DNA of 64,000 nucleotides, taken from Marinifilum sp. D714 (GTDB taxonomy: Bacteria > Bacteroidota > Bacteroidia > Bacteroidales > Marinifilaceae). Below are positions 1 through 64,000 of this stretch, piece after piece. A program made the position numbers and the translations under genes. Location of the stretch: assembly GCF_030851345.1 (NCBI RefSeq), contig NZ_JALPNU010000002.1, forward strand, positions 124,001-188,000. Direction: 5' to 3'. How positions within the stretch are numbered: the first letter of the stretch is position 1; the number at the start of each line of letters is the position of its first letter. The notes under the pieces were generated by a model. That model made no database searches and was not told where the DNA came from. It saw only the letters and a program-made list of their open reading frames with translations.

Positions 1-791
1 TTAAATCTGAAAAATATTTTGATGCACTTTGCATTTTTAATTCCATCATTATAAGGCCATATAAGTACAACTTCATCTCCAATATACTGGTATATATTTG
101 CATCAAACTCATTAACCGCAAGCGTTAAATCGCTGAAGCAATCTTGAATGAGTTGACTATATTTTACATGTCCCAATTTCTCGGCATAGGTTGTAGATGA
201 TTTTAAATCCATAAATAAGAATACCATTTTGACCTCTTTGGGTTGACGGTATTTGCCAAGTAATAAATCAAGAAGAACACCAGGGCCAAATTTTTGATTG
301 ATAATCTGAAATAGGATAATAGTAGCACTGACCAAATACGTAAAAGTTACAATTCTGAAAAAATCACTTGATCTCACAAAACTTCTTATTTCCAGCAATG
401 TTTCTCTCGATATTTCACCTTTTAAAATCAATTGGGATGCAATTCCAACTAAGAATATTGTTACTATAGTTAAGATGATATGAATAATACTATAGAAGAA
501 AATAATCTGGCCATATGATCTTTTTCGAAGGCGTTCTTGTTTGCTTTTGATAAAAATATTTAAAATGCCGAATATTCCTCCCAAAAATAAACCTGCTAAA
601 ACTAAATTTAGCTTGTTAATTTCTGCAACTGAAATATGCTTCGGAATCTCACCTTCAATTTTTGGATCAAAGCTGGTTAGAATATCCCAAATAAATACAG
701 CGCTTATCCATATCGTAATAATAATAAAGAAGTCTATGATAACTTTACGAGTGTTTTTATTGTATTTCAAAATACTTATTGGATTTTGCAT
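1..791 (-). CDS. Membrane-anchored class III adenylate/guanylate cyclase, C-terminus beyond the window
   Basis: I read 263 codons from the ATG at 791 to the left edge with no stop, so the gene is partial. Four hydrophobic segments lie at about residues 18-38, 62-82, 97-122 and 143-163. A class III nucleotide cyclase domain begins near residue 188. Its first metal-binding Asp is in FLFMDLKSST (D195) and the second in YIGDEVVLIW (D239). The fold makes cyclic nucleotides from ATP or GTP at the inner membrane face. The usual substrate-lysine position before the second Asp reads Gln (IYQYIGDE), so the base preference cannot be called. The rest of the catalytic domain lies outside the window. Confidence 0.8.
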   Translation of the reverse strand, partial: MQNPISILKYNKNTRKVIIDFFIIITIWISAVFIWDILTSFDPKIEGEIPKHISVAEINKLNLVLAGLFLGGIFGILNIFIKSKQERLRKRSYGQIIFFYSIIHIILTIVTIFLVGIASQLILKGEISRETLLEIRSFVRSSDFFRIVTFTYLVSATIILFQIINQKFGPGVLLDLLLGKYRQPKEVKMVFLFMDLKSSTTYAEKLGHVKYSQLIQDCFSDLTLAVNEFDANIYQYIGDEVVLIWPYNDGIKNAKCIKIFFRF

Positions 792-942
792 GTCACAATT
801 TAATATTACAAAGAATAAAATTTAAATTGATTTACTTATTTCTTTGATGAAAAGAGAAAAATCAATTAATTTAAGAAGTAGTGGGGTAATTTGTTTGGTA
901 ATACAAATAAAGCACATAAATTATAAAATAATAAATTAAGCA

Positions 943-1515
943 ATGTTAAAAGATTTAGTTGCCAAAAACAGAAGTTACAGAAGATTTTTTGAAGATGAAA
1001 AAATATCTTCAGATCAAATTAAAGAATGGATTAATTTGGCAAGATTAGGAGCATCAGGAAGGAATGCACAAACCATAAAATATAAGATTGTATTATCTGA
1101 TAAAATGCGTGATATTGTATTTCAACAGCTTGCCTGGGCAGGTTATTTGCAAGATTGGGCCGGACCAGAAAAAGGAGAGAGACCATCGGCTTATGTTGTG
1201 ATGATTAATGATGAGGAGCTGGGTAAAAATTATTTTAGTGACGATGGAATTGCGGTCCAAAATTTGTTACTTGGAGCAGTTGAAAGTGGTTACGGAGGTT
1301 GTATTATTCATGCTTTTAAGAAGAAAGAACTTAGTGAACTGCTAAAAATTGAAGAAGGATTTTCAATTATTCAGGTAGTGGCCTTGGGAAAACCGAAAGA
1401 AGAGGTAGTTATTGAAGAAATGAAAGATGGAGATATCAAGTATTGGAGAGATGAAAAGGGAGTTCATCATGTGCCAAAACGTAGTATCGATGAGATAATA
1501 TTGGAAGAATTGTAA
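943..1515 (+). CDS. Nitroreductase-family FMN oxidoreductase
   Basis: The 190-residue protein has the nitroreductase fold pattern. An N-terminal SYRRF motif (11-15) and SGRNAQ (38-43) fit FMN phosphate and ribityl contacts, and a Gly-rich segment ending GGCIIHAF lies near 118-124. The family uses FMN and NAD(P)H to reduce nitro compounds, quinones or enones in the cytoplasm; the natural substrate cannot be told from sequence. At 190 residues it is at the short end of the family. It is followed 35 bp later by a gene on the same strand, so the two may be co-transcribed. The family call is good and the substrate unknown. Confidence 0.85.
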   Translation: MLKDLVAKNRSYRRFFEDEKISSDQIKEWINLARLGASGRNAQTIKYKIVLSDKMRDIVFQQLAWAGYLQDWAGPEKGERPSAYVVMINDEELGKNYFSDDGIAVQNLLLGAVESGYGGCIIHAFKKKELSELLKIEEGFSIIQVVALGKPKEEVVIEEMKDGDIKYWRDEKGVHHVPKRSIDEIILEEL

Positions 1516-1550
1516 TTGTAACTCTGCGGAGTTAATAAAAAGCTGGTAAA

Positions 1551-2264
1551 ATGAGAAGATATGTGATTGGTTGTATTGCTCTTTTTTGTTTTGTTCTTGC
1601 AACAGAGAAGCTAAATGCACAGAAGATAAGAACAGATTCATTGTTTTTTACAGGTGCGGTTATGGATCAGGAAGAATTGTCACCATTGCCTTATGCGCAC
1701 TATAGGGTAAATAATAAAAAAGCGGGTACATCTAATGCTTTTGGCCGCTTCTCATTTTGGGTAAATGCTGGAGATACCATTCAATATTCTTACGTTGGAT
1801 ATCAAAATGTTCAAGTTGTAGTAAGTGATAGTTTAAAGCAAGATTCATATCTTTTTGGGGTATTTATGGCAAAAGATACTGTTTCGTTACAGGAGGTCTT
1901 AATCTTACCTCGATTTGGTGATTTTAGAGAAGCCTTTATTAATGCCAAAGTAAATACTCCAGAGTATGTTCGAGCAAAGAACAATGTGAATTCGGCTACT
2001 TACGAGGCCTTAACCAAGCGCCCCGATAAAATGGATGCCAAAGCAAATACAGATCTGTTGATAAAGCAGCATGTAATAGATAATGAGCATAAAGCTATGG
2101 TTCCTCAGGATATGGTGGCGGGAGTAAGTACACTTCGAACTTTACCCGAAGTGCAACGATTAAAGCGTAAGAAGAACATGAAAATTCCTGATAATTTGGT
2201 TACCGATAAAGAAATAACCACCTTGAAACAAATGTATCGATATGGAATTAAAGAAAAGAAATAA
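1551..2264 (+). CDS. Exported protein with carboxypeptidase-regulatory-like (CarboxypepD_reg) domain
   Basis: Residues 1-23 form a signal peptide (hydrophobic core CIALFCFVLA, cleavage likely after LNA). Residues about 33-110 look like the beta-sandwich CarboxypepD_reg-like domain common in Bacteroidota (AHYRVNNKKAGTSNAFGRFS, then DTIQYSYVGYQ). The C-terminal half is charged and matches no family I recognise. Such proteins sit in the periplasm or on the outer membrane, and the domain alone does not give a function. The gene ends in a strong terminator shared with the convergent proline dehydrogenase gene. Confidence 0.7.
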   Translation: MRRYVIGCIALFCFVLATEKLNAQKIRTDSLFFTGAVMDQEELSPLPYAHYRVNNKKAGTSNAFGRFSFWVNAGDTIQYSYVGYQNVQVVVSDSLKQDSYLFGVFMAKDTVSLQEVLILPRFGDFREAFINAKVNTPEYVRAKNNVNSATYEALTKRPDKMDAKANTDLLIKQHVIDNEHKAMVPQDMVAGVSTLRTLPEVQRLKRKKNMKIPDNLVTDKEITTLKQMYRYGIKEKK

Positions 2265-2294
2265 AAAAAGCGGTGAAATTTTCACCGCTTTTTT
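2264..2294. terminator. Bidirectional intrinsic terminator
   Basis: AAAAAAGCGGTGAAA pairs with TTTCACCGCTTTTTT. The hairpin has A and T tracts on both sides, so it can end both the plus-strand gene before it and the minus-strand gene after it. Confidence 0.9.
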
Positions 2295-2313
2295 ATTCAT
2301 CTCATTGGGCTTA

Positions 2314-3225
2314 TTAACCCCTATTAAATAATGCCTTTATAATTAAGGAAGCCATTTTTGGGTTTTCTTTTAATCTACGAGTTGAGTATCCAAACCAATC
2401 TTTTCCAAACGGCACATAAACTCTCATTGTATGTCCTTTTTCAACAATTGATTTTCTTAGCTCAGGAGTTACTCCATATAACATCTGAAATTCATACTTA
2501 TCTTTTGGAACATTGTATTTCTCAATTAGCTTGTATGCACCATCAACTAAAGGTTTATCGTGAGTTGCAATTCCTGGGTACACGTCATTTTTAAACATGA
2601 AATCCAAACTCTTTAGGAAATGCTCGTTGATTTCTTCGTACTTTTTGTAAGCAATTTCTTCAGGTTCCACATAAATTCCTTTGCACAAACGGTAATTCAA
2701 TTTTGAAACACCATTTTGCATGTCCATCATGTTGTTCAAATCACCAAGAGTTCTCTTAAGGTAAGCCTGAACTACCAATCCTACATTATGAGGAAACTCT
2801 TTCTTTAATCTTCTGAATATGGTTATTTCCTTATCAACACAAGGAGAATCTTCCATATCGATTCTTACAAAATTATTGTATTCAGCAGCTTTTGCTACAA
2901 CAGTACGGATGTTTTGGTAACAAACTTCCTCGTCAAGCAATAAACCAAAGAAAGTTGGTTTAACCGAATAGTTGCCATCAATCTTGTTGGCTTCAAAGGT
3001 TTCAATAATTTCCAGGTAAGCTTCTTTGTTTTCGGTAGCTTCATCAAGGTTTTTAATGAATTCTCCTAATAAGTCAACGGTTACTTTAATTCCTTGATCA
3101 TTTAATTTCTTCGATTCTCTTACTGCATCTGCGATGGTTTCTCCTGCAATGTATCTTTTAGAGAATATCCAAACCAATTTTTTAGGCATATAGGGTAGGG
3201 TTGCCGCTATAAGTTTATTGAACAT
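2314..3225 (-). CDS. Proline dehydrogenase (monofunctional)
   Basis: The 303-residue protein is a proline dehydrogenase of the short, monofunctional type, an FAD-binding TIM barrel that oxidises L-proline to 1-pyrroline-5-carboxylate and passes electrons to the quinone pool. The C-terminal FGYSTRRLKENP motif carries the paired arginines that bind the proline carboxylate, and VRIDMEDSP and VQAYLKRT are barrel strands seen in the family. It lacks the DNA-binding and aldehyde dehydrogenase parts of PutA. The second enzyme, pruA, lies 3.4 kb away on the same strand, with unrelated genes between, so this looks like a dispersed PutA pathway. Confidence 0.9.
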   Translation of the reverse strand: MFNKLIAATLPYMPKKLVWIFSKRYIAGETIADAVRESKKLNDQGIKVTVDLLGEFIKNLDEATENKEAYLEIIETFEANKIDGNYSVKPTFFGLLLDEEVCYQNIRTVVAKAAEYNNFVRIDMEDSPCVDKEITIFRRLKKEFPHNVGLVVQAYLKRTLGDLNNMMDMQNGVSKLNYRLCKGIYVEPEEIAYKKYEEINEHFLKSLDFMFKNDVYPGIATHDKPLVDGAYKLIEKYNVPKDKYEFQMLYGVTPELRKSIVEKGHTMRVYVPFGKDWFGYSTRRLKENPKMASLIIKALFNRG

Positions 3226-3402
3226 TGAGTTAAAATTTAAGTGATATACGTTTGATAATTGTAGTTCACAATGTATAGAGTATAAAGTAGAAAAAGAATG
3301 ATGTTTATCAGCATATCAAAATGTTTGGATGTTTGATGATGATTAATAAGTAGGCGATTTTAAAATTGAATGCCAGGAATTTTTTAGTCTACTTATAAAA
3401 GT

Positions 3403-3410
3403 TATATTTG
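3403..3410 (+). promoter_or_regulatory. Possible Bacteroidota -7 box for the OmpH-like gene
   Basis: TATATTTG matches the Bacteroidota -7 consensus TAnnTTTG. It lies 76 bp before the start codon. No convincing -33 TTTG is visible at the normal distance. Confidence 0.35.
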
Positions 3411-3485
3411 TTAGGCAAAATCAAAAAATGGGAATGCCAGAATGGTGTTCAAATAAAGCTTAGAAAATTTAAATACTAAATACCT

Positions 3486-4073
3486 ATGAAAAATTTATCT
3501 GTTGCATTAAATGCTGTGTTAGTTGTTGCTGTTGCAATTCTTTACTTTGTTCAGTTCTCTGGTAAAGGAGAATCGAAAGATGTGAAAACTGTAGCTGGAG
3601 AAGGAGCTGTTGTATACATTAACACGGATTCATTATTGAGCAACTATAACTTTTCACGTGATTTGAATGAGAAGTTTTTGAAGAAACAAGAAGATTCACG
3701 TACTGACTTTAACTTTAAAGCTCAGAAATTAGAGAAAGAAGCAGTTGAATTTCAGCGTAAGCTTCAAAATAATGGCTTTTTAACTCGCCAAAGAGCAGAA
3801 GAAGCTCAGCAAAAATTAATCGCCAAGCAGCAGAACTTACAGCAATTAGATCGTGAGTTAAGCGCTGAGTTAATGGGCGAACAGCAAGCAAATAGCAAGC
3901 GTCTTTTCGATAGTGTTACCAACTATTTGAAAGAGTACAATGCAACTCGTAACTATAGCTTAATTTTAAGTACTACCAAAGGTGGAAATGTATTGTTCTC
4001 GCAAAATGGTTTAGATATTACTCAGGAAATTATCGATGGCTTAAATGCAAGATATACTCCTGAAGCAAAATAA
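3486..4073 (+). CDS. OmpH/Skp-family periplasmic chaperone
   Basis: The 195-residue protein has an N-terminal hydrophobic segment (about 5-23), a linker, then a long charged heptad region (about 60-150) typical of the Skp/OmpH tentacle coiled coil, and a short beta segment at the end (ILSTTKGGNVLFS). Family members hold unfolded outer-membrane proteins in the periplasm. The N-terminus could be an uncleaved anchor, since no clear cleavage site is seen. It stands alone between a possible -7 box and a strong terminator. Confidence 0.85.
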   Translation: MKNLSVALNAVLVVAVAILYFVQFSGKGESKDVKTVAGEGAVVYINTDSLLSNYNFSRDLNEKFLKKQEDSRTDFNFKAQKLEKEAVEFQRKLQNNGFLTRQRAEEAQQKLIAKQQNLQQLDRELSAELMGEQQANSKRLFDSVTNYLKEYNATRNYSLILSTTKGGNVLFSQNGLDITQEIIDGLNARYTPEAK

Positions 4074-4092
4074 TTGAAGATTTTAAATTAGT

Positions 4093-4134
4093 AGAAAGGG
4101 CAGATGGCTGATGAGCTATCTGCCCTTTCTTTTA
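4093..4134 (+). terminator. Intrinsic terminator
   Basis: AGAAAGGGCAGAT pairs with ATCTGCCCTTTCT around a 12-nt loop, followed by a T-rich tail, 20 bp after the OmpH-like gene. Confidence 0.9.
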
Positions 4135-4238
4135 CTGTCTGGAAAAGTCAAAAAGTAGAATAGTTGAAAAGTCCATGATTAAGCAAGGAATTTTAATCTT
4201 ATTCACTCACTATTTAGTATTCTCATTCCTTTCGGTGA

Positions 4239-4270
4239 TTTCCCCTTAATCATGAAGTTTTTTATATTTG
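4239..4270 (+). promoter_or_regulatory. Putative sigma-ABfr promoter of the GT2 gene
   Basis: TTTC and TATATTTG are 20 bp apart, close to the Bacteroidota pattern TTTG-N19/20-TAnnTTTG. The -7 box ends 23 bp before the ATG, which implies a short leader. Confidence 0.55.
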
Positions 4271-4293
4271 CCCTTCGTATCTAAAATAGAAAT

Positions 4294-5562
4294 ATGGCTT
4301 TTGCTGATAAATACCTGAAAAAACAAAGAATGTACCCAGAGTACATTGCAACACCGGTTGATGAGAATTTGAATATGATTGTAACAATTCCATGTTACAA
4401 CGAGCCGGACTTGATTCCAAGTTTGGAAGCATTGTGGAATTGCGACAGACCAAATGGAGTAGTTGAAGTAATTGTAATTGTAAATTCAGGGGAACAAACC
4501 GAGCAGGAAGCATTGGATCAGAATGCAAAAACCGTTGCTGATGCTACTACCTGGATGGAAGCGCATCAGGATGAGAAACTGAAATTCTACTTAATTCATC
4601 AACCTAACCTTAAAAGAAAGTTTGCAGGAGTAGGTTTTGCAAGGAAAATTGCCATGGATGAAGCAGTAACTCGTTTCAATCAAATTGACAAAGCTAATGG
4701 AATCATTACCGGTTTTGATGCTGATTCATCTTGTGATGCGAACTATTTGGTAGAAATAGAGAAGCTTTTTAAAAAGTATCCTAAAGCCAATGGCGCAAAT
4801 ATCTTCTATGAGCATCCATTGGAAGGGGAGGAATTCGATCAGCAAATTTATGATGCCATTGCGCAGTACGAATTGTATTTGAGATATTACATGCTTGCCA
4901 TGCGTTATGCCGGACATCCACATGCTTACCATACGGTTGGTTCTAGTTTTGCTGTGTCGGCAAGTGCTTACATTAAGCAGGGAGGAATGAATCGCCGTCA
5001 GGCTGGTGAGGATTTTTATTTCTTGCAGAAAATTATCCCGCTAGGAAAGTTTTACGAGATTAAAACCACACGTGTTATTCCATCACCTAGAGTGTCGGAC
5101 CGTGTTCCATTTGGAACTGGAAAAGCCGTTTCTACTTTTGTTGATGAGGGAATAATAGATTATCAAACCTATAATTATTCTGCTTTTAAAGAACTAAAAG
5201 CTTTTTTTGATAAAGTGGATGATTTCTTCGGGGTGGATTACGATACCTATTTGAATGATTTGTTGGTGCAATTGCCAGGTTCGGTGCGTAGCTATTTAAA
5301 AGAGGATAATTTCTTTGAAGCTTTGGATGAAATCAATCAAAACTGTGCATCAATTGATACTTTTAGAAAGAAATTTTTTGGAGCCTTTAATGCTTTTAAG
5401 GTATTGAAGTACCTGAATAATGTACACGAGCAATTTATTGATGAGGAAAGTATTGTAGTTTGTGCCAAGCAGTTGTTAAGCGATTTGGGAATTAGTACCA
5501 AAGGCATCTATTCAGCCAAAGAGTTATTGGATATTTACAGAAGCTACGAGAAAGAAAATTAG
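4294..5562 (+). CDS. Soluble family 2 glycosyltransferase
   Basis: The 422-residue protein starts its GT-A fold near residue 27 (MIVTIPCYNEPDL) and has the nucleotide-sugar and metal motif in TGFDADSSCDANYL near residue 145. No transmembrane segment is evident, so it probably works in the cytoplasm or peripherally at the membrane. GT2 enzymes transfer sugars to lipids, proteins or glycans; donor and acceptor cannot be read here. The C-terminal 150 residues are helical and unassigned. It is a single-gene unit between its own promoter and terminator. Confidence 0.8.
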   Translation: MAFADKYLKKQRMYPEYIATPVDENLNMIVTIPCYNEPDLIPSLEALWNCDRPNGVVEVIVIVNSGEQTEQEALDQNAKTVADATTWMEAHQDEKLKFYLIHQPNLKRKFAGVGFARKIAMDEAVTRFNQIDKANGIITGFDADSSCDANYLVEIEKLFKKYPKANGANIFYEHPLEGEEFDQQIYDAIAQYELYLRYYMLAMRYAGHPHAYHTVGSSFAVSASAYIKQGGMNRRQAGEDFYFLQKIIPLGKFYEIKTTRVIPSPRVSDRVPFGTGKAVSTFVDEGIIDYQTYNYSAFKELKAFFDKVDDFFGVDYDTYLNDLLVQLPGSVRSYLKEDNFFEALDEINQNCASIDTFRKKFFGAFNAFKVLKYLNNVHEQFIDEESIVVCAKQLLSDLGISTKGIYSAKELLDIYRSYEKEN

Positions 5563-5586
5563 TACAAGTACTATGAAATAATACAA

Positions 5587-5615
5587 AGAAGAGAGTTTAA
5601 AAGCTCTCTTTTTTT
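5587..5615 (+). terminator. Intrinsic terminator after the GT2 gene
   Basis: AAGAGAG pairs with CTCTCTT around an 8-nt loop, followed by seven T, about 25 bp after the stop. Confidence 0.8.
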
Positions 5616-5695
5616 GATTCTACAAGTCTAATTCGATTAAATGACGGTATGCTGTACCTTTTGTATTTCATTTTCAAATTGTCTACAAATATATA

Positions 5696-5801
5696 GGTGC
5701 TCCGTACCATAGTAATTTAGTTTGTAATATTGAGAAAAGCAGCAGCGCTGCGTAAGATTTATAGTCTGTTAATTTAGATGTTTTTATAGGTGCAGAGCAC
5801 C
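5696..5801. repeat. MITE-like or REP-like element with inverted ends
   Basis: The 106-bp stretch begins GGTGCTCCGTACC and ends GGTGCAGAGCACC. The second is nearly the reverse complement of the first (11 of 13), and each can form a small hairpin. A perfect palindrome GCAGCGCTGC sits in the middle (5742-5751). It fills part of the 497-bp gap between the GT2 gene and the FtsB-like gene. I find no ORF in it. Confidence 0.5.
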
Positions 5802-5892
5802 GAAACTTTCATTTCTATTTTAATCATGAATGTTCATGCGTTTTAATTAGTAGAAAAATAGCTTGTTGAAATAAAGAGTTAAGGTTAAAATC

Positions 5893-6007
5893 AAGAACTT
5901 AGTATGCTAAGTGTCGGAAACTTACTCTAGTATCTTTTGGAAACTTACTATAGTCAAAATTGGAAAATACCTATAGTAAATTTTTGAAAAGAAACTTTGG
6001 TGTAGAT
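5893..6007. repeat. Degenerate 23-bp tandem repeat array (about 5 units)
   Basis: Units begin at 5893, 5916, 5939, 5962 and 5985. The clearest pair is GGAAACTTACTCTAGT (5916) and GGAAACTTACTATAGT (5939), followed by GGAAAATACCTATAGT (5962). The core ACTTAYNNTAGT resembles the reverse complement of the units in a second 23-bp array at 63.2 kb. The period is not a multiple of three, so this is not a coding repeat. Confidence 0.6.
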
Positions 6008-6059
6008 TTTTGAAGGTAGAATTAATTGATTGAAAAGGGGAATTTGGTATTCAGAAGTA

Positions 6060-6365
6060 TTAATCTTTAATAAAAATAAAGATATCCTCATTTTCCTTTT
6101 TCATGAGGTATTGCTCACGGGCAAACTTTTCAAGGTTTTCCTTGTTGGTTTTTAGCTCGTGAATTCTTTTTTTGTCTTTCTCTATTTTATCAAGGTAGTA
6201 AGCTTTTTCTTTTTCGAGAGCTTCAATTTTAGACTCATATTCTTTTCTTTCCCAAATGGAATGTTGATCGCCAAAGAATAACCATACATAGAATATCAGG
6301 AAAGCAATTACATATTTACTTCTGATTATCTGAGGAATGTATTTTTTAGCGAGCTTAAGAATCAT
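6060..6365 (-). CDS. FtsB/DivIC-like septum formation initiator protein
   Basis: The 101-residue protein has a cytoplasmic start, one transmembrane helix (about 19-33, AFLIFYVWLFFG), a coiled coil (about 40-80) and a C-terminal KFAREQYLMKKENEDIF segment, the typical FtsB/DivIC signature. Family members are bitopic divisome proteins that bridge FtsL and FtsQ at the septum. The N-terminal KKYIPQIIRSKY before the helix fits Bacteroidota members. Confidence 0.85.
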   Translation of the reverse strand: MILKLAKKYIPQIIRSKYVIAFLIFYVWLFFGDQHSIWERKEYESKIEALEKEKAYYLDKIEKDKKRIHELKTNKENLEKFAREQYLMKKENEDIFIFIKD

Positions 6366-6441
6366 AGGTCTGTCTTTCCGGCTAAATTACTAATAAAGTA
6401 GAAAAGTAGAAAGGCGAAAAAGTAAAAAAAATTGTGTATCA

Positions 6442-6470
6442 GTAGAGACCTAGGATTGATACGTCTTTAC
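6442..6470. repeat. Dispersed GTAGAGAC palindrome, copy A
   Basis: GTAGAGAC and GTCTTTAC flank 13 nt. The same arms recur at 14319-14346 and 45571-45599, so this is a dispersed intergenic palindrome family. Confidence 0.6.
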
Positions 6471-6501
6471 AGGAATTTATCACAGCCCAAATGTCCCAAT
6501 A

Positions 6502-6535
6502 AAAAAAAACGACCGAAGAAACTCCGATCGTTTTC
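6502..6535 (-). terminator. Intrinsic terminator of pruA
   Basis: Read on the minus strand, AAAACGATCGGA pairs with TTCGGTCGTTTT with G-T wobbles, followed by a long T tract, about 65 bp after the pruA stop. Confidence 0.8.
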
Positions 6536-6601
6536 ATCCAAAATAAATCATGTCATTGGAAGCTGGAACAAGTCCAGCTCAACTATCCAATATTTTTATT
6601 C

Positions 6602-8233
6602 CTAGTCTTCTTTGAAGTTAGGATACATATAATCTACAGGAGGAACAAATGATTCCTTGATAGTTCTTGGAGAAACCCAACGCAATAGGTTAATCATTGA
6701 ACCAGCTTTATCATTAGTACCTGATCCTCTACCACCACCAAATGGTTGCTGACCAACAACAGCACCAGTTGGCTTGTCATTGATATAGAAGTTACCAGCA
6801 GTGTGAGTTAAACGCTTAACCAGTTTTTCGATTGCATAACGACAACCAGCGAAAATTGCACCAGTTAATGCATAAATAGAAGTTTGATCAAGAATATCTA
6901 AAGTTTCGTCTACCTTATCATCTTCGTAAACAAAAATTGTGATAATAGGGCCGAATAACTCTTCTTCCATTGTAATGTAATCAGCTTTCTTAGCTTGGAT
7001 TACAGTTGGCTTGATAAAGTAACCTACCGACTTATCATACTCACCACCAGCAACGATTTCAGCATCAGGAGATGCCTTAGCATCGTCGATAGCAGAAGCT
7101 AACTTGTCGAAAGTAGTTTCATCGATAACCGCATTGTGGAAGTTTGTGAAATCTTCAGTTCCACCAGTCTTGATCTTAGCAAGATCTTCCTGAACCATTT
7201 TCAATACTTCATCCCATTTGCTTGCAGGAATATAAGCACGAGAAGCAGCGGAACATTTCTGTCCTTGATATTCGAAAGCACCACGAGTAATACCTGTTGC
7301 AACTTCTTTTGCATCAGCAGTTGGGTGCATGAAAATATAATCTTTACCACCAGTTTCACCTACGATACGTGGGTAAGACTTGTATTTGTGGATGTTGTTA
7401 CCAATCGTTTTCCAAATGTCCTGGAATACACCAGTTGATCCGGTAAAGTGGATACCAGCAAAATCAGGAGAGTTGAAAATTACGTCGGCAGCAGCAGGAC
7501 CAGAAACGTATACCAAGTTGATAACGCCATCAGGTACACCAGCTTTTTTGAATACTTCCATTAAAACCTGAGCTGAATAAACAGCAGTTTTAGATGGCTT
7601 CCAAACTACAGTGTTACCCATCATTGCAGGAGCAGTTGGAAGGTTACCAGCAATAGCAGTAAAGTTGAATGGAGTTAATGCGAAAATAAATCCTTCTAAT
7701 GGACGTTGCTCAACGCGGTTCCAAACACCTTTCGATGACATTGGCTGTTGTTTGTAAATTTCAGTCATATACTGAACGTTGAAACGCAAGAAATCAGCAA
7801 TCTCACAAGCAGAGTCGATCTCAGCCTGGAAAGCATTCTTCGATTGTCCCAACATAGTAGCAGCGTTTAATTTCATACGGTAAGGACCTGAAATTAATTC
7901 AGCAGCTTTTAAGAAGATAGATGCGCGATGCTCCCAAGCCAGGTTTTCCCATGCTGGTTTAGCAGCTAATGCAGCATCAATAGCCATTTGTACATGCTCC
8001 TTTCCACCTTGGTGGTAGTGTCCCAACACATGTTTGTGATCGTGTGGAGGAGTCATTGCAAACAAGTTGCCTGTTCTTACTTCTTCGTTACCGATATACA
8101 TAGGTACATCAATCACTTCAGAACGCAATTTTTTAAGTGTAGCTTGCAATTCAGCTCTCTCAGGAGTTCCTGGTGCATATGAGAAAATAGGCTCGTTAGT
8201 AGCAGCTGGAACGTTGTATATACCTTTTGGCAT
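6602..8233 (-). CDS. pruA: L-glutamate gamma-semialdehyde (1-pyrroline-5-carboxylate) dehydrogenase
   Basis: The 543-residue protein is an aldehyde dehydrogenase of the P5C dehydrogenase class. The catalytic Cys is in GQKCSAASR (C327) and the general-base Glu in VGETGGKD (E293). NAD contacts appear in FALTPFNFTAI and HFTGSTG, and the C-terminal GGGRGSGTNDKAG segment is typical of the P5CDH subgroup. It oxidises glutamate semialdehyde to glutamate with NAD+, the second step of proline catabolism after the proline dehydrogenase at 2.3 kb. Length matches stand-alone bacterial and eukaryotic P5CDH (about 540). Confidence 0.95.
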   Translation of the reverse strand: MPKGIYNVPAATNEPIFSYAPGTPERAELQATLKKLRSEVIDVPMYIGNEEVRTGNLFAMTPPHDHKHVLGHYHQGGKEHVQMAIDAALAAKPAWENLAWEHRASIFLKAAELISGPYRMKLNAATMLGQSKNAFQAEIDSACEIADFLRFNVQYMTEIYKQQPMSSKGVWNRVEQRPLEGFIFALTPFNFTAIAGNLPTAPAMMGNTVVWKPSKTAVYSAQVLMEVFKKAGVPDGVINLVYVSGPAAADVIFNSPDFAGIHFTGSTGVFQDIWKTIGNNIHKYKSYPRIVGETGGKDYIFMHPTADAKEVATGITRGAFEYQGQKCSAASRAYIPASKWDEVLKMVQEDLAKIKTGGTEDFTNFHNAVIDETTFDKLASAIDDAKASPDAEIVAGGEYDKSVGYFIKPTVIQAKKADYITMEEELFGPIITIFVYEDDKVDETLDILDQTSIYALTGAIFAGCRYAIEKLVKRLTHTAGNFYINDKPTGAVVGQQPFGGGRGSGTNDKAGSMINLLRWVSPRTIKESFVPPVDYMYPNFKED

Positions 8234-8281
8234 GATAATAATTGTTTAAGGGTTAATTTTCTTCATTTTTAAGTCTCTCAA

Positions 8282-8289
8282 CAAATCTA
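8282..8289 (-). promoter_or_regulatory. Possible -7 box for pruA
   Basis: On the minus strand TAGATTTG fits TAnnTTTG and lies about 50 bp before the pruA start. No clear -33 element is visible. Confidence 0.3.
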
Positions 8290-8484
8290 AAAAAAAATAA
8301 ATACCTGATTTATGAGTATTATCATGCTTTAAAAATTACATGAAAACATTCAGTTTAAGATGTTCACAAGAATTTGGGTTTTGATATTAATTCCTAACTT
8401 ATGATATTAAAAGCCTAACGATTTAATACTCTATGCTTCTGATTATCGAACAGTCTATAAGTTTTGCAGATGACGTAAAATTAT

Positions 8485-9924
8485 TTAGCTTTTAGATATT
8501 CTTCTGATTTTTATATTAAGATAGGCCATGGCAATGGTCACAAACGGACTTATAATATTAAAAAAGCAGAAAGGAGCGAAAGCTACTGTGGCTACTCCCA
8601 GTGCTCCTGCCTGTGCAGCGCCACAAGTATTCCATGGCACCAATACCGAAGTAACCGTTCCGGAGTCTTCCAATGTTCTACTCAAAACTTCAGGTTTTAA
8701 ATCCTGATCTTGATATGATTTTGCAAACATTCTTCCTGTTACCACTATAGATATGTACTGATCGGATGCAGTTAGATTTAAGAATCCACAACTAATAGCA
8801 GTAGTGGTTACCAGCGAACCTGTTGAGTGAACCGCCTTAAGCATGGTTTCTGTTATCTTCTTTAAGATACCTGCTGTTTCAAGGATACCACTAAATACCA
8901 TTGCTGTCAATATCAGCCAAATTGTATTTAGCATTCCTTTCATTCCTCCAGTTGATAACAGATCTTGTATGTTTTCGTTATCAACCGGAACACTGATATC
9001 TGTAAAGATGGATTTCATAACCACATCGTAGCTTGCTTGCACAAATGAGGTGCTATCCGATAATTGATTGATGATTTGTGGTTGAAAGATAATGGCGAAT
9101 ATTCCTCCTATTAATGTACCGGCAAAAATGGCTGGCAATGCAGGTACCTTTTTGCTGATGATTACAAATAATAATATAGGTACCAAAAACAACCAGGGTG
9201 TAATGGTAAAGTTTGCTTTTATGGCAGCTTGAACTTGTTGAATACTTCCCGGATCGATTTCGCCATGTTTGGTGAATCCTATAATAAGGAACATTACCAG
9301 TGTTATTAATATTGATGGTACTGTTGTATACATCATGTAACGGATATGAACAAACAAATCTACATTGGCCATGGCCGGAGCCAGGTTGGTAGTATCGGAA
9401 AGAGGAGAGACCTTGTCGCCAAAGTATGCTCCCGAAATAATTGCTCCTGCAACCAAAGCAGGATTGATCTTCATGGCATTTCCAATTCCCAGTAGCGCAA
9501 CTCCAATAGTGGCAATGGTCGACCATGAACTCCCTGATACCACAGAAACAATAGCACATATCACAACCGATAGCATTAAGAATAGTTTTGGATTCAGGAA
9601 TTCCAAGCCATAATATATCATGGCAGGTACAACACCCGATATCATCCAGGTTCCTGCTAAGGATCCAATCAGCAATAATATCAACATGGAAGGCATTGCC
9701 GTACCGATACTTTTTACAAAGCCTTTCTGTAAATCGTCCCAACCTTTACCTTGGCGCAAGGCAATAATGCCTCCAATCGCAGCAGCTATTAATAAAGAAA
9801 ATTGGTTAGCCCCTTCAATTGCTACATCGCCAAAAACAATGGCGTTGATACTAAGTAATACAATCAATAATAGTATAGGAATTAAAGCTTCCGCAAGCGA
9901 AAGAGATTTGTTGGTTTGGGTCAT
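8485..9924 (-). CDS. NhaC-family Na+/H+ antiporter
   Basis: The 479-residue protein has about 12 hydrophobic helices and the NhaC-family signatures SGSSWSTIATIGVALLGIG and YFGDKVSPLSDTTNLAPAM. NhaC proteins exchange Na+ (or Na+ plus an organic ion in the malate/lactate subtype) for H+ across the inner membrane, so the exact substrate is open. It is a single gene. With the Nqr pump, a second NhaC at 27 kb and a sodium symporter at 44 kb, it belongs to a sodium-cycling gene set. The long ORF in another frame of this strand is only a shadow. Confidence 0.9.
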   Translation of the reverse strand: MTQTNKSLSLAEALIPILLLIVLLSINAIVFGDVAIEGANQFSLLIAAAIGGIIALRQGKGWDDLQKGFVKSIGTAMPSMLILLLIGSLAGTWMISGVVPAMIYYGLEFLNPKLFLMLSVVICAIVSVVSGSSWSTIATIGVALLGIGNAMKINPALVAGAIISGAYFGDKVSPLSDTTNLAPAMANVDLFVHIRYMMYTTVPSILITLVMFLIIGFTKHGEIDPGSIQQVQAAIKANFTITPWLFLVPILLFVIISKKVPALPAIFAGTLIGGIFAIIFQPQIINQLSDSTSFVQASYDVVMKSIFTDISVPVDNENIQDLLSTGGMKGMLNTIWLILTAMVFSGILETAGILKKITETMLKAVHSTGSLVTTTAISCGFLNLTASDQYISIVVTGRMFAKSYQDQDLKPEVLSRTLEDSGTVTSVLVPWNTCGAAQAGALGVATVAFAPFCFFNIISPFVTIAMAYLNIKIRRISKS

Positions 9925-10158
9925 GAGTTGGGTTTTGGGTTAGTAAGAGCTCATGAACTTACAAAAAATCACGCTGAAATAGAATATAAAACAATAACAC
10001 TTGTTAAATTTATAGTCTGAAACGAAATCGAAATTGTTGTGCTATCTACCGAAATTAGAAAGGCAAACATCGAAAGAATTTTAGATTGAAGTATTGATTC
10101 CTTTATTTTGATTGTAGATCATGATCAATAGGACAAATGTTTCACTAAAACAATAATC

Positions 10159-10890
10159 ATGAAAACAGAACAGATTAAAAGAATAAAACTTTTTGGAATT
10201 TTTATCATTCTTCTTGTGGCTACACAATCTTGTGTGGTGAGTTCATTGAATCCATTGTATACAAATACAGATAGAATTCATTTGGATGAATTGGATGGAG
10301 TATGGGAAGGTGATGAAAAAGATCGATACATTATTAAAACCATTGTAGATTCTTCAGATCTTAAAATAAAAGCGAAGCTTGATACGAGAAGTAGTTTTGG
10401 ATCTGATGAAATTGACCATGCAAATATCAAAAAGAAGATTAAGGAAATCGAGAAAAAGTTAGATGCAAAAGTTAAGATCCCGAACGTGAATAAGTATTAC
10501 CAGATAACAATGATCACAGAAAAGGACACAAGTGTGTTTGATGGACGATTATCAAACCTTGGAGGACATTATTTTATGGACTTAATTCCTAACGATAAGC
10601 ATGTAGAGGATAAAATTTCGGGAAGTTTTATTGCTGGTATGTTAGTAAGAACACATGGCTTTTTTAAAATAGACCTAAGAAATGATGAATTGGTTGTGAA
10701 TACCATTGAACAAGACGATTTTGAGGATTTGATAGAAAATAAGCGTGTTCGAATAGAGTACGTTGAACGTGATAATGGAGTGATTATTACTGCTAAAACA
10801 GAGGAAATTCAAAAGTTCCTGGTGAAATTTGCTGATTCGAAGATGTTTAACGATCCGGATGAGGCTTTGATTTTGAAAAGAATAAAATGA
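10159..10890 (+). CDS. Lipoprotein of unknown function, first gene of a lytST-type operon
   Basis: The N-terminus has a lipobox (LLVATQSC, Cys about 25), so this is a lipoprotein on the periplasmic or outer-membrane side. The mature part of about 218 residues begins with an LNPLYTNTDRIHLDELDGVW stretch that looks like a lipocalin- or DUF-type beta start (DGVWEGD), and the rest is mixed alpha/beta with a Lys/Glu-rich helix near 90-115. I do not recognise the family. Its last four bases overlap the start of the histidine kinase (ATGA), so the two are translationally coupled. It may sense or report envelope state to the kinase; that is inference. Confidence 0.65.
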   Translation: MKTEQIKRIKLFGIFIILLVATQSCVVSSLNPLYTNTDRIHLDELDGVWEGDEKDRYIIKTIVDSSDLKIKAKLDTRSSFGSDEIDHANIKKKIKEIEKKLDAKVKIPNVNKYYQITMITEKDTSVFDGRLSNLGGHYFMDLIPNDKHVEDKISGSFIAGMLVRTHGFFKIDLRNDELVVNTIEQDDFEDLIENKRVRIEYVERDNGVIITAKTEEIQKFLVKFADSKMFNDPDEALILKRIK

Positions 10891-11948
10891 TCAATCAAAT
10901 TAAAAATAAGCTAAGCAAACTAATCCAAAACAGAATGGTGCATCACATTCTGTTTTGGTTGCTTTCATTCTATACACTTCTGCAGTTCTTCGCTTTGAAG
11001 GAAGACATATCTAAAATTGATGTGGTTTATACGACATTGTTTCATATCAGCTTGGTATTTGGGGTATATGTAAATGTGCTTTTGTTGATTCCGTATTTGT
11101 TAAAGCGAGAGAAGTATGTATTGTATGCCATTTGTTTTGTTGGATTGTGGCTTGCTGTTGCTTATTTAAATGAATTTACCTTCGAATATTTAAGTGATTA
11201 CATAGCTCCCGATTATTTCTTTATATCCTCTTATGAGATAAATGAACTATTAAAATTCAGTATTGTTTATCTTGGACTAAGCACATTGTTGAAACTTTCG
11301 AAATCGTGGTTTAGAGTAATTGAGGCAGAGAAGAAGTTGGTAGAGTTGAAACAAAAACAATCGGAAACCGAATTGTTGGCCTTGAAAACCAATATTCATC
11401 CCCATTTCTTATTCAATAACTTGAATTCATTGTACGCTTTGGCCAGAAAGAAATCGGATGAAACACCAAAGTACATTCTTCAGCTATCCGATTTAATGCG
11501 TTACATGATTTATGAAAGCAACGATGAGTATGTAGAATTGGAAAAAGAAATCAACTATATCATAAACTACCTGGAATTACAAAAGCTAAGGTGCAAAAAT
11601 AAGACTCGAATCCAGTACATGATAGAAGGGGAACTTGATTCTCAGAAAATCGCTCCGTTTTTAATGATCCCATTTATTGAGAATAGTTTTAAGCATGGAG
11701 GTTTAAATCAGTTGGAACGAGATGTGATTGATTTGAAAATTAGAATTGAAGACGAGCAGTTGGAAATGAATTTGCGAAATTCCATTCCAAAACAATCCTC
11801 TAAGGAAATTGATCCAATTGGAGGATTTGGGATTGAAAATGTAAAAAGCCGATTGGATTCACTATACCCAAACAAACATGAGTTAAATTTATCGAAACAA
11901 GAAGATGAATTTACAGTAGCCCTTAAAATCGACCTAAACCATGAATAG
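10887..11948 (+). CDS. LytS-type sensor histidine kinase (His_kinase, PF06580 type)
   Basis: The 353-residue protein has four transmembrane helices (about 20-36, 45-70, 77-95 and 118-136), a short coiled coil, then the His_kinase domain with the phosphoacceptor motif HPHFLFNNLN (171-180). The ATPase part shows PFIENSFKHG and the G-box FGIENVKSRL. Family members phosphorylate LytTR response regulators, and the regulator follows with an 8-bp overlap. No separate sensor domain is present, so the signal is probably sensed within the membrane or via the lipoprotein ahead of it. Confidence 0.93.
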   Translation: MINQIKNKLSKLIQNRMVHHILFWLLSFYTLLQFFALKEDISKIDVVYTTLFHISLVFGVYVNVLLLIPYLLKREKYVLYAICFVGLWLAVAYLNEFTFEYLSDYIAPDYFFISSYEINELLKFSIVYLGLSTLLKLSKSWFRVIEAEKKLVELKQKQSETELLALKTNIHPHFLFNNLNSLYALARKKSDETPKYILQLSDLMRYMIYESNDEYVELEKEINYIINYLELQKLRCKNKTRIQYMIEGELDSQKIAPFLMIPFIENSFKHGGLNQLERDVIDLKIRIEDEQLEMNLRNSIPKQSSKEIDPIGGFGIENVKSRLDSLYPNKHELNLSKQEDEFTVALKIDLNHE

Positions 11949-12651
11949 AATCGCCGATAAAATATACAGCTGCATTATTGTTGAGGATGAGCCTTTATCG
12001 CAAGAGATATTGGAATCTTACCTTCAGGATTGTCCTCAGCTAAAGCTAAAAGCCATATGTAATGATGCTTTAGAGGCAAATCAAATCTTACTAAAGGAAC
12101 CAATAGATTTGCTGTTTTTGGATATTAACATGCCCAAAATGAACGGAATTGAGTGGTTGAAAAGTCTGGAACAATCGCCCAAGGTGATATTTACCACAGC
12201 ATATCCCGAGTATGCCGTTGAAGGTTTTGATTTGAATGCTTTGGATTATCTTTTAAAACCATTCTCTTTCGAGAGATTTTTACGATCGGTAAATAAATTC
12301 CTGTCCTTACAGGAGAAGGTAGGAGAGAAGCAAGAAAATAAAGAAGAGACCATACCGGTAAAATCGAACAAGAAAACTTACCTGCTTAAACCTTCTGAAT
12401 TGAATTACATTGAATCGGAAGGGGATTATTTAAAGTTGCACAGAAAGGATGATTGCCTGGTAATTCACGATACCTTAAAACATTTCCAGACCAAGTTACC
12501 ATCAAATGACTTTTTGCGCATTCATCGATCATTTATAATTAATCTTAGAAGGATAGATTATCTGGAAGGAAATCAAGTTTGTATTGGAGGAAGTATGATT
12601 CCGGTTGCAAACACCTGTAAAGATGATTTATACAAAGTGATCAATCAGTAA
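11941..12651 (+). CDS. LytTR-family response regulator
   Basis: The 236-residue protein has a receiver domain (phospho-Asp D61 in LLFLDINMPKMNG, switch Thr in FTTAYPEY, Lys in YLLKPFSFERF) and a LytTR DNA-binding domain (about 135-236, with FLRIHRSFIINLRRIDYLEG). It is the cognate regulator of the preceding kinase. LytTR proteins bind short direct repeats about 21-22 bp apart. Three CATGGT repeats with exactly that spacing start 28 bp after this gene, which suggests the target or autoregulatory site. Confidence 0.93.
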   Translation: MNRIADKIYSCIIVEDEPLSQEILESYLQDCPQLKLKAICNDALEANQILLKEPIDLLFLDINMPKMNGIEWLKSLEQSPKVIFTTAYPEYAVEGFDLNALDYLLKPFSFERFLRSVNKFLSLQEKVGEKQENKEETIPVKSNKKTYLLKPSELNYIESEGDYLKLHRKDDCLVIHDTLKHFQTKLPSNDFLRIHRSFIINLRRIDYLEGNQVCIGGSMIPVANTCKDDLYKVINQ

Positions 12652-12678
12652 AAAGAACCTTTGGTATTAGAATTATCA

Positions 12679-12730
12679 CCATGGTAATAATTTTAATCAA
12701 GCATGGTTAAAATAAAATATGACCATGGTC
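12679..12730 (+). promoter_or_regulatory. Three CATGGT direct repeats at 22-bp spacing, candidate LytTR operator
   Basis: ACCATGGTA, GCATGGTTA and ACCATGGTC have their CATGGT cores at 12680, 12702 and 12724, exactly 22 bp apart. AgrA/LytTR operators are 9-bp direct repeats with 12-13 bp between, the same geometry. A -7-like TAGTTTTG lies downstream at 12772-12779. The next gene on the plus strand is far off, so any transcript would be short or antisense to the bioB 3' end. Confidence 0.5.
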
Positions 12731-12802
12731 AAAAATTAATCTTGTGCCTATTACGTAAAAATGAGTACAGTTAGTTTTGGTCAAAACATACCGTATAGGA
12801 AA

Positions 12803-12845
12803 CAAAAAGAACCTTACCTCTTGGTAAAGTTCTCCTTTTTTTTAG
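12803..12845 (-). terminator. Intrinsic terminator of bioB
   Basis: On the minus strand GAACTTTACC pairs with GGTAAGGTTC (one G-U) around AAGA, followed by a T run. The plus-strand copy has one C-A mismatch but ends in eight T, so it may also stop plus-strand transcripts. Confidence 0.8.
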
Positions 12846-12862
12846 TTTTCTTGAGAATTGTA

Positions 12863-13837
12863 TTATTCCTCCAAAGTCGTCAATTCGTGATATTTTGTAG
12901 GAGTCAATCCCAGTTGTCCCAACAAATGTTCATCTTCATTAATGGTCATGTTATCAACGGTAAGTAGTTTATCTCCAAAGAAAATTGAATTTGCACCAGC
13001 AAGGAAACAAAGTGCTTGGCCTTCCTGGCTGTAGTGAGTTCTACCCGCCGCAAAAGCAACTACGGTTTTCGGCATTAAAATACGGGCTGTAGCAATGGCA
13101 CGAACCATTTCAAAAATTCCTATGGTTTCTTTACCATAGAAAGGTGTTCCTTTTACTGGCACCAGAGAGTTTAAAGGAACATTATACGGGTGTTTTTCCT
13201 GGTTTGCTAGAGTGCGAAGCATTTCAATTCGGTCTTCGTCGTTTTCGCCCATTCCAAGAATTCCACCAGAACAGTATTGAATACCTGCTTCCTGTAGGTT
13301 AGCAAGGGTTTCCAATCTTTCCGAATAAGTTCTTGTTGTTGTAATATTTGGATAGTGACGCTCAGAAGTATCAATGTTGTGATTCACGGCAGTAATACCA
13401 AGCTCCGCCAATTTTTGAGCTTTCTCTTTGTTGATCATACCCATGGTGCAACAAACCTCTAAGCCCATTTTCTTTACTTCGGTAATCATTTCAGCAATTT
13501 CATCGAAACGATCGTCGCGATTTCCATCACGACCAGCCGAGCTAAGGCACACGCGCTTTACACCATTTTCTTTGGCGAATTTCGCTTCTTCTAAAACTTG
13601 CTCTAAGCTTAATTTCTCTGGCTTTACATGAGTATTGTATCTTGCCGATTGTGCACAGTATTTACAATCTTGCGAACATGCCCCGGTACGAACCGAAATC
13701 AAGGTATTCATGTTCATTTTCGATGCATCGTGATATTTTCTGTGGATGTTTGATGCACGATGTACCAAATCAAGCAATGGTAGGTCGTAAATTTCTTTAA
13801 CTTCTTCGTGTGTCCAGTTGTTTCTAATGTCAGTCAT
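12863..13837 (-). CDS. bioB: Biotin synthase
   Basis: The 324-residue protein is a radical-SAM biotin synthase. The 4Fe-4S motif C-x3-C-x2-C is at C54, C58 and C61 (GACSQDCKYCAQS). Later family segments are CCTMGMINKEKA, YCSGGILGMGE, PFYGKETI and FAAGRTHYSQEGQ, the last including the Arg that helps hold the 2Fe-2S cluster. It inserts sulfur into dethiobiotin to form biotin. A small gene of unknown function lies 12 bp upstream on the same strand. No other bio genes are in the window. Confidence 0.96.
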   Translation of the reverse strand: MTDIRNNWTHEEVKEIYDLPLLDLVHRASNIHRKYHDASKMNMNTLISVRTGACSQDCKYCAQSARYNTHVKPEKLSLEQVLEEAKFAKENGVKRVCLSSAGRDGNRDDRFDEIAEMITEVKKMGLEVCCTMGMINKEKAQKLAELGITAVNHNIDTSERHYPNITTTRTYSERLETLANLQEAGIQYCSGGILGMGENDEDRIEMLRTLANQEKHPYNVPLNSLVPVKGTPFYGKETIGIFEMVRAIATARILMPKTVVAFAAGRTHYSQEGQALCFLAGANSIFFGDKLLTVDNMTINEDEHLLGQLGLTPTKYHELTTLEE

Positions 13838-13849
13838 AATAAGATTTTT

Positions 13850-14215
13850 CTAGTCAATTAAATTTTTAGGATAGGATAAAACTTGAGCAGAAAGAATCTT
13901 ATTCGACACTATGCCGGACTCTTTCCCATTGGTGATTTTTCTACTTTCGTTTTGTATCACCAGCATTTCGATGATTTCGGATGCTATTAGATCCGGATCA
14001 TCTTCCTCATTTTTATCCCGTCCGCTTTCTAGTAAAAAACAAAATCCCGAAAAGCCGGATTCTTTCGATGGAACCAATAGGTTGTAACTTGCATTCATGT
14101 TGGAAATTTTAATTTCCTGATTCATGCTTGCAAATGCAGCATATGATTTTCTACTCCATCGTCTGAATACCTGCAAATCCGATTTTTGCTTACCGATTTT
14201 TTGTACAGACGTCAT
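13850..14215 (-). CDS. Small protein of unknown function upstream of bioB
   Basis: The 121-residue protein starts RTLIGKQ-like with MTSVQKIGKQKSD and contains FRRWSRKSYAAFASMNQEI, then two mixed segments and a conserved-looking FSGFCFLLESG. I see no signal peptide or membrane helix, so it is probably cytoplasmic. It sits 12 bp before bioB in the same direction, so the two should be one transcript. I do not recognise the family. The neighbourhood suggests, but does not prove, a link to biotin metabolism. Confidence 0.65.
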   Translation of the reverse strand: MTSVQKIGKQKSDLQVFRRWSRKSYAAFASMNQEIKISNMNASYNLLVPSKESGFSGFCFLLESGRDKNEEDDPDLIASEIIEMLVIQNESRKITNGKESGIVSNKILSAQVLSYPKNLID

Positions 14216-14318
14216 AATTATTTGTATTAATTTGAAAGCCCCAAGATAATGAATCTTGGTATTTCGGAGTCAAAAGTATTGTTTTTTTTCTTTTTAGAAG
14301 TGTTTCTACAACATGTTG

Positions 14319-14346
14319 GTAGAGACGTTGCATGCAATGTCTTTAC
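14319..14346. repeat. Dispersed GTAGAGAC palindrome, copy B
   Basis: GTAGAGAC and GTCTTTAC flank a TTGCATGCAA core. It lies just after the stop of the T9SS plug gene and is overlapped on the left by a second imperfect palindrome (TCTACAACATGTTGGTAGA). It may act as a 3' hairpin. Confidence 0.6.
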
Positions 14347-14348
14347 AA

Positions 14349-15638
14349 TTAAAATCTCTCAGTAGAATTGATGGTTTTATATCCAATTAGCATATCGTAA
14401 TTCAATGCAATATCATGATAATAGACATAGATCACATAGTTGTTTTCGGTTTCCCAGTGGTTTCCTTCTATGTAGCCGGTATCAGGGATTTTGGTGTTGT
14501 GATCGACTAGTGCAAATTGATAATTGTAATATCCCTGTTTCATGAATATTTTTGAGACGTAAGCTCCCTTGTCGAAATCATAGTGCATTTTGTTCCGTTC
14601 GTTGCATTGCCAGTTGTTAAAATTGCCATGCACATAAAAATCACCATGTTTTAAATCATTGTCCATTGGCAATGTAAATGTGATGTAAGCATAATCAGCC
14701 TCGGTTTCCGGAATATCACGTTCTTGTACTTCTACAAGGTAATTGCCATTGATATCTTGTTCAAAAATGTATTGTTTAAAATGGCGATTGTTTCCTGGCG
14801 ACAGTAATACCGAAGTGGTATCGTTCTCGCTTGTAATTTCTCGAATAAATCTGGTTTGATACCTCATACTTTTTAAGTCGAAATTGCGGAACTCATTTCC
14901 ACCCGGAAATATATTTTCATCTTCGTAATCGAATACCAATTCGTTTTTGCGGATAAAAATTGGTTTCAATCTCTTTTCAGTTCCATCAAGACGATTGTTT
15001 TGCGTAAGGATAACATTCAGATCGAGTTGAGGATTGTCGATTTTAAAGTTGGGATGAAAAATACTAAAATCAACTTCCTGATGAGATTCTCTTTTTTCAA
15101 TTGAAACAGGGTGCTTTACAATTCCTTGGATTTCTACTTTCGAATCCAATACCATAAAGCGTTGTCGAATGACTACTTTTTCAGGATCGAAATCTTCGAA
15201 TACTTCGATTACGTAATTGCCAGATAATTTTAAGCTGATGTCATTGTTTGGAATTTTCAGACTATAGTGAATGTAGTTCACATTGGTATTGAAAGAATGT
15301 TCATAATCTGTAATCTGATTTTCGGCAAAACCATCTAAAAAATCAAATTCGCTTAGTTCTGAATTGTACCAATTTTTATCACAATGTATAATTCTATAAG
15401 AATAATCTTGAATATTTTCTTTAATTTCGTCAAAGGAAAAAAGGAGCTGATTATCTCCTTTGAGTTCTATTATCGGTGGGGCAAGTTCCCATCCTCTGGG
15501 AAATATTTGAACAGTATGAATGCTACTTTTCTTGATTTCATTGCGATATATTGGATCAAAATTAGATCCAAATACATTGTAAGTTATTGAAATTGAAATC
15601 AGATTGAAGATGAATGATATAAGGAAAATTTTACGCAT
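14349..15638 (-). CDS. Type IX secretion system plug protein (DUF5103 family)
   Basis: The 429-residue protein has a signal peptide and the two-domain DUF5103 organisation: an N-terminal beta domain (about 35-165, with FPRGWELAPPIIEL and YSYRIIHCDKNW) and a C-terminal beta-rich domain (about 170-420) with DFYVHGNFNNWQCNERNKM. In Flavobacterium johnsoniae the homologous Plug protein associates with the outer-membrane translocon SprA/Sov and seals it from the periplasm. No sprA lies here, so the plug gene is unlinked, as is common. Confidence 0.85.
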   Translation of the reverse strand: MRKIFLISFIFNLISISITYNVFGSNFDPIYRNEIKKSSIHTVQIFPRGWELAPPIIELKGDNQLLFSFDEIKENIQDYSYRIIHCDKNWYNSELSEFDFLDGFAENQITDYEHSFNTNVNYIHYSLKIPNNDISLKLSGNYVIEVFEDFDPEKVVIRQRFMVLDSKVEIQGIVKHPVSIEKRESHQEVDFSIFHPNFKIDNPQLDLNVILTQNNRLDGTEKRLKPIFIRKNELVFDYEDENIFPGGNEFRNFDLKSMRYQTRFIREITSENDTTSVLLSPGNNRHFKQYIFEQDINGNYLVEVQERDIPETEADYAYITFTLPMDNDLKHGDFYVHGNFNNWQCNERNKMHYDFDKGAYVSKIFMKQGYYNYQFALVDHNTKIPDTGYIEGNHWETENNYVIYVYYHDIALNYDMLIGYKTINSTERF

Positions 15639-15701
15639 ATTGATATGTATATATATTGGTTAAAAATAAACCAAAAACTTAAAAAATAAGAAATTGCTTT
15701 A

Positions 15702-15814
15702 TATATTTGTGTGCGAATTTTTTAGATGTATTACAAAACATGTACTCAATCGTTTTAGAACACATGCTCGCACTTGGTTCTATTATGAAATAGAGTATTA
15801 TTTAGTTATTTTTG
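15702..15814 (+). promoter_or_regulatory. Possible promoter region of nqrABCDEF
   Basis: Two candidate -7 boxes are present, TATATTTG (15702-15709) and TATTTTTG (15807-15814). The second leaves a short leader of about 25 bp before nqrA. Neither has a clear -33 TTTG at the normal distance, so the call is tentative. Confidence 0.35.
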
Positions 15815-15844
15815 ACGCAAATTAATAAAATCAAATAGTTTAAC

Positions 15845-17200
15845 ATGTCTGAAGTTAAAAAGATCAAAAAAGGCTTAGATATTAAGCTGATAGGAAAGGC
15901 TGAAAAAGTACTTGAAAAAGCTGATCGTTCTGAGACATACGCAATTAAACCTACCGATTTTCCTGGATTAACACCAAAATTAAAAGTTAAGGTTGATGCT
16001 GAAGTAAAGGCCGGAAGTCCTTTGTTTTTCGATAAGTACAGCCCTGAAATTAATTTTGCTTCTCCAGTTAGTGGTAAGGTAATTGCCGTAAATAGAGGAG
16101 AACGAAGAAAGATTTTAGAAGTAGTTGTTCAAGCCGACGCAGAAATCCAATACGAAGAGTTTAAAAAAGCTGATCCGAATGGTCTTTCGCGCGAAGAGGT
16201 TAAAGAAGAGTTACTTAAAAGTGGTCTTTGGGCCTTTATTCGTCAACGTCCATATGACGTGATTGCGAATCCAGAGGAAATGCCAAAAGCAATCTTTGTT
16301 TCTGCTTTCGATTCAGCACCATTGGCTGCCGATGTTGATTTCCTATTAGAGGGAGAAGCGGAAGCATTCCAAGCAGGTATTGATGCTCTTGCTAAATTAA
16401 CCGACGGAAAAGTTCATTTGAACATTAATCCAAACTTGAATCAGGCAAAAATGTTTTCAGAAGTTAAGAATGCTACTGTAAACAAATTTGCAGGGGTTCA
16501 CCCAGCGGGTAATGTAGGTGTACAAATTCACCACATCGACCCTATTAACAAAGGTGAAGTTGCTTGGGTTGTTCGTCCTCAAGAGGTAGTTTTCATTGGT
16601 CGTTTGTTCCAGAAAGGTATTTACGATGTAAGTCGTAAAATTGCACTTTGTGGTTCTGAAGTAAAAACACCATGTTATTTCGAAACCATTACTGGGGCTT
16701 CAGTTAGAAATATTTTAAAAGGAAAACTGAAAGATGACGAGAAGATTCGCGTAATTTCAGGAAATGTATTAACTGGTAATCATATACCAGAAGATGGGTT
16801 CATTGGAATGTATGATTCTCAGATTACAGTTATTCCTGAAGGTGATAAATTTGAGTTCTTAGGATGGGCTATGCCAGGACTAAGTAAATTCTCGATGTCG
16901 AAATCCTTCTTCTCTTGGTTGACTCCAAACAAACAATATCGTTTGGATGCTAACTTAAATGGAGAGCACCGTGCTTACGTTGTTTCCGGAGAGTATGAGA
17001 AAGTTCTTCCTATGGATGTATTACCTGTTCACCTAATCAAATCCATTTTGGTTGAAGATATTGACCAAATGGAGCAGTTAGGTATTTATGAAGTAGCACC
17101 AGAAGATTTCGCTTTATGTGAATTCGTATGCACTTCAAAAATTGATGTTCAGGATATCGTACGTCAGGGAATTGATCTGATGATTAAAGAAATGAGCTAA
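15845..17200 (+). CDS. nqrA: Na+-translocating NADH:quinone reductase subunit A
   Basis: The 451-residue protein is NqrA, the cytoplasmic subunit at the start of the Nqr operon. It shows KIKKGLDIKLIGKAEK, FDKYSPEINFASPVSGKVIAV and FAGVHPAGNVGVQIHHIDPI, which are standard family segments. Length matches bacterial NqrA (about 445). It lacks its own redox cofactor and supports the membrane core. The start is supported by the MSEVKKIKKGLDI N-terminus. The gap to nqrB is 130 bp, much longer than the other gaps in the operon. Confidence 0.97.
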   Translation: MSEVKKIKKGLDIKLIGKAEKVLEKADRSETYAIKPTDFPGLTPKLKVKVDAEVKAGSPLFFDKYSPEINFASPVSGKVIAVNRGERRKILEVVVQADAEIQYEEFKKADPNGLSREEVKEELLKSGLWAFIRQRPYDVIANPEEMPKAIFVSAFDSAPLAADVDFLLEGEAEAFQAGIDALAKLTDGKVHLNINPNLNQAKMFSEVKNATVNKFAGVHPAGNVGVQIHHIDPINKGEVAWVVRPQEVVFIGRLFQKGIYDVSRKIALCGSEVKTPCYFETITGASVRNILKGKLKDDEKIRVISGNVLTGNHIPEDGFIGMYDSQITVIPEGDKFEFLGWAMPGLSKFSMSKSFFSWLTPNKQYRLDANLNGEHRAYVVSGEYEKVLPMDVLPVHLIKSILVEDIDQMEQLGIYEVAPEDFALCEFVCTSKIDVQDIVRQGIDLMIKEMS

Positions 17201-17208
17201 AAATAGTT

Positions 17209-17320
17209 AGTACTTAAAGTCCGTGGAGTTTATAAGTACTTAAAGTTAAAATTTACATTTTTTAAATATTGATTTTAAACAACTTTAAATACTCTAAGTA
17301 CTCGAAGTACTTTAAACTTT
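17209..17320. repeat. AGTACT-rich inverted and direct repeats between nqrA and nqrB
   Basis: AGTACTTAAAGT occurs twice (17209 and 17235, 26 bp apart), and AACTTTAAATACT, AAGTACTC and AAGTACTTTAAACTTT follow at about 17280-17320, giving partly complementary arms. The 130-bp spacer is therefore hairpin-prone and is the only long gap in the operon. Confidence 0.5.
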
Positions 17321-17330
17321 AAAAAATACA

Positions 17331-18509
17331 ATGAAAGCACTTAGAAAATTTCTTGATAAAAAGAAACCTTTATTTGAAAAAGGGGGCAAGTTTGCAAAGT
17401 TGCAGTCTACTTTCGACGCTTTTGACACTTTCCTATTTGTTCCTGATCATACCTCCAAAACGGGTACACACATCAAGGATGCTATCGATTTGAAGCGTAC
17501 TATGTCTGTGGTTGTTTTGGCTTTAATTCCTTCCTTGTTGTTCGGTATGTACAACATCGGTTACCAACATTTCTTATCAGTAGGCGAAACTGCTGCATTG
17601 ATGGATATGTTTGTTTATGGATTAATCAAAGTATTACCAATTGTTGTAGTTTCATACGTAGTTGGTTTGGGTATTGAGTTTGCCTTTGCGCAAATGAGAG
17701 GACATGCGGTAAACGAGGGGTTCCTTGTTTCGGGTATGTTAATTCCTTTGGTTATGCCGGTTGAGGCTCCACTTTGGATGGTAGCAGTATCAACTGCTTT
17801 TGCAGTTGTTATTGGTAAAGAAGTATTTGGCGGAACCGGAATGAATATCTGGAATCCAGCTTTAATTGCACGTGCATTCTTCTTCTTTGCTTACCCATCA
17901 AAAATGTCGGGTGATTCGGTTTGGATCTCTGAAAAAGCAGATACTTTCTCAGGAGCAACTCCTTTGGCTGATGCAGCGGCATTAGTTGATGCGACACCAA
18001 CTCAAGCTGAAAGCCTTATGTCTGGCGCATTATCTCAAACTTGGGATATGTTTATTGGATTGATCCCAGGATCGATTGGTGAAACATCTACTCTTGCGAT
18101 ATTGATTGGTGCAGTTATTTTGATTGCAACAGGTATCGGTAGCTGGAGAATCATGTTGTCAGTATTCGTTGGAGGTTATGCAATGGGAGCTATCTTCAAC
18201 TTGATTGGTGCAAACCCATATATGGAATTAATTCCTGCATGGCAGCATTTAATCATGGGTGGATTTGCATTTGGTGCTGTATTCATGGCAACAGATCCTG
18301 TTTCAGCAACTCAAACTACACGTGGGAAATACATTTATGGTTTCTTAATTGGATTCCTTGCAGTATTGATTCGTGTATTGAATGCAGGTTTCCCTGAAGC
18401 TATGATGTTGGCCATTCTTTTCATGAATACATTTGCGCCACTGATCGACCACTATGTTGTTCAAGGCAATGTGAAGAGAAGATTGAAACGAGTTAAGGTG
18501 AAAGCTTAA
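17331..18509 (+). CDS. nqrB: Na+-translocating NADH:quinone reductase subunit B
   Basis: The 392-residue integral membrane subunit has about 10 helices and carries covalently bound FMN. The SGAT flavinylation motif is at residues 207-210 (T210, in DTFSGATPLADA), the site modified by ApbE. The family segments MNIWNPALIARAFFFFAYPS and FMATDPVSATQTTRGKYIYG are clear. It forms the sodium-coupling core with NqrD and NqrE. The apbE gene lies about 3.4 kb downstream. Confidence 0.98.
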   Translation: MKALRKFLDKKKPLFEKGGKFAKLQSTFDAFDTFLFVPDHTSKTGTHIKDAIDLKRTMSVVVLALIPSLLFGMYNIGYQHFLSVGETAALMDMFVYGLIKVLPIVVVSYVVGLGIEFAFAQMRGHAVNEGFLVSGMLIPLVMPVEAPLWMVAVSTAFAVVIGKEVFGGTGMNIWNPALIARAFFFFAYPSKMSGDSVWISEKADTFSGATPLADAAALVDATPTQAESLMSGALSQTWDMFIGLIPGSIGETSTLAILIGAVILIATGIGSWRIMLSVFVGGYAMGAIFNLIGANPYMELIPAWQHLIMGGFAFGAVFMATDPVSATQTTRGKYIYGFLIGFLAVLIRVLNAGFPEAMMLAILFMNTFAPLIDHYVVQGNVKRRLKRVKVKA

Positions 18510-18529
18510 TCAAATAATCAAAGTAAGAC

Positions 18530-19234
18530 ATGAATACGAATAGTAATACATATACTTTCCTTTATGCTTCTGTAATGGTACTGATTGTAGCTGCGGTATT
18601 ATCTTTTACTGCTTTGCAATTAAAACCTCGTCAGAACAAGAACAAGGAAATTGAGAAAAAGCAAGACATCCTTAAAGCTGTGGGTGTTACTTCTACTCCT
18701 GCCGATGCTGAAAAGTTGTATGATCAATATATCGTTAAAGCTTTTACTGTTAGTGCAGAAGGTAATGTGAAGTCAGAAGACAAAGAAGAGGCCTTTGAGG
18801 TTGATTTGAAAAAAGAAGGTAGTAAAGATCTTAATGAAAGAAATTTACCTGTCTTTGTTTTCAATAAAGAAGGAGTTGGTGAAAAAATGATTTTACCTGT
18901 AAGAGGTAAAGGAATGTGGGGACCAATCTGGGGATATATTTCTATGGAAAAAGATGGGAATACCATTTTTGGAGCAACATTCGCTCACAAAGGAGAAACG
19001 CCAGGTTTGGGAGCAGAGATTGCAACTCCTGCTTTTCAGGATCAGTTTGTCGGAAAGCAAATTTTCGATAAGAATGGAAAGTTTACTTCCATCATTTTGG
19101 TAAAAGGAACAGCTAAGGGTAACCCTCACCAGTTTGATGCAGTATCGGGTGGTACTGTTACATCTAAAGGTTTTGAAGCTATGCTTCTTGATAACCTTGG
19201 CAGTTATGAAAAGTTTTTAAAATCTTCAAAATAA
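18530..19234 (+). CDS. nqrC: Na+-translocating NADH:quinone reductase subunit C
   Basis: The 234-residue subunit has one N-terminal transmembrane helix (about 9-28) and a periplasmic FMN-binding domain (about 85-225, with GPIWGYISM and GAEIATPAFQDQFVGKQIF). The covalent FMN threonine is T209 in the motif VSGGTVTS, which reads SGGT where NqrB has SGAT. The change is conservative and the Thr is kept. ApbE should be able to modify it. It takes part in electron transfer to the quinone site. Confidence 0.97.
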   Translation: MNTNSNTYTFLYASVMVLIVAAVLSFTALQLKPRQNKNKEIEKKQDILKAVGVTSTPADAEKLYDQYIVKAFTVSAEGNVKSEDKEEAFEVDLKKEGSKDLNERNLPVFVFNKEGVGEKMILPVRGKGMWGPIWGYISMEKDGNTIFGATFAHKGETPGLGAEIATPAFQDQFVGKQIFDKNGKFTSIILVKGTAKGNPHQFDAVSGGTVTSKGFEAMLLDNLGSYEKFLKSSK

Positions 19235-19241
19235 GGACGAG

Positions 19242-19886
19242 ATGAGCGATAAAGAACCATTATTCTCGGCTAAAAACCGAAAATTGCTTACCAATCCATT
19301 GGGAAGCGATAACCCGATTACCGTGCAGGTTTTGGGTATTTGTTCGGCCTTGGCAGTAACTGCAAAATTGGAACCAGCTATTGTTCTTTCCATTTCAGTT
19401 ATGGCTGTATTGGCACTTGCTAATGTTATAGTTTCATTACTTAGAAATACAATTCCATCAAGAATTAGAATTATTGTACAATTGGTTGTGGTTGCTGCAT
19501 TGGTAATCCTTGTTGACCAGATATTGAAGGCATTTGCTTACGACGTTAGTAAACAGCTATCGGTATTCGTTGGTTTGATTATTACCAACTGTATTATTAT
19601 GGGACGTCTAGAGGCATTTGCTCTTGGTAACAGACCATGGCCAGCTTTCCTTGACGGAATTGGAAATGCTGCTGGTTACGGTCTTATTCTTGTTATCGTT
19701 GCCTTTTTCCGTGAATTGTTAGGATCGGGAACCCTTTATGGATTCCATGTGATTCCTCAGGCTGTTTACGATATGGGATATGAAAACAACGGATTAATGA
19801 TTTTACCTCCAATGGCATTGGTGGTTGTAGGTATCATTATTTGGGTACAAAGATCTAAGGATAAGTCCTTAGTTGAGTCGAACTAA
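19242..19886 (+). CDS. nqrD: Na+-translocating NADH:quinone reductase subunit D
   Basis: The 214-residue membrane subunit has six helices and the family start PLFSAKNRKLLTNPLGSDNPITVQVLGICSALAVT, whose Cys takes part in the intramembrane 2Fe-2S site with NqrE. It is translated 7 bp after nqrC. With NqrE it forms the pseudo-symmetric inner pair that carries electrons across the membrane in Na+ pumping. Confidence 0.97.
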   Translation: MSDKEPLFSAKNRKLLTNPLGSDNPITVQVLGICSALAVTAKLEPAIVLSISVMAVLALANVIVSLLRNTIPSRIRIIVQLVVVAALVILVDQILKAFAYDVSKQLSVFVGLIITNCIIMGRLEAFALGNRPWPAFLDGIGNAAGYGLILVIVAFFRELLGSGTLYGFHVIPQAVYDMGYENNGLMILPPMALVVVGIIIWVQRSKDKSLVESN

Positions 19887-19904
19887 TCTAAAGAAAATCG
19901 AAAC

Positions 19905-20522
19905 ATGGAAAATCTGATTAATATATTTATCAAGTCGATTTTTATCGACAACATGGTATTCGCATTCTTCTTTGGAATGTGTTCATACCTTGCGGTATCA
20001 AAAACCGTAAAAACTTCTATGGGATTAGGTTTGGCAGTAGTATTCGTATTGGGTATTACGGTTCCTGTGAACTACTTGCTAGACAAATACATTTTGGCAG
20101 AAGGAGCCTTAGTTTGGTTAGATCCTTCTATGGCAGATGTTGATTTAAGCTTCTTAAGCTTTATCATGTTTATTGCTGTTATTGCCTCTATGGTACAGTT
20201 GGTGGAGATGATTGTTGAGAAATTTGCACCAACACTTTATTCTTCATTAGGTATTTTCTTGCCATTGATTGCTGTAAACTGTGCAATTTTAGGTGGATCC
20301 TTATTTATGCAAGAGAGAGGATACAACTCAATTGCTGAAGTAACATCTTTCGGTTTAGGATCCGGAATTGGATGGTTACTTGCGATTGTAGGTATAGCAG
20401 CAATTCGTGAAAAAATCCGTTACTCAAATGTACCAGCTCCACTTAGAGGATTGGGTATTACATTTATTGTAACAGGATTAATGGGAATTGCTTTTATGAG
20501 CTTCATGGGTATCAAACTCTAA
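19905..20522 (+). CDS. nqrE: Na+-translocating NADH:quinone reductase subunit E
   Basis: The 205-residue membrane subunit has six helices and is homologous to NqrD and to RnfA. It shows [28 protein letters not shown] and a second Cys segment ([16 protein letters not shown]), the family's 2Fe-2S ligands. Charged residues near TM3/TM4 are standard. It follows nqrD by 18 bp. Confidence 0.97.
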
Positions 20523-20576
20523 GCTGATAACAGAATAAAGTAATTTGAATTTTCAAAAAATTTAATCGGAATAGAG

Positions 20577-21836
20577 ATGATATTATTAACAACACAGGGA
20601 ACAGTAATTGCCACAAGTATAGCCGTATTCTTGCTTGTGATACTGGTACTGGTTTCTATCCTATTGTATGCTAAAAAGAAGCTTACTCCATCAGGAGAGG
20701 TTACAATTGATATTAACGACGGAGACCTAAAATTGGTTGTTGAACCAGGAAATACTCTTTTGGGTACCTTAGGAGAAGAAAAAATATTCTTACCATCAGC
20801 TTGTGGTGGTGGTGGTACTTGTGCAATGTGTAAGTGTCAGGTGCACGATGGTGCAGGATCAATTCTACCAACTGAAACTGGATATTTTACACGTAAAGAA
20901 GCTCAAAACGATTGGCGTTTGGCTTGTCAGGTAAAAGTAAAAGAGGACATGACAATGTCAATTCCTCAGGAAATTATGGGAATTAAGAAATGGGAGTGTG
21001 AAGTGGTTTCAAACCACAATGTTGCTACTTTCATTAAAGAGTTTGTTGTAAAGCTTCCTGAAGGTGAAATTCTTGACTTTAAATCAGGTGGATACATTCA
21101 GATTGATGTACCTAAGATTGATGTTGATTTCAAGGATATGGATATTGAAGAAGAGTATAGAGCTGACTGGGATCAGTTTAAGATGTTTGATCTTAAGATG
21201 AAAAATCCAGAGCCAACTTATCGTGCATACTCAATGGCTAACCACCCTGCAGAGGGTAACATCGTGATGTTGAATATCCGTATTGCTACTCCACCTTGGG
21301 ACAGAGTGAACAACACTTGGATGAATGTAAATCCAGGTATTTGTTCTTCTTTCATATTCTCTCGTAAACCAGGTGATAAGGTAACTGTATCGGGACCTTA
21401 TGGTGAATTCTTCATCAAAGAAACCAACAACGAGATGATGTTTATTGGTGGTGGTGCTGGTATGGCTCCTATGCGTTCTCACATCTTCCATTTGTTCCAC
21501 ACGGTGAAAACTGGTCGTAAGGCTACTTTCTGGTATGGAGCTCGTTCATTGAAAGAGGTGTTCTACGCAGATCAATTTGATGCTATCGCTAAAGATTTCC
21601 CTAACTTCGAATGGCACTTGGCATTATCTGAGCCGCTACCAGAAGATAACTGGGAAGGACCAACTGGTTTTATTCACCAGGTAATTTACGATAACTACCT
21701 AAGCAAACACGAAGAGCCGGAAGATATCGAATACTACTTGTGTGGACCTCCAATGATGAACTCAGCTGTTCAAAACATGCTGTATGAATTAGGAGTACCA
21801 GACGAAATGGTTGATTTTGACGATTTCGGATCGTAA
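20577..21836 (+). CDS. nqrF: Na+-translocating NADH:quinone reductase subunit F
   Basis: The 419-residue NADH-oxidising subunit has an N-terminal membrane helix (about 7-31), a ferredoxin-type 2Fe-2S domain with Cys76, Cys82, Cys85 and Cys117 (SACGGGGTCAMCKCQ), an FAD-binding domain with RAYSMANHP, and an NAD-binding domain with FIGGGAGMAPMRSH. It takes electrons from NADH and passes them via FAD and the iron-sulfur centre. The C-terminal DDFGS is typical. It is the last gene of the operon and is followed by a terminator. Confidence 0.98.
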   Translation: MILLTTQGTVIATSIAVFLLVILVLVSILLYAKKKLTPSGEVTIDINDGDLKLVVEPGNTLLGTLGEEKIFLPSACGGGGTCAMCKCQVHDGAGSILPTETGYFTRKEAQNDWRLACQVKVKEDMTMSIPQEIMGIKKWECEVVSNHNVATFIKEFVVKLPEGEILDFKSGGYIQIDVPKIDVDFKDMDIEEEYRADWDQFKMFDLKMKNPEPTYRAYSMANHPAEGNIVMLNIRIATPPWDRVNNTWMNVNPGICSSFIFSRKPGDKVTVSGPYGEFFIKETNNEMMFIGGGAGMAPMRSHIFHLFHTVKTGRKATFWYGARSLKEVFYADQFDAIAKDFPNFEWHLALSEPLPEDNWEGPTGFIHQVIYDNYLSKHEEPEDIEYYLCGPPMMNSAVQNMLYELGVPDEMVDFDDFGS

Positions 21837-21843
21837 CAATATA

Positions 21844-21880
21844 AAGCAAGCCTCGATTTATCGGGGCTTGTTTGTTTTAT
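21844..21880 (+). terminator. Intrinsic terminator of the nqr operon
   Basis: CAAGCCTCGAT pairs with ATCGGGGCTTG (one T-G) around TT, then TTTGTTTT follows. Confidence 0.8.
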
Positions 21881-21948
21881 AGACTCTATGTAATTTCGTG
21901 TTTTTAGAATGGTAAATTCTTATCATTCATCAATTATAATTTAATATC

Positions 21949-22953
21949 ATGAACAAGTTTAAGTTTATAAGTCTTTTTGTACTAATTGTTGTATTTGGAG
22001 CATGCAAGCAAGAATCAAAGTATCATTTCAATGAGGGGAAAGTGTTTGGAACTTTTTATCACATGGTATATCAATATCCAAATGAAAATGGTTTACAAAA
22101 AGAAATACTTGAAAAATTGAAAGAGTTTGATTTCTCTTTATCTACTTACAATCCTGAGTCGGTAATTTCAAAAGTGAATGAGAATGATTCAACAGTTGTT
22201 TTGGATGATTATTTCATGACTTGTTTTAAAACCAGTGAGCAGATTGCTAAGGTAACAGATGGTGCTTTCGACTGGACGGTGGCACCATTGGTTAATGCGT
22301 GGGGATTTGGGTTTAAAAATAAGCTTGAACCAGAGCAAATCCCAGTTGATAGTTTGTTACAAGTAGTCGGATATCAAAAAGTGAGATTGGAGGCTGGAAA
22401 AGTGATTAAAGAAGACCCTAGAATCATGTTTGATGCCAGTGCCATTGCCAAAGGTTATGGTGTTGATATCGTAGCAGACTTTTTGGAATCAAAAGGAATC
22501 ACCAATTATATGGTTGAAATTGGAGGTGAAATAAGAGTTAAAGGAATCAGTAATAAAAAAAGACCTTGGCGTGTAGGAATCGATAAACCTATTGATGATC
22601 CTTCAAGTTTGACCAGACAAATTCAGGATGTATTGGAGTTGAAAAATGGAGCTATGGCTACTTCTGGTAATTACCGTCAGTTCTATGTGAAAGATGGCAA
22701 GAAATATGCGCATACAATTGATCCACGATTGGGATACCCGGTACAACACAGCTTACTTTCAGCATCGGTGGTTGCTCCTACTTGTATGAAGGCTGATGCA
22801 TATGCAACTGCATTTATGGTCTTGGGTTTGGAAAAGAGTGTAGCTATTGTTAAAAATGACCCAGAATTGGATGCCTATTTTATCTATACTGATGAGAAAG
22901 GTGATTTAGCCACTTTTACAAGTGAAAAACTTAAGTCACAAATTCTGAAATAA
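21949..22953 (+). CDS. apbE: FAD:protein FMN transferase (ApbE), lipoprotein
   Basis: The 334-residue protein has a lipobox (VVFGAC, Cys19), so it is an outer or inner membrane lipoprotein facing the periplasm. The ApbE fold follows: FGTFYHMVYQ, the active-site segment MFDASAIAKGYGVD, NYMVEIGGEIRVKG and ATSGNYRQFY, then HTIDPRLGYPV. It transfers FMN from FAD to Ser/Thr of SGAT-type motifs. Its natural substrates here should be NqrB and NqrC, as the operon is just upstream with a terminator between. Confidence 0.95.
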   Translation: MNKFKFISLFVLIVVFGACKQESKYHFNEGKVFGTFYHMVYQYPNENGLQKEILEKLKEFDFSLSTYNPESVISKVNENDSTVVLDDYFMTCFKTSEQIAKVTDGAFDWTVAPLVNAWGFGFKNKLEPEQIPVDSLLQVVGYQKVRLEAGKVIKEDPRIMFDASAIAKGYGVDIVADFLESKGITNYMVEIGGEIRVKGISNKKRPWRVGIDKPIDDPSSLTRQIQDVLELKNGAMATSGNYRQFYVKDGKKYAHTIDPRLGYPVQHSLLSASVVAPTCMKADAYATAFMVLGLEKSVAIVKNDPELDAYFIYTDEKGDLATFTSEKLKSQILK

Positions 22954-23003
22954 GAATAGCGGTGAAGTAGGATTTTTATACTGAACCAGATCTTCTAAAA
23001 TAA

Positions 23004-23084
23004 GTTATCGGTTTTCTGATTAAAGTGTTTGAAAAGTAGTTGTTATGAAATAATACAAACAGAATAAAACGGAAAACCGATAAC
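23004..23084. repeat. Perfect 13-bp inverted repeat around a 55-bp spacer
   Basis: GTTATCGGTTTTC (23004-23016) and GAAAACCGATAAC (23072-23084) are exact reverse complements. They sit in the gap between apbE and the small Cys-rich gene, which ends four bases after the second arm. It may be a 3' hairpin of that gene. Confidence 0.7.
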
Positions 23085-23087
23085 CAA

Positions 23088-23249
23088 TTAATTCGTTTCA
23101 CAGGTATCTGCTTCATCATCGTTGCAAGCACAAGAACTGCAACCTCCACCTGTAAACTTGGCATTTTTATCAAACAGGAGTTTAATACCAAATCCAATAA
23201 ATGCTAAAAAAAGCAAAAATACTGCGAGTAATAATATCTTTAGAAACAT
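23088..23249 (-). CDS. Small Cys-rich single-span membrane protein
   Basis: A 53-codon ORF starts with ATG at 23249. It has one N-terminal helix (about 2-26, with LLLAVFLLFLAFIGFGIKLL), then KNAKFTGGGCSSCACNDDEA and CETN, giving four Cys in the last 18 residues. It resembles FeoB-associated Cys-rich or other small respiratory membrane proteins, but I cannot name it. The helix looks like that of the next gene upstream (23365-23610), so the two may be paralogs. It sits next to apbE, near the Nqr operon. Confidence 0.65.
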   Translation of the reverse strand: MFLKILLLAVFLLFLAFIGFGIKLLFDKNAKFTGGGCSSCACNDDEADTCETN

Positions 23250-23364
23250 AGCTGTTTTGATCTTTACGTTTTATTAAAAGATACGTTTAATGGAATCGTG
23301 TTGTTTTGCTAAAATTGAAATTTTAGTCTTTTTTAACTTTTTAGGGTATTAATGCAAAACTGAA

Positions 23365-23610
23365 TTACAAGCTCTCCAGTTCTTTATCAAGAAGAGTTAA
23401 CTTATTAAATACTTTGGCATTTTTAGCCTTTTCCTGCTCCATTTTGTGTTGTGATGTAGCACAACTAATTCCTCTCTTCTTCAGCTCTTCATTCCTTCCG
23501 ATATGCAATTCAGGGAATCTACCATTCTTTTTAATCAGAATTGAAATGGCAAATCCAACAAATGCAATTGCCAGAATAACAGTAGTAATAAGTATAAGCT
23601 TTATAATCAT
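23365..23610 (-). CDS. Small membrane protein with conserved FPELHIGRNEELKKRGISC-type motif
   Basis: The 81-residue protein has one N-terminal helix (about 4-26), followed by KKNGRFPELHIGRNEELKK and RGISCATSQHKMEQ. This is a Bacteroidota small-membrane-protein pattern (FPE-xxxGxNxxxxxxGIxC) that I have seen beside respiratory genes, though I cannot give it a function. The single Cys could bind metal or heme. It lies 116 bp before the Cys-rich 53-residue gene, same strand and same helix type. Confidence 0.6.
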   Translation of the reverse strand: MIIKLILITTVILAIAFVGFAISILIKKNGRFPELHIGRNEELKKRGISCATSQHKMEQEKAKNAKVFNKLTLLDKELESL

Positions 23611-23707
23611 TTCGATAATTCTTTATAAATTAAAGGCAAAGATATCATTTCAGTATTTCTCGACCAAATTAAACAAGAATAAAAGGTCTGAAATACTTGG
23701 AGTAATC

Positions 23708-23739
23708 TTTCTTATTTAGAATAATTCTTCCTAAATTTG
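23708..23739 (+). promoter_or_regulatory. Putative promoter of the fused E1 gene
   Basis: TTTC and TAAATTTG are 20 bp apart, the same arrangement as before the GT2 gene and close to TTTG-N19/20-TAnnTTTG. It leaves a leader of about 100 nt. Confidence 0.5.
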
Positions 23740-23841
23740 ATCTTAGAAAAATCAGAAAAATTCTGTTAAATAAACACACTAACATACTATGGATTCTGAA
23801 ATAAGGGGGAAATTATTTCGAATTCAGAAAATTGAAATAAT

Positions 23842-26286
23842 ATGTCAGAAACAATAAAGGAAAACATGGAAGCAAAAGATGATAATTTATCATACGAAGA
23901 TTTTACTTCCGAAGTTCTTGAAGATTATCGCATAGCAAATATAAGCCGTCAGTTAAGCATTTTAGGTCGTAAGGAAGTTTTAACCGGGAAGGCCAAATTT
24001 GGAATTTTTGGTGACGGAAAAGAGATTGCTCAAATTGCAATGGCAAAATCATTTAAAAAAGGTGATTGGCGATCTGGATATTATAGAGATCAAACTTTTA
24101 TGTTGGCAGCGGGTATGCTTACACCAGAGGAGTTTTTTGCACAGTTGTTTGGAGAAACCCAGTTGGATAAAAACCCTGCAAATGGTGGGCGTTTAATGAA
24201 TAACCATTATGCCTCGAGAAGTTTGAATGAAGATGGTTCATGGAAAAATCTTACAGAACAAAAAAACTCATCAGCAGATATTTCGCCAACCGCAGGGCAA
24301 ATGCCTCGATTACTAGGCTTGGCTTATGCTTCAAAATTATTTAGAGAGAATAAAGAGCTGCATCAGTTTACCAATTTCTCACTTAAAGGAAATGAAGTTG
24401 CTTTTGGTACAATTGGAGATTCAAGTACATCCGAAGGACATTTTTGGGAAACCATCAATGCTGCAGGAGTTTTAAAAGTGCCAATGGCAATGAGTGTATG
24501 GGATGATGGTTGGGGAATTTCAGTTCCCAATAAATATCAGACTACCAAGCAAAACATATCAGAAGCATTAAAAGGATTTGAGCAAGATGAGAATGGAGAT
24601 GGATATTTAATATACAAAGCTAAGGGTTGGGATTACCCTGCTTTGTGTAAGATGTATGCTGAAGGAGTAGAGCTTTGTCGTCGTGATCATGTGCCAGTAT
24701 TGTTTCACGTTTCAGAAATGACGCAGCCTTTAGGACATTCTACATCCGGTTCACACGAAAGATACAAATCGAAGGAACGTTTGGAGTGGGAGGCTGATTT
24801 TGATCCAATTAAAAAGATGAGGGAATGGATTCTTTCAATGGAATTGATTGGAAGTGAAAAGTTGCATGAGATTGAAAAAGAGGCTATAGATATAGTAAAG
24901 AAAGCCCGTCAAACAGCATGGAAAAGCTTTACAGAACCTATCAAGAAAGAGCGTGATGAATTGATTACGCTTGTAGAAAATGCAGGATGTAATTGTAAGA
25001 AGACGGATCGAATTAATAGCATTACTTCGGGATTAAAAAAAGTAATTCATCCTGTTCGTAAGGACAATGTTAGTGCTGCAAAGAAAATCCTTCGACACAT
25101 CTGTTCAACTTGTGAAAGTTTTAAGCCGCTAAAATCTCAATTACAGGTTTGGTTGAAGAATACCATTGATGAAAATCATGAAAGATACAGCAGTCATTTG
25201 TATAGTGAAACAGAGTTAAAAGTTAGCAATATAAAACCGATTGCTCCTGTTTATAGGGAAAATTCTAAAATGGTAAATGGGAGAGAAGTGTTGCGTGATA
25301 ATTTTGATAAATTATTTACGAAATATCCTTTACTACTAACATTTGGAGAGGATACCGGTTTTATTGGAGGTGTGAACCAAAGTTTAGAAGGAATGCAGGA
25401 GAAGTTTGGTGAACTTCGAGTAACTGATACAGGAATTCGTGAAGCTACCATTCTTGGACAAGGAATTGGACTTGCTTTGCGAGGATTAAGACCAATTGCT
25501 GAAATTCAGTATTTCGATTATTTGCTCTATGCCCTGCAAACTATGAGTGATGATTTGGCAACCATGCAATACAGAACCAAAGGTGGACAGAAGTCTCCAG
25601 TTATCATTCGTACTAGAGGTCATAGGCTGGAAGGAATTTGGCATTCAGGTTCTCCTTTGAGTATGGTGATTAACTCAATTCGCGGCGTTCATGTTTGCGT
25701 ACCTAGAAATATGACTGTTGCAGCAGGATTGTATAACTCACTTTTAGAATCTGATGAACCAGCTTTGGTGATTGAACCTTTAAACGGATACCGACTAAAA
25801 GAAAAAATGCCAGAGAATTTAGGTGAATTTAAAACTCCACTTGGAGTTCCTGAGATTTTAAATGAAGGTAGTGATATTACTTTAGTAACATATGGCTCTT
25901 GTGTTAGAATTGCAGAAGACGCAGTGAAGCAGTTAAAAGATTTTGATATTTCGGTAGAATTGATCGATGTTCAAACACTATTGCCTTTTGATGTGAATCA
26001 AAGAATTTTAGAATCGGTTAAGAAAACCAATCGAATTGTATTCTTCGATGAGGATGTGCCAGGTGGAGCAACTGCATTTATGATGCAAAAAGTACTGGAA
26101 GACCAGAAAGCATATTTCTATTTGGATTCTGAGCCAAGAACCATTACGGCAAAAGATCATCGACCTGCTTACGGAACCGATGGAGATTACTTCTCGAATC
26201 CTAATGCGGAAGATGTTTTTGAAGTAATTTATGATATTGTGAGAGAATCGAATCCGAATAAATTTCCTTCAATTTATACAGAATAG
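23842..26286 (+). CDS. Fused alpha-beta 2-oxoacid dehydrogenase E1 (thiamine-dependent)
   Basis: The 814-residue protein joins the alpha and beta chains of a two-chain E1. The alpha half (about 30-345) holds the TPP motif GDSSTSEGHFWETINAAG and the WDDGWGISVPN segment, and DISPTAGQMPRLLGLAYA. The beta half (about 475-814) begins near NGREVLRDNFDKLF and shows GEDTGFIGGVN and RIVFFDEDVPGGATAFM. The linker (about 345-470) carries C383, C385, C421 and C424. It decarboxylates pyruvate or a branched-chain 2-oxoacid and passes the acyl group to E2. An E2 lies at 41.7 kb; no E3 is in the window. The substrate is not decided. Confidence 0.9.
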   Translation: MSETIKENMEAKDDNLSYEDFTSEVLEDYRIANISRQLSILGRKEVLTGKAKFGIFGDGKEIAQIAMAKSFKKGDWRSGYYRDQTFMLAAGMLTPEEFFAQLFGETQLDKNPANGGRLMNNHYASRSLNEDGSWKNLTEQKNSSADISPTAGQMPRLLGLAYASKLFRENKELHQFTNFSLKGNEVAFGTIGDSSTSEGHFWETINAAGVLKVPMAMSVWDDGWGISVPNKYQTTKQNISEALKGFEQDENGDGYLIYKAKGWDYPALCKMYAEGVELCRRDHVPVLFHVSEMTQPLGHSTSGSHERYKSKERLEWEADFDPIKKMREWILSMELIGSEKLHEIEKEAIDIVKKARQTAWKSFTEPIKKERDELITLVENAGCNCKKTDRINSITSGLKKVIHPVRKDNVSAAKKILRHICSTCESFKPLKSQLQVWLKNTIDENHERYSSHLYSETELKVSNIKPIAPVYRENSKMVNGREVLRDNFDKLFTKYPLLLTFGEDTGFIGGVNQSLEGMQEKFGELRVTDTGIREATILGQGIGLALRGLRPIAEIQYFDYLLYALQTMSDDLATMQYRTKGGQKSPVIIRTRGHRLEGIWHSGSPLSMVINSIRGVHVCVPRNMTVAAGLYNSLLESDEPALVIEPLNGYRLKEKMPENLGEFKTPLGVPEILNEGSDITLVTYGSCVRIAEDAVKQLKDFDISVELIDVQTLLPFDVNQRILESVKKTNRIVFFDEDVPGGATAFMMQKVLEDQKAYFYLDSEPRTITAKDHRPAYGTDGDYFSNPNAEDVFEVIYDIVRESNPNKFPSIYTE

Positions 26287-26306
26287 AAAGAATATCATAT
26301 TGATAG

Positions 26307-26342
26307 TAAATCCACAAATAGAAATATTTGTGGATTTTTTTT
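26307..26342 (+). terminator. Intrinsic terminator of the E1 gene
   Basis: AAATCCACAAATA pairs with TATTTGTGGATTT around GAAA, followed by a T run, 20 bp after the stop. Confidence 0.9.
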
Positions 26343-26352
26343 ACGTTTCGTT

Positions 26353-26380
26353 TCACCCCTTTTCGGAATTAAACTGTCTT
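26353..26380 (+). promoter_or_regulatory. Unit 1 promoter: TCACCC-N16-TGTCTT
   Basis: TCACCC (26353-26358) and TGTCTT (26375-26380) are 16 bp apart. The same arrangement recurs at two further points (26589 and 26864), each ahead of a strong terminator. The pattern looks like an ECF-sigma promoter (AAC/ACC-type -35, GTC-type -10). Confidence 0.5.
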
Positions 26381-26387
26381 ATATATG

Positions 26388-26539
26388 ATTGAGGGAGCTT
26401 CTCAGTGGAGTTTTCTCAATTGGCTTTTTAGTGAGTAATAGTTGGATGCAATGTGGTAATTCTTCCAATCGATACAAACAATTAAGCAAAATATACTTGT
26501 AAAAGCAATCACTTTAAAAGAAAGTGATTGCTTTTTTTT
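26388..26539 (+). ncRNA. Predicted small RNA, tandem unit 1
   Basis: From the predicted start after TGTCTT to the terminator is about 150 nt. No ORF longer than 18 codons is found. Its middle (CTTTTTAGTGAGTAATAGTT, then GGATGCAATGTGG and CAATCGATA) resembles unit 3 at the same relative position. It ends with an intrinsic terminator AAAAGCAATCACTTT/AAAGTGATTGCTTTT at 26501-26539. Short peptides (17 and 18 codons, ATG at 26385 and 26423) cannot be excluded. Start and strand are inferred. Confidence 0.55.
26501..26539 (+). terminator. Terminator of unit 1
   Basis: AAAAGCAATCACTTT pairs with AAAGTGATTGCTTTT with a loop of about 4-5 nt and a T run. Confidence 0.9.
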
Positions 26540-26588
26540 GGTTTATACACTTATTTAAAAATATAAATTTAAAAAAATGTAATTCTTG

Positions 26589-26616
26589 TCACCCCTTTTA
26601 ATTACTTCCTTGTTTT
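26589..26616 (+). promoter_or_regulatory. Unit 2 promoter: TCACCC-N16-TGTTTT
   Basis: TCACCC (26589-26594) and TGTTTT (26611-26616) are 16 bp apart. TTCTTGTCA (26583-26591) and TGACAAGAA (26628-26636) form a perfect 9-bp inverted repeat around the promoter, which could be an operator or an RNA fold. Confidence 0.45.
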
Positions 26617-26623
26617 AGTATTG

Positions 26624-26778
26624 TTCATGACAAGAAATAGGGGTCTTGTTGCGAATAACTTTTTAGTTCGTATGTGCCTTAAGTAAAGTAATGGTAATGA
26701 TATGATGGGCGCAATTCTAAAGGGCTATATTATATAGCATTTAAACGATCATTCTTAGGGGGAATGATCGTTTTTTTA
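26624..26778 (+). ncRNA. Predicted small RNA, tandem unit 2
   Basis: About 155 nt from the predicted start to the terminator. It shares the AACTTTTTAGTTCGT core (about 26656-26670) with units 1 and 3 but is otherwise more diverged. An ATG at 26627 opens a 19-codon ORF and a 10-codon ORF lies near its end, with no support from outside the sequence. It ends at the hairpin AAACGATCATTC/GAATGATCGTTT (26743-26773) and a T run. Confidence 0.5.
26743..26778 (+). terminator. Terminator of unit 2
   Basis: AAACGATCATTC pairs exactly with GATCGTTT-type arm GAATGATCGTTT around TTAGGGG, then seven T. Confidence 0.92.
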
Positions 26779-26863
26779 TTTTAAGGAATAAGCTGGAAAA
26801 TACCTGAAATTTCATCGCAAACGTTAAAGTTTGTTAAAAAAGTAAAGAAATACAGACGAAAAG

Positions 26864-26891
26864 TAACCCATTTTGATGTTTTAATCGTCTA
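26864..26891 (+). promoter_or_regulatory. Unit 3 promoter: TAACCC-N16-CGTCTA
   Basis: TAACCC (26864-26869) and CGTCTA (26886-26891) are 16 bp apart, the best ECF-sigma match of the three. AGACGA (26854-26859) and TCGTCT (26885-26890) form an inverted repeat around it. Confidence 0.5.
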
Positions 26892-26897
26892 TATAAA

Positions 26898-27022
26898 TGA
26901 AAACTTTTAGTTAGTGTTGATTTGATTCATTGTGGTTAGTGGTTAATTGTCGATAAGATAATTTGCAAATCAACATAGGATTTTTGCCCGGCATTGTAGC
27001 CCTTTACATGCCGGGTTTTCTT
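26898..27022 (+). ncRNA. Predicted small RNA, tandem unit 3
   Basis: About 125 nt from the predicted start to the terminator. The 5' part (AAACTTTTAGTTAGT, TTGATTCATTGTGG and TTGTCGATA) aligns with unit 1. The only ATG (26897) opens a 5-codon ORF. It ends with the hairpin CCCGGCAT/ATGCCGGG (26987-27015) followed by TTTTCTTTT, so the strand is plus. It converges on the NhaC gene at 27023. Confidence 0.5.
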
Positions 27023-27023
27023 T
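26987..27023 (+). terminator. Terminator of unit 3
   Basis: CCCGGCAT pairs with ATGCCGGG around a 13-nt loop, followed by TTTTCTTTT on the plus strand. The minus strand has no T tract after it, so it does not serve the NhaC gene. Confidence 0.85.
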
Positions 27024-28948
27024 TACCTCTTTCCAATGAATTTTACAATCAAGAATAGGGTGATAAATCCTAAAGGAATTAGTATCCATGAACTAATTCC
27101 ATACGCAGCAGGCAATAAGCCAAAAATAATTGCTATAGATCCAACAGTTAAAGCGTAAGGTAGTTGAGTTCTAACGTGCTCAATATGATTACAAGAACTT
27201 GCTAAAGAGCTTAAAATAGTAGTATCTGATATTGGTGAGCAGTGGTCACCTAGAACGGAACCAGCTAATATCGCAGAAACTGTAATGTAAAAAATATTCA
27301 TACTTTCAACATCCCCCATACCAGCCGAGTGGCAAAGAGCCCAGGAGGCAGGAAGAATCAAAGGATAAAGAATAGCCATCGTCCCCCATGATGAACCTGT
27401 TGAAAAAGCAATTAAGGCAGATAAAATAAAAGTAAATGTTGGCAAGAATTCAGGTGGAACTTCTGTTGCAATTAAGATTTTCGATATAAAATCTGCTGTA
27501 TGCAAATCTTTGGTAATGTCAGCTAATGCCCATGCCAATATCAAAATAAGAATTGCCGTTAACATGGTTTTAAAGCCTTTTACCAAAGCATCAATTGTTT
27601 TCTTTAAACTTAGTATTCTTTGCCCAATGCTTAATGATGCAGCTATTAAAACGGCTGAAATTGATGACCAAAGCAGAGCTAAATAAGAATCAGATGCTCC
27701 AATGATATGTGATAGTTTTGTTCCAAATGAGATCGTAGAATCATCCCAAATATCCCCATTCCAGCCCGTATAAATCAGTCCTGCAAAAGTTCCGAATATT
27801 ACTACCATTACTGGAATTCCAGCATTGTACCATCTTGTAGGAATTTCAGGCGATATCTCAATGTTTTCGATTTCATCGTTGGAATGCTCATTGATTTCTG
27901 AATATTTTGCTTCGGATTTAGCCCTTTGCTCAGCTTTAAACATTGGTCCGAAATCTTTCTTCATTATAACAATCATTAAAATGAAAAATAGAGTGAAGAA
28001 AGGGTAAAATCGTGTTGGCAGTGAATTTAAAAATATGCTGTATGGACTTTCATCAATATTGATTTGTACAGTTGCCGATTGAATGTAGCTCAATTCTATT
28101 CCAATCCATGTTGTAATCATTGCGATTGAAGCCACGGGGGCAGCGGTTGAATCTACAATGTAGGCTAATTTTTCTCTCGATACTTTTAATTTATCCGTTA
28201 CTGGTCGCATGGTATTTCCAACTACCAAAGTATTGGCATAATCATCAAAAAATATTAGAACACCCAAAATCCAAGTTACAAATTGTCCGGATCGAGAACT
28301 GTTTGCAAAACGTGAAAGTTTATTCACAACACCTTGCATGCCACCATTTTGAGTAATCAGGTTTACCATAGCTCCAATTAGCATAGAAAAAACAATAATT
28401 GAGATATGGCCTGTATCAGATAACGATTGGATGATATAAGTATCTGAAATTGCAAAAATTGCTTTAAAACAGGCAGAAAAAAATGAAATATCCTGATATC
28501 CGAAAATAATGAGTGTCCCGGAAAATAGCCCTACAAAAAGAGCTGAAAAAACTTCTTTAAACACCAATGCCATTAATATGGCTATAAGTGGAGGCAATAT
28601 CGACATCCATAAGGGAATGGCTTTGTATTTTACCTTCTGTTCTTGTTGTGAAATGCTTAATTGAACAACATCATTACCTTTAAATACAAATGGAATTTTT
28701 ATCTGATCATGTTCCGGTTGAATCCAGAATTCGCTTTCATTTATTTTAATCAATACTGAATCTTTTTTCAGATGGCTTTCATTTTTTAAATGAAGAGTAA
28801 TCTCTGAAGGAATATCAGCAATAATTATTTTTGGTAGCTCAATTGTAAAATCTTCGTGAATAGTTTTCTTTTCTTTATCAGAAGCAACACTTTCAAATGA
28901 TAACAATAGCAGTAATAAAAGAATTGAGAGGGTAAAATTTTTAATCAT
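27023..28948 (-). CDS. NhaC-family Na+/H+ antiporter with an N-terminal extracytoplasmic domain
   Basis: The 641-residue protein begins with a signal-like helix (about 3-22), then a beta-type domain of about 80 residues (NESHLKKDSVLIKI, then SQQEQKVKYKAIPLW) that lies outside the cell, then the NhaC membrane core of about 12 helices with GVLIFFDDYANTLVVGNTMRP, STGSSWGTMAILYPLILPA and GSVLGDHCSPISDTTILSS. Ordinary NhaC proteins lack the front domain, which might bind a ligand or regulate exchange. It is one of two NhaC proteins here. The substrate is unknown beyond Na+/H+ by family. Confidence 0.88.
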   Translation of the reverse strand: MIKNFTLSILLLLLLLSFESVASDKEKKTIHEDFTIELPKIIIADIPSEITLHLKNESHLKKDSVLIKINESEFWIQPEHDQIKIPFVFKGNDVVQLSISQQEQKVKYKAIPLWMSILPPLIAILMALVFKEVFSALFVGLFSGTLIIFGYQDISFFSACFKAIFAISDTYIIQSLSDTGHISIIVFSMLIGAMVNLITQNGGMQGVVNKLSRFANSSRSGQFVTWILGVLIFFDDYANTLVVGNTMRPVTDKLKVSREKLAYIVDSTAAPVASIAMITTWIGIELSYIQSATVQINIDESPYSIFLNSLPTRFYPFFTLFFILMIVIMKKDFGPMFKAEQRAKSEAKYSEINEHSNDEIENIEISPEIPTRWYNAGIPVMVVIFGTFAGLIYTGWNGDIWDDSTISFGTKLSHIIGASDSYLALLWSSISAVLIAASLSIGQRILSLKKTIDALVKGFKTMLTAILILILAWALADITKDLHTADFISKILIATEVPPEFLPTFTFILSALIAFSTGSSWGTMAILYPLILPASWALCHSAGMGDVESMNIFYITVSAILAGSVLGDHCSPISDTTILSSLASSCNHIEHVRTQLPYALTVGSIAIIFGLLPAAYGISSWILIPLGFITLFLIVKFIGKR

Positions 28949-29129
28949 TGTTGGTAATTTGGTTAGGCAGTGTTAAATATAATTATTTTACCTGCTTTGT
29001 GCTAATGAAATGGAAGTAAGTATTAGGATTTTCGTAAGAGCTTATTCTTTTTTTCTTAGGTAAAATTGGTTAATTTGTATTTGGAAACTTAAAATTAATA
29101 GTGTGGAAGGGACTTCGGATTTATTTAGA

Positions 29130-29693
29130 ATGGAAAACAATAATATTAATCCTGAAAAAGGGAAGGTTTTAATTGCGGAACCTTTTTTAGAGGGGAGATA
29201 TTTTAAACGCTCCATTGTACTCTTGGCTGAATTTAATGAGGAAGGCGCTGTTGGATTTGTTTTGAACAAACCAATTAATATATCGGTAGACGAAGTTTTA
29301 GTTAGTATAGCTCATTTTGATGGTGATGTTTTTGTAGGAGGACCAGTAGATACCAATAGGATTTATTACATACATACACTACCTCACCTAATTCCAAACA
29401 GCATACATATTTTTGATAATTTGTATTGGGGAGGAGATTTTAGTGTTTTAAAAGATTTAATTGAGCAGAAGAAAGTTCTTCCTCACCAGGTGAGATTTTT
29501 TGCAGGGTACTCGGGTTGGAGTGCAGGTCAGCTGAATGAGGAAATAAAGGAAAATTCATGGTTGGTTAGCCAAATTGATGTTAGAAGCATAATGAGCCTT
29601 AACAATGATAATTTGTGGGAACAATCATTACGCAAGCTTGGTGGCAGATACCGCATGTGGTCTAATTTTCCAGAAAATCCTAGTATGAATTAA
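29130..29693 (+). CDS. YqgE/AlgH-family protein
   Basis: I take the ATG at 29130 (MENNNINPEKGKVLIAEP) as start. An in-frame GTG at 29103 would add nine residues, but the shorter form (about 187) fits the family length. Family segments are RYFKRSIVLLAEFNEEGAVGFVLNKP, VFVGGPVDTNR, FAGYSGWSAGQL and NSWLVSQID. The family is conserved and small; its biochemical role is not settled, though AlgH is linked to alginate regulation in Pseudomonas. Its last four bases overlap the stop of the convergent aminotransferase gene. Confidence 0.9.
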   Translation: MENNNINPEKGKVLIAEPFLEGRYFKRSIVLLAEFNEEGAVGFVLNKPINISVDEVLVSIAHFDGDVFVGGPVDTNRIYYIHTLPHLIPNSIHIFDNLYWGGDFSVLKDLIEQKKVLPHQVRFFAGYSGWSAGQLNEEIKENSWLVSQIDVRSIMSLNNDNLWEQSLRKLGGRYRMWSNFPENPSMN

Positions 29694-30544
29694 TATTTGA
29701 AAGCATTTTGATTTAATTCCTCAAGTAAGAGTTTTGCAGTTTTATTGAAATATCTGCGATCTCTAAAAGCCACTACCCATCTAATTCCGCTAATTGCATT
29801 ACTTAAGAAAATCTCATCTGCTTCAAGCAAATCATTAACCGTAATCATACAATCATCGTAAACGGTCATGTTTAATTTTAGGGCGGTTTCAATTAACTGT
29901 TCTCTCATAATTCCACTTACGGCTCCACTTTCGATGGAAGGTGTCATCAGTATATCATTTTTTACAATGAACAAACTAGAGCTGATACTTTCAATAGGAT
30001 TTCCTCTTTCGTTAAGAATTAAGCAGTCATCCAAATGCATTCTGTTTTTATAATTGCCAGCCATTATAAACAGAAGCGAGTTGCCAGTTTTGAATTGAGA
30101 AATGATATCCGATGATTTTCGGCAGTCCTTATAAATATCAATTTTAAGCCCTTTCTTATTGATGACATACTGGTCTTCCTCAAGACGAGATGTTTCAATC
30201 AGATAAGATACCGTATTATCAGTTGGAGTATATAATCCACCATCATTTCTAAATACGCTCAAACGGATTCTAGTACCTGCAAAAGACTTGTTTTTATTAA
30301 TCAAATATGTGATATTGATTTTCAGTTTATCTCTGAAATTTTCGGGAACAATCATCCCTATGGTTTTCATTCCCATGATTAATCGATCCAAATGTTGATC
30401 GAAAAATTGAATTTCAGTTCCATTTGAATGAATGGTTTCAAAAAGAGAATCACCATAACGGAATGCACGGTTTTCAGCTCCAAAAACAGGGCTGTCTTTT
30501 GGAAATAATTCGCCGTTTAAATTGATATATTCATTATGACTCAT
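29690..30544 (-). CDS. Class IV (PLP) aminotransferase
   Basis: The 284-residue protein belongs to the branched-chain aminotransferase / D-amino acid aminotransferase / 4-amino-4-deoxychorismate lyase class. The PLP Lys is K152 (QFKTGNSLLFI), the Glu after it is E179 (ILNERGNPIES), and AFRYGDSLFETI is the N-terminal family motif. Which reaction it performs is undecided; PabC-like lyase activity is the most likely alternative. It is the last gene of the operon and begins one base after the HAD phosphatase gene. Confidence 0.85.
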   Translation of the reverse strand: MSHNEYINLNGELFPKDSPVFGAENRAFRYGDSLFETIHSNGTEIQFFDQHLDRLIMGMKTIGMIVPENFRDKLKINITYLINKNKSFAGTRIRLSVFRNDGGLYTPTDNTVSYLIETSRLEEDQYVINKKGLKIDIYKDCRKSSDIISQFKTGNSLLFIMAGNYKNRMHLDDCLILNERGNPIESISSSLFIVKNDILMTPSIESGAVSGIMREQLIETALKLNMTVYDDCMITVNDLLEADEIFLSNAISGIRWVVAFRDRRYFNKTAKLLLEELNQNAFKY

Positions 30545-30545
30545 A

Positions 30546-31043
30546 CTATAATTCCCCTTTTATAATTTTATCGCAATAAGATTCGATATTTTCATTCGCT
30601 TCTACTTTTACTCCTTTTATTCCTGCAGCTTCCGCCGATTGTTTATCACGTAAGCTATCACCAATCATATAAGATTGATCCGGATCAATTTTATAATCCT
30701 GAATTGCTTTTTTAATAAAATAAGGGCTAGGCTTTCTGCACTCACAGGCTGCAACACTGTCGTGATGAGGACAAAAGTAAATTTGCTCAATTGTAATATT
30801 CTCTTTTTGCAGAATGCTTAAAAGATGATCATGAACTTTATTTACATCATTTTCGGTATAAATTCCTTTTGCTACTCCACCTTGATTGGTAACAATGAAT
30901 AATTTGTAGCCAGCTTCAGTGAATTTTTTCAGTGATGGAATAATGCCATCGTTAATTACAAAGTCTTCAACACGATAAATGTAATAATGACCTACATCAG
31001 AATTGATTACTCCATCGCGGTCAAGAAAAATAGCTTTTTGCAT
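30546..31043 (-). CDS. HAD-IIIA phosphatase, GmhB-like
   Basis: The 165-residue protein has the HAD motif FLDRDGVIN (nucleophile D8, general acid D10), TNQGGVAKG, and MIGDSLRDKQSAEAAG. The zinc-binding segment FCPHHDSVAACECRKP is the GmhB signature. GmhB removes the 7-phosphate of heptose 1,7-bisphosphate in LPS inner-core synthesis; related enzymes act on other sugar bisphosphates. It lies 2 bp from its neighbour, so the operon is tight. Confidence 0.88.
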   Translation of the reverse strand: MQKAIFLDRDGVINSDVGHYYIYRVEDFVINDGIIPSLKKFTEAGYKLFIVTNQGGVAKGIYTENDVNKVHDHLLSILQKENITIEQIYFCPHHDSVAACECRKPSPYFIKKAIQDYKIDPDQSYMIGDSLRDKQSAEAAGIKGVKVEANENIESYCDKIIKGEL

Positions 31044-31046
31044 GCT

Positions 31047-31652
31047 TTAAAAATTGAGAATCTGCTGCAAAAATAAGGAGAATAATTTGGGTTTAATGAT
31101 TAATGGAAACAGAAATCCGAACAAAGCTCCATAGAAGTGCGCACTATGACCAATATTATCAATATTTTTCTTTCCCATATAGTAGGAATAATATAGATAT
31201 CCAGCTGCGAAAATAATTCCTGGAATCGGAATAACGAAGAACAAATATATTGGCTGTAATGGTGCAAAAAATATGGTTGCAAAAACTACAGCAGATGTTG
31301 CTCCAGAAGCACCAACGGCATTGTAATGGTAGTGTTCCTTGTGTTTTTTTAAATCATATAATGTAGATAAAACTATAGCACCTAAATATAAAGCAATGAA
31401 ATAAATTACACTTGCAGAACCAAAATTATAGCTAAAGTAATATTCTAGTGCATCACCAAAAAAATACAGCACAATCATATTAACCAACAAATGATCCCAA
31501 TTAGCGTGTAAAAAACCGTATGTAATGATTCTATACCACTGGTTTCTTTTTGTAATTTGATATGCATTAAACTGATATTTGTATAGCAAATCGTTGTTCT
31601 GAAATGCAGCTAGTGAGATCAGTACTGTTATGGCAATTATTATGATGGTCAT
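31047..31652 (-). CDS. Rhomboid-family intramembrane serine protease
   Basis: The 201-residue protein has about six membrane helices with the catalytic Ser in GASGATSAVV (S116) and the His in IGHSAHFYGAL (H172). The His is preceded by GHSAH rather than the usual AHLGG, but the dyad is complete. Rhomboids cut transmembrane helices within the membrane. HxxxN near residue 50 (HANWDHLLVNM) fits the family. It lies 11 bp after the PorE-like gene, in the same operon. Confidence 0.92.
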   Translation of the reverse strand: MTIIIIAITVLISLAAFQNNDLLYKYQFNAYQITKRNQWYRIITYGFLHANWDHLLVNMIVLYFFGDALEYYFSYNFGSASVIYFIALYLGAIVLSTLYDLKKHKEHYHYNAVGASGATSAVVFATIFFAPLQPIYLFFVIPIPGIIFAAGYLYYSYYMGKKNIDNIGHSAHFYGALFGFLFPLIIKPKLFSLFLQQILNF

Positions 31653-31663
31653 GTTGTATTTTT

Positions 31664-33745
31664 CTAAAATGCTTCCAACAGTTTAACTGTTAAAGCGGGT
31701 TTGCCAGGATCGTATCCTCCGGCTTTGTATTCAACTCTATTTTTTGTAATTCCTTTCGAAATTACATACTCTGCAGCTTGTGAAGCTCTTTCAAGGCTAA
31801 CAATTTTATTATCTCTTTTGCCATTGTCAAAATTTGTGAAGCCAATTATTTGAATGGCAATATTCGGATTTACAATCAATAGGTTCGCTAAATTATCAAG
31901 CTCAAGTATGGTGTTTTTACCTAGTTCAGCTGAGTTTTGTTCATATTCAACACCAAAGAGTTGCATGTTTTCATTTTTATTGAATTTCTGCAATTCTATT
32001 TGCTCAAATTGATCCGATTGATAACGATAATTTGTAATTACTTTTGTGAAATATCCATCTTTTCGAATGATAACATCATACGATTTTGAAGGATCGATAT
32101 CTTGTGTAAATTCCCCGTAATCATCTGTTTCGCATATACTATTGATTTTATAATTACGATTAATAATTTCTAAGTTGGCTTGTTCCAATGCACGACCAGA
32201 AAACTCATCAACCACACTTCCTTTAAACTTTACCCAGGGAGTTGTTTCCATGGATATATTTAGTTGTTTTGGTGTAGCTCCATTCTGAGCAAAATAAAGA
32301 ATTCTTTTCGTTTTATAGCCTGTTTTACTAACTATTAAACTGTAGTTTTTATTGTTGAAAATGTCAATTTTAAACATTCCATTTTTACTACTTTGTGTCG
32401 ATTTTTCTCTGGATAAATTATCCATTAGAACAATATTGACACCAGAAATGGACATCTTCGAATATCTATCAACTATTCTTCCGTGTATGGCTGTTATCTT
32501 CTCAGGATTTCGAGTAAATGAAAATATATCATCGTTTCCTCTTCGGTTCGATGAAAAATAACCACTTTCTTTTGATCCTTTAAAAATGAATCCAAAATCA
32601 TCTTTTTCAGAATTGAAAGGAAGACCGAGGTTCACCGGGTAAGTCCAGCTATTCTGTTCAAATGTTGTTTTAAAAATATCCAAACCTCCAAAACCAATGT
32701 GTCCATCAGAGGCAAAATAAAGATAGTTGTCATCTGCAATGAAAGGAAACATTTCGTTGCCGGATGTATTAACTGTAGGCCCTAAATTAATTGGTTTACT
32801 CCATGAAAATCCAAGTTTTCGACAAACGTAAATATCAGTTCCACCATATCCACCTTTCATATTCGAAATGAAATACAAATACCTTCCATCCGAAGATATA
32901 CTGGGATGGCCAATGGAATAGGCGCGACCTGAGAAAAGAAACAATTCTGGTTTATCCCAAGATTTTCCATTAAAACGGGATGAATAAATATTCAATTCCG
33001 ATTTACCTTCGAGGTTTACATTGCCTTTGTTGCGAGTAAAAAATACAAAACGTTCGTTTGGAGTAAAGCAAGCGGGACCTTCGTGATATTTAGAATTAAA
33101 CGTTTCGCTAAATGGAATTGGATCAACAAAACGATCTCCTATTTGTTCGGTATAGTACAAATCAAGATAATGTTCTCCCGTTCTGCCATCAATTTCTTTT
33201 GAGGTTTTGTTATGACGTCCCGAAACGAATACCAAACCATCTTTGTAAAGGGCTGATGCAAAATCTGACTGTGGAGAATTTATATCTATTGGTTTTACAA
33301 TAAACTGCTGATTGTCTTCTAATTCATTAATTAAATTACAGGATAGAATTAAATTTTGAATCTTTTTATCTCGAGGATTAAGCTTAGCGTATTTTTCAAA
33401 CCAAACTTTTGCTTCTATATAATTTCTACTTCTTTTTAAATGATGAGCATAGCTAAGAAAATCTTTTGAATTGGCTCTTGGATCAACTACCAATTTTTCT
33501 AATAGATAAAGAGCTTCAGTATCTTTATTTATTTCGACATAACATTCAGCCAATTTTCTTTTTACATCAATATCATTTGAATTTTCTAGGTATTTTTCAA
33601 AATAATTAATTGCATGGGCAAACTCACTATTCTTAAAATACCGATTGCCTTTTTCAACCAATTGTGATTGTCCAATTGATGGGATACTTCCTAAAGTGAT
33701 TAGAAAAAAAACTAGTGTGATATTTAATCCAGCTTTACTGTTCAT
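31664..33745 (-). CDS. PorE-like T9SS protein: TPR, PD40 propeller, CRD and OmpA-like domain
   Basis: The 693-residue protein has a signal peptide, TPR-like helices (about 30-140), PD40 beta-propeller repeats (about 150-420, with YLYFISNMKGGYGGTDIYV), one or two carboxypeptidase-regulatory-like domains (about 430-590) and a C-terminal OmpA-like domain (about 595-693). This is the PorE architecture, which links the T9SS to peptidoglycan. In the OmpA part, RASQAAEYVISKGI is conserved, but GFTNFDNG has Asn where family members usually have Asp. It follows porP by 5 bp. Confidence 0.85.
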   Translation of the reverse strand: MNSKAGLNITLVFFLITLGSIPSIGQSQLVEKGNRYFKNSEFAHAINYFEKYLENSNDIDVKRKLAECYVEINKDTEALYLLEKLVVDPRANSKDFLSYAHHLKRSRNYIEAKVWFEKYAKLNPRDKKIQNLILSCNLINELEDNQQFIVKPIDINSPQSDFASALYKDGLVFVSGRHNKTSKEIDGRTGEHYLDLYYTEQIGDRFVDPIPFSETFNSKYHEGPACFTPNERFVFFTRNKGNVNLEGKSELNIYSSRFNGKSWDKPELFLFSGRAYSIGHPSISSDGRYLYFISNMKGGYGGTDIYVCRKLGFSWSKPINLGPTVNTSGNEMFPFIADDNYLYFASDGHIGFGGLDIFKTTFEQNSWTYPVNLGLPFNSEKDDFGFIFKGSKESGYFSSNRRGNDDIFSFTRNPEKITAIHGRIVDRYSKMSISGVNIVLMDNLSREKSTQSSKNGMFKIDIFNNKNYSLIVSKTGYKTKRILYFAQNGATPKQLNISMETTPWVKFKGSVVDEFSGRALEQANLEIINRNYKINSICETDDYGEFTQDIDPSKSYDVIIRKDGYFTKVITNYRYQSDQFEQIELQKFNKNENMQLFGVEYEQNSAELGKNTILELDNLANLLIVNPNIAIQIIGFTNFDNGKRDNKIVSLERASQAAEYVISKGITKNRVEYKAGGYDPGKPALTVKLLEAF

Positions 33746-33750
33746 GTTAC

Positions 33751-34704
33751 TTAGAAATATCTTGGTGATGTAATTTTGCTCTTTTTTAAAGATAAATTGT
33801 AATTTAATATTATTTCGTGATTTGTAAAGCCTTTTGAACGATATTTTCCAAAATATTTTTCATAAGAATATGAAAATCTTAGTTTCTGACTCAATTGATA
33901 TCCAATGCTACCAGCCCAGGAATCATCCGTTCTGTATCCTAAACCCAAAGAAATACCAATTTCATGAACCACATCAAAATTTGCCAGGGCCGTTGTTGTG
34001 CCTGAATAAGAACCAACGACTAAAACAGATGGTTTAAATGCCAATTCAGGATTTAAAGGAAAGGTAGCACCTCCTCCCAAATAGCACACTGTATTTTTGA
34101 ATTTAAATTTCATGTTATCCGAAAAACCTTCAGTATCGGGTTGATCGTTAGAAAGCAATCTTGGCGCAGAAAATCCAATATAATATTTTGGTGTGTAATA
34201 ATAAAAGCCAATTCCAAAATTCGGGACCCATGTTGAAATATCCTGATCAGGAAAAGCAGGATCATCGGGAGATGGGAAATTAGGATCGTAGGTTGTTAAT
34301 TCTGTCCATTTAATTTGCTTGTTTATAAATCCTGCCTGGATTCCCATTGACAATATTCCCTCAAGGCTAACTTGCAGATGGTAGGCATAATTTAAGAATA
34401 CGGCATTATCTTTCTGAATTCCGAATCTATTGTTATATACAACAGCTCCTAATCCAAAATTGGTATAGTTTACAGGAGCCTGTATCGATAAAACGGCTGT
34501 TTCTGGTGATCCTTCTACATCTACCCATTGATTACGATAGGCAAGTACCGCTTCCATAAAGCGACTACTACCTGCATAAGCAGGATTGTAAAATAATCTG
34601 TTATAAGAAAAATTTGAAAACCGGATGTCTTCTTGTGCCCATGATTTAGATATGGGCAATAATAGGAGTCCAATTAAAATTGTAATTTTGTAAAGATGAT
34701 TCAT
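33751..34704 (-). CDS. PorP/SprF-family T9SS outer-membrane protein
   Basis: The 317-residue protein has a signal peptide and the PorP/SprF pattern: DIRFSNFSYNRLFYNPAYAG, then long beta strands with GLGAVVYNNRFGIQ, ending in a C-terminal strand. Family members are outer-membrane beta-barrels that help deliver or attach T9SS cargo. The gene before it in the operon (34707-35390) ends in the type B C-terminal domain these proteins serve, and the PorE-like gene follows. Confidence 0.9.
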   Translation of the reverse strand: MNHLYKITILIGLLLLPISKSWAQEDIRFSNFSYNRLFYNPAYAGSSRFMEAVLAYRNQWVDVEGSPETAVLSIQAPVNYTNFGLGAVVYNNRFGIQKDNAVFLNYAYHLQVSLEGILSMGIQAGFINKQIKWTELTTYDPNFPSPDDPAFPDQDISTWVPNFGIGFYYYTPKYYIGFSAPRLLSNDQPDTEGFSDNMKFKFKNTVCYLGGGATFPLNPELAFKPSVLVVGSYSGTTTALANFDVVHEIGISLGLGYRTDDSWAGSIGYQLSQKLRFSYSYEKYFGKYRSKGFTNHEIILNYNLSLKKSKITSPRYF

Positions 34705-34706
34705 TA

Positions 34707-35390
34707 TCAGTATTTAACTACAATATAACCACTTTTTACATATTCTTTATCTTTAATTATTAACTTAAAGAAGTAGGTTCCTTTAGGTAATTTATCTCCG
34801 GGTCCAAGTTTTACACCAGCATTGTTGTAACCACCATCCCATGCTTCCTGGTTGTTGTAGTTTTTCTTTTCGTAAACTTTGGTTCCCCAACGCGAGAATA
34901 CAATAAACTCGTTTTCCGGATAATTTTCAATTCCCTTAATGTAAAATTTGTCGTTAATATTGTCGTTATTTGGTGAGAATGACGAAGGGATTAATAACTC
35001 AACCTGATTAGGATCAATAACATTGACCATAATAATAGCTTTACTGCAGCGCTTTGCCTGATCACATAATTCGTAATAAATGGTATCTGTGCCAAAACTC
35101 ATCTCGTATGGATAATAAACCATTAAGGTATTATCTTCGATTAAATAAGCTTTTCCGAACTGGTCGGTCTGGCGAAGTATAGACTTTTCGATCTCTTCCT
35201 TAGATGTAAAACTGTCATTTTTTAGGAAGTCGATTTCAATATAAACCACCTCGCTAGCCGAACTTTGGTTTGTAATGGAAACCGTATCGTTTTTGGCAAT
35301 GGGTGGTTCTCCAGTTTGTCCCATACACAATAAACTTGTGCAGAGAGAAAATCCAAGCAATAGCAGTCGAATGGGTAGATTTATTCTCAT
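34707..35390 (-). CDS. Small exported protein with CHU_C-type (type B) T9SS C-terminal domain
   Basis: The 227-residue protein has a signal peptide (about 1-24), one Ig-like or cadherin-like domain (about 30-130, with GEPPIAKNDTVSITNQS) and a C-terminal gliding-motility domain (about 140-227, LLIPSSFSPNNDNINDKFYI, FSRWGTKVYEKKNY, GTYFFKLIIKDKEYVKSGYI). The latter is the type B T9SS signal. SprF/PorP-like partners secrete such proteins, and porP follows 2 bp later. At 227 residues it is far shorter than adhesins such as SprB. Confidence 0.88.
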   Translation of the reverse strand: MRINLPIRLLLLGFSLCTSLLCMGQTGEPPIAKNDTVSITNQSSASEVVYIEIDFLKNDSFTSKEEIEKSILRQTDQFGKAYLIEDNTLMVYYPYEMSFGTDTIYYELCDQAKRCSKAIIMVNVIDPNQVELLIPSSFSPNNDNINDKFYIKGIENYPENEFIVFSRWGTKVYEKKNYNNQEAWDGGYNNAGVKLGPGDKLPKGTYFFKLIIKDKEYVKSGYIVVKY

Positions 35391-35428
35391 ATTAGGGTGT
35401 TGCGTAAAATTAAATTTTAACGCTGTTG

Positions 35429-36430
35429 CTAATGGAGAATTTTAAAAATCAATTCTTTTAAAAGATCTCCTTGTTTCGTGCCTGTATCACCAAATCCTTT
35501 CGATCTTAAATCATATTCTCGCAACATCTCGATTATCGAAACCAATTTCTTTGGATTGTAATTTCTCGATGCAAGTTTATAATCTTTTACGAAATAAGGA
35601 TTGATTCGCAAGCTCGAAGCAACAACTTTTTCGTTTGTTTTATTTTTTAAGAAATAATACTTTAAAACTTTGGAGAAATACGAGTGTAGTAAGGCAATGG
35701 TTACAACTAGAGGATGATTTTTTTCGTTGGTAGAGAAATAGTTTATGATTTGATTGGCCTTTAAGACATCTTTTTTACCTAATGCATTTTGAAGTTCGAA
35801 ATTGTTGTAATCTTTTGATATTCCGATGTTTTTCTCGATATCGATCGGTGTGATTGTATCACTATTTGTAATATTTATGGTTAGCTTTTCTATGGCATTG
35901 GTAATTTTTCCTAAATCGTTACCTAGGAATTCAGCCAAAAGAAAGGCGGCCTTATTATCAACTTTATATTTTAAGTTTGCTGCATATTTTTTAATCCAAT
36001 CTGGAATTTGATTGTCGTATATTTTTTTTGATTCAAAAAGAATACCATTTTGAGCTATATCTTTGGTGAAAGCTTTTCGCTTATCCAATGATTTGTATTT
36101 GTAATTAATAACCAAAATGGTTGATTGTAAGGGATTTTTTACATACGAAGATAATTGATCTATATTCTTGATATTTTGAGCTTCCCTAACAACTACAACT
36201 TGTTTTTCACTCATCATAGGAAATCGTCTGGCAGTTGTAACAATTGTACCTATGTCAGTATCTTTTCCGTAAAGAATAGTTTGATTAAAATCTCTTTCAT
36301 GCTCAGGTAAAGCATTGTCTATAATATAGTCGGTAATCTTATCAATAAAGAAACTTTCTTCTCCCATTAAAAAGTATACAGGAGCAAATTCTTTTTTCTT
36401 AAGGCCTTTAAATATTTCTTCGTATGTCAT
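35429..36430 (-). CDS. holA: DNA polymerase III delta subunit
   Basis: The 333-residue protein is HolA, the clamp-loader subunit that opens the beta clamp. Segments include FAPVYFLMGEESFFIDKITDYI (start), VVREAQNIKNIDQLSSYVKN, and SYFSKVLKYYFLK. It has the three-domain layout of the family (the N-terminal AAA+ region without a functional Walker A motif). It lies 38 bp from the type B protein and 9 bp from amn. Confidence 0.93.
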   Translation of the reverse strand: MTYEEIFKGLKKKEFAPVYFLMGEESFFIDKITDYIIDNALPEHERDFNQTILYGKDTDIGTIVTTARRFPMMSEKQVVVVREAQNIKNIDQLSSYVKNPLQSTILVINYKYKSLDKRKAFTKDIAQNGILFESKKIYDNQIPDWIKKYAANLKYKVDNKAAFLLAEFLGNDLGKITNAIEKLTINITNSDTITPIDIEKNIGISKDYNNFELQNALGKKDVLKANQIINYFSTNEKNHPLVVTIALLHSYFSKVLKYYFLKNKTNEKVVASSLRINPYFVKDYKLASRNYNPKKLVSIIEMLREYDLRSKGFGDTGTKQGDLLKELIFKILH

Positions 36431-36439
36431 TATTCAAAC

Positions 36440-37210
36440 TTAAAATCTAAGGTGTTTAACAGATTTGCGATTGTGCATGATCTCTTTTAAAGCTTCAATT
36501 CCGATTTCCAAATGATCATTCACATAGCTATCGGTTACCAAAGCATCACTTTTATCTGTTTTAACACCTTCCGAAATCATTGGTTGATCTGATACCAAAA
36601 GCAATGCACCAACAGGAATCTCGTTATAGAAACCAACCGTAAAAATGGTAGCTGTTTCCATGTCGATTGCCATAGCACGCGTTTTACTTAGATATTTTTT
36701 GAAACGTTCGTCGTACTCCCATACACGTTTGTTTGTTGTAAATACAGTCCCCGTGTAATAATCTTTTTTTCGATCGGATATTACCTGAGAAACAGCCATC
36801 TGCAATGAAAATGCAGGCAGGGCTGGTACTTCAGGAGGAAGATAATCGTTTGACGTACCTTCACTTCGAATTGCTGCAATTGGCAGAATTAAATCGCCTA
36901 ATTTGTTTTTTCTTTTTAAGCCACCACATTTTCCAAGGAAAAGCACACCTTTGGGTTTAATTGCACTTAGTAGATCCAAAACTGTTGCAGCATTCGGACT
37001 TCCCATTCCAAAATTTATAATGGTAACACCATCGGCCGATGCATTTGGCATTGCTTTGTCTTCGCCCAAAATTTCACAATTGTGCCATTCAGCAAAAAGT
37101 TCCACATAATGGTTGAAGTTTGTAAGCAAAATGTATGGAGTGAATTCTGAAAGTTCACGGCCTGTATATCTTGTAAGCCAGTTTTTTACAATTTCTTCTT
37201 TGGTCTTCAT
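36440..37210 (-). CDS. amn: AMP nucleosidase
   Basis: The 256-residue protein is the short, stand-alone nucleosidase type common in Bacteroidota, with MGSPNAATVLDLLSAIKPKG, FLGKCGGLKRKNKLGDLILP and the substrate segment AIDMETATIFTVGFYNE. It cleaves AMP to adenine and ribose 5-phosphate. It lacks the N-terminal domain of the long E. coli Amn (about 480 residues). It is the first gene of the eight-gene minus-strand operon, which includes holA and T9SS genes. Confidence 0.88.
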   Translation of the reverse strand: MKTKEEIVKNWLTRYTGRELSEFTPYILLTNFNHYVELFAEWHNCEILGEDKAMPNASADGVTIINFGMGSPNAATVLDLLSAIKPKGVLFLGKCGGLKRKNKLGDLILPIAAIRSEGTSNDYLPPEVPALPAFSLQMAVSQVISDRKKDYYTGTVFTTNKRVWEYDERFKKYLSKTRAMAIDMETATIFTVGFYNEIPVGALLLVSDQPMISEGVKTDKSDALVTDSYVNDHLEIGIEALKEIMHNRKSVKHLRF

Positions 37211-37270
37211 AAATGTGTAGCGGTTTTATAAGGAATAATCTTGTAACTTTAGCCGATCAACAGCTTTTTT

Positions 37271-37729
37271 ATGGAAAACTTAAATTTACCAACTTATTCC
37301 TTTAAAATAAAATCTGATCTGCAAAGAAAACTAATTTTCGACAGTATTCGAAAGAAGTACGTAGTATTAACTCCGGAAGAATGGGTGAGGCAAAATTTTA
37401 TTCGATATTTGGTTGAAGAAAAAGATTATCCAGCTTCATTAATTGCGGTTGAAAAAAAAGTTGATGTTAACCTACTGCCACAGCGTAGCGATATTGTTTT
37501 ATACAACCGAAATGCTAATCCGGTTATGATAGTGGAATGCAAAGCCAGCAAAATAAAAATTACACAGGATGTTTTCAATCAGATTGCTCGTTACAATATG
37601 AAACTAAGAGTTCCATTTTTGGTTGTAACCAATGGGTTAAGACATTTTTGTTGTTATATGGATTACGAGAAGAAAAGCTTTAAATTTTTGGAAGACATAC
37701 CCAATTATCAATCAATTAAAGACTTGTAG
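37271..37729 (+). CDS. HsdR N-terminal-type (HSDR_N) nuclease domain protein
   Basis: The 152-residue protein consists of one PD-(D/E)xK domain: RSDIVLYNRNANPVMIVECK gives the Asp and the E-x-K, followed by QIARYNMKLRVPFLVVTNG. It corresponds to the N-terminal nuclease domain of type I restriction R subunits, here without helicase, M or S genes, so it is a solitary protein found widely in Bacteroidota. Function is unknown. Its 3' end overlaps the convergent GNAT gene by 14 bp. Confidence 0.85.
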   Translation: MENLNLPTYSFKIKSDLQRKLIFDSIRKKYVVLTPEEWVRQNFIRYLVEEKDYPASLIAVEKKVDVNLLPQRSDIVLYNRNANPVMIVECKASKIKITQDVFNQIARYNMKLRVPFLVVTNGLRHFCCYMDYEKKSFKFLEDIPNYQSIKDL

Positions 37730-38252
37730 CATTGATTTTTTGAAGTAAATACTCATCTAACCAGCCATTGTGCGTTTTTATCCAATCCTTTTTTAAGCCT
37801 GCTATTTTGAATCCTTGGTTTTGAAATAGTTTTAAGCTGGCCTCATTTTTTGATGTGATGTTACAGTATAATTGGTGAACTTGCAAAACTGAAAATGCAT
37901 AATTGCATAAGGTTTCCAAAGCTTCGGTTGCATAACCTTTTTGTTGATGTTCTCTGTTGTTAATAGAGATTCCAATTCCGGCATGTTGATGAAACGGGTC
38001 AAAATCAAATAGATCTATTAGTCCAACCGGTTCCTGATCTTCTTTTCTTTCAATAACCAAACGCAACTGCTTGCTCTCGAAAATATCAAGATGACTTGTT
38101 TCCAGGTATTGTTTTAAAACAAATAAAGAGAATGGTTTAAGCGTATGACTAACTTCCCAAATTGAGGAATCATTTTCCCAACTGTAAAGCAATTTTAAAT
38201 CGGTTGGTTCCAGTGCTCGTAAGCGAATGTTATTATTCTCTAGAATTTGCAT
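37716..38252 (-). CDS. GNAT-family N-acetyltransferase
   Basis: The 178-residue protein is a RimJ/RimL-type GNAT. It starts NNIRLRALEPTDLKLLYSWEND and has GIGISINNREHQQKGYATEAL (acetyl-CoA loop Q-x-x-G-x-A) and HQLYCNITSKNEASLKLFQNQGF. It acetylates an amine of unknown identity. It is followed on the minus strand by the 3' end of the HSDR_N gene (14-bp overlap). Confidence 0.88.
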   Translation of the reverse strand: MQILENNNIRLRALEPTDLKLLYSWENDSSIWEVSHTLKPFSLFVLKQYLETSHLDIFESKQLRLVIERKEDQEPVGLIDLFDFDPFHQHAGIGISINNREHQQKGYATEALETLCNYAFSVLQVHQLYCNITSKNEASLKLFQNQGFKIAGLKKDWIKTHNGWLDEYLLQKINATSL

Positions 38253-38290
38253 TTTATAGTGCTTTATGAACTAGTTAAACAAGTCGTACA

Positions 38291-41200
38291 TTAATGTTTG
38301 TTATACCATTTAATTTCTCTGGTAAAGGCGTCAAGATATCCTTTTTTGATTACAGAAGAAAGACGATTTTTAGCTTTCGCCTGCGATGAGAATTTTTGAA
38401 AAGTATATCTGGACAAACCATCTTTACCATTAAACAAACGCATGTTATCGGTTCCTAAATTATCGAAATAATTTAAAGGGCGTGCATTTTTCAAGGCCAT
38501 TACCTGTATGGTATAATAATTCTCAGTTTCTAATGAATTGTTGGCAGGCAAGCGTTCACCACGTAAAGATTTTCTAACAAAAGCATCCCAATAGCCATTC
38601 TTTAATACTGTACCCAAATTAAGAATTGCATCTGGTTTTGAATTGTAAGAGCCATAGGTATATCGATACAATCCCGTTTTATCAACAAACACACTTACAT
38701 CACCTAAATCTTTAAAATAGCTTAAAGGCTTAGGATAACGCAGAGCCATTACTTGAATGGTATAAGTGTTGGTACCAGTGTATTGTACACCAGAATATAG
38801 TAATTCATCGTTAATAACGGTCCTAATAAAGGCATCCCAATAACCCATTCTTATTAGTCGATTCATAACCTTAACCGCTTTATCGTATGATTTAAATTTA
38901 CGGTAAGTAAATCGTGTTAAACCATCTTCACCAACATATACTTTTACATTGTCCAGGTTATCGAAAAATTCAGCTTCGATAGGGATTTTAAGTGCCATAA
39001 TCTGAATGGTGTAATAGATTTCACCTCTCTTTTCCTCTTTGGCTACTTTATCGTTTGTTAAAATTTTAATTGTTGGTGATTTGAATCCTTTTTTGGCAAT
39101 TACCTTTTGTGCTTTACTGGCCTCTTTGTAATCTTTGAATTTACCGTAGGTGTAATGATATTTATTGTCAGGACCTTTGGTTTCAATCACTCCATCCAAC
39201 TCTTCGAATAGTTCAGGACGTGGAGAGTTAAAGTTTCCTAAATCCAAAGTAAATGCAAGAGCTCCCGAGTCGATTGCCTTAATATCAGACTTTTTAGAAT
39301 CAATTGTAGATTCTTTTTGTATTGGCTTTTCTTTCTTGATTATCGGTTTATCCTTAATTTCTTTTTGAATTGCTTGATCAACTTTTGCAAGTTCTGTTAC
39401 CTTATCCGGAACAGTTACTTTAGCAGTAGTACTTACATTTGGCAATACTTTAGGTGTTACAACACCTTTAGAAGGTATCGCAATATTCGAATCCGTTTTT
39501 GTTTTGGTAACAGGATTGTCTTTTCTAACTGTGTTGCTTTCCTTTAGTTTTCCTGTATCATTGATTTGATTTATTCCATTATTATTTTTTGATTTTTGAG
39601 TACTGATAATGCTATCTTTTTTAAGCTCTTCTTTTGTTTCAACAACAGGATCAACCTTAGCAATACTAACTTGTTTAACTTCAGGAGTAGCGAATTGTTT
39701 ATTATCAGGAATTGAATCTTTACTACTTTCCAAAGCGCCAACTTGATTAATCTTACTCTCTTCAAAATCTATTAAATCAATAGTTTGTGGATAATCTGCT
39801 TCATCCTTAGTTCTTAGAGTTAATGGTAAAAGAGTAATAACACTATGATTCTCTTTGTTGGCATATTCGAGAGGAATATTCAGAACCGTTCTTAAAGTTC
39901 TGTACCCTTCAGCCATAATTTCAATATCGTATTTTTTACCAGCATCTATAATGAATAAAAATTTTCCAGTAGCGGTGTTTGGAGTGTAAATACCAATGGT
40001 TTTTCCATTTTTACTTACTGTGATTTTAGCACCCCCAACAGGTTTGCCATTGGTGTTTACAATCTTTCCTTTCAGCACAAAAAGACCAGCTTGATCAGCA
40101 TCTGGTGTCTTGATCAAGAAAATGTCAGTTCTCCCCAAACTACCAGTACGGTAGGAAGCAAAGTAAGCTCTTTTCCCATCAGGAGTAGGAGTGTAGTAAA
40201 TATCATCATCAGTTGAGTTGATTGGATATCCAACATTTACAGGAGTAGTCCAACGTCCTTTGATGTTGATACTCTTAAAAATATCCAGACCTCCCATTGT
40301 TTTGTGACCAGCTGAACTGAAATATAAAGTTTTTCCATCAGGATGGATAAAAGGAGCGTCGTCGTTGTATTCTGTATTGATAGCGGGACCCAAGTTTTTG
40401 GCTTTTCCCCACTTGCCATTTGGAAGCTTGGTTACCGTGTAAATATCCATTCCTCCATATCCTCCAGGTCTATCACTAGAGAAAAATATGGTTCGTCCAT
40501 CTGCGGAAATAGAGATATGACTTTCCTTGCTTTTAGAGTTAATGTTTGGTCCTAACTTTTTGGCTTCCGACCATTCATTTCCTTTTAATCTACTCACATA
40601 GATATCTCCACCTTCCGATTCTTTTCGACTCAAGTATCCTGCTTTATAAATATACAGCTCTTGACCATCAGCCGAAATAGAAATCGACGCATCGTGGTCT
40701 ATGGTGTTAAGCTTTGGAATTCCAATAGGTTCACTCCATATTCCATTTTCTTTATGCGAGATGTATATATCCTCAAAGTACTGACCATCGATATCAAGTT
40801 TACTACCGGTACCATTTCTTCTAGAGGTGAAAATCATAGTACTTTCATCAGCAGTAACACCAGGACTGTGTTCGGCAAATTCGGTATTGATTTTATTCCC
40901 TAAGTTGATGATGGATATATTTACTGGTTTTTTTACCAACTCTAAACCATTTTTACACATCTTAATTTCGCGCTGTATTTCGTTGCGAAACTCTGTGTTT
41001 TGTGGCGAAATAATTTGCAGTAAGTCATTATAGACTTTTAATCCTTCCCTGAATTGATAATTGGTGTGGTAGGCTTTTGCCAGATTATAATACACATCAA
41101 TAGCAACATTATTTTTTGAATTGGTGTATTGAATAGATTTTTCGATTAAATCAACCGATTTCGACTTTTCCGAAACAATATTTAGATAGCACAATCCAAG

Positions 41201-41482
41201 TTTAAAGTTCAAATCGGCATTGCGCGAAGCTTGATCTAATAATTCTTTGTATATGCTGGCAGCTTTAGAATAATTTCCATTTGCAAGGAATTTTTCGGCA
41301 ACTTGATACTTTCTTCGATCTTTAATTTTTTGCTTTTTAGGGCTGGCATTAAGAGAGTACGGACTACAAATCCCCATGTAAATAGAGAAAATGACCATTA
41401 AAATTGTCTTTGCTGTAGAAGACAATTGCAGTTTTAGCTTTGGGCCTGTAGTGGGTTTTATATGTTTTAAACTAATTAACAA
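38291..41482 (-). CDS. Large PorE-like protein: TPR, PD40 propeller, CRD, linker and four SPOR-like repeats
   Basis: The 1063-residue protein has a signal-like N-terminus, TPR repeats (about 55-165), a PD40 propeller (about 195-460, with FSSDRPGGYGGMDIYTV), a CarboxypepD_reg-like domain (about 470-550), a Lys/Thr-rich low-complexity linker (about 570-740) and four repeats starting near 744, 824, 907 and 990. The last three begin YTIQVMAL or YTIQIMAL and carry a DGL-x-RYTY core, a SPOR-like pattern. SPOR domains bind denuded septal peptidoglycan. It resembles the PorE-like protein at 31.7 kb, with the OmpA part replaced. Confidence 0.8.
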   Translation of the reverse strand: MLISLKHIKPTTGPKLKLQLSSTAKTILMVIFSIYMGICSPYSLNASPKKQKIKDRRKYQVAEKFLANGNYSKAASIYKELLDQASRNADLNFKLGLCYLNIVSEKSKSVDLIEKSIQYTNSKNNVAIDVYYNLAKAYHTNYQFREGLKVYNDLLQIISPQNTEFRNEIQREIKMCKNGLELVKKPVNISIINLGNKINTEFAEHSPGVTADESTMIFTSRRNGTGSKLDIDGQYFEDIYISHKENGIWSEPIGIPKLNTIDHDASISISADGQELYIYKAGYLSRKESEGGDIYVSRLKGNEWSEAKKLGPNINSKSKESHISISADGRTIFFSSDRPGGYGGMDIYTVTKLPNGKWGKAKNLGPAINTEYNDDAPFIHPDGKTLYFSSAGHKTMGGLDIFKSINIKGRWTTPVNVGYPINSTDDDIYYTPTPDGKRAYFASYRTGSLGRTDIFLIKTPDADQAGLFVLKGKIVNTNGKPVGGAKITVSKNGKTIGIYTPNTATGKFLFIIDAGKKYDIEIMAEGYRTLRTVLNIPLEYANKENHSVITLLPLTLRTKDEADYPQTIDLIDFEESKINQVGALESSKDSIPDNKQFATPEVKQVSIAKVDPVVETKEELKKDSIISTQKSKNNNGINQINDTGKLKESNTVRKDNPVTKTKTDSNIAIPSKGVVTPKVLPNVSTTAKVTVPDKVTELAKVDQAIQKEIKDKPIIKKEKPIQKESTIDSKKSDIKAIDSGALAFTLDLGNFNSPRPELFEELDGVIETKGPDNKYHYTYGKFKDYKEASKAQKVIAKKGFKSPTIKILTNDKVAKEEKRGEIYYTIQIMALKIPIEAEFFDNLDNVKVYVGEDGLTRFTYRKFKSYDKAVKVMNRLIRMGYWDAFIRTVINDELLYSGVQYTGTNTYTIQVMALRYPKPLSYFKDLGDVSVFVDKTGLYRYTYGSYNSKPDAILNLGTVLKNGYWDAFVRKSLRGERLPANNSLETENYYTIQVMALKNARPLNYFDNLGTDNMRLFNGKDGLSRYTFQKFSSQAKAKNRLSSVIKKGYLDAFTREIKWYNKH

Positions 41483-41670
41483 TAACTAAATATAACTTTT
41501 ATAAGTTAATAACGCCAGAGAATCTGATAAAAAAGATGTAATTGTTAATAAAAACTTCCTTTCTATCAGGTTGATTCGCCTTTCTGATAAATGTAATTAT
41601 ATAATTCTGCAATAAATAGACAAAATAAATAAAAATGTAACATTATTTAAGCATATCTATTTATAAAACA

Positions 41671-41703
41671 CAAAAAAAGCCGAAGAATAAAATTCAACGG
41701 CTC
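41671..41703 (-). terminator. Intrinsic terminator of the E2 gene
   Basis: On the minus strand AGCCGTTGAA and TTCTTCGGCT form an imperfect stem, followed by TTTTTTT. It lies 22 bp after the E2 stop. Confidence 0.85.
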
Positions 41704-41724
41704 AAATTTATGCTAAAAAGGCAA

Positions 41725-43035
41725 CTATATATTTCTATCGGTGTCGAAATTCTCAAGGTATTCAGCCACTCGTTTAAGGAACATTCCACCAAGAGCTCCA
41801 TCAACAACTCTGTGATCGTAAGACAGAGAAAGAACCATAATGTTTCTGATTCCAATGGTATCGCCCTGAGGGGTTTCAATAACGGCTGGCTTCTTTTTAA
41901 TGGCACCAACTGCTAGAATTGCCACTTCTGGCTGATTGATGATTGGAGTACCAGTTGTACTGCCAAATGCGCCCAGGTTTGTAATGGTGAAAGTGCTTCC
42001 TTGAATTTCATCTGGTTGCAATTTGTTTGCTCTGGCGCGATCAGCCAAACTATTAACTTGTTTGGTAATTCCAACAAGGTTTTTCTCATCAGCTGATTTT
42101 ATGACTGGAACAATTAAATTCCCGCTAGGCAAAGCTGTTGCCATTCCGATGTTAATGAATTTTTTACGGATAATCTTGTCACCATCAACAGAAACATTAA
42201 CCATTGGATAATCTTTCAATGCTTTTGTAACGGCTTCCACAAAAATAGGAGTGAAGGTTAATTTTTGACCTTCTTTTTGCAGGAATTCGTTCTTTACTTT
42301 ATTTCTCCATTGCACCAGACCTGTAACATCAACATCAATGAATGAAGTTACGTGAGGCGAAACCTGTTTCGATTGAACCATGTACTGTGCGATAAGTTTA
42401 CGCATTCTGTCCATCTCAATGATTTCAACATTATCTCCATTGTAAGATTGATGTGAAACCGGAGCAGGCGCAGGCGTAGCACTAACCGGAGCAACTATTG
42501 GTTCTGCAATTACAGGATGTGATTTTTTATTTTCGATGAATTGAAGAATATCTTTTTTGGTAATACGCTTGTTTTCACCTGAACCTTGAATTTGATTTAG
42601 TTCTTGTAAGCTAATGTTTTCTTCCTGTGCAATTTTACGAACCAAAGGAGAGATAAACGAACCATTCTCAGTCTTACTTGCTAGTTTAGGTTCAGCTTCA
42701 ACAGTAGTTTCTTCTTTTGGTAATTCAAATACTATTTCTTTTTCCACCTTTACAGGTTCAGAGCTTTTAAGTTCTTCATCACCTAACTCTTCGCCATCAG
42801 GAACTATAATGGCTACCACATCGCCTACTTGGGCAATATCACCTTCTGCGAATAAGAATTTTGCAATTTTTCCCGATTGAGGAGCTGGAATTTCCGAGTC
42901 AACTTTGTCGGTAGCGATTTCAATAATCGACTCTTCTTCTTCAACAAGGTCTCCTTCTTTTTTTAGAAATTGTGTAATGGTTGCTTCTGTGATTCCTTCC
43001 CCCATTGCTGGAATCAATATTTCAATTTTAGCCAT
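41725..43035 (-). CDS. 2-oxoacid dehydrogenase E2, dihydrolipoyllysine acyltransferase
   Basis: The 436-residue protein has one lipoyl domain (lipoyl Lys K44 in ATDKVDSEIPAP), a peripheral subunit-binding domain (about 125-175, FISPLVRKIAQEENI), a Pro/Ala-rich linker and the acyltransferase domain (about 200-436) with the active-site SYDHRVVDGALGG. It takes the acyl group from E1. The fused E1 at 23.8 kb is the likely partner but lies 18 kb away, and the acyl specificity (pyruvate or branched-chain) is not set by this sequence. Confidence 0.93.
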   Translation of the reverse strand: MAKIEILIPAMGEGITEATITQFLKKEGDLVEEEESIIEIATDKVDSEIPAPQSGKIAKFLFAEGDIAQVGDVVAIIVPDGEELGDEELKSSEPVKVEKEIVFELPKEETTVEAEPKLASKTENGSFISPLVRKIAQEENISLQELNQIQGSGENKRITKKDILQFIENKKSHPVIAEPIVAPVSATPAPAPVSHQSYNGDNVEIIEMDRMRKLIAQYMVQSKQVSPHVTSFIDVDVTGLVQWRNKVKNEFLQKEGQKLTFTPIFVEAVTKALKDYPMVNVSVDGDKIIRKKFINIGMATALPSGNLIVPVIKSADEKNLVGITKQVNSLADRARANKLQPDEIQGSTFTITNLGAFGSTTGTPIINQPEVAILAVGAIKKKPAVIETPQGDTIGIRNIMVLSLSYDHRVVDGALGGMFLKRVAEYLENFDTDRNI

Positions 43036-43323
43036 GTGTGATTGTTTTTTTGATACCCATTAAGTTAGGCAATCCCGATGAATATTTAAATAGAAATCGG
43101 GCATAGTGTTTAATTGATTGTGTTTATTTAGTCTAAATACTATGCGAATTTAATAAAATTGAAGAAAAAGACAAACGTATCCGAAGATACAATTTATCGA
43201 TAAGGAGATAGATAGAAGCTAAAGTCTCAAGTTACAAACTCAAAGTATAAAGTATAGAATATAAAGAGGGGCAGATGTTTGTGATCAATGCACATCCTCC
43301 CGAATTTTGTAACTGCTAACCAT

Positions 43324-43944
43324 TTACAAATTTTGATTAAAAGGAGTACGGTGTAGAATCGATCTTCCCAGGGTAATTTCATCGGTATATTCCAGTTCAT
43401 CGCCAATGGATACCCCTCGCGCAATAGTTGTGATGTTTACATCAAATTGATTTAGTTTTTTGTATAGGTAGAAGTTGGTAGTATCGCCTTCCATGGTTGT
43501 GCTTAAGGCAAGAATTACCTCTTTCATTTTGCCTTCATTGGCTTTTGCAATTAAAGGATCAATTTGCAAATCGCTGGGACCGATTCCATCCATAGGAGAT
43601 ATGATTCCACCCAAAACATGATAAATTCCATTGTATTGCTGAGTGCGTTCTATCGACATTACATCGCGAATGCTTTCAACCACACAAATAATTTCATGGT
43701 CGCGCTTTGGATTCGAACAGATATCACACACATCTGTATCAGAAATGTTATAGCAAGATTTACAGTGCTTGATTTCATCGCGAAGTTGAGTAATTGAAGA
43801 ACCAAAACGATGCACATCTTCCTTGGGCTGATTTAGCAAATGCAAAACCAGGCGTAATGCAGTTTTTCTTCCAATACCTGGAAGTTTAGAAAATTCGGCA
43901 ACTGCATTTTCCAATAGTTTCGATGGGAAATTGGTATAGCTCAT
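43324..43944 (-). CDS. recR: Recombination mediator RecR
   Basis: The 206-residue protein has the helix-hairpin-helix start ([18 protein letters not shown]), the zinc motif with Cys61, Cys64, Cys73 and Cys76, and a Toprim domain (about 80-175, with [12 protein letters not shown] and [13 protein letters not shown]). It acts with RecO or RecF to load RecA at gaps. It lies 109 bp from the sodium symporter gene, divergent. Confidence 0.95.
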
Positions 43945-44052
43945 TTTGTCTTCAATTCTTAAGTTTAGCTCAAAAGTAATAAAAAACCTGTCAGGTTTCT
44001 GAAAGCTGATAGCTTTGATTATTTTTGATCTTCATTCTTAAAAAGATCAACT

Positions 44053-45492
44053 GTGACACCAATTACGATACTATCTGTTGTTGTTGGGTATTTTGCCCTT
44101 CTTTTATTGATATCTTATTTTACTGGTCGAAAGGCCGATAATAAAGGTTTTTTTGTAGGAAACAAACAATCGCCGTGGTATGTGGTAGCCTTTGGTATGG
44201 TTGGAGCATCCTTATCGGGAGTTACTTTTATATCGGTGCCGGGTTGGGTAAAATCCATCGACTTTACCTATATGCAAATGGTGTTGGGGTATATGTTGGG
44301 ATACATTGTTGTGGCCAATATTCTTTTGCCACTATATTACAAATTGAATCTGACTTCAATCTACACTTATCTGGATGGCCGATTTGGTAAGGCTTCCTAT
44401 AAAACAGGAGCCTCTTTTTTCTTGTTATCGAGAACCATTGGTGCATCCTTCCGCTTGTTTTTAATGGCCAATGTTTTGCAGATAACGGTATTCGATGCCT
44501 GGGGTGTTCCTTTTGCAGTTACCGTAGTAATTACCATTCTATTGATTTGGCTGTACACATTTAAGGGAGGAATTAAAACCATTGTGTGGACCGATACCTT
44601 GCAAACCTTATTTATGCTGCTTGCGGTTGGAGTGAGTATTTTCTTGATCATGGATAAACTGAACCTGAATATTTCGGGATTAACTAACATGATTAGCGAA
44701 AGCGAATATTCGCAAGTATTTGTATTTGATGATTGGCATAGCAAACAAAATTTCTTCAAGCAGTTTTTTACCGGAGCTTTTATTACGATTGTAATGACAG
44801 GTTTGGATCAGGATATGATGCAGAAAAATTTAAGTTGTAAAAATCTGAGCGAAGCCAAAAAGAACATGTATTGGTATGGATTTGCTTTTATTCCTGCCAA
44901 TTTGTTGTTTCTTATTTTGGGTGCCTTGCTTTTGATTTTTGCTCAACACGAAGGAATTGCAATTCCCGAACGAGGCGATGATTTGTTCCCACTGTTGGCA
45001 ACACAACATCTTGGTCCGGTGGTTAGCCTTTTCTTTTTAGTAGGATTAATGGCTGCAGCCTATTCGAGTGCCGACTCGGCTTTAACTTCACTTACCACTT
45101 CATTCACGGTTGATATTTTAGATGCAGATGAGAGTGATGAGGCGAAAACAAGAAAACTTCGACGCCAGTCGCATATCCTGTTTTCTGCATTGTTGCTATT
45201 GGTAATCATGATATTTAGGGCAATAAACGACGATTCGGTAATTGCTGCCATTTTTACTGTTGCTGGTTATACTTACGGTCCGCTTTTGGGGCTTTATGCC
45301 TTTGGTTTGTTTACCAAGCTGCAAGTAAAAGACAAATTGGTTCCGTTAATCGCCATTCTTTCTCCTGTTATTTGCTATATCCTTAAAGACAATTCGGTAG
45401 ATTGGTTTGGAATTACCATTGGATTTGAATTGTTGATGATTAATGGAGCATTGACATTTATAGGTTTATGGTTGATTCGCAGGAAGCAATAA
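44053..45492 (+). CDS. Sodium:solute symporter (SSS/SLC5 family)
   Basis: The 479-residue protein begins with a GTG (VTPITILSVVVGYFALLLLI) and has about 13 helices. Family signatures are MVGASLSGVTFISVPGWVK, LSRTIGASFRLFLM, TDTLQTLFMLLAVGVS and GLMAAAYSSADSALTSLTTSF. It uses the Na+ gradient to import a solute; the substrate is not inferable. The start lies 12 bp after a stretch without a Shine-Dalgarno sequence, as is usual in this phylum. Confidence 0.9.
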   Translation: MTPITILSVVVGYFALLLLISYFTGRKADNKGFFVGNKQSPWYVVAFGMVGASLSGVTFISVPGWVKSIDFTYMQMVLGYMLGYIVVANILLPLYYKLNLTSIYTYLDGRFGKASYKTGASFFLLSRTIGASFRLFLMANVLQITVFDAWGVPFAVTVVITILLIWLYTFKGGIKTIVWTDTLQTLFMLLAVGVSIFLIMDKLNLNISGLTNMISESEYSQVFVFDDWHSKQNFFKQFFTGAFITIVMTGLDQDMMQKNLSCKNLSEAKKNMYWYGFAFIPANLLFLILGALLLIFAQHEGIAIPERGDDLFPLLATQHLGPVVSLFFLVGLMAAAYSSADSALTSLTTSFTVDILDADESDEAKTRKLRRQSHILFSALLLLVIMIFRAINDDSVIAAIFTVAGYTYGPLLGLYAFGLFTKLQVKDKLVPLIAILSPVICYILKDNSVDWFGITIGFELLMINGALTFIGLWLIRRKQ

Positions 45493-45570
45493 TTTTAGTT
45501 TTACCACAAAGGAAAACGAAGGATATCACGAAGTAGCACAAAGGTGTTTTGATGTTAATTTCGTGGTATA

Positions 45571-45599
45571 GTAAAGACAGCATTAATGCTGTCTCTAAC
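45571..45599. repeat. Dispersed GTAGAGAC-type palindrome, copy C
   Basis: GTAAAGAC...GTCTCTAAC with the 20-bp palindrome AGACAGCATTAATGCTGTCT inside. It shows the GTAGAGAC/GTCTYTAC arms of the copies at 6442 and 14319. Confidence 0.6.
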
Positions 45600-45624
45600 A
45601 TGTATTGGATATGGTTTGTGATCT

Positions 45625-45656
45625 GAATTGCCCTGAGTTTTAACTCAGGGCAATTC
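45625..45656. repeat. Perfect 15-bp inverted repeat in the gap before the ChaN-like gene
   Basis: GAATTGCCCTGAGTT pairs exactly with AACTCAGGGCAATTC around TT. No T run follows, so it is not a standard terminator; it may be a transcript-end or dispersed palindrome. Confidence 0.6.
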
Positions 45657-45700
45657 AATGAAGTTTTCTTATCTTAGATAGCAACTCTAAAACCTCACAC

Positions 45701-46558
45701 ATGAAAAAGCTTATCTTTTTGGCTTTTGTTTTAATGGCCTTTAGCAATGGAAATCCTACCTATCGACTATTTAAAGAGAATGGCAAACCCATTCGATATC
45801 AGAAAATGATAAAACAAATTGCTGATGCGGATATCGTGTTGTTTGGAGAGTTGCATAATAATCCCATTTCGCATTGGTTGGAATTGCAAGTGACCAAAGA
45901 TCTGTATCAACGAAAAGGAGAAAAACTGGTGTTGGGAGCCGAGATGTTCGAGGCCGATAACCAGGAATATGTGAGCAAGTATGTAAAAGGGGAGATGGAT
46001 GAGGAGAGTTTTATGGATACCACACGCCTGTGGAAAAATTACAAAACCGATTACAAACCATTGCTTGATTTTGCCAAAAACAAGCATTTGCATTTTGTAG
46101 CCAGCAACATTCCACGCCGATATGCATCTGTGGTTTTTAGAGGTGGTTTTGAAGCCCTGGAGCAACTAAACGATCAGGAAAAAAGCTGGATTGCTCCACT
46201 GCCTGTGAAATACGATGCCGAATTACCAGGCTATAAAGCCATGAAAAAAATGGGCATGCACATGAGCGCTGAAAAACTGGACAATTTTCCCAAGGCCCAA
46301 GCCATAAAAGATGCTACCATGGCACATTTTATATTGGAGAACTGGAGCAAAGGACAGCAGTTTATCCATTACAATGGAGCATATCATTCAAACAACTACG
46401 AGGGCATTATCTGGTATTTAAAACAAGCCAATCCCGATTTAAAAATTGTTAGCATTTACACTACAACAGCCGAAGAGATCCGCAAAATGAATCCAAAATT
46501 AAAAGAGAAAAATACTTATTGTATAGTTGTTCGTGAGGATATGACAAAAACATATTGA
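45701..46558 (+). CDS. ChaN/DUF399-type haem-binding protein, probably exported
   Basis: The 285-residue protein has a signal peptide (about 1-18) and the ChaN pattern: IADADIVLFGELHNNPISHWLELQ, then GAEMFEADNQEYVSKYV and HYNGAYHSNNYEGIIWYLK. ChaN-like proteins bind haem and are related to the TraB/Tiki protease-like family; whether this one is an enzyme is unknown. No lipobox Cys is visible, so it is likely periplasmic. Confidence 0.85.
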   Translation: MKKLIFLAFVLMAFSNGNPTYRLFKENGKPIRYQKMIKQIADADIVLFGELHNNPISHWLELQVTKDLYQRKGEKLVLGAEMFEADNQEYVSKYVKGEMDEESFMDTTRLWKNYKTDYKPLLDFAKNKHLHFVASNIPRRYASVVFRGGFEALEQLNDQEKSWIAPLPVKYDAELPGYKAMKKMGMHMSAEKLDNFPKAQAIKDATMAHFILENWSKGQQFIHYNGAYHSNNYEGIIWYLKQANPDLKIVSIYTTTAEEIRKMNPKLKEKNTYCIVVREDMTKTY

Positions 46559-46801
46559 GCAGATTAAGAATAGAGGTTGTGTGTAATGTTCATATAATCA
46601 GATGGTATGCGAGGGTGTAAAGTGTGCATTCGTTGAATGTATTTATATCGAAAAATCAGTAATATTACATTTTAATTAAAGGTATGTGTCTGTAAGTATG
46701 AATTTTATACCTGAAATATGTCCCAGAAACGAAAAATTATTATTATATTAATAATTCGATAAAAATTAGCTACCGATCCATACCCTTCTAATGTTAGTGA
46801 C

Positions 46802-46819
46802 TCAACACGCTTGTGTTGA
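46802..46819 (+). promoter_or_regulatory. Inverted repeat TCAACAC-gctt-GTGTTGA before the hybrid kinase
   Basis: TCAACAC and GTGTTGA are exact arms with a 4-nt spacer, next to a -7-like TAATCTTTG at about 46820-46828. The rest of the 311-bp gap after the ChaN-like gene shows nothing I can assign. Confidence 0.4.
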
Positions 46820-46869
46820 TAATCTTTGTGGAAACAATATCTATAATAACAGACACTATACTTAAGGAC

Positions 46870-49299
46870 ATGTTTGTAAAAGCTGATAAAAAGCAACTAA
46901 GAATACTAGATCCTAATTTAATTGATGCATATAAAAGGTTAGAGGAGAGTGAAGAGAGATTTCAACTCGCAATGAAGGTCTCTAATGATGGTTTGTTTGA
47001 CTGGAATCTTAAAACCAATTCGATTTATTACTCTCCGGGATGGAAAAGAATGTTGGGATATGAAGACTGTGAGCTTCCCAATGATTTTTCTGTTTGGGAA
47101 AAATTAATTGAACCTGAAGCAGTAAAGAGAGTCTATAAGTTGCAAAAAAAGTTGATAAACAAAGAGACTGATCGCTTTGTTACAGAGTTTAAAATGAAGC
47201 ACAAAGATGGATATTGGGTAGATATTCTTTCGCGAGCCGAGGCCGTTTTTGATAAGCATGGAGTGGCGATTAGAATTGTAGGAACGCATGTTGACGTAAC
47301 GGAGCAAAATAAAGTTAAAGCGAAATTAATCGACAGCAAGAATTATTTATCTGCAGTGTTTAATCATACTCAGGATATTCAAATTTTATCTGAATATGTA
47401 AGTCACAGGAGGTTTAAAATCGTAGCGGTAAACAAATCCTTCCTAACAAAATTAAAACAATTTGGAATTGATTTGTCGGAACAAGATTTTCTAGGTAAGG
47501 ATTTAAAAAAATTGGTACTCGATATCCTTTGTCTTGATGAAAAGATTTGCAATTACATACTGAACAACTATCAGAAAGTAATTGAGACCGACAAAAAAAT
47601 ATCACATACCGAAAAGATTATTCTTAACAATTCCCCATACTATTCGGAAACAATATACATTCCCATTCACAATTCGGAAGATGGAACAAAACTGGTTCTG
47701 TACAATTCCAGTGATATCACAAAAGAAAAAGTATCATTAAAAAAGTTGAGATGTAGTGAGGAGCGTTTTGCCTTGGCAGTAAAAGGATCTCATGATGCCA
47801 TTTGGGATTGGAGTGATTTGGATAGCGATTTGTATTGGTGGTCCGATAGATTTTATGAGATATTGGGATATCAACCTGGTGAAGTTGAGGCTAGAATTTC
47901 AAACTGGATAAAGTGGATGCATCCCGAAGATTCGGGGAAGGTGTTGGAAGCACTTGCCAATCACTTCGAAAAGAATGATGCTTACGAGGTAGAATTTCGG
48001 ATGAAGAAAAAGAATGGGGAGTATGTTTGGTTGTTTGCCCGAGGGGAATCGGTGCGAGATGAAGATGGTAAGCCAGTGCGTATGGCAGGATCGGTTTCTG
48101 ATATCACCGATAGGAAACGTACAGAAGATGAATTAATAAAAGCTAAAAACCAGGCCGAAGAGAGTGATCGGTTAAAATCAGCCTTTTTGGCCAACATGAG
48201 TCATGAAATACGAACACCGATGAACGGTATTTTAGGCTTTGCAGAATTGCTTAAAACTCCTAAAATAAAAAGTGTAAAGAAAGAAAAATACATCGATATT
48301 ATCGGAAAAAGTGGTAAGCGAATGCTAAATATCATTAATGATATTATCGATATTTCTAAAATAGAATCGGGGTCGATGGAATTGAAATTGAGTGATTCGA
48401 ATGTAAATGAACAAGTGGAATACATCTATACTTTTTATAAACGCGAAGTGGAAGAGAAGGGCTTAATGCTGCAGTTTCATAATGGATTGCCTTGGGACGA
48501 GGCCTTGGTTACAACCGATCGCGAAAAGCTATTTGCCATTTTAACAAACTTGGTTAAGAATGCAATTAAATGTACCAAAAAGGGCATTATTGAATTTGGG
48601 TATCTGAAGAAGAACAATGATCTGGAATTTTTTGTAAGAGACACGGGGCATGGGGTTCCAAAGCATCGAATGGGGGCAATTTTCGATCGTTTTGTTCAAG
48701 CCGAAAATATTGAGGAAATCGATAGACAAGGAGTTGGTTTGGGATTATCTATCACCAAATCGTATATAGATATGCTGGGAGGTAAAATATGGCTGGAAAG
48801 CGAAGAGGATTTTGGTTCTACCTTTTATTTTACCATTCCATATCAAATATTATCGGAAGAAGAAAAGTTGAAAAAAACAGGTAAGAATGGTGAAGATTAT
48901 AATGAACTGTTGGAATTGGAATTGAATGTTATAATCGCCGAAGATGATGCCGTTTCGAGTGCCTTACTTGCACATTTTATGGAAAAATACAGTAGCGAAA
49001 TCAGAAAAGTAAACACGGGAGTAGAAGTGGTTGAAGTTTGCAAAAATGTTTCAGACATTGATTTGATATTAATGGATATGAGAATGCCCAAACTTAACGG
49101 CTACGAGGCTACCAGAAACATCAGAAAGTTTAATAAAGATGTGGTGATTATTGCTCAAACCGCTTATGGCTTATCAGGCGATAGGGAGAAAGCCATCGAT
49201 TCGGGATGCAACGATTACCTTGCCAAACCCATTGGTAAAAACGCATTGGTTTCATTATTGCATAAGTATTTTGGGAATGGGCGAAGCAAGAAAAGCTGA
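46870..49299 (+). CDS. Hybrid histidine kinase with PAS sensor domains and C-terminal receiver
   Basis: I use the ATG at 46870 (MFVKADKKQLRILDPN), preceded by AAGGA; an in-frame upstream start would add 19 residues. At 810 residues it has three PAS-like regions (about 20-140, 160-275 and 290-410), a HisKA domain with phospho-His H445 (FLANMSHEIRTPMNG), an ATPase domain with RDTGHGVPKHRMG and GLGLSITKSYIDM, and a receiver with D736 (LILMDMRMPKLNG). There is no membrane segment, so it is cytoplasmic. It could sense a redox or ligand signal through PAS, but the signal is unknown. Confidence 0.93.
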   Translation: MFVKADKKQLRILDPNLIDAYKRLEESEERFQLAMKVSNDGLFDWNLKTNSIYYSPGWKRMLGYEDCELPNDFSVWEKLIEPEAVKRVYKLQKKLINKETDRFVTEFKMKHKDGYWVDILSRAEAVFDKHGVAIRIVGTHVDVTEQNKVKAKLIDSKNYLSAVFNHTQDIQILSEYVSHRRFKIVAVNKSFLTKLKQFGIDLSEQDFLGKDLKKLVLDILCLDEKICNYILNNYQKVIETDKKISHTEKIILNNSPYYSETIYIPIHNSEDGTKLVLYNSSDITKEKVSLKKLRCSEERFALAVKGSHDAIWDWSDLDSDLYWWSDRFYEILGYQPGEVEARISNWIKWMHPEDSGKVLEALANHFEKNDAYEVEFRMKKKNGEYVWLFARGESVRDEDGKPVRMAGSVSDITDRKRTEDELIKAKNQAEESDRLKSAFLANMSHEIRTPMNGILGFAELLKTPKIKSVKKEKYIDIIGKSGKRMLNIINDIIDISKIESGSMELKLSDSNVNEQVEYIYTFYKREVEEKGLMLQFHNGLPWDEALVTTDREKLFAILTNLVKNAIKCTKKGIIEFGYLKKNNDLEFFVRDTGHGVPKHRMGAIFDRFVQAENIEEIDRQGVGLGLSITKSYIDMLGGKIWLESEEDFGSTFYFTIPYQILSEEEKLKKTGKNGEDYNELLELELNVIIAEDDAVSSALLAHFMEKYSSEIRKVNTGVEVVEVCKNVSDIDLILMDMRMPKLNGYEATRNIRKFNKDVVIIAQTAYGLSGDREKAIDSGCNDYLAKPIGKNALVSLLHKYFGNGRSKKS

Positions 49300-49361
49300 T
49301 TGTATGACTACTGCCGCTTTGCGATAGCCTGTGGATATACTGAAAATACTAATTTCTGCAC

Positions 49362-49394
49362 AAAAAAAAAAGGAGCAAACCCGAAGGTTTGCTC
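49362..49394 (-). terminator. Intrinsic terminator of the DUF6261 gene
   Basis: On the minus strand GAGCAAACC pairs with GGTTTGCTC around a TTCG loop, followed by a T run of about nine. Confidence 0.9.
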
Positions 49395-49422
49395 ATGTGT
49401 GTTAATTGTTATTTAACCACTA

Positions 49423-50199
49423 CTATTGGGGTATTGTAGCTTCTTCAATATCTTTTTGGTTGCGTGTTTTTCGGGCACGCACCTTACTATTCGTTTCTTC
49501 AATACGTTCACAAATTATTTTAAAACTGGCAGCATACTTTTCAGGAAGTGCTGCGGCTGCACTTTCCAGATGAGGAATAAGTTTTTCGTTTATAATTTCG
49601 CGAACTTTATTTTTCTGGATTGATGGAGCGATGTAATCAAGTTTGCTGGCCTTGTTTTCACTTAACTTTTTGAAAGCATCGGTAAGTGCATTGGTTGATG
49701 TCTCAAACTTTACAACTCTATCGGATACACTCAGCAGCTTGTCAACTTTAGGTTTAAATGTTTCGTTGTTTAGATTTTGCAGCAAAGCTTTACTCATAGA
49801 AATTTGCATTTCGTAGTTCAGCTTGTTCAATTGCAGGTTGTGCGATTTAATTAACTCATAAACCTTTTCGGCACATTTGGCAATTTCTTCATCGGGCATG
49901 TACATGTTGGCTTTAACAAATTGCTTTAAACACATAAAATCATCATCAGCAATTTTGTCTTCCTTACGCACGTTTTCAGCAAGAATGTCGCCATGCACAT
50001 GGGCAATAGACTGACTTAACAATTCATTTTCCTGCTTCAACTCATTCAGAATCATACTAAGGATAAAGTCTGCAGACCAATCGCCTTTTTCCAATTCCGA
50101 ACTTGCGACACTTGCAATGGTATTAATCTCTTTGCTGTCGCAATAATAAAAAACACTTTCTGCCATTTCTTTTGTTTTTTGGGTTAAAGAAACAAACAT
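49423..50199 (-). CDS. DUF6261-family protein of unknown function
   Basis: This 258-residue all-helical protein (start ATG at 50199; an ATG 33 bp further on, MAESVFYYCDSKEI, is an alternative) matches the DUF6261 family of Bacteroidota by its overall pattern (MILNELKQENELLSQSI, AAAALPEKYAASFKIICERIEE). There is no signal peptide or membrane helix. Members often occur near mobile or phage-type genes, but none is visible here. A terminator follows and an 830-bp gap lies upstream. Function unknown. Confidence 0.7.
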   Translation of the reverse strand: MFVSLTQKTKEMAESVFYYCDSKEINTIASVASSELEKGDWSADFILSMILNELKQENELLSQSIAHVHGDILAENVRKEDKIADDDFMCLKQFVKANMYMPDEEIAKCAEKVYELIKSHNLQLNKLNYEMQISMSKALLQNLNNETFKPKVDKLLSVSDRVVKFETSTNALTDAFKKLSENKASKLDYIAPSIQKNKVREIINEKLIPHLESAAAALPEKYAASFKIICERIEETNSKVRARKTRNQKDIEEATIPQ

Positions 50200-50470
50200 C
50201 AAATTTGGTTAGTAAGCTTGTTTCCGAAAACATAAGTTATATATCATTTTTTTTAGTCGAAAACGAAGGTATAAAATAAAAACTGAACAATAACAAAAAG
50301 TTAGTGCTTAATTTATGATTTGTATTAAAATGGAATTTGGCAAACTTGACAGGTGTTTCTGTGAAAAATATTCATTAACTTAGTAGGTTCTATATTATTT
50401 GTAAGGTTAAGTACATGATAAGGTATTGCAAAAAGCCAACGATACTGGGTTAAGCCCGATTGTTAAGATC

Positions 50471-50900
50471 TATCTATTGCAAAACTGCAAATAAAATACT
50501 TCAATACTTCTTTTTATTGAAAAACACGCATTGCAAATGATGCAACAACTGCTTTGCTACAAATACAGCCATTGAAACACATGAAAAAGGCATATTTGTA
50601 CAAAAATGGCCTTTGCATGACTTGAAAAGCCCTTGTTGATGACAAAAACAAGGATTTCAATCGAATAAACTGCCATATTCGCGCAAAAATGGCCATTTAT
50701 TTACTTTCAAAGCTTCTATTTGTACAAATAGTTGCATTGCAAAAGAAGAAACGCTCGTATTTGTACAAAAACGGCAATTTCTTCACTTTCTACGCTCGTT
50801 TTTGTACCATTATGACCATTGCAGTACTTGCAATGCCAAATGCGTTGGCAATATCTTCGTTGCAAGGATTTCAATGCCATATTTGTTGCTCGTATTTCTG
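50471..50900. repeat. Degenerate 41-bp tandem repeat array (about 10 units)
   Basis: Units start at about 50471, 50512, 50553, 50594, 50635 (42 bp), 50677, 50718, 50759, 50800, 50841 and 50881. Unit starts read ATTTGTACAAAAATGG (50594), ATTTGTACAAATAGTT (50718), ATTTGTACAAAAACGG (50759), TTTTGTACCATTATGA (50800) and ATTCGCGCAAAAATGG (50677), and unit ends share GCTYNT. Since 41 is not a multiple of three the short ORFs here are not real. It lies in the 838-bp gap before the TlpA gene; the rest of the gap (50200-50470 and 50901-51037) shows only the -7 box at 50995. Confidence 0.65.
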
Positions 50901-50994
50901 ATTTCTTTATTTAGATGTTAATAATAGTGGTCAAATAATTGTTTTGAATCAAAATATTTAGCTGAAGAGCAAAAAATAACTGATTAAGTGATTA

Positions 50995-51002
50995 TAATTT
51001 TG
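50995..51002 (+). promoter_or_regulatory. Possible -7 box of the TlpA-like gene
   Basis: TAATTTTG fits TAnnTTTG and lies 35 bp before the start codon. Confidence 0.4.
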
Positions 51003-51037
51003 TAGGTTTGGTGTGATGTATTAAAAATATTTAACTT

Positions 51038-51769
51038 ATGAAATTACAATATGTATTAAAACAATTACTTGCCATTTTATTTGTGGCATCTAGCTTAAGC
51101 TCTTTTGCACAGGATAAAGTTTATCGGGATGCCGATGGAAATTGGATCAGCCATGAAGAATTCGATTCCTATATTTATTGGGGTAAATATCTTAGTCCGA
51201 TACCAAGTTTTCATGATAATAAAAAGGCATTTAAAAAGTTTTTTAGAAACTATAAGAAAAATAAATCAGAGGGCATACAGCTCCTAAAAGCTGATGAAGA
51301 TGTACTTCAGCTTAAGATGGAAGAGTCCTTAAAGCGTTTAAAAGTTGAGAATAACTTGGGTAAAGAACTGCCAAATTTTATTGCCACCGACCTGGAAGGT
51401 AATACATACAACATTTCAGAATTGAAAGGTAAAGTGCTTGTGTTTAATTATTGGTATACTGGTTGTTTGCCATGTCTTACGGAGGTGCCGGCTTTAAACA
51501 GACTGGTTAAAAAATATCAGGACAATAAGGATGTCGTATTTATTTCATTTGCTCCCGATAGTTTGGACGAGCTTAAGGAACATTTAAAAGAGGCCTCATT
51601 TTTGTATCCTACAGTGCAGTTTTCTAAAGAATTGCGTTCATTGATGAAGTTAAATGCTTACCCAACAAATGTTGTTATAGACAGAGATGGGAAATATGTT
51701 TTTCAGACTAATGGAGTAGGCTTTGGCTGTGTTAGTTTTATTGATAAAGCGATTCAAAAAGCCTTATAG
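51038..51769 (+). CDS. TlpA-family thioredoxin-like protein, exported
   Basis: The 243-residue protein has a signal peptide (about 1-24) and a C-terminal thioredoxin domain (about 106-243). Its active site is C143-x-x-C146 in NYWYTGCLPCLTEVPAL, a CxxC of TlpA/ResA type with a CLPC sequence. The family reduces disulfides in the periplasm, and ResA-like members reduce apocytochrome c for heme attachment. It is 2.2 kb from the CcsBA gene but not in its operon, so a role there is only possible. Confidence 0.85.
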   Translation: MKLQYVLKQLLAILFVASSLSSFAQDKVYRDADGNWISHEEFDSYIYWGKYLSPIPSFHDNKKAFKKFFRNYKKNKSEGIQLLKADEDVLQLKMEESLKRLKVENNLGKELPNFIATDLEGNTYNISELKGKVLVFNYWYTGCLPCLTEVPALNRLVKKYQDNKDVVFISFAPDSLDELKEHLKEASFLYPTVQFSKELRSLMKLNAYPTNVVIDRDGKYVFQTNGVGFGCVSFIDKAIQKAL

Positions 51770-51877
51770 CTTATTCTTAGGGTATTATAATAGTAGTTCG
51801 TTGTGATTAAATATCTAGATAGTCCTTATTTGCAATCCCTTTAGAATACGATTTGAGGTGCAAAAATTTAAAATATC

Positions 51878-51917
51878 GACCTGTCAGGTTTTCAAAACCT
51901 GACAGGTCTTTTTTTTT
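51878..51917 (+). terminator. Strong palindromic terminator, dispersed CCTGTCAGG family
   Basis: GACCTGTCAGGTTTT pairs exactly with AAAACCTGACAGGTC, then nine T follow. Copies of the CCTGTCAGG core occur elsewhere in the window (43987). In the 360-bp gap it is the only clear feature. Confidence 0.85.
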
Positions 51918-52129
51918 GCCTTCAGGTTGGCAGCATTCCAAAAGCCCATCCTCCTTTACTTGACTTGCATCTACATATTCCTTAATTTTATTCTCATGCC
52001 ATTTTTACTATGAAAATAGTGTGTTGGTATATTCCCAAAACACAACCTCTCTTTGGCTTTATCGAAGCATTGAATTTCGGATGAAGCGTATGCAACACTA
52101 AAAACTTTAAAGCTTGAAAAACGAAAAAG

Positions 52130-52951
52130 ATGAAACGTAAAAATTTGCTGGTAGCCTTGTTGTTTACCGCATTATTTGTGATGGTTTGTTATCAGCCATT
52201 ATCGGCAGGATGGATTATTAAGTCGAAAACTACGGGTGAGTATGAGAGTAGTTGGAACGAGATGTATTTACAGAACAATGTATTTAAAATGCTTGATGAG
52301 GGGCACATTTTCATTATAAATGGAAATACGCGCGATCTTACCTTTGTAAATGTGCAAGAGAATACCTATTGGAAAGGAAACCTGGACGATTTCAAAAACA
52401 AAATGAAAGAGTTTTTTGGCAAGGCAATGGATCAGTATTCTGCGCAAATGGAGGAGGCAATGAAAAACCTTACGCCCGAACAACGTGCCATGATGGAACA
52501 AATGGGGGCGAATAATCCAATGCTTAACAAGATGCAAGGCACAAAAGCAAAACCTCCCGTGGTAGATATTGTGTCAACTGGCGAAGTGATGACGATTGCC
52601 AAAAGATCGGCCAAAAAATACATTATAAAATCGGATGGAAAGAAGATGGAAGAGGTTTGGCTGGCAGAAAATATGATTTCGAGCAAGGATTGGAATCCGG
52701 AGATTTTTAGGGATTTGGCCGAAAGTATGCGCATGGGAATGGCTTCGTCGGATTACGAAGATACCGATGAGTATTGGAGCTTGCACAAGAAAGGGATTCC
52801 ATTAAAAACGGTTTATTTTCAAGAGGATTATACGGTTGTTGATGAGGTGGTGGAATTAACGGAGAAAAATCTTCCAGCCTCTACCTTTGCGCCACCATCG
52901 AATTGCAGAGAGGTAAGTTTAGAGCATATTTTTCAGAATATGGAAGAGTAG
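52130..52951 (+). CDS. Exported protein of unknown function, DUF4412-like
   Basis: The 273-residue protein has a signal peptide (about 1-26). The start (GWIIKSKTTGEYESSWNEMYLQNN, then VFKMLDEGHIFIINGNTRDL) resembles the DUF4412 pattern, followed by a helical Met/Gln-rich stretch (about 100-135, EEAMKNLTPEQRAMMEQMG) and a beta-rich C-terminal half. I cannot give a function. It is a single gene between the CCTGTCAGG terminator and the FKBP gene. Confidence 0.65.
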   Translation: MKRKNLLVALLFTALFVMVCYQPLSAGWIIKSKTTGEYESSWNEMYLQNNVFKMLDEGHIFIINGNTRDLTFVNVQENTYWKGNLDDFKNKMKEFFGKAMDQYSAQMEEAMKNLTPEQRAMMEQMGANNPMLNKMQGTKAKPPVVDIVSTGEVMTIAKRSAKKYIIKSDGKKMEEVWLAENMISSKDWNPEIFRDLAESMRMGMASSDYEDTDEYWSLHKKGIPLKTVYFQEDYTVVDEVVELTEKNLPASTFAPPSNCREVSLEHIFQNMEE

Positions 52952-53084
52952 GGATCAAAAGGGAAGAAATTTTGCAATTGATTAGCTCTTGGAGGCATTT
53001 TATACCATTTTTAATTAAACCTTATTAGTTATTGGTATTTATCGCTCAAAAGAGCTTTTTTATTTTGTAAGTGCTGTATTTCAT

Positions 53085-53092
53085 TATATTTG
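53085..53092 (+). promoter_or_regulatory. Possible -7 box of the FKBP gene
   Basis: TATATTTG matches TAnnTTTG and lies 25 bp before the start. TTTG 17 bp upstream (53064-53067) may be the -33 box. GCTC-AAAA-GAGC with a T run just before it is a weak terminator. Confidence 0.5.
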
Positions 53093-53117
53093 TCGCTCTA
53101 ACACAAAATCAACTAAA

Positions 53118-53951
53118 ATGAAGTACAATTTACTTGCCTTGATATTGGCATTTGTGATAAGCTCATGTTCGAGCGATGGAGAGAAAGACTACAGAGAAGA
53201 AAACGATGCGGAGATTGCCGCTTATCTAATTGAAAACAATTTGAATGCAACGCGATCTGAATCGGGTTTGTATTACGTAATTGAGGATGAGGGTGCAGGT
53301 AGAAACATTAGCATGATTTCGGATGTAACGCTAACTTACAAAGGTTACACTACAAACGGAGAAGTGTTTGATACAACTGGCGATAATTTGGCTTCGTTCA
53401 ATCTGCAAAATGTAATTAGAGGATTTGCTGAAGGCTTGTCTTATATTAACGAAGGAGGTAAAGCTACCTTATTGATTCCTGCACATTTGGGTTATGGCAG
53501 TAAGGATCATGGTAACATATCGGCAGGATCGGTTCTTATTTTCGAAGTAGAGGTGTACTCACCTGAGATGATTGCTGAGAAAAACGATACTGACATTCAG
53601 GCTTACATCGAAAATAAAGGCTTGGATGCTACAAAAACAGAATCGGGCCTATACTATACCATGGACGTGGTTGGAACAGGAGCGCAGCCAACTGAAGAAT
53701 CGAAAGTGAAAGTTGTGTACAAAGGCAGCTTTTTAAATGGAACAAAATTCGATGAAAGTAGTTCGGTAGGTGTTGATATTGATTTAAGCCAGGTAATTGA
53801 AGGATGGAAAGAAGGAATTCCGTTATTTAAAGAAGGTGGAAAGGGGAAGTTGATTATTCCAGCACACTTGGGATATGGCAGTTACAATTACAGCGGTATG
53901 CCTGGGGGTTCGGTTTTGGTTTTCGAGATTGAGCTATTAAAAGTAAATTAA
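53118..53951 (+). CDS. FKBP-type peptidyl-prolyl isomerase with two domains, lipoprotein
   Basis: The 277-residue protein has a lipobox (FVISSCSSD, Cys17) and two FKBP domains. The first (about 65-155) has DVTLTYKGYTTNGEVFDTT and LIPAHLGYGSKDHGN, the second (about 180-277) has KVKVVYKGSFLNGTKFDES and LIIPAHLGYGSYNYSG. Each domain is preceded by a conserved short segment (Y-x-EN...L-x-ATR/KTESGLYY), a duplication. It isomerises prolyl bonds in the periplasm or outer membrane. Confidence 0.95.
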   Translation: MKYNLLALILAFVISSCSSDGEKDYREENDAEIAAYLIENNLNATRSESGLYYVIEDEGAGRNISMISDVTLTYKGYTTNGEVFDTTGDNLASFNLQNVIRGFAEGLSYINEGGKATLLIPAHLGYGSKDHGNISAGSVLIFEVEVYSPEMIAEKNDTDIQAYIENKGLDATKTESGLYYTMDVVGTGAQPTEESKVKVVYKGSFLNGTKFDESSSVGVDIDLSQVIEGWKEGIPLFKEGGKGKLIIPAHLGYGSYNYSGMPGGSVLVFEIELLKVN

Positions 53952-53979
53952 GCTTAAGTGCTTTAAGAGAATATAAAGA

Positions 53980-54020
53980 AAGAGGCTGTTCCTTTTAGGA
54001 GACAGCCTCTTTTGTTTTTT
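53980..54020. terminator. Intrinsic terminator, convergent
   Basis: AGAGGCTGTTCC pairs with GGAGACAGCCTCT around a TTTTA loop, followed by TTTTGTTTTTT on the plus strand. It lies between the FKBP gene and the convergent CcsBA gene. Confidence 0.85.
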
Positions 54021-57000
54021 AAGCCTCTTCGGTTTCAGGCTCGTGATTGTATTTTTTGTAATTAAAGTATGCTATTAAACTAAGAGCAAATAGAATTGCT
54101 ACTGAGTAATATACCCAAACTGGTATTGGTACAGGATCACCTTTTGCATAGGAATGAAGTCCGGCAAGGTAATAGTTTACTCCAAAGTAAGTCATCAAGA
54201 TTGATGAGTAGGACCATATCGATACCAAATTGAAAGTATAAATTGACTTTAATCCAGGAATGAAACGCATGTGCAATACAAAGCTATAAACCAAGATACT
54301 AACCAGTGCCCAGGTTTCTTTTGGATCCCATCCCCAGTAGCGTCCCCATGATTCGTTGGCCCAAACTCCGCCAAGGAAAGTACCAACGGTAAGGAAATAC
54401 AAACCAATGGTCATGGTCATTTCGCTAATGCGACTCAAATCAACAACATTTTCAGCAATAACATCTTTGTTTTTGTTGTTCTGAAGAATATACAGCGTCA
54501 GGTTGATCATTCCCAATATTGCACCTAAGGCCAAAAATGCATAACTCGAAGTAATAACAGCAACATGAATGGTCAACCAGTAAGATTTCAACACAGGAAC
54601 CAGGTTGGTTACTTCAGGATTCATCCAGCTAAGGTGCGCTACAAATAAGAACAGGCCAGCCAATACTGCAGTTGCGGCCAAAGCCAATTTCGATTTTTTT
54701 GCAAATATAAATCCGGCCAACAAACATCCCCAGGCAATAAAGGTCATGGTTTCAAAACCATTACTCCAAGGAGCACGTCCGGCAACGTACCAACGAGCTG
54801 CCAATCCGGTTGTGTGCAGAAGAAATCCAATTCCTAAAATTACCATAGCTATTCCTACTACCCATTTTATTGGAAAATTAGGACGTAGGATATGCGTTAC
54901 CAGAAAAATAATCAAGAAGAACCCAATTGTTAAATAGTAAGGGAACAAGCGCTTAAAAATATTAAGGTTGTTGTATAGGATTTCTACCTTTTGTTTTGAT
55001 TCCGATGGCATCACTTCACTTCCAAATTTCTTCTGAAATTTTTTAATACCATCAATATAAGTGTCTGCGGCTTTTGTATTTCCAGAGTTTAAAGCCTGAC
55101 TCATCAATACAACCGACTTTTTAATGAACAAGGAGTCATCGGTAGCTGCAGTTACCTTTGATGTTGGGTTATACCATGAACCCATTTTATCGTTGGGATT
55201 AGGAAAGATTTTCAAGAACTCACCAGTGAATACCATGTAGGAAATGTTTATGCGTTCGTCAACTGCCATAATCTCTTTGTCGTAAGAAGAACGATGAGCA
55301 GGTTTTTTAGAGTAAGCATCCTGAACCTTTTTACTTAGCTTGTACTGGCCCATTTCATTTACGAAATCTTTAAAAGCGCCGTATTTACCTTTAATGCCAA
55401 GTTCATTTGCCAATTCCGAATTGCCAACTTTAATCATGTTAACAGTTTGCCACTCTTGTGGATTAACAATCATACTCAGGAAGATCTGCTCGGCAGGATA
55501 ACCTTTGAACTTTCCTTTTTTGGTTACTTTTCGAACCACTTCACTGGCAAGAGTGTTTACAGGTTCAAACCTTCCACCATTATCCTGAATTATGACTTCG
55601 CCAAAACTTTTTGCTTGCTCTATTGGTACAACTTTTAAGTCTTGAGCATTTGCGCTAAAGCTATTTCCAACTAAAACAAAAGCCAAAATGGCAATAAGCT
55701 TCATCTTTCTCGATTGGCGACCTAAAATTTTGAATCTACTATGAGGATTAATCAAGGACCAGGCCATTCCTACCATTAATAGGAAATATCCAAAATAAGT
55801 AATTGTCATTCCCCATCGATCATGATTTACAGAAAGTATGGTTCCGAGCTCATCGGTATCATAAGAGGCCTGGAAGAATCTGTAGCCTTCGTAATTTAGT
55901 ATGTTGTTCATATAAATTCGGTAATCTTTTTTAATGCCTTTGGTTTCATCAACAAGAGTTACTTCGCTAGCAAAAGAAGAAGGACTGTTAGAACCTGGGT
56001 ATCTTTCCAGTTGAAAATCGTTAAGCTTTAAAGAGAATGGTAGTTCCAGTATTTTTGAGCCATAGGCAATGGAGATATTCACATCGCCAACCGAGGTCAA
56101 TTCTGCTTTGCCTAAATAATCTTTTTTACCTTTTACAATTAGTTCCTTCTGATAATCTCCATTTTTAACATCGAATACCATGAGAGTAGGAGCATTCTTG
56201 TCCTGACCTTGAACGTACTTAAATTTGGCAGCAGGATAGAAGTTTTTAATTACAAGTTTTGTACCGCCAACGTCATATAATTTTCTTGGTGAAACAACGT
56301 GCCATTGTTTAGCAGCCATCGGAGTGGCATCGCCACCCATCATGCTTAACTCCTGCATTGGCATCGGGCTCATCATTCTTAAACTATCTGTGTAATTAAA
56401 AACAATAGCATTAGGATGAGGATTGCTTCCAAAAGCTAACAAGTTGCTATCAACCATTTTTTGTGAGTTGTACTCCAAAGTAAAGTTTTGCATTCCACTC
56501 ATTCCGGAACTACCTACAGCAACCATTTCCATCACTGGGGCACCGCTCATATCTTGAACTAGAGTAGTTTGAGCATTAGGAATAAATGTTTTTAATTTAA
56601 TATCAACTCTACTGCCATCAACGGAAATTCTCTCATTAAAGTCATCTGATTTAACGGAAGAAAGATTGAACTTCTCACTTACCTCAGATGTTTTGCCATT
56701 CTTTTCCAATTTTACATCAATGTATGAATCCATTGTGGTAATTTGGTTGGTAGCGTGTCCTTCTCGAATGTGCATGTTTCCTTCGAATCCTACGTAGCGA
56801 GTAAATGCAGAACCTACAATTATTACAATGAAAGAAGCATGGAAAATAAAAATAGACCATTTCTCGCGCTTGTATAACTTATATCTAAGAATATTGGCTA
56901 TCAAGTTAAGCGTAAGTAACAAAAGTAAAAGCTCGAACCAGAGAGCATCATAAACCATTGCTCGAGCTGCCGGAGTTCCAAAATCATTTTCTATGAACGT

Positions 57001-57093
57001 TGCTGTTCCAATCGAAAATGCAAACAGGATAATGAGTACGCCCATCATCTGCATAGAGAATAGAAAATTCAAAAGTTTCTTCATCTGATTCAA
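54019..57093 (-). CDS. Fused System II cytochrome c synthase (CcsB-CcsA)
   Basis: The 1024-residue protein joins a ResB/CcsB part (about 1-445, four membrane helices with a large periplasmic region) to a CcsA part (about 690-1015) with the heme-handling WGRYWGWDPKETWALVS (tryptophan-rich WWD motif). A linker of about 220 residues lies between. Such fusions export heme and join it to CxxCH of apocytochrome c in the periplasm. It faces away from the nrf genes, with a 489-bp gap. In Wolinella, NrfI is a fused CcsBA for NrfA, so this could be the dedicated one; the split pair at 61 kb is the alternative. Confidence 0.92.
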   Translation of the reverse strand: MNQMKKLLNFLFSMQMMGVLIILFAFSIGTATFIENDFGTPAARAMVYDALWFELLLLLLTLNLIANILRYKLYKREKWSIFIFHASFIVIIVGSAFTRYVGFEGNMHIREGHATNQITTMDSYIDVKLEKNGKTSEVSEKFNLSSVKSDDFNERISVDGSRVDIKLKTFIPNAQTTLVQDMSGAPVMEMVAVGSSGMSGMQNFTLEYNSQKMVDSNLLAFGSNPHPNAIVFNYTDSLRMMSPMPMQELSMMGGDATPMAAKQWHVVSPRKLYDVGGTKLVIKNFYPAAKFKYVQGQDKNAPTLMVFDVKNGDYQKELIVKGKKDYLGKAELTSVGDVNISIAYGSKILELPFSLKLNDFQLERYPGSNSPSSFASEVTLVDETKGIKKDYRIYMNNILNYEGYRFFQASYDTDELGTILSVNHDRWGMTITYFGYFLLMVGMAWSLINPHSRFKILGRQSRKMKLIAILAFVLVGNSFSANAQDLKVVPIEQAKSFGEVIIQDNGGRFEPVNTLASEVVRKVTKKGKFKGYPAEQIFLSMIVNPQEWQTVNMIKVGNSELANELGIKGKYGAFKDFVNEMGQYKLSKKVQDAYSKKPAHRSSYDKEIMAVDERINISYMVFTGEFLKIFPNPNDKMGSWYNPTSKVTAATDDSLFIKKSVVLMSQALNSGNTKAADTYIDGIKKFQKKFGSEVMPSESKQKVEILYNNLNIFKRLFPYYLTIGFFLIIFLVTHILRPNFPIKWVVGIAMVILGIGFLLHTTGLAARWYVAGRAPWSNGFETMTFIAWGCLLAGFIFAKKSKLALAATAVLAGLFLFVAHLSWMNPEVTNLVPVLKSYWLTIHVAVITSSYAFLALGAILGMINLTLYILQNNKNKDVIAENVVDLSRISEMTMTIGLYFLTVGTFLGGVWANESWGRYWGWDPKETWALVSILVYSFVLHMRFIPGLKSIYTFNLVSIWSYSSILMTYFGVNYYLAGLHSYAKGDPVPIPVWVYYSVAILFALSLIAYFNYKKYNHEPETEEA

Positions 57094-57582
57094 TATAGTT
57101 TTAAAAAGTACGCTAGTACTACTGGTTAGTTTAGAATGTTAGTGTAAATAAATTGGATTTCAAGATACGCTTTTCTTTATAAATTAAAAATCGACGCATA
57201 TCGGTCGATACGATGAAAAATCTATGTTTTTATGTCAATGAAAATGCGTAACTTATTGCTTTCTAGATGATAATCGAAGAGGATGGGATTGTGTCATAAG
57301 TTATATGATCTTTTTTGCGTTTAAAATTAAAAATGAGGAGTTCTGATTCTATTCTTATTAAGATTAAAAATAAATTAAGATGCGAAAGTGTTTTGTTTCT
57401 TTTAGTCAAAATCATCTGAGAGTCAAGAATGAAAATAGGATAAAAAGGTATTAAAATTTAAATATAATAAATTTAAATAATCCATTTATCTTGAAATGAT
57501 TTAATAATTCAATTAGTATTGTAACATATTATATAATTACTGAATTGAATTAGAGATTTTTAATTTAAAATCTAACCAAACT
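57094..57582. other. 489-bp divergent regulatory region between ccsBA and the nrf porin gene
   Basis: Near the right end TTG (57491-57493) and TAGTATTG (57514-57521) are 20 bp apart, a likely promoter of the porin-nrfHA operon, leaving a leader of about 55 nt. TCATAAGTTATATGA (57294-57308) has perfect TCATA/TATGA arms, a possible CRP/FNR-type site. The rest is AT-rich and shows nothing else I can support. Confidence 0.35.
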
Positions 57583-58842
57583 ATGAAAAAACTATTTCGC
57601 CTATTGCTAGTCCTTTTTCTAGGACTGGTGCCATCATTAGTAATGGCTCAGCTTACCTTTACCGGAGAAATCAGACCACGTACAGAGTATCGTCATGGTT
57701 TAAAATCACTTTTTAACTCTTCTGATGATGCTGCTTTTGCAACATCGCAACGTACACGTTTAAATTTAGGATATGCAGAAGAAACATTCCGTGTTGGATT
57801 GTCGGTTCAGGATATCCGCACATGGGGGGATGTTGCTCAATTAAACTTGTCTGATAAGAATCAATTAATGCTTCATGAAGCATGGGGAGAAATTATTTTT
57901 AATGAAAACTTCTCTTTAAAGGTTGGTCGTCAGGAATTGGTATATGATGACTCACGAATTTTGGGTAATGTAGGTTGGGCTCAACAAGCCAGAAGTCATG
58001 ACCTGGCATTGCTTAAGTTCAAAACCGATGAAAATGGTAAATTTCATGTTGGTTTTGCGGTAAACAATGATGCAGAATTCCTTGCAAGACAACTGTATAC
58101 AACCAATTACAAAAGCATGCAGTTTGCATGGTACAACAGAAAATCGGAACAATTTGATTTTAGCTTGTTGTTTATGAATGTTGGACTGGAAAGAGATGCT
58201 GATCCTTCAGGAGCCGTAGATAGGGATACAAGATATAGCCAAACTTTTGGTACCCATATGAACTATCGTCCTGGAAAAATTTCTTTCACAGGTTCGTTAT
58301 ATGCTCAAACAGGTAAAGATGCCGGGGATAATGATTTAAGCGCATACATGTTCAATTTAGGTATGAAATTCCCTGTTGCAGATAATTGGAAAGGTAATGT
58401 AGGTATCGAAATGTTATCAGGAACCGATGATACAGAATTGGAAGATAACAACTCATTTACTCCACTTTTTGGTACAAACCATAAATTTAATGGTCATATG
58501 GATTACTTCTATGTTGGTAATCATGTTGGTGATGTTGGTTTAACTGATATTTATGGTGGATTAAATCATTCAAAGGGCCAGTGGTCATTTGCAACTGCAA
58601 TTCATTTGTTTTCAACTGCTGCTGATCTTTATTCAGGTACAGAAAAACAAGATAAATATTTAGGAACTGAGGTTGATTTATCTGTAGGATATAATTACTC
58701 AAAGAGCGTTTTGATTAAAGCTGGTTACTCGCACATGTTTGCAACGGATTCGATGGAAGCATTAAAAGGGGGTGACAAAGATGAAACTCAAAACTGGGCT
58801 TGGGTAATGCTTGTATTTAAACCAAATTTCTTGAAAAAATAA
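57583..58842 (+). CDS. Alginate-export-like outer-membrane porin, first gene of the nrf operon
   Basis: The 419-residue protein has a signal peptide (about 1-22) and a beta-barrel pattern (LTFTGEIRPRTEYRHGL, FATSQRTRLNLGYAEETF, LHEAWGEIIFNENFSLKVGRQELVYDD). It is of the alginate-export (Alginate_exp) type, which forms outer-membrane channels. It is 24-30 bp before nrfH, so co-transcription is likely. It could let nitrite or ammonium cross the outer membrane; that is inference from position. Confidence 0.8.
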   Translation: MKKLFRLLLVLFLGLVPSLVMAQLTFTGEIRPRTEYRHGLKSLFNSSDDAAFATSQRTRLNLGYAEETFRVGLSVQDIRTWGDVAQLNLSDKNQLMLHEAWGEIIFNENFSLKVGRQELVYDDSRILGNVGWAQQARSHDLALLKFKTDENGKFHVGFAVNNDAEFLARQLYTTNYKSMQFAWYNRKSEQFDFSLLFMNVGLERDADPSGAVDRDTRYSQTFGTHMNYRPGKISFTGSLYAQTGKDAGDNDLSAYMFNLGMKFPVADNWKGNVGIEMLSGTDDTELEDNNSFTPLFGTNHKFNGHMDYFYVGNHVGDVGLTDIYGGLNHSKGQWSFATAIHLFSTAADLYSGTEKQDKYLGTEVDLSVGYNYSKSVLIKAGYSHMFATDSMEALKGGDKDETQNWAWVMLVFKPNFLKK

Positions 58843-58872
58843 GGCAAACTCAATACATCTAAACTTTTGCTA

Positions 58873-59472
58873 ATGGTAAGATTATTTAAATTTTTAACAC
58901 CACCTCCAAAATGGAAACTTCCGGTTTATGTAATACTGGGGATATTCTTTGGCTTAGGGTGCTATGTGCTTTATCTTTCTAAAGCAGCATCTTATCTGTC
59001 CGATGCTCCCGAGACTTGCGTAAACTGTCATGTTATGGCTCCACAATATGCTACATGGAACCACAGCTCGCACCGAGAAGTTGCCACGTGTAACGATTGC
59101 CATGTTCCTCACAATAATGTCTTTAATAAGTACTATTTTAAAGCCAAGGACGGATTGCGTCATGCAAGTATGTTCGCATTGAGAATGGAACCAGAGGTAA
59201 TTTTTATACTTGATGAGGGGAAGGAAGTAGTTCATAACAACTGCATCCGTTGTCATAGTCAACAGCTGACTGATCCGAAACTGGCAGCTCAAGTGCCAAA
59301 CCATGCCCACAATACTCAAGATAGGGTTTGTTGGGAATGTCACCGGGAAGTACCACATGGAAGAGTGAATAGCTTATCTAGTGTTCCACATGCCAGGGTG
59401 CCACTTCCTGAAAGTCCAGTGCCAGACTGGTTAAAAGAATATATGAAAGAAACTGAATTAGAAAACGAATAA
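58873..59472 (+). CDS. nrfH: NrfH, membrane-anchored tetraheme cytochrome c quinol dehydrogenase
   Basis: I take the ATG at 58873 (MVRLFKFLTPPPKWK, 199 residues); an in-frame TTG six bases upstream is less likely. It has one N-terminal helix (about 17-37) and four CxxCH hemes: CVNCHVM (C49, C52), CNDCH (C73, C76), CIRCH and CWECH. The CxxCHxM of heme 1 matches the Met-ligated heme of Desulfovibrio NrfH. It takes electrons from menaquinol to NrfA. It lies 18 bp before nrfA. Confidence 0.97.
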   Translation: MVRLFKFLTPPPKWKLPVYVILGIFFGLGCYVLYLSKAASYLSDAPETCVNCHVMAPQYATWNHSSHREVATCNDCHVPHNNVFNKYYFKAKDGLRHASMFALRMEPEVIFILDEGKEVVHNNCIRCHSQQLTDPKLAAQVPNHAHNTQDRVCWECHREVPHGRVNSLSSVPHARVPLPESPVPDWLKEYMKETELENE

Positions 59473-59490
59473 AACTTAAACTAATATACT

Positions 59491-61008
59491 ATGAAACCAA
59501 TACAAGAATCTGTAGGCAAAAAACCAATGTTGGGATGGTTGATCTTCCTGGTCACTTTGGTTGTTGTATTCCTACTTGGATTGTTAGCTTCATCTATCAT
59601 GGAAAGAAGGGCAGAATCTGTTTATGCCTATACTCCACAAGTGGAGCACGGACAGTGGGAACCAAGAAATGAAGTTTGGGGCGAAAATTTCCCAAGACAA
59701 TTCCAATCGTACTACAAAACTGCTGATACCATTTTCCGAAGCAAGTATAACGGCGGTGCAATGATTGATATGCTTGAGGTTGACCCTCGATTGGTTGTAC
59801 TTTGGGCTGGTTATGGATTTGCAAAAGACTATAATCAAGGTCGTGGGCATTACTATGCTGTAGAAGATATCCGCAATACATTGCGTACAGGTGGACCAAA
59901 GAACGAAAAGGATGGTCCAATGCCTAACACTTGTTGGACTTGTAAATCTCCAGATGTTCCTCGATTGATGAATGAGGTTGGAGTTGCAGAATTTTACAAA
60001 GGAAAATGGGCAGGCAAGGGGCACGAAGTAGTTAATCCTATTGGTTGTGCTGACTGTCATGATGCAGAAACTATGAATTTGCGTATTTCCCGTCCGGCTT
60101 TGATTGAAGCTTTCGAAAGAATGGGGAAAGATATCAATAAAGCATCTCATCAGGAAATGCGTTCATTGGTATGTGCTCAATGTCATGTGGAGTACTATTT
60201 CAACAAAAAGCGTCCTGGTGCAGAAGGCGTTCCTTACTTAACTTTCCCATGGGATAAAGGTATGGATGTTGAGGCTATGGAAGAATATTACGATGAAATT
60301 GAATTTAAAGACTGGACTCATGCATTAAGTAAGGCACCTATGTTGAAGGCGCAGCATCCAGGTTACGAGGTATACTTAAAAGGTATTCATGCTGATCGTG
60401 GTGTTTCTTGTGCTGATTGTCATATGCCTTACAAATCAGAAGGTGGACAGAAATTTACAGATCACCATATTCAATCTCCTCTGAATAACGTTGCTAACTC
60501 GTGTCAGGTTTGTCACCGTCAGGAGACTGATAAGTTGATTAAGAATGTATATACTCGTCAGGATCAGATAATCGAAAACCGTGATAAACTTGAAGAATTG
60601 TTAGTACGTGCTCATGTCGAAGCTAAAAAAGCTTGGGATCTTGGTGCTACTGAAGAAGAAATGAAACCAGTATTGAAGATGATTCGTCACGCACAATGGC
60701 GTTGGGATTATGCAGCTGCTTCTCACGGAGGATCATTCCACGCTCCAACTGAAATAGGTCGTGTTATTACAACTGGAGTAGAGCGTGCACAAGAAGCTCG
60801 TATTGCTTTGGTTCGAATTTTCCACAAATATGGATTTGAAGGTGAAGTTCCTTATCCAGATATCGCGACTAAGGCTAAAGCTCAGGAGTTTATCGGCCTT
60901 CCAGTTGAGAAGTTGAAGAAAGAAAAAGAAGAGTTTAAGAATGGATTCATGAAGGAATGGGATAAGAAAGCAAAAAAACGTGAAGCTACTTACCAAGTAA
61001 AAATGTAA
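59491..61008 (+). CDS. nrfA: NrfA, pentaheme nitrite reductase (ammonia-forming)
   Basis: The 505-residue protein has an N-terminal membrane or signal helix (about 15-36) and five heme motifs: catalytic CWTCK (C148, C151, K152) and four CxxCH (CADCH, CAQCH, CADCH, CQVCH). The Lys-ligated heme and the DHHIQSPL segment are diagnostic. It reduces nitrite to ammonium with six electrons at the periplasmic face, using NrfH. The CxxCK needs a dedicated heme lyase in some species (NrfEFG or NrfI), and CcsBA-type genes lie on both sides. Confidence 0.98.
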   Translation: MKPIQESVGKKPMLGWLIFLVTLVVVFLLGLLASSIMERRAESVYAYTPQVEHGQWEPRNEVWGENFPRQFQSYYKTADTIFRSKYNGGAMIDMLEVDPRLVVLWAGYGFAKDYNQGRGHYYAVEDIRNTLRTGGPKNEKDGPMPNTCWTCKSPDVPRLMNEVGVAEFYKGKWAGKGHEVVNPIGCADCHDAETMNLRISRPALIEAFERMGKDINKASHQEMRSLVCAQCHVEYYFNKKRPGAEGVPYLTFPWDKGMDVEAMEEYYDEIEFKDWTHALSKAPMLKAQHPGYEVYLKGIHADRGVSCADCHMPYKSEGGQKFTDHHIQSPLNNVANSCQVCHRQETDKLIKNVYTRQDQIIENRDKLEELLVRAHVEAKKAWDLGATEEEMKPVLKMIRHAQWRWDYAAASHGGSFHAPTEIGRVITTGVERAQEARIALVRIFHKYGFEGEVPYPDIATKAKAQEFIGLPVEKLKKEKEEFKNGFMKEWDKKAKKREATYQVKM

Positions 61009-61037
61009 TTGCATACCGTTCAAATATAAGGTTCAAG

Positions 61038-61067
61038 TGCCGTCCATTTTTTGGACGGCATTTTTAT
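61038..61067 (+). terminator. Intrinsic terminator of the nrf operon
   Basis: TGCCGTCCA pairs with TGGACGGCA around TTTTT, then a T run follows. Confidence 0.9.
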
Positions 61068-61118
61068 AAGATTCAAAAAATGTTACGATCTTAACGAATC
61101 TTGTTTAAAAATTGAGAT

Positions 61119-62360
61119 ATGAGTAAACCCACTAAACCATTATGGCAAACCCCTTGGGGATATGCCGAAAGCTTTGTAATTGCATTCGGATTACTATTAA
61201 TTGGATTTCTATTGGAATTTACAATTCAATCCAATTCAGGAGTATCTATCAAGTATCCAATGAATTTAATTTTAGGAGCAATCTTTATAACGTTTATATT
61301 GGTGTTTTATCGATTGATTCGCAAATCAAATCTGTACCATTTTTTATCGGGAGTTCCTGCCTCGGTGGGTGCAATTGCTGTTTTAACTCTTTTGGTTATA
61401 ATTATGGGTATTACTCCTCAGGTTTCGATGCAAGAAGAGAATCTGATTACACGCTTGAGTTTAAATCAGCTTACCACCTCTTGGCCGTTTCTGTTCATCA
61501 ACCTATACCTGTTGGTTGTTTTGGCATTGGTAATTGTACGTAAGAGTTTTCCTTTTAGATTAAAGAACTGGGGCTTTGTATGCAGCCATTTGGGTTTATG
61601 GATAACCATTTTTGCAGCTGGATTAGGTTCAGGCGATCTAATGCGATTAAAAATGGATTTGTATACAAATAAAACAGAATGGAAGGCTTACGATAATAAT
61701 GGGAACTATTACGAATTGCCGCTTGCCATTAAATTGAACGATTTCTTGATTGAAGAGTTTAATCCGAAGCTGGCAGTGGTTGAAAATGAATCGGGGAAAC
61801 TTTATGAAGCAACAAAACCTTCAATGATTATGATTGAAGATGAGTTGGAGTGTACGCTTCATGATTGGAATATTAAAATTGATGATTTTCTTGTGTCATC
61901 AGGAAGGGTAGGTGAGAAGTATCATCAGATGTATGATTTTGGAGCAGCTCCGGCAGCTAAAGTTAGTGTGGCTGTAAATTCATCAGATACACTTTCTGGC
62001 TGGATTTCTTGTGGAAGTTTTAACCGTCCTCATGAGTCGCTAAAACTTGACGATAATTACTCGTTGTTGATGACAGTACCGGAACCTAAAAAGTTCTCTT
62101 CTAAAGTCACCATTTTTACTCCTGATGGACAAAAGGAAGAGCAGGTTCTTGAAGTGAATAAACCACAAAGCGTAAACGGATGGAAAATATACCAGCTGAG
62201 TTACGATGAAAAAATGGGAAAATACTCTAATCTAAGTGTAGTAGAAGTAGTAAAAGATCCTTGGCAAGTTTATGTATATATCGGCATTTTCATGATGATG
62301 ATCGGAGCCATTTACATGTTTTGGAGAGGAAATAAAGTAACGATTAGCAGTGAGCAGTAA
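61119..62360 (+). CDS. ResB/CcsB-like cytochrome c assembly protein
   Basis: The 413-residue protein has about five membrane helices (four in the first 190 residues, one near the C-terminus, about 385-405) and a periplasmic domain, matching the ResB-like part of System II. It shows FVCSHLGLWITIFAAGLGSGD and the later YFELP-type segments (GNYYELPLAIKLNDFLIEEF). It works with the CcsA protein encoded 42 bp downstream. Gene order after nrfA with a terminator between suggests a related but separate transcript. Confidence 0.85.
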   Translation: MSKPTKPLWQTPWGYAESFVIAFGLLLIGFLLEFTIQSNSGVSIKYPMNLILGAIFITFILVFYRLIRKSNLYHFLSGVPASVGAIAVLTLLVIIMGITPQVSMQEENLITRLSLNQLTTSWPFLFINLYLLVVLALVIVRKSFPFRLKNWGFVCSHLGLWITIFAAGLGSGDLMRLKMDLYTNKTEWKAYDNNGNYYELPLAIKLNDFLIEEFNPKLAVVENESGKLYEATKPSMIMIEDELECTLHDWNIKIDDFLVSSGRVGEKYHQMYDFGAAPAAKVSVAVNSSDTLSGWISCGSFNRPHESLKLDDNYSLLMTVPEPKKFSSKVTIFTPDGQKEEQVLEVNKPQSVNGWKIYQLSYDEKMGKYSNLSVVEVVKDPWQVYVYIGIFMMMIGAIYMFWRGNKVTISSEQ

Positions 62361-62402
62361 TATTGCTGATAACTGTTTACTGATAACTGTAAACTGAATA
62401 AG

Positions 62403-63188
62403 ATGATTTGGAACTATTTTTTAATGGCAGCGGGTGTGAGTTCTGCAAGTTGGATTTTATCGGCATTAATTCCTAAAAAAGATTTTATCAGGAATTTATT
62501 GGTGCTAATAGGTATTCTTAGCATGGCTGTTTATATTGGATTTTTATGGAATAGTCTTGAACGTCCTCCTTTAAGAACTCTTGGAGAAACAAGGTTGTGG
62601 TATTCATTGTTTATATCAATTATTGGATTGATTACCTACTATCGTTGGAGATATCTTTGGATGCTTTACTATTGCCTGTTTATGTCGCTCTTGTTTTTGT
62701 TTATCAATTACATGCATCCCGAGAATTTTTCAAAAACCTTGATGCCAGCCTTGCAGAGTCCTTGGTTTGTTCCGCATGTAGTTGTGTACATCATTTCCTA
62801 TGCATTTTTGGCAGCTTCTTCTCTTGTAGCCATTTATGGTTTGTATCAAGTAAAAAGAGAACGGTTCGACGAAAAATATATGCTTGTAGCAGATAATTTG
62901 GTTTATCTTGGCTTCGCATTCTTAACCTTTGGACTACTTTTTGGCGCTTTATGGGCCAAAGAGGCCTGGGGGCATTATTGGACCTGGGATCCGAAAGAAA
63001 CCTGGGCATTCATCACCTGGATGGGATATTTGGTATACATCCATCGCCGATATCAGAAACCAAGAAAGTATGTTTCGGCTTTATGGATTTTAGCGTTGGC
63101 ATTTGTAATTCTTTTGGTGTGTTGGTTCGGAGTAAACTACTTGCCATCAGCTCAATTTAGCGTACATACCTATAGCATGCAACCTTAA
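62403..63188 (+). CDS. ccsA: CcsA-like cytochrome c assembly protein
   Basis: The 261-residue protein has about eight membrane helices and the heme-handling motif WGHYWTWDPKETWAFITWMG with conserved His residues nearby (VPHVVVYIISYAFLA, FSVHTYSMQP). It exports or handles heme for attachment to apocytochromes c with ResB. It is separate here, unlike in the fused 54-57 kb gene, so the genome carries at least two System II sets. Confidence 0.92.
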   Translation: MIWNYFLMAAGVSSASWILSALIPKKDFIRNLLVLIGILSMAVYIGFLWNSLERPPLRTLGETRLWYSLFISIIGLITYYRWRYLWMLYYCLFMSLLFLFINYMHPENFSKTLMPALQSPWFVPHVVVYIISYAFLAASSLVAIYGLYQVKRERFDEKYMLVADNLVYLGFAFLTFGLLFGALWAKEAWGHYWTWDPKETWAFITWMGYLVYIHRRYQKPRKYVSALWILALAFVILLVCWFGVNYLPSAQFSVHTYSMQP

Positions 63189-63322
63189 AGTTAATAAGAG
63201 ACCATTGGTTGGTGGGAGACCATCGTAGCTACTAGTGGGACATCACCATAGGTACTAATGGCAGGTCGCCATAAGTACTAACGAGAGACTACCATAAGTA
63301 CTAGTGAAAGGGTGCCACGAAG
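63185..63322. repeat. Degenerate 23-bp tandem repeat array (about 6 units)
   Basis: Units start near 63185, 63208, 63231, 63254, 63277 and 63300. The clear ones begin ACTAGTGGGACATC (63231), ACTAATGGCAGGTC (63254), ACTAACGAGAGACT (63277) and ACTAGTGAAAGGGT (63300), and end in CCATAAGT or a near variant. The reverse complement contains ACTTATGGTAGT, similar to ACTTACTATAGT of the 5.9-kb array. No ORF fits. Confidence 0.65.
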
Positions 63323-63365
63323 ATGAGTATAAAAGTAAATTTGTATTAGAGATTGTACAAGATAT

Positions 63366-63398
63366 AAAAATGCCAGTTCGAAAGAACTGGCATTTTGT
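63366..63398. terminator. Bidirectional intrinsic terminator
   Basis: AAAATGCCAGTTC pairs exactly with GAACTGGCATTTT around GAAA. A/T tracts on both sides serve the CcsA side and the convergent small gene. Confidence 0.9.
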
Positions 63399-63414
63399 AT
63401 TATAAATAGCTTGC

Positions 63415-63765
63415 TTATTCTTGCTTAAGACCTGCAGGCCCCAGGTAAGTTGCATCTCCTAATCCTAGAATTGGGTAGAAAATAAATGGTAAGAAAATTA
63501 ATCCAAAGGTAAAACCTGTACCTTTTCCAAAACTTTTAGATAAAAGATGGATCATTCTAATGGCAATTATAATATTCACTATTGGAACAAAAAACAATAG
63601 TAATAACCACCACCATGGTTTTTCAATGATTTTTAGCCATACTATTGTACTGTAAATTGGAATAATGCAAGCCCAACCAGGTTGGTTTGCCTTTTCATAG
63701 GTTTTCCATGCTGATACAATCATTAATACAATCAACCCTAAATAAAAAAGTAATCCTATTGTCAT
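63415..63765 (-). CDS. Small multi-span membrane protein, DUF5684-like
   Basis: The 116-residue protein has about four hydrophobic segments and the pattern AWKTYEKANQPGWACIIPIYSTIVWLKIIEKPWWWLLLLFF, then FGKGTGFTFGLIFLPFIFYPILGLGDATY, which matches DUF5684-type proteins. The function is unknown. About 20 bp of promoter or leader is followed upstream by a possible structured RNA (63784-63853). Confidence 0.75.
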   Translation of the reverse strand: MTIGLLFYLGLIVLMIVSAWKTYEKANQPGWACIIPIYSTIVWLKIIEKPWWWLLLLFFVPIVNIIIAIRMIHLLSKSFGKGTGFTFGLIFLPFIFYPILGLGDATYLGPAGLKQE

Positions 63766-63783
63766 TCTTTTAATTCTATTATT

Positions 63784-63853
63784 CTCCTACTCGTATGGCT
63801 TTTCGGATGCGCCCCGTTTATGGTTTCTGGACTCCATTTATCAAGTAGGCGCG
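63784..63853 (-). promoter_or_regulatory. Possible structured 5' leader of the DUF5684-like gene
   Basis: Read on the minus strand, GCGCC (63852-63848) can pair with GGCGC (63813-63809) or, through the overlapping CCTACT (63849-63844), with AGTAGG (63791-63786). AGTAGGAG is a purine-rich segment 16 bp before the start, so the two pairings are mutually exclusive. This fits a switch-like leader, but no family is recognised. The rest of the region to the right edge is unassigned, except the start of a hairpin at the edge (GCCGGTTC...GAACC). Confidence 0.3.
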
Positions 63854-64000
63854 AATGTAACAAATTAAATTATTATGCTTTCTTATTTCATGTGTGCTTT
63901 TTGCTTCAGAAGTATTGAATTTATTGATGGTTGAATCAATTAAATCTATCAAAGATTAAGAGGATAGGTTTTTCAATAAAAACGCCGGTTCATACGAACC

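Follow-up and report, generated by a model that had tools for sequence, protein, structure and literature searches.

The locus considered here raises the question of what is encoded between a dehydrogenase gene (23842-26286) and a convergent nhaC-type gene (27023-28948) in Marinifilum sp. D714, an interval in which no open reading frame of at least 60 amino acids is listed. Positions are those of the window, by which we mean the whole 64,000-nucleotide stretch that was analysed. The flanking dehydrogenase is 91-98% identical to Marinifilum records. An initial annotation described three tandem promoter-RNA-terminator units in this interval, and three such units are found at 26353-27024, each with its own promoter and its own terminator (Table 1). 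All three box pairs lie where they had been placed (26353-26380, 26589-26616, and 26864-26891), with a gap of exactly 16 bp between the hexamers in each; the boxes read TCACCC..TGTCTT in unit 1, TCACCC..TGTTTT in unit 2, and TAACCC..CGTCTA in unit 3. The strong terminators described behind each unit were likewise recovered, those of units 1 and 2 by scan (26501-26535 and 26743-26773) and that of unit 3 by direct reading at 26987-27024, where CCCGGCAT..ATGCCGGG followed by TTTTCTTTT overlaps the end of the nhaC-type gene.

Table 1. Features of the array and its borders, in window positions
Feature	Position	Strand	Basis
Intrinsic terminator 3' of the upstream dehydrogenase gene	26308..26342	+	read from sequence, terminator scan
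Unit 1 promoter, class II, (TT)TCACCC-N16-TGTCTT(A)	26353..26380	+	matrix II 25.6 vs class I 11.5
Unit 1 RNA (predicted 5' end ~7 nt past the -10 box): 5' hairpin, TTTTTAGT, GUGGUA-loop hairpin, terminator 26501-26535	26387..26539	+	model R2, 49.3 bits
Unit 2 promoter, class I, TTGTCACCC-N16-TGTTTTAGTA	26586..26620	+	resembles the ECF/fecR intergenic promoter of G000:C11
Unit 2 RNA (predicted 5' end, within a few nt): 5' hairpin 26621-26658 with loop AAUAGGGG at 26636-26643, terminator 26743-26773	26621..26777	+	model R2, 33.7 bits
Unit 2 stretch of 23 nt complementary to susC codons 8-15 (L237:5228-5250)	26633..26655	+	18 Watson-Crick and 5 G-U pairs
Unit 3 promoter, third variant, GTAACCC-N16-CGTCTATA	26864..26891	+	matrix scores, alignment
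Unit 3 RNA (predicted 5' end): TTTTAGTTAG, long stem GTGTTGATTTG/CAAATCAACA, internal hairpin CATTGTGGTTAGTG, terminator 26987-27024	26898..27024	+	model R1, 103.8 bits

Words shared by the three units had been offered as a sign of common descent. The words are present, but TCGATA did not hold up as a family word: since relatives such as Mflex_u1 do not retain it, its occurrence in unit 1 is taken to be chance. Similarity above that of shuffled sequence proved weak within the window itself, where 199 of 500 dinucleotide shuffles scored as high as units 1 and 2, 90 of 500 as high as units 2 and 3, and 7 of 500 as high as units 1 and 3. The homology of the units therefore rests on their relatives. 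A class A covariance model, R2, trained without any Marinifilum sequence, recovers window unit 1 at 49.3 bits and window unit 2 at 33.7 bits, identifying these two as paralogous sequences in one genome. The kinship of unit 3 is weaker. It scores 103.8 bits with R1, the unit-3 model that counts it among its training rows, and R1 detects class A copies, the class of unit 1, at no more than 25.6 bits; window unit 1 itself scores 17.6 bits (E 0.59).

Labilibaculum copies contain the full structural plan, which consists of hairpin H1 with an AUAGGGG loop, TTTTTAGTTAGTG, hairpin H2 with an apical GUGGUA loop, hairpin H3 (AAGGGCUCC...GGAGU), and the terminator. Marinifilum unit 2 retains the H1 loop and Marinifilum unit 1 retains H2, while unit 3 represents a shorter class, characterized by a long stem and the CAUUGUGGUUAGUG hairpin; unit 2 of G004 apparently lacks the 5' hairpin. 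In an alignment of 10 sequences (A4), 93.3% of cells are paired under a structure derived from one of the ten, and this falls to 40-53% when the partners are slid. Eight pairs are altered on both sides versus 3.8 in shuffles, with 2 of 500 shuffles as high. Folding z-scores of units 1, 2, and 3 are -5.9, -5.0, and -4.2 with their terminators and -2.9, -2.2, and -2.0 without them. These comparisons show the three units to be members of one predicted RNA family. The earlier proposal of a small-RNA family that arose by duplication under ECF-type promoters is thus supported by the boxes, the two-sided changes, the lack of a well-kept open reading frame, and the model cross-matches, less firmly so for unit 3.

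No Rfam family matched the three units at the gathering threshold, and a search of the relatives' copies at E<=10 gave no credible family. Weak matches to MicX, STnc320, DapZ, Yfr19, and mir-303 on or near the L046 and L049 copies were far below gathering scores and were rejected. Elsewhere in the window, a DUF805 RNA motif (RF03081) was found above its gathering score at 63780-63842 (-) with 71.1 bits, and a partial FMN riboswitch match lies at the end of a G014 stretch (L047:1-51, -).

Each unit of the window also has an ATG near its -10 box, and the units had alternatively been explained as genes for leaderless micro-peptides. One frame, the 19 codons of unit 2, does persist with little change in five Marinifilum, at a length of 21 codons in M. 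breve. Across relatives, however, no open reading frame is well kept and the start codons come and go: of eight unit 1 sequences, counting that of the window, three have no such ATG and the remainder have frames of 3-17 codons, while the ATG is missing in three of nine unit 2 and three of six unit 3 sequences, counting ATG only (two unit 3 orthologs have GTG or TTG at that place). With frame lengths varying from 3 to 21 codons and the RNA structure and loops conserved instead, we regard micro-peptide genes as the least probable explanation of all those considered.

RNA homologs are found by R2 in 18 of 56 genomes of the family and by R1 in 17 of 56, each count including this genome. Among 295 genomes sampled from the order under strict filters, R1 matched only this genome and none of the 294 others. 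BLASTN with 26346-27022 gave matches in 11 of 38 genomes, again including this one; the one in G006 spans 30 bp, and no unit is seen there. Arrays of 2-4 units, mostly in the same place, occur in M. fragile, M. flexuosum, M. sp. D737, M. caeruleilacunae, M. breve, and M. sp. N1E240, as well as in a Marinifilum MAG (split on two contigs), in Labilibaculum species, and in allied genera. No unit was present in the 1.45 kb examined at the locus in three Ancylomarina genomes (L060, L061, L063). A GNAT-type acetyltransferase-like gene, so named from its translation, lies between the units and unit 3 in L043 (3144-3626), L049 (3079-3562, in two frames), L053, L056, and L057 and is missing from the window; relatives' loci with this gene were noted as L043, L049, L053, and L055-L057.

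This preference for one place between two conserved genes, together with the overlap of the unit 3 terminator and the nhaC-type gene, is what might be expected of a conserved intergenic element that has no function as a transcript, such as a termination or attenuation region for the flanking genes. Several features of the relatives argue against it. About 6.5 kb separate units 1 and 2 in D737 and about 4.6 kb in M. breve, copies occur elsewhere in the genomes (G012:C35, G055:C38, G057:C28, G062:C7, G014:C8), and 36 copies could be scored with promoter boxes of their own. We consider such an element very improbable. By translation, the gap in D737 (L038:3222-9688) contains a subtilisin-like protein and small lipoprotein-like reading frames; the M. 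breve locus (L062) stops inside unit 2.

The promoters were the second subject of comparison. The initial annotation pointed to TNACCC-N16-YGTYTW as a pattern that might recur upstream of other genes. It occurs 10 times in the 4,769,055-base genome, 3 of these being the window units, versus 28 times when read backwards. By itself the loose pattern thus shows no genome-wide enrichment, and weight falls on clustering and conservation; partner genes did emerge for specific classes of the promoter, as described below. In ungapped alignments, the -35 hexamers are 94-100% identical and the -10 hexamers 86-96%, compared with 53-82% for the spacers. In most unit 3 orthologs from outside Marinifilum the boxes are N15 apart, and ten of the relatives' copies that were folded had no TNACC box by the pattern used.

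We divided 36 RNA promoters into classes using matrices trained on protein-gene promoters only. The class I matrix was built from the ECF/fecR intergenic promoters of orthologs of an ECF gene on contig C11 of this genome (G000), and the class II matrix from promoters of DsbD-like, small Cys/His-rich plus TonB, aminotransferase-V, and thioredoxin-like genes and of one gene without a family match. By score, all nine unit 2 copies and all five first Labilibaculum-type copies fall in class I. All eight Marinifilum unit 1 copies score as class II, among which the N1E240 copy is ambiguous (16.8 vs 15.1), and three later Labilibaculum-type copies also score as class II. Unit 3 and its orthologs are closer to class II, with low scores in Marinifilum (-0.8 to 8.2), and their promoters seem to form a third variant (CGTCTWTA or TGTCTWTA). 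Sites of at least 18 bits number 22 in 918,878 bp (81 sources, both strands), a cut-off below which unit 3 promoters and some unit-1-class copies fall (13.9, 16.8). Of the 22, 21 precede these RNAs (one of them, the L059 RNA, was left unlabelled in the scan as its core word differs and is the LMAG11 copy of L045), and the remaining one is L089:11234. Sites resembling sigma-70 promoters were no commoner than in shuffles (11 vs 11.0). The sequences show that the putative RNAs have conserved promoters of at least two classes.

Since the promoters split into classes, a single ECF factor for all three units, as first suggested, is unlikely. Such a model would treat the differences between boxes as neutral drift, and boxes of the TNACC-N15/16-YGTYT kind are indeed common to all units with small changes, while the N1E240 unit 1 scores nearly alike in both classes (15.1 and 16.8). 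Against it stand the consistent assignment of units 2 and first Labilibaculum-type copies to one class and of unit 1 copies to the other, and the fact that each class matches a separate set of protein genes; we give it a small probability.

The class I promoter leads to an ECF-linked operon. The genome contains 37 sigma-70 region 2 matches, covered by 30 loci and 8 further stretches, one of them a repeat. One of these, an ECF gene at G000:C11:47772-48323 (TIGR02985, above cut-off), is followed by genes for FecR, SusC, SusD, and a Peptidase_Mx1 protein. The promoter between its ECF gene and fecR is TTTGTCACCCTTTTTTTGAGAGAAACTGTTATAGTA. Scanned near all 37 matches, the class I matrix exceeded 20 only at this C11 locus, where it reached 38.4 with the C11 sequence and those of G001-G003 excluded from training. 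A 24-letter pattern allowing up to three mismatches has three places in the genome. The C11 promoter fits it exactly, unit 2 has one mismatch, and a class II promoter has three, while the reversed control gives no site. Within one mismatch in 4.77 Mb, unit 2 and the fecR-susC-susD promoter are thus the only two sites. Among 22 loci compared, all 20 ECF orthologs of at least 54% identity have a TCACC[C/T]-TGTTA/T promoter upstream of fecR, and the two at 42-43% identity have a different form.

Of the 18 genomes that bear the RNA, 16 have an ECF ortholog of at least 68% identity, and none of the rest of the 56 does. The exceptions among the 18 are G014, in whose copy the TCACCC box is missing, and G058, a MAG in 1180 contigs. 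Four genomes of genus g17 have orthologs of 54-57% identity and no RNA match, and the co-occurrence may simply follow the clade. Other features of these loci were noted in passing. galK- and galT-like genes, by translation, adjoin the C11 operon. The fecR-susC gap has TACTAACCAAATCA before susC in 19 of 20 genomes (not G040) and a GC-rich hairpin behind fecR, even in RNA-free genomes, which is possibly an attenuator or an element of the untranslated region. The next-best class I-like promoter of the genome (19.2 bits; G000:C61:67182, +; L171:2614) precedes a 129-codon gene without an NCBIfam match. Further ECF-FecR gaps (L173, L180, L182, and L171 in this genome; L299 and L302) have TNACCC-like -35 boxes and vary in the -10 word and the spacing, which would fit a separate promoter variant for each ECF factor.

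Class II has a different set of partners. The unit 1 promoter, TTTCACCC-N16-TGTCTTA, is common to DsbD-like, metal/TonB-type, and aminotransferase-V genes. Exact TCACCC-N16-TGTCTTA occurs at 12 sites in six relatives, preceding unit 1 (2), DsbD-like genes (4), genes for a small Cys/His-rich protein (4), and aminotransferase genes (2). In this genome the Cys/His-rich gene is followed by genes for a TonB-dependent receptor and a CopZ/MerP-like protein, and the composition of the set suggests, though only by inference, a response to thiol or metal stress. Looser patterns were not enriched, either with 3 mismatches in this genome (43 sites vs 38 reversed) or with 1 mismatch in the six relatives (30 vs 24 reversed), so only the 12 exact sites and the recurring genes carry weight; the 18 one-mismatch sites consist of 4 before class II partner genes, 3 at unit 2, and 11 that are other or unclear. 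No ECF locus had a class II promoter above 14.1, no ECF-linked operon was found with a class II or unit 3 promoter, and the search around the 37 sigma-70 region 2 matches yielded no sigma factor for unit 1 or unit 3. The unit 3 promoter has no other site in this genome (reversed control 5) and one further 2-mismatch site in G001.

Unit 2 shares more with the C11 operon than its promoter. When the three units were compared by RNAduplex with 35 fecR/susC starts, chosen by a rough rule, the pair of unit 2 and C11 susC stood out at -59.5, the next for unit 2 being -43.8; mean pairing of the units over the 35 starts exceeded that of shuffles by only 1.0-1.8 sd. The predicted duplex contains an uninterrupted 23-bp run lying 21-43 nt past the A of the susC ATG. 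Its energy is -63.9 versus -32.7 for 400 shuffles preserving base composition only (sd 5.2, minimum -50.2; z ~ -6), and in a separate panel of 42 tests, units 1, 2, and 3 against 14 gene starts, it was the sole test beyond z -3, at -6.85. The shuffles used for the 35 starts and for the 42 tests were likewise matched in base composition only. In a scan of 403 kb of partly overlapping DNA from this genome, no other run of unit 2 on either strand, its own locus aside, was as long, the next being 19. A run of 22 bp (16 Watson-Crick) also exists for unit 1 at an unrelated site in the window, so that place and energy weigh more than run length.

The 23-bp run is present in 3 of the 13 genomes tested, G000 and its close relatives G001 and G003, and G002 has 15 bp; the susC pairing spot holds the top two windows of a 3.4-3.5 kb operon stretch in each of G001, G002, and G003. 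In G009, susC offers 17 bp with 6 G-U pairs at an unexceptional -35.5, and better windows lie elsewhere. No run of at least 15 was found at the susC start in the other eight (G004, G011, G012, G015, G056, G060, G061, and G062, with the G060 RNA used in place of that of G061), and in these the RNA still has the class I promoter. The pairing of unit 2 with susC is therefore a prediction that is good for Marinifilum and weak in one sister genus, without support from compensating changes.

This distribution also bears on whether the tandem ECF-controlled small RNAs act instead on other mRNAs or on a protein through the invariant GUGGU(A/U) loop, the susC pairing being an accident of one lineage. 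The GUGGU loop and TTTTAGT are among the best-kept parts of classes A and C, the susC pairing is missing in 8 of 13 genomes, and unit 3 has a weaker match of its own to the start of the class II aminotransferase gene, where the whole unit gives -41.1 (z -2.94, one of the 42 tests) and the loop alone -22.2. This u3-aminotransferase pairing is a lead. The loop concerned, CATTGTGGTTAGTGGT, is invariant in unit 3 and could base-pair with TAACCCTAACCCAATGAG across the start codon of this aminotransferase-V gene (L242, G000:C83). Near-complementary targets of the unit 1 core in eight genomes included none common beyond G001 and G002, and its long targets were the RNAs themselves and scattered 3-mismatch sites, two of them common to G001 and G002. 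On the other side, the unit 2-susC match lies far outside the shuffles and in the very operon that the promoter indicates, and Marinifilum unit 2 has no GUGGUA loop of this form. We consider this alternative unlikely, though it is the strongest of those to the preferred reading.

The comparisons show a shared promoter, a conserved predicted RNA, and complementarity, all at the sequence level. The reading that we prefer, with a probability of roughly 0.6, is that the units are tandem sibling small RNAs, that an ECF-FecR system activates both a SusCD importer and unit 2, which limits susC, and that the siblings of unit 2 stand under other ECF promoters. A signal through SusC and FecR would free the C11 ECF factor, which would then transcribe the importer operon and unit 2 alike. 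The unit 2 RNA, if stable, would initiate pairing through its AAUAGGGG loop with CUCC in susC, and the paired RNA would lower SusC translation, so that the circuit would act as negative feedback or as an incoherent feed-forward loop. The RNAs of units 1 and 3 would be relatives under other ECF-type promoters, unit 1 belonging to the apparent thiol/metal-stress set. Since the siblings have different ECF-type promoters, different envelope signals would feed one RNA family. A more tentative extension, to which we give slightly less than even odds, is that the array is a hub in which each sibling is wired to a different ECF factor and at least one closes a feedback loop by pairing with the susC mRNA of an ECF-FecR operon with which it has its promoter in common.

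Bacteroidota can hold many ECF-FecR-SusCD systems, and little is established about the promoters that each ECF factor reads or about small RNAs as members of these regulons. At this locus, sequence alone links promoter, sigma factor, small RNA, and target, which makes sharp tests possible, and siblings of one RNA family are kept under different promoter classes across several genera. In sigma-E regulation, an envelope sigma factor drives MicA and RybB, RNAs that hold down outer-membrane proteins; the hub, if true, would be a Bacteroidota counterpart of this sigma-E/MicA logic inside a nutrient importer. A literature search of a limited collection found no paper on this RNA family and, by titles and the starts of abstracts, none on a Marinifilum small RNA.

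Neither small RNAs driven by ECF factors nor tandem siblings are new as such. In the text available from PMC4211561, OmrA/B, PrrF, AbcR, Qrr, and the csRNAs are likewise sets of several related small RNAs with their own promoters. The present array differs from these and from the sigma-E RNAs in phylum and sequence, in having siblings under different sigma-promoter classes, and in that one RNA shares its promoter with its predicted target operon. In Flavobacterium psychrophilum, another of the Bacteroidota, CGT-type -10 boxes comparable to those seen here are assigned to ECF factors in SM6, a set of predicted ECF promoters; the conserved small RNA Rfp18 of that species affects proteases and, in the part of that source available, is given neither a link to an ECF promoter nor a tandem array (PMC9723704). 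The row of ECF, FecR, SusC, and SusD genes with a promoter between ECF and fecR matches FecIRA-like ECF-FecR-SusC signalling (PMC9249621; PMC12596196), and within the available text of these two papers the word sRNA has 0 occurrences and no small RNA appears in the regulon.

The closest comparison is with FopS and GibS, which, according to the portions available, are also paralogous intergenic small RNAs of Bacteroidota (PMC7366714; PMC11697453). The FopS RNAs of Bacteroides are described as binding near the start codon of susC-type mRNAs and blocking translation (PMC11697453), and unit 2 is predicted to pair in such a start region in Marinifilum, a pairing absent in the eight genomes named above. 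GibS is reported to be driven by PM2, a non-canonical -10/-30 promoter (PMC7366714), and PM2-like promoters have been linked to ECF factors (PMC12596196; both from partial text). FopS, as far as that text goes, has a single-stranded 5' seed followed by a terminator and canonical sigma-ABfr promoters (PMC11697453), whereas in the array hairpins precede the terminator in place of an unstructured seed, and the promoters are of ECF type and differ between siblings. Because of these differences in structure and promoter, the array may act in a manner like FopS without being classed with it. What looks new is a tandem family that keeps different ECF-type promoters over several genera, one of them shared with the operon to which its RNA is antisense.
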